Virus record (IMG/VR): IMGVR_UViG_3300001589_000034
Location: 1-28,274 of that record
From: a virus
DNA: 28,274 nt
Direction: 5' to 3' (one strand)
The position numbers were made by a program, and so were the translations under genes. The notes under the pieces are model-generated. The model searched no databases and was not told the origin of the DNA. It worked only from the letters and a program-made list of their open reading frames with translations. Positions within the stretch are counted from its first letter, which is position 1. Every line of letters begins with the position of its first letter. Positions 1-28,274 of the stretch are shown here, piece after piece.

Positions 1-939
1 GCTAATAGTACTAGTACTACAACTGGATCAATAACTACTTCAGGTGGTGTTGGTATAGCTAAGTCAGTACAAATAGGTCAGAAATTAAATGTTGGCGGCG
101 ATACGTCTATAACAGGCTCATTAGCGCATGGTACTTTAACCTCACCTATAATTCATACAGGCGCAACAGCTAATCTAGTAAGCGGTGAATTATACATCAC
201 TGATACTGGTATGGACGTTGCACCAAATACAGCATTCAGTAATAATGTTACTGTTGCTGGTAATTTTACAGTACAAGGTACAACATCACTTGCAAGTGAT
301 AACGCGCTATCATTAAACGTAGCCACAATGACTACACTATCTGTATCAGCAGAGACAACATTAGATGGTAATACTACTATTGGTGATAACTCAGGTACAG
401 AGCATTTATTTGTACTTGCACCTGTTGGTAACTCAACAGTAGGATTTATTCCTAATGGCAATACAGTTTCATTAGGTGATGTAAATAATAGATGGGTATT
501 GAATGCTAATACAATTAATACTACTGGCATTATATCAACGTCTTCAGGTGTTAAACCTGCATCTAATACATCAGGTGCGGTACTTGGTGATACAACTAAG
601 AGATTTAAATTAACTGCTAACACAGGTACTTTTAGTGGTAATATATCTACTACACAGCACGTATCTGTAGGTAAAACTTTAGGTACTGGTAATACAACTA
701 TTACTGGCTTTATAAATGTATCTTCTACAGCACAAGTAGATAATAATATTACTGCTGGTGCTAACGTAAGTGTTACTGGTGAAACAGAAACAGGTACATT
801 AAAAGTAACAAGCGCAACAAACTTACAAGCAGCAGCTAACGTAGTAGGAGACTTATCAATACATAGTGATATTAAAGATGAAGGCGGAAACGCATTCAGA
901 GTATATTACGCTAATGGTGATGTGGCCTGGCCGGCCTAG
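1..939 (+). CDS. Tail-fibre-like structural protein, 3' part (5' end outside window)
   Basis: Frame 1 is open from the first base, so the start lies upstream; the ATG at 211 is only an internal methionine. The visible 312 residues are rich in Thr, Ser, Asn, Gly and Val, in short strand-like repeats such as GGVGIAKSVQIGQKLNVGG and GNFTVQGT. This is the style of beta-rich phage fibre or adhesin shafts. The C-terminus (DEGGNAFRVYYANGDVAWPA) resembles the end of the fibre protein at 18227-20068 (DSSNRVLKVYNSSGSLIWG), suggesting a shared C-terminal cap. Its stop codon overlaps the ribosome binding site of the next gene. Most likely it is a virion appendage subunit; the exact T4 counterpart cannot be named from composition. 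Confidence 0.75.
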   Translation, partial: ANSTSTTTGSITTSGGVGIAKSVQIGQKLNVGGDTSITGSLAHGTLTSPIIHTGATANLVSGELYITDTGMDVAPNTAFSNNVTVAGNFTVQGTTSLASDNALSLNVATMTTLSVSAETTLDGNTTIGDNSGTEHLFVLAPVGNSTVGFIPNGNTVSLGDVNNRWVLNANTINTTGIISTSSGVKPASNTSGAVLGDTTKRFKLTANTGTFSGNISTTQHVSVGKTLGTGNTTITGFINVSSTAQVDNNITAGANVSVTGETETGTLKVTSATNLQAAANVVGDLSIHSDIKDEGGNAFRVYYANGDVAWPA

Positions 940-949
940 GGGATAAAAT

Positions 950-3385
950 ATGAGCAATCCCCTTAAGTTGCGAACACATGCAAATGGGGTTTATAATAAT
1001 GGAGTCCAAGTCACAACAAATGCTGAGCTTGACTATTCCGTTAAATTAATAAACACTAAGTACGCTACAGAGTCAGGCTCTGGTGATCATGTTGGAGATT
1101 TAAATATCAATTCAACAGGTACTAGTGTTGGTACATTTGTAGATAATTTTGCAACTGGTGAACTCTTATCGCATCCTTATTCAGGATCAGCTGGCGCTAC
1201 TACTTATATATTTAAACAAAACGTTTCTTCTTTATCAGAAGCTAGTATGATTACACCTGCTACACATGGTGGTACATCTAATCCTGGTCATGTTGCACAA
1301 CAAACATCTACTCAATTAAACACTACTATAATGCAACTTTGCTTAGATGATATAGCTAAAGCTAATTCAACATATGCAGCTGCAGGATCTTATTACGTTA
1401 GTGTTAATGCACCTAGCATTGGTGGTACTTGGGTAGCTCAAGATCAATTCTTTGATGAAGTTACTAACAACGCAAATGATGAAGATCAAAAAGTTACTTA
1501 TAAGCTATGGAGAAAAACATCTCATACTAGTAGTCCTACTCAAGTTAAACTACTTAAACAATCTACTACCAACTTACAAGAAATGTCTGATACAGAAATA
1601 CAGACATTAGTAGCTAGATTAAGAAATAGAATAGTAGCAACAGGCGTCGGCACATATAAATTTCAAACTTCTATTCCTGGTGTAGGTACATGGGTTGCAA
1701 GAGGAGCTGCTACAGACAGAAATCCTAATATTGAAAATACTCAATATACCGGTAACTATACAGCACAATATGCTAATACTTTTGCTAGACAATTCCAAAG
1801 AATATTTAGTGATCAATATTCTAGAGGACAATTTGCTAGACAATATGCAGATCAATTCCAAAGAGTATATGCTGGTAGCTATGGACGTAGCTTTGCAAGA
1901 GGTTATATATCTAACTTTGCTAGAGGAGTAGCTGGTACTAACTATGATGGCCCACAATATACAAGAGTAGTTGCAGGCCTCTCATACGCAAGATCTACTC
2001 CTGGACCTCAATATGCTAGTGCTCAATTTCAAAGAGCATTTACTAGACAATATGCAGGTCAATATGCTCGTACATATTCCTCGCAATTTCAAAGACAGTA
2101 TGCAAGGGGAGATAACTATGCAGTATCTTTCACAGGCGCATATTCAAGAGGCATTACATATGCTGTCGCATATCTTTTAGTTTATTACGGTCAGTATGCA
2201 AGATCAACAGACGGACCAAACTATACTGTTAATTATACTAGGACATTTCTTAGACGATATACTAATAACTATTCAGTTCAATATGCTAGAAATTATTCAG
2301 CGCAATATCAAAGACAATATACAAGAGTATACTCAGCAAACTATACAAGAGCGGCTTATCAAAGATTTTATGCTGGCCAGTATGGTAGAACTTACATAGG
2401 GCAATATGATCAAAATTACTCAACAGGTAATCAGTTCACAGGTCTTTATTCAGGTACAGCTCCAGGATTCGATTTTTCTCAAGTCTTTTATAGAACAGTT
2501 TACTATTATAACGTTCCAGAAAGCGAAGCAAATGGTGGTGATGGAAGAGCATATTTTAGAGGCTCATATAACCGTGGGCCTATTCCAGTAAACTTTGTAA
2601 GAGGACAATATACAAGATTCTTCTCTAGAAGCTTTTCTAGAGCTACAGGTGGTCCACAGTATACAAGATCTGTGCCTTCTCTATCTTTTAATGGTCCTGC
2701 TTATGCTAGATCAACTCCAGGACCACAATATGATGGTCCTCAATATGCAAGATCAAGAGCAGGACCTCAGTATATAAGTACCTTTACTCGAGATGTAGCT
2801 GGTCCACAATATGATGGTCCTGCATATTCAGTTAGTTATTTAAGAAACTATACAGCACAGTATGCAAGAACAAGAAATGCTCCGGCATATTCGCGAATAT
2901 TTTATACTAGAACATTCGCAGGCTCTAGAAGTTATGGTGCTTATGGTAGACAATTTGCTGGACCTCAGTATGCTGGTCTATATGCAAGAGCTCAATATAC
3001 TAGAAGCACAGTAGGTCCTAACTATAATGGACCAACATACCTCACTCAATACACAAGAGTATATACAGCTGATTATGCTAGATCTTTCTCAGGGGATTAT
3101 CAGCGTCAATTTGCTAGACAATTTGTTGGTGCTTATAGTGTTACGTATGCAAGGTCAGTACAGTATACTGTAAACTTTGCTAGATCAAGACCTGGTCCTC
3201 AGTATACAGGTAACTTTATTCGTGGACAATTTACTGGACAATATACAAGATCAACACCTGGCTCACAGTTTGCTTCATCTTATAGCAATCAATTTGCTGG
3301 TTCTCGTAATAAACAGTATTCAGGCCTCACAGTTTCTTCAAATTATACTGAAAATACTAAGACCTTGTGGTTAAGAATTGCATAA
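950..3385 (+). CDS. Aromatic/arginine tetrapeptide-repeat structural protein, 811 aa (paralogue of the 1277-aa neighbour)
   Basis: The ATG follows AGGGG (938-942) with 7-base spacing. Residues 1 to about 260 form a non-repetitive N-terminal domain: MSNPLKLRT start, then TGTSVGTFVD, YKLWRK and RLRNRIVATGVGTYK. All of these motifs recur in the next gene. From about residue 265 to 790 the chain is an irregular series of four-residue blocks [YF]-x-[R/G/A/S]-x, for example YAGQ, YART, FQRA, mixed with 9-residue blocks of the YARSTPGPQ type. A non-repetitive insert near residues 500-550 contains NGGDG and RGPIP. The C-terminus TKTLWLRIA acts like a cap. Lysine is nearly absent from the repeat. No signal peptide or membrane span is evident. 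I infer a virion appendage or decoration protein from the neighbours; the family is not one I can name. Confidence 0.85.
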   Translation: MSNPLKLRTHANGVYNNGVQVTTNAELDYSVKLINTKYATESGSGDHVGDLNINSTGTSVGTFVDNFATGELLSHPYSGSAGATTYIFKQNVSSLSEASMITPATHGGTSNPGHVAQQTSTQLNTTIMQLCLDDIAKANSTYAAAGSYYVSVNAPSIGGTWVAQDQFFDEVTNNANDEDQKVTYKLWRKTSHTSSPTQVKLLKQSTTNLQEMSDTEIQTLVARLRNRIVATGVGTYKFQTSIPGVGTWVARGAATDRNPNIENTQYTGNYTAQYANTFARQFQRIFSDQYSRGQFARQYADQFQRVYAGSYGRSFARGYISNFARGVAGTNYDGPQYTRVVAGLSYARSTPGPQYASAQFQRAFTRQYAGQYARTYSSQFQRQYARGDNYAVSFTGAYSRGITYAVAYLLVYYGQYARSTDGPNYTVNYTRTFLRRYTNNYSVQYARNYSAQYQRQYTRVYSANYTRAAYQRFYAGQYGRTYIGQYDQNYSTGNQFTGLYSGTAPGFDFSQVFYRTVYYYNVPESEANGGDGRAYFRGSYNRGPIPVNFVRGQYTRFFSRSFSRATGGPQYTRSVPSLSFNGPAYARSTPGPQYDGPQYARSRAGPQYISTFTRDVAGPQYDGPAYSVSYLRNYTAQYARTRNAPAYSRIFYTRTFAGSRSYGAYGRQFAGPQYAGLYARAQYTRSTVGPNYNGPTYLTQYTRVYTADYARSFSGDYQRQFARQFVGAYSVTYARSVQYTVNFARSRPGPQYTGNFIRGQFTGQYTRSTPGSQFASSYSNQFAGSRNKQYSGLTVSSNYTENTKTLWLRIA
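1744..3330 (+). repeat. Coding tetrapeptide repeat tract, first paralogue
   Basis: The DNA has a 12-base coding period because the protein repeats every four residues with Tyr or Phe first and often Arg third. Nine-residue blocks (Y-x-R-x-x-x-G-P-x) and five-residue blocks interrupt it, so the register shifts between stretches. It is less regular than the second paralogue. The insert at roughly 2460-2590 breaks the repeat. Confidence 0.85.
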
Positions 3386-3388
3386 ATA
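3381..3388 (+). promoter_or_regulatory. Candidate T4-type late promoter, CATAAATA
   Basis: It matches the T4 late consensus TATAAATA at seven of eight positions and lies 58 bases before the next start codon. It overlaps the TAA stop of the 811-aa gene. An identical octamer sits in the same relation to the stop of the next gene at 7275, which argues against chance. Confidence 0.5.
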
Positions 3389-3445
3389 AACACATAGAAT
3401 TTCAATAACACTGCAGTTATACTGTCCATTCGGGAGAATTGATCC

Positions 3446-6400
3446 TTGGCAAATCCTTTAAGAATTAAAACTAGTTCGGGTACACCGAATACAACCAATT
3501 TCTCTGGCTTACAGAGCATGTCTAGTGCCGAAATGGATTACATGGCAGATATCATACTGGCTGATTTCGCTACAGGCACAGGCACAGGTGATATAAGCTT
3601 TTCAACAGGTACATCAGTGGGTACTTTTGTTGATACGAGAAGAACAGAAACAGTAGGAACACATCCAGCTACTGGAGCTACTAACTCTGTTACTACTACA
3701 CTTTATCAAAATATTGCTTCACATTCAGAGAGCGGTCTTGTAAGACCTCTTCAGTGGGATGCATCCAAAGGTATAGAAGAGCAAGACGACACTGATTTAA
3801 ATGCATCAGTAATGTCTCACCTAATTGCAAAGATAGCAAATACATCTAGTTACGCAACAGGGCAATACTTTTTAGGAGTATCTCCTCCATCTGGTGGTAC
3901 ATGGCAGGATAAAGGCACCTTTACTGATACAGTAGCTACTGGTGAATCAGCAGCAACTACATATAAACTATGGAGAAAGATTGCATCAGGTACTTCACCA
4001 ACTGAATATAGACCTTTGAAAGCAACTGCACATGCATCAACACCATCAGTTAATGAGATGAATAATACTGAGATTAAAACTCTCACACAAAGATTAAGAA
4101 ATAGAATAGTAGCTACTGGAGTAGGTACTTATAAGCTACAAACTGCTGCCCCAGGAACAGGAACATGGTTACAGGTATCAAATGCTATAGAAAATAGTTT
4201 ATCTGATGTTCAATCTCAGCAGTACTCACAACAATTTACTGGTAACTTCTCAAGACAGTTTACCAGAGTATATTCAGCACAGTATTCTAGACAATTTGCT
4301 AGAGCATTTACAGCTGACTATACAAGATCATTTACTAGACAGTTTACTGGTCAATACGCCAGAGCATTTAATAGATCATTTACAGCAGACTATTCAAGAG
4401 CATTTGCTAGACAATTTGCTGGTCAATATGCTAGGCAGTTTGCTAGATCATTTACAGCAGGGTATGGAAGATCATTTGCTAGATCATTTTCTGGTGAATA
4501 TGCTAGACAGTTCGCTAGATCATTCTCAGCAGGATACGGAAGATCATTCCAGAGACAATTTAACGGTCAATATGCTAGACAGTTTACTAGAGTATTCTCA
4601 GCGCAATATACTAGAGCGTTTGCTAGACAATATGCTGGTCAATATGCAAGACAATTCCAGAGAGTATTTAATGGTCAATATGCAAGAACTACTACTGGTC
4701 CTAACTATACTGTTAACTACGCTAGATCAACACCTGGACCTAATTACTCAGATGGTAACTATTCTAGACTAATTGTAGGACCTAACTATACAGTAGGTTA
4801 TGCAAGAGCGACACCAGGACCAAATTATTCAGACGGTCAGTATTCAAGAACTAGACCAGGTCCAAGTTATACTGTTAACTATGCTAGATCAACACCTGGA
4901 CCTAACTACTCAGATGGCCAATATACAAGAAGCAGACCGGGACCTAACTATACTGTTAACTATGCTAGATCAACACCTGGACCTAACTACTCAGATGGTA
5001 ACTATACTAGAAGTAGACCAGGACCAAGCTATACTGTTAACTACGCAAGAAGCAGACCAGGACCTAACTATAGTGATGGTAACTATGCCAGATCAAGACC
5101 AGGACCTAACTATGCAGTAGGCTATTCTAGATCAACACCTGGACCTAACTACTCAGATGGTAACTATACTAGAAGTAGACCAGGTCCTAACTATGATGTA
5201 GCTTATGCTAGATCAAGACCAGGACCAGGTTATTCAGACGGTAACTACGCAAGAAGCAGACCTGGGCCAGCTTATGCTGTTAACTATGGTAGAGTATACT
5301 ATGGTGCATATGCAACTAACTACGGTAGAGTATATTCAGCAGCATACGGAAGAGCTTTCGGAAGAGTATATGCAGGTAACTACGGAAGAAGTAGACCAGG
5401 ACCAGCTTATGGTGTAAGTTATGGTAGGTCAAGACCTGGACCAGCTTATGGTGTAGCATACGGTAGATCAAGACCTGGACCAAATTATACTTCAAACTAT
5501 GTTGTTAACTACGGTAGAGTTTATTACGGTAGCTATGCTAGATCAAGAGGCGGACCAAACTACGGCGTATCATATGGTAGATCAAGAGGCGGGCCGGCTT
5601 ATAACAGAGCAAGACCTGGACCAGCTTATGGTGTAAGTTATACAAGACAGTTTAATAACTCTTTTCCAAGTACTAACTATGGTGGAGTTTTCTCAAGAAA
5701 CTATCCATGGCAATCACCTTCACCTATTAATGGTGGTGATGGCTCTAACTTCTTTGGACCTCAATATGCTAGGGGACCTTTACCTGGCATTCAATATAAT
5801 GGACCAAACTATGCTGTTAACTATGGTAGAGTTTATTACGGTAACTATGGTAGAACTTATTCAGGTTCATATGCAGTTAACTACGGTAGACTATATGCTG
5901 GTAACTACGGTAGATCAAGACCTGGACCAAATTATGGTGTATGTTATGGAAGATCCTTTGGAAGAATCTATTACGGATCTTATACAGTAAACTATGGTAG
6001 AGTTTATTCAGCACAGTATACAGTTAACTATGGTAGAGTATATACCGGCAACTACGCAAGAAGTAGACCAGGACCTAACTATACTGTTAACTATGCTAGA
6101 TCAAGACCTGGACCAGCTTATGCTGTAAACTATGGTAGAAGCAGACCTGGGCCAGCTTATGCTGTTAACTATGGCAGAGTATATGCTGGCGCTTATGGAA
6201 GATCGTTTGGTAGAGTTTACTCAGCTAATTATAATAGATCATTCGGAAGAGTTTATAACGGTGCATATGCTAGACAATTTACTAGAGTTTATTCAGCTAG
6301 TTATACTAGATCGTTCGGAAGAGTATATTCAGCAGCATATGCTAGACAATTTACTAGAGTCTACTCAGCAGGATATGGAAGATCATTCGGAAGAGTTTAT

Positions 6401-7279
6401 AACGGTGCATATGCTAGACAATTTACTAGAGTCTACTCAGCAGGATATGGAAGAGCATTTGCTAGGCAATACGCTGGTCAATATGCTAGACAGTTTACTA
6501 GAGTATATTCAGCAGGATATGGTAGAGCGTTTGCTAGAGCCTATTATGGTCAGTATTCAAGAGCATTTGCTAGACAATTCTCAGCTGGTTATTCAAGAGC
6601 ATTCAACAGACAATTTACAGGAGCATATGCTAGAGGCTTCGTAAGAGTTTACTCTGCTGGTTATGGTAGATCGTTCTTAAGACAATTTACTGCACAGTAC
6701 ACAAGATCAACACCAGGTGTAACATTCTCTGATGGTCAGTATACAAGAAGCAGACCAGGTCCTAACTATGCAGTAGGTTATGCTAGATCAACACCTGGAC
6801 CTAACTACTCAGATGGTCAATATACAAGATTAATTGTAGGACCTAACTACGTAGTTAACTTTGCTAGAACTACTCCTGGACCTAGCTACTCAGATGGTAA
6901 CTATACTAGAGTAACACCAGGACCACAGTATACAACTAACTATGCTAGAACTACACCAGGACCTAGCTACTCAGACGGCCAATATACTAGAAGTAGACCA
7001 GGACCTAACTATGCAGTAGGCTACGCTAGAACTACTCCTGGACCAGGTTACACAGATGGTCAGTATGCTAGACTAGTAGTTGGACCAAACTTTGCAATAG
7101 GCTATGCTAGAGCTACTGGTGGACCAAGTTATTCAGATGGAACCTATTCTAGATCGACTCCAGGTCCTCAGTATACAAGTACATTTAGTAATCAGTTTAC
7201 AGGACAGTTCTCAGGTGATACTATTATGGCTAGTACTAGTGTAGAAAGCACAGTTAAACTATGGCTGAGAGTTGCATAA
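3446..7279 (+). CDS. Giant aromatic/arginine tetrapeptide-repeat structural protein, 1277 aa, TTG start
   Basis: The start is TTG. An in-frame TGA at 3440-3442 lies one codon upstream, GGGAG (3432-3436) is well placed, and the product MANPLRIKT matches the start of the paralogous gene. Residues 1 to about 255 are the shared N-terminal domain (STGTSVGTFVD, YKLWRK, RLRNRIVATGVGTYK). Residues about 259-1255 are repeats in three styles: tetrads with a 12-residue superperiod, 9+5+9+4 modules (YARSTPGPN, YSDGN, YTRSRPGPN, YTVN), and Gly-rich YGRVYYG tetrads. A non-repetitive insert near residues 735-780 carries NGGDG and RGPLP like its paralogue. The C-terminus is VKLWLRVA. Arg is roughly one residue in six to nine of the repeat, and Lys appears absent there. 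It is probably a long filament or adhesin of the virion. Confidence 0.85.
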   Translation: MANPLRIKTSSGTPNTTNFSGLQSMSSAEMDYMADIILADFATGTGTGDISFSTGTSVGTFVDTRRTETVGTHPATGATNSVTTTLYQNIASHSESGLVRPLQWDASKGIEEQDDTDLNASVMSHLIAKIANTSSYATGQYFLGVSPPSGGTWQDKGTFTDTVATGESAATTYKLWRKIASGTSPTEYRPLKATAHASTPSVNEMNNTEIKTLTQRLRNRIVATGVGTYKLQTAAPGTGTWLQVSNAIENSLSDVQSQQYSQQFTGNFSRQFTRVYSAQYSRQFARAFTADYTRSFTRQFTGQYARAFNRSFTADYSRAFARQFAGQYARQFARSFTAGYGRSFARSFSGEYARQFARSFSAGYGRSFQRQFNGQYARQFTRVFSAQYTRAFARQYAGQYARQFQRVFNGQYARTTTGPNYTVNYARSTPGPNYSDGNYSRLIVGPNYTVGYARATPGPNYSDGQYSRTRPGPSYTVNYARSTPGPNYSDGQYTRSRPGPNYTVNYARSTPGPNYSDGNYTRSRPGPSYTVNYARSRPGPNYSDGNYARSRPGPNYAVGYSRSTPGPNYSDGNYTRSRPGPNYDVAYARSRPGPGYSDGNYARSRPGPAYAVNYGRVYYGAYATNYGRVYSAAYGRAFGRVYAGNYGRSRPGPAYGVSYGRSRPGPAYGVAYGRSRPGPNYTSNYVVNYGRVYYGSYARSRGGPNYGVSYGRSRGGPAYNRARPGPAYGVSYTRQFNNSFPSTNYGGVFSRNYPWQSPSPINGGDGSNFFGPQYARGPLPGIQYNGPNYAVNYGRVYYGNYGRTYSGSYAVNYGRLYAGNYGRSRPGPNYGVCYGRSFGRIYYGSYTVNYGRVYSAQYTVNYGRVYTGNYARSRPGPNYTVNYARSRPGPAYAVNYGRSRPGPAYAVNYGRVYAGAYGRSFGRVYSANYNRSFGRVYNGAYARQFTRVYSASYTRSFGRVYSAAYARQFTRVYSAGYGRSFGRVYNGAYARQFTRVYSAGYGRAFARQYAGQYARQFTRVYSAGYGRAFARAYYGQYSRAFARQFSAGYSRAFNRQFTGAYARGFVRVYSAGYGRSFLRQFTAQYTRSTPGVTFSDGQYTRSRPGPNYAVGYARSTPGPNYSDGQYTRLIVGPNYVVNFARTTPGPSYSDGNYTRVTPGPQYTTNYARTTPGPSYSDGQYTRSRPGPNYAVGYARTTPGPGYTDGQYARLVVGPNFAIGYARATGGPSYSDGTYSRSTPGPQYTSTFSNQFTGQFSGDTIMASTSVESTVKLWLRVA
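4222..7212 (+). repeat. Coding repeat tract of about 3 kb with 12-, 36-, 72- and 81-base periods
   Basis: The basic unit is 12 bases (four residues). From about 4246 to 4683 three tetrads form a 36-base unit, YxRx-FxRx-[FY]x[AG]x, for about a dozen consecutive units. Around 4684-5280 and 6700-7160 the unit is 81 bases (27 residues); for example a stretch of more than 45 bases starting at 4870 recurs at 4951. A stretch of about 48 bases starting at 6335 recurs 72 bases later at 6407. Synonymous changes elsewhere show that the protein pattern is conserved beyond the DNA. Confidence 0.9.
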
Positions 7280-7282
7280 ATA
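7275..7282 (+). promoter_or_regulatory. Candidate T4-type late promoter, CATAAATA
   Basis: It overlaps the TAA stop of the 1277-aa gene exactly as the copy at 3381 does, and lies 54 bases before the next ATG. It would drive the small coiled-coil, glycosyltransferase and oxygenase genes. Confidence 0.5.
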
Positions 7283-7336
7283 TACAATGTAATATATAAT
7301 ACTTGATATACAAGTGACTTTGAAGGAACAATTATT

Positions 7337-7753
7337 ATGGCAGATAAAAGATTTAAAAAAATCTTGTGGGAAGATCCAGAAACAAAGACAAGACTAAGGT
7401 GTCGGGAAATAACTGACACCGGAAGTCGTGAGATGATAATCGACAGAGCAGATACCGAAAATTGGGATGCTGCTTTACGCGAAACTACTCTAGATGAGAT
7501 CGATGCAAGAACTCAAGCTGATATAGATGAGTACAGAACCCAACGCGACACTCAAGAGCAAGAACAACAGGAAAACGAAAAGAGAGCTTTTGCAGAACAA
7601 CTGTTCCAAGCAAAATTAACTCTTTACGAACTTCCAGAAATAAAAGCCTCTACTAATAAAAAACTAAAACGAAGACTTCGTAAAGCAGAAACGTTTGAAG
7701 CATTAAACGTATATGCATCAGCAGTTGTGAGTGATTACGATGTCAGTCAATAA
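7337..7753 (+). CDS. Hypothetical coiled-coil protein, 138 aa
   Basis: The ATG has a good ribosome binding site, AAGGAA (7323-7328), with 8-base spacing. The protein is soluble and highly charged, unlike the beta-rich fibre genes around it. Residues 1-50 are mixed and polar. Residues about 55-95 are rich in Gln, Glu and Arg (DEYRTQRDTQEQEQQENEK) and likely a coiled coil. A basic patch follows (KKLKRRLRKAE), then a short tail. It overlaps the glycosyltransferase gene, which implies translational coupling. Two other small coiled-coil genes (14436, 16601) also follow fibre genes directly, so an assembly or chaperone role for the repeat protein is possible. I do not recognise the family. Confidence 0.75.
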   Translation: MADKRFKKILWEDPETKTRLRCREITDTGSREMIIDRADTENWDAALRETTLDEIDARTQADIDEYRTQRDTQEQEQQENEKRAFAEQLFQAKLTLYELPEIKASTNKKLKRRLRKAETFEALNVYASAVVSDYDVSQ

Positions 7754-8600
7754 GACATACGATAAAGGTTTTGTTATAGTAGCGACGCTACATCCCTGGT
7801 ATAAAAATAACGCACTTATTCTATTAGACTCATTAGATGAGTACTATCCTGACTGTAAAGTATTAATTGTAACACATAATACATGGGCAGATGAGTTTAG
7901 AGAGTATGATCAAGTAGTAGATATTATTACTGAAGATCAAGGTATGCCACATAGTACAAGAACAAAGCTATGGGGTCTACCATTTTCACCATTTAAAAAG
8001 ACATGCTATCTTGATGCTGATATGGAAATTGTTGATCCTGAAATACAGGATGTGTGGAAGCTACTTGATGATGAGCATGATATGGCTTTCTGTAAGATAA
8101 CAACAAGAGTTGGAGCATCAACAGCCATATATGCCGAAGACGGTAATGCTGGTATACGAGATGATGACCCTGAAAGAAACTTTATATGGCATGGTGGATT
8201 CTTTTTATGGAATGATACTGAAGCAGCTAATAATGTTATTAACAATTGGTGGCCTCGATATAAAGAAATAAACTGTTCAGTAAAATGGTGGGACGAGCAT
8301 CCTGAATATTGGATAGGTAATAAAAGCTGGGACCAATTTACATTATGGTATATAATGAAATTCGACGCACCAGGTATAAAAGTATCAGCTGTTGAGTTCG
8401 GTCAGGCTAAATGGAATTGGAATATGTACCTAAATGCTGAAGAAGAGGCAGGCTGTACACCAGTAATAAAACATCATCCATTAGATCGTCAATTAATGCA
8501 TAAAGCTTTACCAGAAGATTATAAGGATGCTGAAGATGAATGGGAGACGTTAACCCAAGAAGAAAAGGAACAAGCACGAGCTCCTCATGAGCAAGGATAA
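7740..8600 (+). CDS. GT-A type glycosyltransferase (nucleotide-diphospho-sugar transferase), about 286 aa
   Basis: The N-terminus GFVIVATLHPWYKNNALILLDSL is an alternating beta-alpha nucleotide-binding start. It is followed by SPFKKTCYLDADMEI, with the DxD-type motif D92-A93-D94 expected to hold the metal and sugar nucleotide. Later HGGFFLWNDTEAANNV, SWDQFTLWY and a C-terminal IKHH resemble the acceptor region and closing His of GT8-like enzymes. The C-terminal 35 residues are acidic and charged. The ATG at 7740 is preferred; a GTG at 7731 in the same frame would add three residues, and neither has a strong ribosome binding site. Overlap with the upstream gene suggests coupling. The enzyme would be cytoplasmic in the infected cell; the acceptor is unknown, with the adjacent repeat proteins or another virion protein as candidates. 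Confidence 0.8.
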   Translation: MSVNKTYDKGFVIVATLHPWYKNNALILLDSLDEYYPDCKVLIVTHNTWADEFREYDQVVDIITEDQGMPHSTRTKLWGLPFSPFKKTCYLDADMEIVDPEIQDVWKLLDDEHDMAFCKITTRVGASTAIYAEDGNAGIRDDDPERNFIWHGGFFLWNDTEAANNVINNWWPRYKEINCSVKWWDEHPEYWIGNKSWDQFTLWYIMKFDAPGIKVSAVEFGQAKWNWNMYLNAEEEAGCTPVIKHHPLDRQLMHKALPEDYKDAEDEWETLTQEEKEQARAPHEQG

Positions 8601-8606
8601 TTTATA

Positions 8607-9425
8607 ATGAAAATGCGTGACGTAAAGATTAAGAATCCAGAATTTATTAAACTATTAGATAATATATCTGGACTTGTTGATCAAGTATTCGATGATAAAG
8701 AGTTTTTAGATAGAGAACATAAGTTGTCTTTTGATCATCGTAACCCTGAGCAGAGAAGGAAAGAAGGTAAAGAAGCGTATAAAGTATCTCCTCACTTTGA
8801 TATACTACCAAGTCATACAAGAGATGATATTAAAGATGGACAGATGGATCCATGTGGTATGGAATACCTTCAGTATCAGATGAATTTAATGCGCAAAGAA
8901 AATGGCTCACATGTTACTAGCGGATTTCCTAATGCGGAAACATTCTTAGCTGGACAAACATTCTATAACAATCCTAAGTTCTTCTTAGGTACAAAACTTA
9001 AACAAGCTGTATATGATATATCAGCTGACTTTCTAGGTGGTGGAGCAATGGCGCTTTGTGCTTTTTATACACCTGGCACATTTATACCTTGGCATCATAA
9101 CGGAAATGCACCAGGTTATAACATATTATTACATTATAACAAAATAGGTGAAGGGGACTTCTTTACTTATGATAATGGTGAGATTTTAGAATACCCTGAC
9201 GCAAAGGGTTGGAGCTGTAGAGCAGGACAATTTATATCAACAGCACCAGAAAAAATACATAGAGAGAAAATAGGTATGGATAATCCGATAGTAAAATGGT
9301 CGGATAATCCAGAAGATTCTTCCTGGCATGCTGCGCATGCTCGTACAAATAGGTTTACATTATCAACAATAGTTAACCATCAGGACATATGGGAAGACTT
9401 AATCGATGAATTAGAAGACAACTAA
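8607..9425 (+). CDS. Probable Fe(II)/2-oxoglutarate-dependent oxygenase, 272 aa, with non-canonical HxN
   Basis: AAGGA at 8593-8597 serves the ATG. The C-terminal half looks like a double-stranded beta-helix: GTFIPWHHNGNAPGYNILLH, then GEGDFFTYDNGEI, and WHAAHARTNRFTLST. By analogy with 2-oxoglutarate oxygenases, metal ligands would be H163 (or H164) and H241 (H218 and H244 are alternatives), with R249 binding the 2-oxoglutarate carboxylate. The usual HxD aspartate is Asn165 here. Similar HxN-containing oxygenase-like proteins occur, from memory, in marine T4-like phages, so this may be a family trait. The N-terminal 100 residues are charged and unassigned. Placement right behind the glycosyltransferase suggests they act in one modification pathway; the substrate is unknown. 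Confidence 0.7.
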   Translation: MKMRDVKIKNPEFIKLLDNISGLVDQVFDDKEFLDREHKLSFDHRNPEQRRKEGKEAYKVSPHFDILPSHTRDDIKDGQMDPCGMEYLQYQMNLMRKENGSHVTSGFPNAETFLAGQTFYNNPKFFLGTKLKQAVYDISADFLGGGAMALCAFYTPGTFIPWHHNGNAPGYNILLHYNKIGEGDFFTYDNGEILEYPDAKGWSCRAGQFISTAPEKIHREKIGMDNPIVKWSDNPEDSSWHAAHARTNRFTLSTIVNHQDIWEDLIDELEDN

Positions 9426-9437
9426 TTTCGAGAAAGC

Positions 9438-9445
9438 CTAAATAT
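9438..9445 (+). promoter_or_regulatory. Candidate late promoter, CTAAATAT
   Basis: This CTAAATA variant of the T4 late element lies in the 44-base gap before the fibre operon at 9470, about 25 bases ahead of the start codon. It is the only promoter-like element seen before the long run 9470-16561. Confidence 0.35.
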
Positions 9446-9469
9446 CTCTATATTATAAAGAGGTAGAGA

Positions 9470-9805
9470 ATGGCAACTAAAGCAAATCTAGTAATGGATA
9501 AAGGCTCTGACTTTAGTGTTTCACTAATTGTTACAGGTTCCGATGGAACAGCTTTTAATCTGACTGGTTATTCAGGTAATAGTAAGATAAGAAAACATTG
9601 GTCATCTAATGTTTATCATACTATGTCGTGTGATACCACATCAGATCCAACAGGAGGAGTTCTAACTCTATCCGCAAATAATACAATCACAGGCAACATA
9701 GCACCAGGAAGATGGAACTATGATGTCGAAGTATCTAATGCCTCTAATGAGGTTACTAGAGTACTGCAAGGTACTTTAACCGTAACACCGGAGATCAGTT
9801 ATTAA
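9470..9805 (+). CDS. Small virion structural protein with Ig/BppU-like fold signature, 111 aa
   Basis: The start MATKANLVMDKGSDFSVSL, then DGTAFNLTGYSGNSKIRKH and a GRWNYDVEV ... EVTRVLQGTLTVTPEISY end, match a small beta-sandwich type common beside marine T4-like fibre genes. They also resemble the N-terminal domain of siphophage baseplate upper proteins (BppU). AGAGG at 9459-9463 serves the start. Its stop overlaps the next ATG (TAATG), so the next two genes are probably coupled. A role as a fibre attachment or baseplate-proximal module is likely but inferred. Confidence 0.65.
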   Translation: MATKANLVMDKGSDFSVSLIVTGSDGTAFNLTGYSGNSKIRKHWSSNVYHTMSCDTTSDPTGGVLTLSANNTITGNIAPGRWNYDVEVSNASNEVTRVLQGTLTVTPEISY

Positions 9806-10035
9806 TGGTCTCGTCAGGTAATCTTAAAGCGACAATCATAACTTCTGCGACACCTATTGTCACAAAAGTCTTAAAGTCCTCACCCCAAGCAGTAAATGAT
9901 GTTACAGGTCTAACTATTGACTTTAACTCTGTGAAGGATGGTGAAGTACTTACTTATGATAGTGGCTCTAATGTATTCTCTGCTAAAAGTGTTTTAGATA
10001 CTATACTAATAATCGATGGTGGTGATGTAGCATAA
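9805..10035 (+). CDS. Small fibre-cluster structural protein ending DGGDVA, 76 aa
   Basis: The ATG overlaps the previous TAA by one base, and its own TAA overlaps the next ATG in the same way. Residues 30-60 (VTGLTIDFNSVKDGEVLTYD) and SGSNVFSAKSV match the short linker motif 'result open to a strand plus DG end' seen in marine phage fibre proteins. The C-terminal IIDGGDVA parallels the IDGGTY ends of the proteins terminating at 14149, 14452 and 16561. It is too short for a full fibre; likely a connector. Confidence 0.65.
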   Translation: MVSSGNLKATIITSATPIVTKVLKSSPQAVNDVTGLTIDFNSVKDGEVLTYDSGSNVFSAKSVLDTILIIDGGDVA

Positions 10036-13000
10036 TGGCTAATACTGTAATAAGAATAAAAAGGTCCACGAATACTGCTTCGTTCGCGAACATAGTATAT
10101 GGTGAACCTGCATTTACAGCCAATGGTGGAATTTTATACATTGGTGGGTTTACAAATGGCACATCCGTAGCTGTTGCCGGAGCTCGTTTTCCAGGAACAT
10201 TAACAGCTAACCAAGCAATTGTTGTTGATACCAATACGCATATTGATGCAATAAAGACTAGCAGTATGACATTAGCCGATTCAGGCGTTGTTAATGTTGC
10301 TTATGTCGGTGTTGTATCAACTAATACGTTAACTGGTGCTAACTCAACTACCTTGGTTTCAGCTGAAGCTATCAAAGCTTATGTTGATGCTGGCGGCTCT
10401 TCAAATACCTCTACCTCAAATGCTACGTTTGCGTTTGCTAACCAAACTATTACGTTTACCAGAGATGACAGCACCACCTACGATGTCCAAGTAGCAGCAT
10501 CGATAACAAATACGTCTACCACAACTTCTGTATTTACATCATCAAACAATACTCTTTTATTTACAAGAGCTGATGGTTCAACTTATACAGCTACTATAGC
10601 AACAGATAGTTTAGATAACTTAACTGTCTCTGCTAATGCATCTATTGATGTATTAACAATAGGTACAAGTGCTAATGTACCAACAATATATGCTAACAAT
10701 ATTGAAGTATCTAATACCTTAACGGTTAATGGTGATTTAGTATTAAGAGGTAGCAGTATTAATCTTGGTGATGGCGGAGATGTTATATCTCTTGGTGCAT
10801 CAGTTAATACAAGTATTATACCAACTGATAACGTATCGTATGATCTTGGATCATCTACTAAACTATATAGACAAGTATACGCTAATCAGATAACAGTTGC
10901 AACTAACCCAACTACAGACTTTGAAGTAGCTAACAAAGGGTATGTAGATACACAAATAGCTGCTGTCAGTACAACTGGTAATACAACTAATATAGGATAC
11001 CCTACAGATGGAGCTTATGCAAATGGCTCAGGTGTTGGTAACTTAGAAGGTGCAGTAACATCTATATCAAATACTACATCAGTAGCAGATGCTTTCGATA
11101 AATTAAATGAAGCAGTTCTTAATGTATATAATAATACATTTGTAAGAGATGTTACGTTTACTGTATCATCTGGTGCACTCGGTGGAGCGCCTTTAAATAC
11201 TACATTGAATATAACACCAGTAGGTAACGCTGATAGATATGATGTTAATTGGGGTGATGGTAATTATAGTAATAATACTACTGACTCTACTCCATCACAT
11301 TCATATACAGATAATTCTAACTCACCTTTTGATGTTGTTGTTACAGCTAGAAATACCGGAGCATTAGGCGAAGGTAATACTGCTACATTTACAAGCGTTG
11401 ATTTAGTTACTCTTTATACAGGAGATCCAGATGCGAGACTTCTTCTTAAGAGTGCAGTATCAGGTGGCAGTACAATATCTGAAGCTAATACTGGTCAGGA
11501 AATATTCTTAGATAACGATACAACTAATGCTAATAACATAGTAGGAACGTTCTTTGTGAACTGGGGCGATAGTACTACTGATAGTATCGCTAATACAAGC
11601 GTAGCCGGGGGGACACAAGGGGATAGACTAGGTCATACATACAGTTCAGGAACTGGAACAGGCACGCATACTGTGACATTATCTATTAATTCTCACTCAA
11701 CTGCCAACCCTGCTTCTATACCATCTTCTAATACAAAAACAATAAAAATATTTGATACAGCAATAGCTGCTCCAGAAGGGCTATCAAGTAAGACTTTATC
11801 ATTTACATCCTCATCAACTGGATCATCTCCTAGACTAGCTTTTGGTCATATTGATAACTCAGCTGAAGGAACATTCTCAGTTGGTTCTGATTATACAAGA
11901 TTTACAACAGCTGGTATTGTGGCTACTAACGGCGAAGCTAATAGCCAAGTAACATATAATGCCTCAGCTGGAACATTAACTGCAGTTATAGATAACGTAG
12001 CAGGAAATACATTAGCTTTCTCAGCTGGTGATGATACAGGATCAAATGGCAGCTTAGTAATAGTTGATCAACTTGACTTTTATAACTTTAATAACTCAGG
12101 TAGTTCAGTATCAGCATCTAATAGAATACATGCACCTGGATTATATAGTGGCTTTAGATCTAGAATATCTAAATCAGGTCACAGTACAGGAACACATAGT
12201 TATAAACTAAGTCATAGTGCAACTGGTAATACTAATGCAATTGGATTTGTTAAAGATAATTTATCAAGCAAACCAACAATTAAATTTAATGCTGCTTCTG
12301 TAACACAGAATGCAGCTGGTACATTAGCATATGTATCTGGTATACCTTACTATACAAATGACGCAGTACTTAATGTAGTAAGCTCAAGAGTAACGAACGT
12401 TGCTGGACAGTTTTATAGAAATATGTCTTCACCATTTAATATATACTCTGATTCAACATCAGAAGGTGATAGCGGTTCAGTATTAAACTCACAAACAAAA
12501 GGTTATGTTATATTGCCTTCTGCTACATTAAACTCAGGCTTCCCTATTGCTAATACAGGTATGAGTGCTAACGTTAATATGGAAACATTCCAAATTAATA
12601 TTAATGGTGGTGGTAGAAGAGTCGGTAACTTTAAGATGAGAATGAGTAATGTTAATGGTACTGGATCAAACGTATCATTCTCAAATGTATCTATTCAAAC
12701 ATATAATGGTACATCATCAGGTGTTAATGAAAATGCAATTAGTGTTGCTGATTCATTAGGAGCTGGTTTTGATACAGATGGAGTTAGATTAAGTAACTTC
12801 TCATCTACAAATGCTACACCAACGTTTAATGATAGTACTGATTACTTTGCATCTAATGCTTGGACAGGAGCAGTTACTATTGCAGGTACAGATGAGTCAG
12901 TAGTACGTTATGGTAACTTAACTCATTATACAACAGATCTTTCTTCTGGTTTCTTACCAGTTGGTCCAGATCTAGCAACAAGTAGATCGGGTACTCAGTA

Positions 13001-13373
13001 CTTTAGATTTGCTTTTAAAAGAACAACGATGGCTAATATGACTGTAAGATTAACTGGTAAGGTATCTTCATTCCATATAGCCGCACCAAAGACAAATATA
13101 GATAGTACATCCGATTCAAATGGATGGCTAAACGCTAGTGATACATATGCTGGTTCTGGTACACCAGGAGCTAATACAGCTGCAGGTGGTAATGGATCAG
13201 ACGGTTGTGCATTTACTTCTGGTGATAGAATTATTGATGGTAGTACATACAACAATAATACATTTACTTTAACTCTAGGTGATCAGAACGCCACCAATGC
13301 CTTTAATAACCAAATACTTATTAGTATTGGATTAGAGTCAGGTGACTACATCTCATCAATTGGTATTGAATAA
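10035..13373 (+). CDS. Large tail-fibre/adhesin protein with two PKD-like domains, 1112 aa
   Basis: The N-terminus MANTVIRIKRSTNTASFANI, then GEPAFTANGGILYIGG, is the attachment module typical of marine myophage fibres. A shaft follows with SYDLGSSTKLYRQVYANQI and NKGYVDTQIAA, both common fibre motifs. Two PKD-like beta-sandwiches come next: one near residues 390-440 with NWGDGNYSN and PSHSYTDN, one near 505-555 with NWGDSTTD and LGHTYSSG. Residues about 575-1112 form an unassigned Ser/Thr/Asn-rich C-terminal region ending GLESGDYISSIGIE; this is probably the exposed, host-facing part. The gene is coupled at both ends by TAATG overlaps. PKD domains usually mediate extracellular carbohydrate or protein contact, so receptor binding is plausible. 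Confidence 0.8.
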   Translation: MANTVIRIKRSTNTASFANIVYGEPAFTANGGILYIGGFTNGTSVAVAGARFPGTLTANQAIVVDTNTHIDAIKTSSMTLADSGVVNVAYVGVVSTNTLTGANSTTLVSAEAIKAYVDAGGSSNTSTSNATFAFANQTITFTRDDSTTYDVQVAASITNTSTTTSVFTSSNNTLLFTRADGSTYTATIATDSLDNLTVSANASIDVLTIGTSANVPTIYANNIEVSNTLTVNGDLVLRGSSINLGDGGDVISLGASVNTSIIPTDNVSYDLGSSTKLYRQVYANQITVATNPTTDFEVANKGYVDTQIAAVSTTGNTTNIGYPTDGAYANGSGVGNLEGAVTSISNTTSVADAFDKLNEAVLNVYNNTFVRDVTFTVSSGALGGAPLNTTLNITPVGNADRYDVNWGDGNYSNNTTDSTPSHSYTDNSNSPFDVVVTARNTGALGEGNTATFTSVDLVTLYTGDPDARLLLKSAVSGGSTISEANTGQEIFLDNDTTNANNIVGTFFVNWGDSTTDSIANTSVAGGTQGDRLGHTYSSGTGTGTHTVTLSINSHSTANPASIPSSNTKTIKIFDTAIAAPEGLSSKTLSFTSSSTGSSPRLAFGHIDNSAEGTFSVGSDYTRFTTAGIVATNGEANSQVTYNASAGTLTAVIDNVAGNTLAFSAGDDTGSNGSLVIVDQLDFYNFNNSGSSVSASNRIHAPGLYSGFRSRISKSGHSTGTHSYKLSHSATGNTNAIGFVKDNLSSKPTIKFNAASVTQNAAGTLAYVSGIPYYTNDAVLNVVSSRVTNVAGQFYRNMSSPFNIYSDSTSEGDSGSVLNSQTKGYVILPSATLNSGFPIANTGMSANVNMETFQININGGGRRVGNFKMRMSNVNGTGSNVSFSNVSIQTYNGTSSGVNENAISVADSLGAGFDTDGVRLSNFSSTNATPTFNDSTDYFASNAWTGAVTIAGTDESVVRYGNLTHYTTDLSSGFLPVGPDLATSRSGTQYFRFAFKRTTMANMTVRLTGKVSSFHIAAPKTNIDSTSDSNGWLNASDTYAGSGTPGANTAAGGNGSDGCAFTSGDRIIDGSTYNNNTFTLTLGDQNATNAFNNQILISIGLESGDYISSIGIE

Positions 13374-14149
13374 TGGCTATTTCAGATAATCAAAAAATTG
13401 ACCTACTATGGAAAAAGGTAGGCTTTGGTAAAGCTAAGACAGATTCAGCTAGTGCTAAGAAAGCACCTAATGAATCAATAGTATCTAAGTTTATTATTGC
13501 ACCAGACTACATCTGGGCAGATGCAGCTTTAATACCAGCAACTAAACCGGCATCTAATGTCACAGCAGTAGTAGTATATGATGGCCAAGCAGCAACAGGC
13601 GACGGTACATCGGAAGCATTAAGGACATGGAAGTCTAATATCATTAATTGGATACCACCTACTTTTGGTGCTACATATCAATTAAAGGTTCATATCGATT
13701 CTGACGGTTCAGGCAATCCAGTATCTAACGGTACGCAAGTGTTCGAAACAGGATCAGGTAATAATGATGAATGGTACTTTGACTATCAGTCAGGTGTACT
13801 ACATTTTATTGGAATTAATTTGCCGAGTTCTTTAGTTTCTGGTACGTCCGCGTACCTCTCGGGAGCTAAATATAACGGTAATACGGGGTTGAGTGGAAGT
13901 GGAAGCTTCGATCCGAGTAATGCTGGAGATGTAACATCTGCAAACATTATTAACGGAACCATAACTAGTTTAACGGCTCCGCTCAATGTCTCAGACGGTG
14001 GTACTAACGTATCATCCTTCACCTCTAACTCAGTACTCGTTTCGGCCAATTCAACTACTCTAGGTTTTCAGACTGGTAGTAATAACCAGTTTCTAACCAT
14101 CTCGGATAATGATGTAACATTTAGTGATATTGACGGTGGTACTTACTAG
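13373..14149 (+). CDS. Fibre-associated virion structural protein ending DGGTY, 258 aa
   Basis: The start MAISDNQKIDLLWKKVGFGK and the segment NNDEWYFDYQSGVLHFIG are conserved in structural proteins of marine T4-like phages that lie in the same place beside fibre genes. Residues 1-150 look like a globular domain. From about 165 the chain becomes fibre-like (SLTAPLNVSDGGTNVSSFTSN), then ends with DVTFSDIDGGTY. The ATG overlaps the preceding TAA. The mix of globular head and shaft tail suggests a connector between baseplate and fibre. No enzymatic motif is seen. Confidence 0.7.
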   Translation: MAISDNQKIDLLWKKVGFGKAKTDSASAKKAPNESIVSKFIIAPDYIWADAALIPATKPASNVTAVVVYDGQAATGDGTSEALRTWKSNIINWIPPTFGATYQLKVHIDSDGSGNPVSNGTQVFETGSGNNDEWYFDYQSGVLHFIGINLPSSLVSGTSAYLSGAKYNGNTGLSGSGSFDPSNAGDVTSANIINGTITSLTAPLNVSDGGTNVSSFTSNSVLVSANSTTLGFQTGSNNQFLTISDNDVTFSDIDGGTY

Positions 14150-14188
14150 TACTTCCTTACATGATGTATAGACAGAGGAAATCAAACA

Positions 14189-14452
14189 ATGGCAACATTA
14201 AGACAATTTAAAGTCACTGGCGGAGTAATAGTCGGAAGCAATTCTGTAATTACTAGCGCAGGTAAAATTGAAGCAGCTGCTATCTCTACTCTAACGACGG
14301 ACTCACTCGGTGAAGGTTCCACAAACAAATACTTTTCTAATACAGTAGCAAGAGCTGCTATATCAGTACCAGGTTCAGATACAAGTGGAATAACTTATAA
14401 TTCGAGCACAGGAGAAATAACACTTCCTGACTTGGATGGAGGCACATATTAA
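14189..14452 (+). CDS. Short fibre-like structural protein ending DGGTY, 87 aa
   Basis: AGAGGAAA (14174-14181) gives a solid ribosome binding site. MATLRQFKVTGGVIVGSN is followed by DSLGEGSTNKYFSNTVARAA, a motif repeated in many phage fibre shafts, and the C-terminus SSTGEITLPDLDGGTY. It looks like a stand-alone version of a shaft-plus-end segment found inside larger fibres. It may be a small trimeric tip or adaptor; function not established. Confidence 0.65.
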   Translation: MATLRQFKVTGGVIVGSNSVITSAGKIEAAAISTLTTDSLGEGSTNKYFSNTVARAAISVPGSDTSGITYNSSTGEITLPDLDGGTY

Positions 14453-14654
14453 TATTAATGATTTTGATGATTTTGATCGTAAGATTATAAGTCAATTTAT
14501 GTTAGATCAACAGACTATCATAAACGCTTTAACTGAAACGAATCAAAAATTGAGCGCGGAAAATAAAGTTCTCTTAGGAGAGCTTGATTCACAAAGATTA
14601 ATAAATAAACGTATATTAGTTAATCGTGATTTAAATATATCGCTCGAAAGATAA
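14436..14654 (+). CDS. Small coiled-coil protein, 72 aa, overlapping the upstream gene
   Basis: The only reasonable start is the ATG at 14436, inside the last codons of the upstream gene (17-base overlap), which implies coupled translation. After an acidic start (NDFDDFDRK) the chain has heptad-like spacing, MLDQQTIINALTETNQKLSA and LLGELDSQRLINKRIL, consistent with a coiled coil. It resembles in size and position the coiled-coil gene at 16601. No homologue is recognised; a fibre-assembly factor is a guess. Confidence 0.55.
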   Translation: MEAHININDFDDFDRKIISQFMLDQQTIINALTETNQKLSAENKVLLGELDSQRLINKRILVNRDLNISLER

Positions 14655-14689
14655 TAGAATAATCACGATAATACTTAAGGGGAACAAAA

Positions 14690-16561
14690 ATGGCTAGACA
14701 GGCATTAATTAAATTAAGAAGAGGTACAGGTGCTCCTGGCACTAATGTACTAGCAGAAGGCGAATTAGCGATTGATATCGCTGCAAAGAAGCTGTATTCT
14801 GCTAACTCTTCAGGTAGCGCTTTTACGCTATCGGGTGACCAGTATAACTTTGTACCATCAGGAAACTCAACACAAGCATCATTAACCTTAACGGTTGATA
14901 ATGACGCATTATCTAATGATAATGTAACCTTTGTTGGTACCGGTGGAATCACAGTTAGTGGAAACTCAACACAGGTAACAGTAGACGCCGCAACTGGCGT
15001 AGACTATGATTTAACTGCAGGCGGAACAGCAGCAACAGGTACAATTATACTTGGTGGCGACTCTGACGCTGATACAGTTACTATCACAGGTAATAATGGA
15101 TTAGTAGTTTCAAACACATCTACTTCAGCAATGCTAGTAGAGAACAAAGGTTCTCAACATGTTGTTACTGTTGTAAATGATGGTGGAAACAAATACCAAA
15201 TCGACGGAACAACACAACAAAACCTAAGATTAGTACCAGGAATGATTTACTGGTTCGATCAATCAGACAATACCAACGCAACGCATCCATTAGTATTTGG
15301 TACAGCAGCAAATGGTTCTGAAGTATCTGAAGGTTCAGCAAGTGGTTTTGAGATCTATGAAAAAGTAGGTACACCAGGTAGTGCAGGTTCATATACAAGA
15401 ATCAAACTACAACAAGATGCGCCTAACAGCGTATACTATTTCTGTTCTGCTCATAGTGGAATGGGAGCTAGTGCTTTTGTACAACCAGATAACTTATACA
15501 GTAATGCAACTCACGTAGTAGCAACACAACCTATATCAGTACCAGGTACATCAGTATTTGCTACTCTTGATATTTCAGGTGATGTAGATATAGATGGTAC
15601 TTTAGAAACAGATGCTCTATCATTAAATGGTACAGCAGTATCTGCAGACGCTACTGAGTTAAACAAGCTAGACGGTGCTACATCTTCTACTGCTGAACTT
15701 AACTACGTAACTGGTGTAACATCAGGTATTCAAGGACAGTTAGACACATTAACATCTGGTAAAGTTGCTAATGGACAAGCTGTTACATTTACTACTTTTA
15801 CTGCTTCAGGTCTTTCAGATCTAAACGGTGATTTAGAAGTAGCTGGTCTATCAACATTAACAGGCAATGCAACTGCTTCTGCTAACTTAAACGTTGGTGG
15901 TGGATTAGGCATAACTGGAGCATTAACAGGTTCAACTCTGACTATGTCAGGATTGGCTGATCTTAATGGTAATTTAGAAGTCGCTGGACTATCAACATTA
16001 ACTGGTAATACAACAGTAAGTGATACCTTAACAGTAGCCGATGGCATGTTGTTAACAGGTGGTACGATAGTAATTGGTAACTCTACAGTTAACGCTGTAA
16101 TTACTCAAGCTGGAGATATCAGCACTGACGGTTCTTTAACAGTAACTGGTGGTTCTGACTTAAACGGCGCTTTAGACGTAGCTGGTTTATCAACATTAAC
16201 TGGTAATGTCACAATGAGTGATGATGCTAGTGTTGGTGGAGACTTAACAGTATCTGGAAACTTCACAGTATCTGGAACACAAACTATTGTTAGCTCATCT
16301 ACAGTTGCTTTAACTGACTCAATGCTAAAACTTGCTCAGGACCAAACTGGTACTGACACTGACGCAGTTGACATCGGTTTCTATGGTGTATATGACGAAG
16401 GTGGAACAGACAAGTATACAGGTCTATTCAGAGATCAGTCAGATTCTAATAAGAAGTTCGTTCTTGTTGATGGAATCACAGCTGAGCCTGGAACAACTGT
16501 AACATATGCTGCTACTGATTTAGCTTATTTAGAAGCTATTATTGATGGTGGTACATACTAA
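14690..16561 (+). CDS. Tail-fibre protein with an embedded cupredoxin-like domain, 623 aa
   Basis: AAGGGGA (14677-14683) serves the ATG. N-terminal LIKLRRGTGAPGTNVLAEGE resembles the Mtd-type N-terminal fibre attachment module. Residues about 165-265 form a cupredoxin-like domain: YWFDQSDNTNATHPLVFG, then YYFCSAHSGMGA, with candidate type-1 copper ligands H199, C252, H255 and M258. The shaft then contains TELNKLDGATSSTAELNYV and three copies of DLNG-x-L-[ED]-VAGLSTLTGN (about residues 380, 425 and 490). A fibre domain near 520-600 (VSGTQTIVSSS, IGFYGVYDEGG, YTGLFRDQSD) precedes the C-terminal AIIDGGTY. It is probably a receptor-binding or decoration fibre; whether copper is bound is not known. 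Confidence 0.8.
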   Translation: MARQALIKLRRGTGAPGTNVLAEGELAIDIAAKKLYSANSSGSAFTLSGDQYNFVPSGNSTQASLTLTVDNDALSNDNVTFVGTGGITVSGNSTQVTVDAATGVDYDLTAGGTAATGTIILGGDSDADTVTITGNNGLVVSNTSTSAMLVENKGSQHVVTVVNDGGNKYQIDGTTQQNLRLVPGMIYWFDQSDNTNATHPLVFGTAANGSEVSEGSASGFEIYEKVGTPGSAGSYTRIKLQQDAPNSVYYFCSAHSGMGASAFVQPDNLYSNATHVVATQPISVPGTSVFATLDISGDVDIDGTLETDALSLNGTAVSADATELNKLDGATSSTAELNYVTGVTSGIQGQLDTLTSGKVANGQAVTFTTFTASGLSDLNGDLEVAGLSTLTGNATASANLNVGGGLGITGALTGSTLTMSGLADLNGNLEVAGLSTLTGNTTVSDTLTVADGMLLTGGTIVIGNSTVNAVITQAGDISTDGSLTVTGGSDLNGALDVAGLSTLTGNVTMSDDASVGGDLTVSGNFTVSGTQTIVSSSTVALTDSMLKLAQDQTGTDTDAVDIGFYGVYDEGGTDKYTGLFRDQSDSNKKFVLVDGITAEPGTTVTYAATDLAYLEAIIDGGTY

Positions 16562-16569
16562 GCAATTAG

Positions 16570-16577
16570 TATAAATA
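16570..16577 (+). promoter_or_regulatory. Late promoter, exact TATAAATA
   Basis: An exact match to the T4 late consensus in the 39-base gap before the coiled-coil gene at 16601, 23 bases from its start codon, with AAGGA (16590-16594) between. A late transcript for the second half of the fibre cluster is expected. Confidence 0.6.
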
Positions 16578-16600
16578 AATTTATATAATAAGGATATATT

Positions 16601-16858
16601 ATGAACGAAGAATATGTGAAAGCTTATATAGCTGCGATTAACGCTGAACTTCAGGCTAAAGTCTTAGAGATTATTAGCCTGAAGGCACAGCACCAAATGT
16701 TAAAAGACGTTAATAGGCAACAAGAAGAAGCAATCATTGCTCAAAGAGCAGAATTGCAACAATTAACACAGGTAGTAAATACTACTGAAGATACTTACGG
16801 AACTGAAGCAATTCAAGAACCGAAAAAGACTTCAGGTAAGAAGAAGATTAAGATTTAA
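16601..16858 (+). CDS. Small coiled-coil protein with basic tail, 85 aa
   Basis: The ATG follows AAGGA with 6-base spacing. Residues 1-65 form an almost continuous amphipathic helix (YIAAINAELQAKVLEIISLK, then LKDVNRQQEEAIIAQRAEL), a likely coiled coil. The C-terminus is Lys-rich (KKTSGKKKIKI). It sits directly behind a fibre gene and has an exact late promoter. Small proteins of this style accompany fibre genes in marine myophages; a role in fibre oligomerisation is plausible but unproven. Confidence 0.7.
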   Translation: MNEEYVKAYIAAINAELQAKVLEIISLKAQHQMLKDVNRQQEEAIIAQRAELQQLTQVVNTTEDTYGTEAIQEPKKTSGKKKIKI

Positions 16859-16873
16859 CCTTCCCTTACCCAC

Positions 16874-16881
16874 CTTAAATA
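16874..16881 (+). promoter_or_regulatory. Weak late-promoter-like CTTAAATA inside a hairpin
   Basis: CTTAAATA lies in the gap before the gene at 16894 but differs from consensus at two positions. It sits between the arms of an inverted repeat, TCCCTTA (16862-16868) and TAAGGGA (16880-16886); the second arm covers the likely ribosome binding site. It could be a promoter, an RBS-masking hairpin, or neither. Confidence 0.2.
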
Positions 16882-16893
16882 AGGGACACGAAG

Positions 16894-17505
16894 ATGGCAT
16901 CAAAAATTCTATTGAAGCGTTCTGCCGTATCAGGTCAGGCGCCGAACACATCCCACATATCAACAGGTGAATTAGCACTTAACTTACCAGACGGAGTCCT
17001 ATATGGCTCTAATGGTTCAGTTATATTCGAAGTCGGAGCTAATGTAACAACACTGACAGTTGGTAGTGGCAATGCAACAATTAATGGTTCAGGTCATGCA
17101 GTCATTGAAGGACTACATGTTAATGGATACTCATTTCCAGCTCAAGTTGGAACAACAAACCAAGTATTAATAGCTAACTCAACAGGCGATATATCGTTTG
17201 CGGATCAAGAATCAGCTGCAGTACAGGTTACAAATTTTACATTCTCAATTACGAGCACAAAAACTCTAATCGAAGGATCAGATGATAATTCACAAACACT
17301 ATCATATACAGCAGGAACAGAAGACGTATTCCTAAATGGTGTTAAGCTTGTAAGATCGGATGACTATGCACAAACTAATTCAACAGCAATTACATTAACC
17401 AGTGCAACAGTAAACGGTGATGTTCTTGAAGTAAGAAAAGTTGGTGTAATTGGAGTTAATGATCCCAGTAGACTTAGCTGCACCAGCAGATATATCTTCA
17501 GGTGA
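16894..17505 (+). CDS. Fibre-like structural protein, N-terminal part before a probable +1 frameshift
   Basis: MASKILLKRSAVSGQAPNTS plus STGELALNLPDGVLYGSNG is the N-terminal attachment module of marine phage fibres. Shaft-like residues follow (TTNQVLIANSTGDISFADQ), then a domain with TEDVFLNGVKLVRSDDY and GDVLEVRKVGVIGVNDP. After NDP at 17464-17466 the frame reads an uncharacteristic Arg/Ser/Cys-rich tail and stops at TGA 17503-17505. The next frame (+1) continues with PVDLAAPADISS and a conserved C-terminal domain. The likely full product is NDP-VDLAA..., spanning 16894-17782 and about 295 residues. Whether the shift is programmed, a mutation or a sequencing error cannot be decided here. 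Confidence 0.65.
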   Translation: MASKILLKRSAVSGQAPNTSHISTGELALNLPDGVLYGSNGSVIFEVGANVTTLTVGSGNATINGSGHAVIEGLHVNGYSFPAQVGTTNQVLIANSTGDISFADQESAAVQVTNFTFSITSTKTLIEGSDDNSQTLSYTAGTEDVFLNGVKLVRSDDYAQTNSTAITLTSATVNGDVLEVRKVGVIGVNDPSRLSCTSRYIFR

Positions 17506-17782
17506 TACTTCAGTAATTACATTGGATACATTCACTGTCGGGACGTACAGATCTGCTAAATACTTAGTGACTGCTAACACTTCAGATTCATGGCAATCTA
17601 GTGAAGCAATCGTGCTTCATGATGGAACTGATGGATTTATAACTGAATACGGTTCAGTATATTCCAATAATACGATATACACTTTAAGTGCAGATACAAA
17701 TGGTGGAAGTGTTAGATTGAGGGCCACTCCTTCTGGAGCAGGCACAACGTTTACTTTCAAGAAAATATTAATTAGGTCATAG
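17459..17782 (+). CDS. C-terminal domain of the same fibre-like protein in the +1 frame
   Basis: This frame is open from 17450 (TAA at 17447-17449) and its sequence is clearly coding: DTFTVGTYRSAKYLVTANTS, IVLHDGTDGFITEYGSVYS, IYTLSADTNGG, ending FKKILIRS. The same domain pattern (Y-x-SA-x-Y, HD-x-T, TEYG, YTL) recurs in the next gene, so the frame is real. If translated alone, ATG 17459 would be the start, with GGAG (17452-17455) only three bases away, which is too close to be comfortable. Continuation of the upstream protein by frameshift is the better explanation. Confidence 0.6.
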   Translation: MIPVDLAAPADISSGDTSVITLDTFTVGTYRSAKYLVTANTSDSWQSSEAIVLHDGTDGFITEYGSVYSNNTIYTLSADTNGGSVRLRATPSGAGTTFTFKKILIRS

Positions 17783-17795
17783 GAGATAATCTAAA

Positions 17796-18206
17796 ATGCC
17801 AAAGACAAAAGCAATGAGCCTCGCAGAGCTGATTAGACATATTAACTACGACAGTTCAAATGATTTACTTTCAACAACTAAGTCAATTAACTCAGAAGGT
17901 AAAACAAGAAAATCGTTAACTGGATTAGGAGCTACTCAAGTAACTCTACATCAGTTTGCGAAAGCAGATTACCAATCAGCACTATATCATATCGCAGCAG
18001 AGCAGGGCGGAGAATTTCATTCATCATTATTCTTAATAGGACATGATGACACAACAGTATACGTAACTGAGTATGGTGTATTAGAAAGTGATGCGTCACT
18101 TTATACTCTAGATGCAACCATCTCAGGAGCAAACGTAGTAACACAAGTAACACCAGTAAACAGTTCTACGAGCGTTAAGTTCTCAGTAGAATTCGTAAAC
18201 GGATAA
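17796..18206 (+). CDS. Structural protein with the TEYG-type C-terminal domain, 136 aa
   Basis: AGGAGA (17781-17786) precedes the ATG. Residues 1-55 are polar (AMSLAELIRHINYDSSNDLL). Residues about 60-136 repeat the domain found at the end of the preceding split gene: DYQSALYHIAAEQ, SSLFLIGHDDTTVYVTEYG, LYTLDATISGANV, ending FSVEFVNG. This small beta domain is, from memory, common in marine T4-like virion proteins. The function is structural by context; no motif for catalysis. Confidence 0.65.
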   Translation: MPKTKAMSLAELIRHINYDSSNDLLSTTKSINSEGKTRKSLTGLGATQVTLHQFAKADYQSALYHIAAEQGGEFHSSLFLIGHDDTTVYVTEYGVLESDASLYTLDATISGANVVTQVTPVNSSTSVKFSVEFVNG

Positions 18207-18209
18207 ATA
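18202..18209 (+). promoter_or_regulatory. Candidate late promoter, GATAAATA
   Basis: It matches TATAAATA at seven of eight positions and overlaps the TAA stop of the 136-aa gene, like the elements at 3381 and 7275. It is only 18 bases ahead of the next ATG, so any leader would be very short. Confidence 0.4.
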
Positions 18210-18226
18210 AGGGTATAGGGGAATAA

Positions 18227-20068
18227 ATGGCAAATCAAAATTTTAGAGTAAAAAACGGCCTTGAAGTTGGCGGCGTTGAAGTTGTTAATGGAACAGGTGT
18301 AGTTAACTCTACAGCATTGCCTGCGTCAGGCGCATCGGCCGGGACTTATGGTAACTCTACTTCCATACCTGTCGTTACCGTAACAGCAAAAGGCATAGTA
18401 ACAAACGTACAATCAGCAGCAGTAAGTGGTGTATCAAGTTTTGTATATACAGCAGCTAATACAACATTCGTATTAGGCACTGGTGACGGTACAACATATG
18501 CTCAGACAATCGTATTCGATGGAGACGGGTTCGTTTCTAACTCAAGTGGTATTCACTTAGAGTTGGACGGTGGAACGCTTCTAAACGGTTCTTCAGGGCT
18601 CTCTGTTAATGCAGCTGCTCTTAACCATGACCTATTAAATGGGTATGTGGCTAATGAACATATCGATCATAGCTCAGTAAGCACGATCGCTGGTAACGGA
18701 CTAACAGGTGGTGGAACCTTAGAAGCTAATAGAACATTAGCTATTAACTCAGGTGACTCAATAACAATAGCTAACTCAACTGGATTACATGTTAATACAG
18801 GCGCTATTGATATTACAAGTTTAAATAACTTTGTAGCTAATAAGTACATAGATCATACAACTGTCACAATGACAGCTGGTGCTGGTATGACTGGTGGTGG
18901 AGCTATTAATACTACTAGAACATTTGATGTTGTAGCAGATGATACTTCAATAGTAGTTACAGCAGACGGAATATCCGTTAATGCTCAGGTTATTGATCAT
19001 ACAACATTAAGTGGATATGATGTAAATGAAAATATAGATCATACAGGCGTCACAATGACAGCCGGTGGCGGTCTATCAGGTGGTGGTACAATCGCTTCTA
19101 CTAGAACATTTGCAGTAGGTGCTGGTGATGGTATGACTGTTAACGCAGATGACGTTGCAGTTAAACCAGGTACTGGTATAGCATCTAATTCAACTGGTGT
19201 TCATTTCCTAGCAGGACTTGGTCTTGGAGCTAACTCAACAACAGTAAAAGTATTAGCTGGAACAGGTGTAGTATCAAATACATCTGGTGTACATATTGGA
19301 CAGTCCGTAGGTACAACAAACGACGTAACATTCAGAGATATGGTTATCTCTGGCAACTTAACTGTACAAGGTACTCAAACTACTATAAGTACAGAAACTT
19401 TAACAGTTGATGATAACATTATCGTTCTTAATAATAACGAATCTGGTACTCCTTCAGAGGATGCTGGAATCGAAGTAGAACGTGGTACATCAACAAACGT
19501 AAAATTACAGTGGGACGAAGGCACAGACAAGTGGCAAGTTACTGAAGATGGATCGGCTTATTATGACTTACGTCATAAAGGTGTAGCGATTGCACTTGAT
19601 ACAGATACATCTGGTAACTTTGTAGACAACGTAACAGTTGGAAGTGGTCTTTCAGTATCAGGTACGCCTGGAGCTGGATGGGAGCCATCACTAGCAGTAG
19701 TACCTGGAACAGGTATCACAGCTAACAGCACTGGAGTCTTTACTAATGATTCGCAAATTGTTCATGACAGCTTAAGTGGGTTCGTTGCAAACGAGCATAT
19801 AGATCACTCAAGCGTTTCGATAACAGCTGGAAATGGTTTAACTGGTGGTGGTAATATTACTGCAACTAGAAACATAGCCGTAACAGGTGGAACAGGTGTA
19901 ACATCTAATTCAACAGGTGTTCATATAGGACAGAGCGTTGGCACAACAGATAACGTAACATTTAACGATGTAACAATATCAGCTAATGCGATTATATCTT
20001 CACTACAAGATAGTTCTAATAGAGTATTGAAAGTTTATAACAGTTCCGGATCGCTTATTTGGGGGTAA
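18227..20068 (+). CDS. Tail-fibre-like repeat protein, 613 aa
   Basis: MANQNFRVKNGLEVGGVEVV is a standard start for marine phage fibres. The shaft carries four related modules of the type NEHIDHSSVS-x-x-AGNGLTGGG, at about residues 143, 207, 262 and 522, with VGTT-[ND]-[DN]-VTF segments between. A conserved fibre domain near 360-445 reads NLTVQGTQTTISTETLTVDD, SGTPSEDAGIEVERG and LQWDEGTDKWQV. The C-terminus VLKVYNSSGSLIWG resembles that of the gene at 1-939. It lies immediately before gp13, where T4 carries gp12 and the whisker gene wac; I see no fibritin signature, so a functional match to wac is not claimed. Confidence 0.75.
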   Translation: MANQNFRVKNGLEVGGVEVVNGTGVVNSTALPASGASAGTYGNSTSIPVVTVTAKGIVTNVQSAAVSGVSSFVYTAANTTFVLGTGDGTTYAQTIVFDGDGFVSNSSGIHLELDGGTLLNGSSGLSVNAAALNHDLLNGYVANEHIDHSSVSTIAGNGLTGGGTLEANRTLAINSGDSITIANSTGLHVNTGAIDITSLNNFVANKYIDHTTVTMTAGAGMTGGGAINTTRTFDVVADDTSIVVTADGISVNAQVIDHTTLSGYDVNENIDHTGVTMTAGGGLSGGGTIASTRTFAVGAGDGMTVNADDVAVKPGTGIASNSTGVHFLAGLGLGANSTTVKVLAGTGVVSNTSGVHIGQSVGTTNDVTFRDMVISGNLTVQGTQTTISTETLTVDDNIIVLNNNESGTPSEDAGIEVERGTSTNVKLQWDEGTDKWQVTEDGSAYYDLRHKGVAIALDTDTSGNFVDNVTVGSGLSVSGTPGAGWEPSLAVVPGTGITANSTGVFTNDSQIVHDSLSGFVANEHIDHSSVSITAGNGLTGGGNITATRNIAVTGGTGVTSNSTGVHIGQSVGTTDNVTFNDVTISANAIISSLQDSSNRVLKVYNSSGSLIWG

Positions 20069-20074
20069 CACCTA

Positions 20075-20821
20075 ATGGCATTGCCAACGACCAGAACGGG
20101 ATTTAAAGAACATTGTCTAAGAAAGCTGGGTTATCCAGTAATTGAGATCAATGTAGAGGATATGCAAGTCGAAGATAGAATTGACGAAGCATTATCTTAC
20201 TATTGGGATTATCACTTTGATGGTGTATCGAAAGAATACTATAAGTGGGTAGTTACAGCTGATAATATAACAAACAAATACGTGGAAGTACCGGATAATA
20301 TAATCGGTGCTGTCCGCGTCTTTGATATTGGTGATGCTTTATCAACCAATAACTTATTTAATATAAGATATCAAATTGCATTGAACGATCTATATGATCT
20401 GACATCCTTCAATCAATCTCTCGTGACTTACTATACTAATATGCAACACATTCAATTCATTGAAGAGTTATTAGTGGGTAGGCAGCCTATTAGATTTAAT
20501 AGGAACATAAATAGATTATATATCGACATGGACTGGACTAAATTACAAGTAGGTGATCATATAATCGCCGAGTGTTACCAGATTGTTGATCCTGAAACTT
20601 TTCCTGACGTCTACAAAGACAGATGGTTATTGGCTTATGCCGCTGAAAAGATTAAATATCAGTGGGGAGCTAATTTAACTAAGTTCGATGGAATGCAACT
20701 ACCAGGCGGTGTACAATTTAATGGGGGCAAGATTATGGATGACGCAGGAGCTGAAATCGCAAAACTCGAACAAGAGATGATTTCATCATACAGCTTACCT
20801 GTTTCAGATATGGTCGGTTAA
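20075..20821 (+). CDS. 13: Neck protein gp13 (head completion)
   Basis: T4-type gp13, a component of the neck that closes the filled head and joins it to the tail. The N-terminal segment FKEHCLRKLGYPVIEINVED, then DRIDEALSYYWDYHFDGVSK, and the C-terminal YAAEKIKYQWGANLTKFDG are family hallmarks as I recall them. At 248 residues it is shorter than T4 gp13 (about 309). A GGGGGT stretch that includes the end of the preceding gene supplies the ribosome binding site. It is followed by gp14 after six bases, as in T4. Confidence 0.9.
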   Translation: MALPTTRTGFKEHCLRKLGYPVIEINVEDMQVEDRIDEALSYYWDYHFDGVSKEYYKWVVTADNITNKYVEVPDNIIGAVRVFDIGDALSTNNLFNIRYQIALNDLYDLTSFNQSLVTYYTNMQHIQFIEELLVGRQPIRFNRNINRLYIDMDWTKLQVGDHIIAECYQIVDPETFPDVYKDRWLLAYAAEKIKYQWGANLTKFDGMQLPGGVQFNGGKIMDDAGAEIAKLEQEMISSYSLPVSDMVG

Positions 20822-20827
20822 TGAACA

Positions 20828-21595
20828 ATGCCAACAAATAACGGACGATCTAACTATTTTCAAAATTACGAAGCATCTGGTGAACAGAGGCTTATCGATA
20901 ATCTTGTCATTGAGTCTATACAGATATATGGACAGGATAGTTTTTACCTGCCAAGAAATAGAGTAGAGACAGATCTCCTTTATGGAGAGGCTCCGTTATC
21001 ATCATTCGATACAAGTTACCCATTAGAGTTATATGTTAAATCCGTAGAAGGATATGAAGGTGAAGGTACCTTTATGAGTAAGTTTGGTCTAGAGATAAGA
21101 GATCAAATTAACATAACATATGCACGTAGAAGATTCCATGAAGAAGTAGAAGAGTTTGATCCGTCTATAACAAGACCGAGAGAAGGCGATCTTATATTCT
21201 TACCATGGGTAAGAGGTTCTATTGAGACTGAGATAGGAGCTGTATTTGAAGTTAAGTATGTTCAAACTGACTCTGTATTCTATCAATTAGGCAACCTACA
21301 AACGTTTGATGTATCATTAGAGAAATTTGAATACTCTGGAGAGCTATTCCAGACTGGTATTCCTGTCATTGATGCAATGACAACAACATATTCAATTGAT
21401 GCTAAACTTGATGAGTTAACTCTTGCTACTGAAGCAGGTGTTATGATAATGACTGAATCAGGAATAGTTATAACTAACGACAATGAAGATAAGAGATTAG
21501 TCGATAAGGGAGATACTACAACATTCTTCCAAGATGAAGCAGCAGAGTTTATTGACTTCAGTGACATAAATCCATTTAGTGAGAATGACTTCTAA
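20828..21595 (+). CDS. 14: Neck protein gp14 (head completion)
   Basis: T4-type gp14 neck protein, which acts with gp13 at the head-tail junction. Recognisable segments include NYFQNYEASGEQRLIDNLVI, IYGQDSFYLPRN, and REGDLIFLPW. Length 255 residues matches T4 gp14 (256). The C-terminal 60 residues are acidic. Its TAA stop overlaps the ATG of gp15, indicating coupled translation. Confidence 0.9.
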   Translation: MPTNNGRSNYFQNYEASGEQRLIDNLVIESIQIYGQDSFYLPRNRVETDLLYGEAPLSSFDTSYPLELYVKSVEGYEGEGTFMSKFGLEIRDQINITYARRRFHEEVEEFDPSITRPREGDLIFLPWVRGSIETEIGAVFEVKYVQTDSVFYQLGNLQTFDVSLEKFEYSGELFQTGIPVIDAMTTTYSIDAKLDELTLATEAGVMIMTESGIVITNDNEDKRLVDKGDTTTFFQDEAAEFIDFSDINPFSENDF

Positions 21596-22422
21596 TGTTT
21601 AATACTAAATATTACAATGGCGTTATAAGAAAATACGTAGTATACTTTGGTACTCTATTTAATAATATAGAGATAGATAGAGTTAACCAAGCTGGTACAA
21701 CAATACAGACGATGAAGGTACCTATTAGTTATGGTCCTCGTCAAAAATATATTATAAGAGGCGACGTAGATCCTAATGCAGATAGACAAGTAGCTGTACA
21801 GCTTCCAAGAATGTCATTTGAGATGACTAACTTTAGATATGATTCTGAAAGAAGAATGAACCCATTAAAGAAGTTATACGCTGCATCTACTCATAATTAT
21901 AATCTTAAATCAGTTTTTAATCCGCAGCCATTTAATATTGACTTTGAGTTAAATATAGCAGTTAAAAATGCTGAAGATGGTGTGCGTATATTAGAACAAA
22001 TATTACCTTACTTCACTCCTGAGTACACGGCTACTCTCAAGCTACTTGATGATATGCCTGATCTTAAGTTTGATATACCTGTTGTGTTTTTAAATTTAAA
22101 TACAAGAGATGAATATGAACAAGACTTTCAGACTAGAAGACAATTAATACATACACTATCATTTGAGATTAAAGGCTATGTATTTGGACCTGTAACAGAG
22201 AAGTCAGATATTATTAAGCAAGCTAATACACAGTTTCATGTTGATCCTGGAGCAGCTGGATCATTTACATTCCCAACAGACGCAGCATCTAAGGTAGTTA
22301 TTACTCCTGGTGTTGACGCAAACGGCAATCCAACATCTAATTCTTCGGTTAGCATAAATATAGATGATATAAACGCCAACAGTAATTATGGTTATATAAC
22401 AGCGAATACATTTAATGGATGA
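21595..22422 (+). CDS. 15: Tail sheath stabiliser / tail terminator gp15
   Basis: T4-type gp15, the hexameric ring that caps the tail tube and sheath and docks to the neck. MFNTKYYNGVIRKYVVYFGT, VPISYGPRQKYI and LPRMSFEMTNF are characteristic. The length of 275 residues is close to T4 gp15 (272). It starts within the gp14 stop codon and overlaps gp16 by eight bases. Confidence 0.92.
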   Translation: MFNTKYYNGVIRKYVVYFGTLFNNIEIDRVNQAGTTIQTMKVPISYGPRQKYIIRGDVDPNADRQVAVQLPRMSFEMTNFRYDSERRMNPLKKLYAASTHNYNLKSVFNPQPFNIDFELNIAVKNAEDGVRILEQILPYFTPEYTATLKLLDDMPDLKFDIPVVFLNLNTRDEYEQDFQTRRQLIHTLSFEIKGYVFGPVTEKSDIIKQANTQFHVDPGAAGSFTFPTDAASKVVITPGVDANGNPTSNSSVSINIDDINANSNYGYITANTFNG

Positions 22423-22819
22423 TAAAATAGGTGACTTCTTAGAGCTTCAGCCTCTAGAGCAAGACATAACAACAGCGAAAGCACTTGTAAAAGACTCTAA
22501 GTTGGAGAATGACTTTGAGTATGCACGAGGTAATCTCTATCAAGTTATAGAGAACGGCTCAGTTGCGTTAAATGATTTACTACAAGTAGCTCAACAAGGT
22601 CAACATCCTAGAGCATATGAAGTAGTCGCTACATTAGTAAGAACATTATCCGATGCAAATATGACGCTTATGGATATTACTAAGAAGAAACAAGATATAA
22701 CTAATGATGAAGGTGGTAAAAAAGAAGGTCCTAATACAGTCAACAATACTCTATTCGTTGGATCTACTGGCGAACTACAAAAGCTAATTAAGAAGCAGAT
22801 GGACGATGGTACAAGCTAG
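22415..22819 (+). CDS. 16: Terminase small subunit gp16
   Basis: T4-type small terminase, which recognises or regulates DNA for packaging by gp17. The central helical part (FEYARGNLYQVIENGSVALN, then HPRAYEVVATLVRTL) matches the family's coiled-coil oligomerisation region. At 134 residues it is shorter than T4 gp16 (164). It overlaps gp15 by eight bases and gp17 by 14 bases, so all three are translationally linked. No sequence-specific DNA-binding motif is obvious. Confidence 0.88.
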   Translation: MDDKIGDFLELQPLEQDITTAKALVKDSKLENDFEYARGNLYQVIENGSVALNDLLQVAQQGQHPRAYEVVATLVRTLSDANMTLMDITKKKQDITNDEGGKKEGPNTVNNTLFVGSTGELQKLIKKQMDDGTS

Positions 22820-24416
22820 AGAGAACTACTTAGGTAATCCAAACCTGAAACGAGCTAACGTACCTCAAGAGTTTACTCCTGAGCAGATACAAGAGTTTGT
22901 TAAATGCTCACAAGACCCACTTCATTTTATTACTACTCATATTCAAATCGTTAACGTTGATGAAGGTCTAATACCTTTTAACCTATATGACTTCCAGAAA
23001 GATATAGTACGATTAATACAAGATGAGCGTTTTGTAATATGTAAGATGCCTAGACAGACAGGTAAGACAACTACGGTTGCAGCTGTTCTATTATGGTATT
23101 TAATGTTTCATGAATCATTCTCTATAGCTATTCTAGCTCATAAGTCTCAACAATCAAGAGAGATTCTATCTCGTATAGCATTAGCATATGAGCATTTACC
23201 AAGATGGTTACAACTTGGTGTAGTGGAATGGAACAAAGGTAACGTAGAGCTAGAAAATGGCTCAAAAATATTAGCAGCATCTACCTCGGCATCAGCTATA
23301 AGGGGTGGATCTTTTAACCTAATTTACTTAGACGAGTTTGCTTTCGTACCAACGCATATACAAGAAGAGTTCTTTGCTTCTGTATATCCTACGATTTCAT
23401 CTGGTCAAACATCTAAGGTACTTGTTACATCAACGCCTAACGGACTTAATTTATTCTATAAGATATGGAATGATAGTGAGAACGGTCATAATGATTATAA
23501 GCGTATTGATGTCCATTGGTCGGACGTACCTGGAAGAGATGAGAAGTGGAAAGAGCAGACTATAAGAAATACGTCTGAAGATCAATTTAGAGTTGAGTTT
23601 GAATGTGAGTTTATTGGTTCATCTAATACACTTATATCACCTTCAACACTGAAACGTTTAGTATATGAACGACCAATATGGGAGCAAGGATCAACGAGAA
23701 TATATGTACAACCAGAGATGGACCATACATATTTTCTATTAGTTGATACAGCGAGAGGAGTTAATAAAGATGCGTCAGCTATTATAGCAATAGATGTAAC
23801 TGTATCACCAGCTGCGGTTGTAGCTGTGTATCAGGACAATGAAGTATCACCTTTTAACTTCCCGCAAGTGATTGCTCAATTCCATAGAAAGTTTAATAAT
23901 GCTTACATACTAGTTGAATCAAACGATATTGGTATGTCGGTAGTAGAGACTTTACATAATGATATGGAATTAGAAAACGTACTTATGTCAGCAGCAAGAG
24001 GTAGAGCCGGACAGGTTCTATCATCAGGGTTTGGTAGTGGTGGACAGTACTTTGGCGTTAAGACTACGAAGCAAGTCAAACGTACAGGATGCCTAAATCT
24101 AAAGACATTAATAGAAGGTGATCAACTAGTTATCAACGATTTTCGTATACTAGATGAACTCACGCATTTTGTTCAAAGAGCTGAGTCTTGGGAAGCAGAA
24201 GGCGGTAATCATGATGACCTCGTGATGTGCCTTGTTCTCTTTGGCTGGTTAAGTATACAAGATTATTATAAAGAAATAAGCAGTACCGATGTTAGAAAAG
24301 TTCTTCAAGCTGGACAACAGAAATATATTGAAGAAGAAGTTCTACCATTCGGTTTTTTAAATGACGGTATGGAGATGGATACATTAGATGGCTATTCGAA
24401 AATAGCTGACTGGTAG
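22806..24416 (+). CDS. 17: Terminase large subunit gp17 (packaging ATPase and nuclease)
   Basis: The N-terminal ATPase has Walker A PRQTGKTT (residues 82-89) and Walker B LIYLDE (172-177), with E177 as likely catalytic carboxylate, then a coupling motif TSTPNG. The C-terminal RNase H-like nuclease has an acidic triad: D314 in LLVDTARG, E371 in LVESNDIG, and D470/D471 in GNHDDLVM. These correspond to D401, E458 and D542 of T4. Length 536 residues versus 610 in T4. It starts inside gp16. The motor translocates DNA into the prohead through the gp20 portal and cuts the concatemer. Confidence 0.96.
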   Translation: MVQARENYLGNPNLKRANVPQEFTPEQIQEFVKCSQDPLHFITTHIQIVNVDEGLIPFNLYDFQKDIVRLIQDERFVICKMPRQTGKTTTVAAVLLWYLMFHESFSIAILAHKSQQSREILSRIALAYEHLPRWLQLGVVEWNKGNVELENGSKILAASTSASAIRGGSFNLIYLDEFAFVPTHIQEEFFASVYPTISSGQTSKVLVTSTPNGLNLFYKIWNDSENGHNDYKRIDVHWSDVPGRDEKWKEQTIRNTSEDQFRVEFECEFIGSSNTLISPSTLKRLVYERPIWEQGSTRIYVQPEMDHTYFLLVDTARGVNKDASAIIAIDVTVSPAAVVAVYQDNEVSPFNFPQVIAQFHRKFNNAYILVESNDIGMSVVETLHNDMELENVLMSAARGRAGQVLSSGFGSGGQYFGVKTTKQVKRTGCLNLKTLIEGDQLVINDFRILDELTHFVQRAESWEAEGGNHDDLVMCLVLFGWLSIQDYYKEISSTDVRKVLQAGQQKYIEEEVLPFGFLNDGMEMDTLDGYSKIADW

Positions 24417-24438
24417 AAGTTTTTAAACCACAGGAACA

Positions 24439-24446
24439 TATAAATA
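24439..24446 (+). promoter_or_regulatory. Late promoter, exact TATAAATA, for gp18
   Basis: An exact T4 late consensus in the 69-base gap between gp17 and gp18, 39 bases before the start codon. High expression fits the demand for sheath protein. An inverted repeat AATCAAA / TTTGATT (24448-24466) follows at once and would lie at the 5' end of the transcript. Confidence 0.65.
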
Positions 24447-24485
24447 TAATCAAACTATTTTTGATTTTATATAGAGGAGCATAAC

Positions 24486-26546
24486 ATGGCATTTCAAGTC
24501 AGTCCTGGTGTAAATGTAAGCGAGATCGATCTTACAACGGTCGTGCCAGCTGTATCCACAACAGAAGGTGGATTAGCGGGTGTATTTAATTGGGGACCTG
24601 CCGAACAAAGAGTACTAGTAGATAGTGAAACATCTTTAGTATCGCGTTTCGGTGAGCCAACAAGTGATAACTTCGAGACATTTTTTACAGCATCAAATTT
24701 TTTAAACTATGGCAATAAACTATACGTTGTCAGAACCGTGTCTAGTGCTGCACGAAACGCTACTGGAGTAGCCAATACCTCAGCTAATACTGATGGTGTG
24801 TTAATCAAAAACATGGAAACGTTTGACGCTGGTAGTTATACTGCTAACGCAAATCATATTTGTGTGGGTAAATACGCTGGTGTTAAAGGTAATGGTTTAA
24901 GAGTAGAAGTTTGTGATAGCGCAGCTGCATGGAGCAGCAATGTAGATATTGATTCATCAGCAGATGTTAAATCAACTTCTAGCTTAGCATTCACAGTCGG
25001 TTCGAACGTAGCAGTATTAACCTTAACAGGTGAAGACGCATCAGTAACTAACACAGCATTAGAGACAGCTTATGACGCATTAGCCGCTCAACTTCAAGTT
25101 GGCGATCTAGTCGAAGCTGGTAATTCATCTATTGGTGAAGTTAAGTTATCAATCAAGTCTATTCCAAGTAATGGAACAGCACAAGCATTAGATGGAAGCG
25201 TAAGTTCGCTTAAAGCTAACATCCAATTGCACTCACGTTACACACTTTCAACAAACGTTGAAGAAACAATCATTAGAAGATATTGGAAATATTTCAATAG
25301 CTTCGATAGTGCCCCAGGCACTTCATCATTTGCAACTAGCAAAAGCGGTGTCGGTGATGAGTTACACGTAGTTGTAGTAGATGAGGATGGAGATATAACA
25401 GGTACACCAGAAGTAATTATAGAGAAATGGGAATCATTATCTAGAGGTACTGACGCTAAGAATGAGTCAGGCGAATCAATGTATTACTATAATGTAATTA
25501 ACAATGGTTCAAGCTGGATATACTTCGTTAATCATCCTGCTGCATCTTATACAGGTACATCAGCAACAAGAACAGCATTATCATCAACTAAGCCATACAA
25601 TTTCGCATTCGGCGGAGGTTTAGACGGTAATTCAGAAAGCGCTATCTCAATGGGAGATGTAGCTGTTGGATATGATATGTTCTCAGACGCTGCAGACGTA
25701 GATGTAAGTCTACTATTATCTGGTAAAGCTAAAGGTGGAACGCACGGAGAAGGAATTTTAAATTACATTATCGACAATATTTGTGAAGTAAGAAAAGATT
25801 GTATCGTATTTGGTTCGCCAGATAGAGCAGACACAGTTGGTGTAACATCACCATCTACTGCTACCGATAACGTTATCGAATTCAGAAACGCAGTTAGAAG
25901 TTCATCTTACGGTGTGCTAGATAGTGGTTATAAATATCAGTACGATAAGTTCGGTGATGTATATAGATATGTACCATTAAGTGGAGACATAGCCGGCTTA
26001 TGCGCAAGAACAGATGCAGAAAGAGATGCATGGTTCTCACCAGGTGGATTCAACAGAGGTCAAATAAAGAACGTTGTTAAGTTATCTTTCAATCCGAGAG
26101 TAGCTTTCAGAGATCTTCTTTATAAGAATGGTATTAACCCAGTTGTTGCATTCCCAGGTCAGGGCACAGTGCTTTTCGGTGACAAAACGTTACTTGCTAA
26201 GCCATCAGCATTCGACAGAATAAATGTTAGAAGACTATTCATAGTATTAGAGAAAGCAATCTCTACAGCTTCTAAGTTTACGTTGTTTGAATTCAATGAT
26301 GAGTTTACAAGATCACAGTTTGTGAACCTAGTAGAGCCGTTCTTGAGAGATATACAGGGAAGAAGAGGCATATTTGACTATAGAGTCGTATGTGATACTT
26401 CTAATAACACAGGTGAAGTCATAGACAGAAATGAATTCATCGGAGACATTTACGTTAAACCTGCAAGATCTATTAACTTTATTCAATTAAACTTTGTAGC
26501 AGTACGAAGTGGAGTAGAGTTCTCAGAAGTAGTTGGTAAATTTTAA
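24486..26546 (+). CDS. 18: Contractile tail sheath protein gp18
   Basis: MAFQVSPGVNVSEIDLTTVV is the classic sheath start. The conserved C-terminal core has FNPRVAFRDLLYKNGINPVV, INVRRLFIVLEKAI, and YVKPARSINFIQLNFVAVRS. Length 686 residues versus 659 in T4. GAGGAG (24474-24479) with six-base spacing is the strongest ribosome binding site in the window, and an exact late promoter lies ahead, both fitting a major virion protein. Gp19 follows after ten bases. Confidence 0.96.
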   Translation: MAFQVSPGVNVSEIDLTTVVPAVSTTEGGLAGVFNWGPAEQRVLVDSETSLVSRFGEPTSDNFETFFTASNFLNYGNKLYVVRTVSSAARNATGVANTSANTDGVLIKNMETFDAGSYTANANHICVGKYAGVKGNGLRVEVCDSAAAWSSNVDIDSSADVKSTSSLAFTVGSNVAVLTLTGEDASVTNTALETAYDALAAQLQVGDLVEAGNSSIGEVKLSIKSIPSNGTAQALDGSVSSLKANIQLHSRYTLSTNVEETIIRRYWKYFNSFDSAPGTSSFATSKSGVGDELHVVVVDEDGDITGTPEVIIEKWESLSRGTDAKNESGESMYYYNVINNGSSWIYFVNHPAASYTGTSATRTALSSTKPYNFAFGGGLDGNSESAISMGDVAVGYDMFSDAADVDVSLLLSGKAKGGTHGEGILNYIIDNICEVRKDCIVFGSPDRADTVGVTSPSTATDNVIEFRNAVRSSSYGVLDSGYKYQYDKFGDVYRYVPLSGDIAGLCARTDAERDAWFSPGGFNRGQIKNVVKLSFNPRVAFRDLLYKNGINPVVAFPGQGTVLFGDKTLLAKPSAFDRINVRRLFIVLEKAISTASKFTLFEFNDEFTRSQFVNLVEPFLRDIQGRRGIFDYRVVCDTSNNTGEVIDRNEFIGDIYVKPARSINFIQLNFVAVRSGVEFSEVVGKF

Positions 26547-26556
26547 GGAGTAAAAG

Positions 26557-27108
26557 ATGGCATTTAATATTAATGAAATCAGATCACAGTTAGTACTTGG
26601 CGGTGCACGTTCTGCTCTTTTCCAAGTAAGAATAAACAACCCAGCTAACGGTGCAGGTGACTTAAAAGCTCCTTTTATGATAAAGGCTTCAGCACTTCCT
26701 GCCTCGACGCTAGGTACTGTTGAAGTTCCTTACTTCGGAAGAAAGTTTAAGGTTGCTGGAAACAGAATCTTTAACCCATGGAACGTTACAGTAATAAATG
26801 ACGAAGACTTTTTAATCAGAAACTCCATGGAAGAGTGGATGAGTTCGATTAACAGTCACCAAGGTAACTTGAGAGAATTTGGAGCAGCGAGTCCATCAGA
26901 GTACAAGACTGATGCAACAGTAACTCAGTTTTCTAAAACAGGAGCCGCGATAAGAGAGTATAAGTTTGTAGGAATCTTTCCAACAGACGTTACTGAAATC
27001 AGCGTCAACTGGGAGCAGATAGATGAAATTCAACAATTCGATGTTTCGTTCCAATACGATTACTGGACAGTTAGCGGTATCACAGGTAACGCTGGCACAG
27101 ACGCTTAG
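26557..27108 (+). CDS. 19: Tail tube protein gp19
   Basis: T4-type tube protein that stacks as hexameric rings inside the sheath and conducts DNA. Segments FNINEIRSQLVLGGARSALF, VEVPYFGRKFKVAGNR, WNVTVINDEDF and VSFQYDYWTV are characteristic. Length 183 residues versus 163 in T4. AAGGAG overlaps the gp18 stop region and gives six-base spacing. A strong terminator lies after it, so gp18-gp19 form an abundant late transcription unit. Confidence 0.95.
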   Translation: MAFNINEIRSQLVLGGARSALFQVRINNPANGAGDLKAPFMIKASALPASTLGTVEVPYFGRKFKVAGNRIFNPWNVTVINDEDFLIRNSMEEWMSSINSHQGNLREFGAASPSEYKTDATVTQFSKTGAAIREYKFVGIFPTDVTEISVNWEQIDEIQQFDVSFQYDYWTVSGITGNAGTDA

Positions 27109-27119
27109 TAGCAGTGATG

Positions 27120-27127
27120 CTAAATAC
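27120..27127 (+). promoter_or_regulatory. Possible late-promoter-like CTAAATAC
   Basis: A CTAAATA element like that at 9438, lying between gp19 and gp20. Its expected start site falls within the terminator stem, so it may be coincidental. Confidence 0.2.
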
Positions 27128-27163
27128 ATTAGAGGGCTAAAGAAACTTAGCTCTCTAATTTTT
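27128..27163 (+). terminator. Intrinsic terminator after gp19
   Basis: A 13-pair stem with one G-U pair: ATTAGAGGGCTAA (27128-27140), loop AGAAAC, then TTAGCTCTCTAAT (27147-27159). A run of five T ends at 27163. This is the clearest terminator in the window and would limit read-through from the gp18-gp19 unit into gp20. Confidence 0.8.
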
Positions 27164-27180
27164 ATAATGGAGACTACCTA

Positions 27181-28274
27181 ATGGCAGAATTATTCGGCTT
27201 CGAGATTAATCGAAAAACAGGCGTATCAGCAAACGATTCGTCAGAACATAAATCATTCGCACAACCCCAATTTGATGACGGTGCCGTCAACATTAATTCT
27301 ATGGGCGGAATGTATGGCACATACGTTGACCTCGAAGGAACAGCAAAGAATGAGGCTGAGTTAGTCACACGATATAGAAAGATGTCTCTACAACCTGAAG
27401 TAGAGCACGCAATTGATGATATTATTAATGAATCAATAGTATCAGATCCAACACAACCCGTTGTTGATATTAACCTTGACGCATGTAAGGATATGTCACC
27501 AAAGGTAAAAGACCTCGTACATGAGGCATTTAGTCATACTACTGAATTACTAGGCTTATCGTCTACTGGATATGAAACATTCAGAAGATGGTATGTTGAT
27601 GGACGTCTATATTATCATGCTATAATTGACGACAAAGATCCAACAAAAGGCATACAAGAATTAAGATATGTCGATCCTAGAAAGATCAGAAAAGTAAGAG
27701 AGACTAAAAAAGAAAAACAAGGTAACTTTACGGTTATCAAAGTTGTTAAAGAATTCTTTATCTATAACGATAAAGGCTTTAACAGCAAGTCTTATGCAAC
27801 TCCAGACCCTATACAAGCTGGCGGAGCACAAGGTCTAAAAATCGCGAAAGATAGTATCGTTCATTGTACGTCTGGTTTAACAGATGAGTACAATAAGATG
27901 GTATTATCACATCTACACAAAGCAATTAAACCTCTTAATCAATTACAGGTTTTGGAAGATGCATCAGTAATATATAGAATATCAAGAGCTCCTGAGAGAA
28001 GAATATTTTATATTGATGTCGGTAACCTACCTAAGATGAAAGCTGAGCAGTACTTAAGGGACATGATGACTAAGCATAAGAACAGATTAGTCTATGATGC
28101 TGCCTCAGGAGAGATAAGAGACGATAGAAAGTTTATGACGATGATGGAAGATTTCTGGCTACCTAGAAGAGAAGGAGGTAGAGGTACTGAGATCACAACA
28201 CTACCAGGCGGGCAAAATTTAGGCGAGATGGAAGATATAGAATACTTTAAGAAGAAACTATATCGTGCATTAAA
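27181..28274 (+). CDS. 20: Portal vertex protein gp20, N-terminal part (3' end outside window)
   Basis: GGAGA (27169-27173) serves the ATG. MAELFGFEINRK, AELVTRYRKMSLQPEVEHAI, DDIINESIV, FRRWYVDGRLYYH and ELRYVDPRKIRKVRE are typical gp20 segments, with ISRAPERRIFYIDVGNLPK and FWLPRREGGRGTEI further on. The frame stays open to the window end (364 complete codons of about 520-560 expected). Gp20 forms the dodecameric portal through which gp17 drives DNA and on which the head is nucleated. Confidence 0.95.
   Translation, partial: MAELFGFEINRKTGVSANDSSEHKSFAQPQFDDGAVNINSMGGMYGTYVDLEGTAKNEAELVTRYRKMSLQPEVEHAIDDIINESIVSDPTQPVVDINLDACKDMSPKVKDLVHEAFSHTTELLGLSSTGYETFRRWYVDGRLYYHAIIDDKDPTKGIQELRYVDPRKIRKVRETKKEKQGNFTVIKVVKEFFIYNDKGFNSKSYATPDPIQAGGAQGLKIAKDSIVHCTSGLTDEYNKMVLSHLHKAIKPLNQLQVLEDASVIYRISRAPERRIFYIDVGNLPKMKAEQYLRDMMTKHKNRLVYDAASGEIRDDRKFMTMMEDFWLPRREGGRGTEITTLPGGQNLGEMEDIEYFKKKLYRAL

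Follow-up and report, generated by a model that had tools for sequence, protein, structure and literature searches.

The window, 28,274 bp taken from an uncultured virus record of 45,227 bp, carries two tandem giant genes (ORF A and ORF B). Their products belong to a genuine repeat family from the tail-fibre region of uncultured aquatic T4-like phages, which is unexplained by the libraries searched. The genes downstream, encoding a putative glycosyltransferase (GT) and a protein with a hydroxylase fold, went unmentioned in the original prediction and are the strongest clue to function. On balance we slightly favour, as the best explanation of the whole, a tail-region fibre that would be matured by dedicated phage enzymes.

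Architecture and genomic context of ORF A and ORF B

The relevant features of the window are as follows:

1-939, + strand: tail-fibre-like gene upstream of ORF A, 5′ truncated at the window edge
950-3385, + strand: ORF A, open reading frame of 811 aa, ATG start
950-1744, + strand: ORF A N-terminal domain (N-domain), three tandem subdomains of the type RPLK...EMSDAEIxxLxxRLRNRIxxTGIGxY (from alignment; confident in the AF2 model of a relative)
1748-3316, + strand: ORF A aromatic-tetrad region, with a non-repeat GGDG island near 2432-2609
3317-3385, + strand: ORF A conserved C-terminus TKTLWLRIA and stop
3446-7279, + strand: ORF B, open reading frame of 1277 aa, TTG start after GGGAG
3446-4210, + strand: ORF B N-terminal domain
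4226-7211, + strand: ORF B aromatic-tetrad region, with tetrads, 13/14/27-residue PGP-containing units and a three-tetrad superperiod; island near 5666-5810
7212-7279, + strand: ORF B conserved C-terminus VKLWLRVA and stop
7337-7753, + strand: d138, small charged protein encoded between the repeat and GT genes
7731-8600, + strand: d289, predicted GT-A-type glycosyltransferase, overlapping d138; DxD at D92/D94, numbered from the ATG at 7740
8607-9425, + strand: d272, double-stranded beta-helix protein of modelled 2OG-dioxygenase/prolyl-hydroxylase fold, HxN not HxD
9470-9805, + strand: d111, PHROG 'L-shaped tail fiber protein assembly' (phrog_1084)

ORFs A and B have three non-repeat parts in common, namely the N-domain (41-42% identity, paralogue match E 6e-69), whose three tandem subdomains were read by eye from the alignment, a central 'GGDG' island and a conserved C-terminus (TLWLRIA/KLWLRVA). 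The dominant unit in both is a [YF]-x-[R/G/A/V]-x tetrad. Pairs of aromatic residues at i and i+4 numbered 68 in ORF A (shuffled mean 20.1, maximum 33 in 500 shuffles) and 140 in ORF B (shuffled mean 35.8, maximum 53). The reading frames, the shuffling and the N-domain identity bear out the proposal of two tandem paralogous giant proteins with a four-residue aromatic repeat, and the repeat does last for about 1000 residues in ORF B, the larger of the two. The four-residue period is less strict than had been claimed: a spacing of 4 dominates, but spacings of 9 and 5, the next most common, arise from (R/T)PGPN pentads and YSDGN units. At tetrad position 3 of ORF B, Arg is the commonest residue without being fixed (R 67, V 24, G 23, A 17). 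Moreover, the pattern of ORF B recurs every three tetrads (a superperiod of 12 residues, or 13-14 with PGP pentads), the class of residue at position 3 matching at lag 3 in 92/104 comparisons (z = 10.3); in ORF A this superperiod is weak (z = 1.8).

The 140 tetrads of ORF B are encoded by 112 different 12-mers that specify only 74 peptides. The codons beneath the tetrad peptides vary, and the repeat is conserved at the protein level. An artefact of low-complexity DNA expansion was ruled out by these varied synonymous codons and by the retention of the pattern in sequence-distant relatives.

T4-like genes for head closure, tail sheath stabiliser, terminase, sheath, tube and portal lie downstream, and the terminase of this phage shares 57% identity with that of cyanophage S-SSM7. 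ORFs A and B were located to the tail region on account of the tail-fibre-like gene upstream, the L-shaped-tail-fibre-assembly gene downstream, and the baseplate wedge and tail genes surrounding the homologue in Phage C48C1. Likewise, the annotation of d111 assigns the intervening cassette to the tail-fibre cluster. Genomic location thus places these genes in a T4-like (Kyanoviridae-type) tail-fibre/baseplate region. Elsewhere on the same phage contig, at 35.1-36.2 kb (G000 35060-36212; L012:9061-10213), a nucleotide-sugar dehydrogenase gene (NCBIfam E 2.5e-21) adjoins an rfaE domain II/cytidylyltransferase-like gene (E 1.2e-19) of the heptose/glycerol-phosphate nucleotidyltransferase type. 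A separate observation concerns the 1112-aa protein encoded at window:10035-13373. Its C-terminal half is similar in sequence to proteins from giant phages of Caulobacter and Brevundimonas (phrog_8578), and on this basis the protein is a candidate for tail-module exchange.

A family of repeat proteins in uncultured phages

Four IMG/VR loci were matched directly with ORF B as the query, and 124 stretches with an alignment of the N-domain. These loci contain 102 ORFs with the N-domain (72 distinct), and tetrads follow it in nearly all. The more than 100 members consist of an N-domain of ~245 aa, a repeat region that differs greatly in length from one member to another, and a C-terminal motif, L[WFY]xRxx in nearly all complete members (LWxRxA in ORFs A and B). 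They range from about 314 to over 3300 aa and from 9 to almost 400 tetrads, with unbroken period-4 runs of up to 79 tetrads. The superperiod of 12 residues recurs in L002 and C48C1 and is absent in L083.

Across the 72 distinct members, position 1 of the tetrad is occupied by Y>F>W and position 3 mainly by Gly, with Arg in the clade of the window and Lys in the clade of L077, L081 and L083. Therefore, of the aromatic-x-Arg-x pattern first described, the aromatic residue at every fourth position is constant, whereas Arg is the flavour of one lineage only, replaced elsewhere by Gly or Lys; Arg was accordingly rejected as the key residue of the repeat. The three Lys-type proteins also use Trp ([YWF]-x-K-x) and contain >230 tetrads.

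Among eight pairs of relatives that align cleanly, 56/60 indels are multiples of 4 aa, although these pairs were picked after the output had been seen and the aligner tends to hold the aromatic register. Over all 93 pairs compared, multiples of 4 are not dominant (202/663), because some clades mix tetrads with other spacers. Three distant N-domain proteins encoded next to the enzymes (L148, L153, L163) have Tyr/Gly/Pro repeats that are not spaced by 4, and a fourth (L170) is hardly repetitive. The aromatic fraction is 12-31% in all members, while the repeats carry net charges between +155 and -116. Each of 103 repeat regions contains at least 7% Tyr, 6.6% Thr, 4% Gly and 4% Ser, whereas Pro, Arg, Lys and Asn each drop to zero in some of them.

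When 50,697 phage records were searched, the N-domain or protein was matched in Phage C48C1 (Kyanoviridae, OQ984149.1) only. Its hypothetical protein WJE88074.1 resembles ORFs A and B in having the N-domain, [YF]-x-[G/R]-x tetrads and a C-terminal LYVRVA. Unlike them, it is 3347 aa long (L001 14983-25026), favours Gly over Arg at position 3 and has several non-repeat islands and an internal duplication. The latter is a stretch of ~80 residues, starting KTRHRSYLYYSTD, that occurs twice.

Comparison with known repeat families and folds

Searches of Pfam returned no match for ORF B and one sub-threshold DUF match for ORF A, whilst PHROGs gave one weak, unnamed match for ORF B. Neither ORF B nor its C48C1 relative had a sequence match in the PDB. 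Nineteen short relatives produced only weak Pfam matches, chiefly to Gly-zipper_YMGG in 4 (best 3.5e-6). For one short member (L021, 370 aa), AF2 modelled the N-domain and the C-terminal strand confidently, and repeat residues 251-345 have a pLDDT <50. Foldseek comparison of this model, with its low-confidence repeat part, against PDB and BFVD yielded nothing better than E 0.14. The original view that the tetrads belong to no named repeat family therefore holds for Pfam, PHROGs, PDB and Foldseek on PDB and BFVD. It was also right to set aside collagen, as Gly-X-Y triplets are absent and the repeat of A and B is aromatic with a period of 4, and to set aside pentapeptide and hexapeptide repeats, ORF B having no match to a Pfam repeat family. 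A literature search on the aromatic-tetrad repeat, Phage C48C1 and phage hydroxylase-fibre systems, with most subscription journals outside its coverage, returned nothing on point.

Tail proteins with other tetrads were also considered. A structural protein of the marine phage S-RIM2 (L013) has a different tetrad, VTGN/LTGN, at residues ~1540-1670, and gives weak PDB matches to the triple-stranded beta-helix of T4 gp5. The similarity between the C48C1 repeat and this protein (E ~0.7) was rejected as homology, the S-RIM2 protein being a VTGN repeat. The beta-helix of gp5/VgrG was matched neither by ORF B in the PDB sequence search nor by the L021 model in Foldseek, where the repeat was modelled with low confidence. 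As in gp5-type and VTGN proteins, the tetrads of A and B repeatedly set a Gly two positions from a hydrophobic residue along a phage tail protein, but that residue is aromatic rather than aliphatic and the tetrads have no PDB sequence match.

These comparisons bear on how the repeat might fold. The tetrads could form an unmodified, structured fibre by themselves, with the neighbouring enzymes unrelated to it. They might fold either into a monomeric beta-solenoid in which each turn takes up three tetrads, or into a trimer with a triple-stranded beta-helix of the kind seen in the T4 gp5 spike. The strict period of 4 in long runs and the 12-residue superperiod of ORF B, L002 and C48C1 are consistent with such a fibre, as is the weak match of the VTGN protein, with its hydrophobic-x-Gly-x tetrads, to gp5. 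However, AF2 gave no confident solenoid for the one member modelled, the superperiod is not general, and the near-complete linkage to the GT and d272 genes (see below) would be left unexplained. We regard self-folding without modification as unlikely; the solenoid or spiral put forward originally is not supported as stated, since the only repeat model, an AF2 monomer, has a pLDDT <50.

The low-confidence repeat model and the aromatic fraction of 12-31% in every member would suit disordered Tyr/Arg 'stickers' engaged in cation-pi contacts, giving an adhesive or gel-like coat with a chemistry like that of mussel-foot proteins or FG repeats. Altered spacing in some relatives fits this too, and an adjoining hydroxylase-fold gene would suit side-chain hydroxylation. 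Yet the long unbroken four-residue register and the whole-tetrad indels of pure-tetrad clades exceed what stickers need, and the range of net charge means that pairing with Arg is not general. A sticker coat is thus also improbable.

A cassette linked to the repeat gene

Downstream of the repeat gene the window has the order d138, d289, d272, and phmmer recovered the same order in C48C1 and most loci of the first scan; in C48C1, as in the window, d111 comes next (d138-GT-d272-d111). A scan with d272 identified at least 548 viral relatives. By a script tally of the 58 d272 loci with ≥3 kb of upstream sequence, some of which are near-identical or overlap the first scan and so are not all independent, 57/58 have the N-domain and/or a tetrad protein and 57/58 have the GT. 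Locus L162 encodes a tetrad protein in which the N-domain was undetected; L180 has neither repeat protein nor GT. In the 57 positive loci the repeat gene precedes a small gene, the GT gene and d272.

Phage C48C1 is the only one of the 50,697 phage records in which the N-domain, GT and d272 occur together. The GT was found in no other record of this set, and d272 in one other, as a partial uncultured match. By contrast, d111 is present in 123 phage records, and in HTVC008M the d111 gene lies within a baseplate/tail cluster from which the cassette is absent. The wide distribution of d111 and the example of HTVC008M indicate that the cassette behaves as a unit that can be missing from similar tail clusters. 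The HxN family of d272 is common in uncultured phages but very rare in cellular genomes, where d272 had three matches. Each of these came from a metagenome bin or assembly, and d138 and GT accompany two of them. Outside its fibre cluster C48C1 encodes two further d272 paralogues, at record positions 16797-20411 (L109) and 38630-42295 (L110), one of them near genes for NifU, UDP-glucose dehydrogenase and a nucleotide-sugar epimerase.

Gene order of this kind could be a by-product of collinear phage structural modules, with the GT and dioxygenase-fold protein modifying some other target, such as a host envelope glycan, another tail fibre or d138. T4-like phages do keep gene order, the nucleotide-sugar genes of the contig could serve other glycans, and the extra d272 paralogues of C48C1 stand outside the fibre cluster. 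On the other hand, d111 belongs to the same module and is widespread without the cassette, whilst the N-domain, GT and d272 are gained and lost together. We therefore consider another target quite unlikely.

Predicted activities of d289 and d272

The DxD motif is present in the nucleotide-binding core of d289, as expected of a GT-A enzyme, and is found in 99/101 distinct d289 sequences. A d289 profile had 19 matches in the PDB, all glycogenins (best E 0.007), and family members match Glycos_transf_2, Nucleotid_trans and Glyco_transf_8 of Pfam weakly. From the motifs and these weak E-values, d289 is read as a GT-A glycosyltransferase of GT8/glycogenin-like type. Glycogenin glucosylates a Tyr, which makes Tyr an attractive predicted target for d289.

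AF2 modelled d272 with eight strands (pLDDT 88.4, pTM 0.88). Foldseek related the model to PHD2, PolD and P4H (probability 0.96-1.00, E ~2e-4), but with low TM-scores (~0.25-0.3); 28 PDB matches had E ≤ 1e-3, mostly prolyl hydroxylases. Together these identify a double-stranded beta-helix, and the model confidently predicts a prolyl-hydroxylase fold. Sequence searches were less informative: there was no convincing match in Pfam or NCBIfam, one weak PHROGs match to a 2OG-Fe(II) oxygenase, and no significant hhalign alignment with PF13640 proteins. In the active site H163, H241 and R249 are invariant. However, Asn replaces the carboxylate of HxD/E in 105/107 sequences, so that d272 lacks the full HxD/E...H iron triad with 2OG-binding Arg. 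For this reason d272 was not classed as a confirmed dioxygenase, and given the HxN it may not be a hydroxylase. This variant of the dioxygenase fold is of interest in its own right.

A proposed modified fibre

From the gene neighbourhood and family-wide composition we infer a virion location, an oligomeric shaft, action of the enzymes on the repeats and a target residue. ORFs A and B are quite likely to encode a virion fibre; their products would be fibrous structural components of the tail or baseplate region in an aquatic, T4-like myophage. The N-domain may dock or oligomerise them. The aromatic tetrads would make up an elongated shaft, which lengthens or shortens in evolution as repeat units are gained or lost and which may be closed by the C-terminal LWxRxA strand. 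d138 is possibly an assembly factor.

That the cassette enzymes modify the repeats is reasonably likely. The GT-A glycosyltransferase would place a sugar on repeated side chains; with dedicated enzymes of its own, the phage probably glycosylates the repeats at Tyr, Thr or Ser. Because Pro, Arg, Lys and Asn can be zero, any single modification common to the whole family must fall on one of these three residues. Pro was rejected as a universal hydroxylation target, as it makes up 0% of some members. Sugar donors are plausible given the nucleotide-sugar genes of the contig and the epimerase and UDP-glucose dehydrogenase genes near a d272 paralogue of C48C1. The prolyl-hydroxylase-fold protein may hydroxylate the shaft, or prepare or recognise it. 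The outcome would be a densely decorated fibre that could act as a coating or an adhesin for host contact.

In collagen-type maturation a 2OG prolyl/lysyl hydroxylase and a glycosyltransferase act on a repeat fibre. The cassette resembles this in logic only, without homology, in combining a repeat fibre, a prolyl-hydroxylase-fold protein and a glycosyltransferase; it differs in having no Gly at every third residue, no Pro in many members, and HxN rather than HxD. Phage virion glycosylation offers a second comparison, as in mycobacteriophage Maravista, whose glycosyltransferases are proposed to act on the capsid (PMC11256854). There too a phage-encoded glycosyltransferase is thought to act on a virion protein, whereas the cassette described here sits in the tail-fibre cluster of a myophage and is tied to a repeat protein and to a partner of dioxygenase fold.

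Our data define a large, nearly uncultured phage protein family that has an unassigned N-domain fold and a repeat explained by none of the libraries searched, and they link it to a putative dedicated modification cassette. Tentatively, the family may represent a class of phage fibre not described before, one that is widespread among uncultured T4-like phages of aquatic habitats and in which aromatic tetrads are served by their own two-enzyme system (a GT8-like enzyme that targets Tyr or Thr/Ser, and a dioxygenase-fold protein with an atypical HxN). Such a system would be a phage equivalent of the way collagen is hydroxylated and glycosylated. Modification of the repeats, if true, would mean that a hydroxylation/glycosylation route dedicated to a fibre had evolved in phages themselves, and would bear on host adsorption, evasion of host defences and biomaterials.
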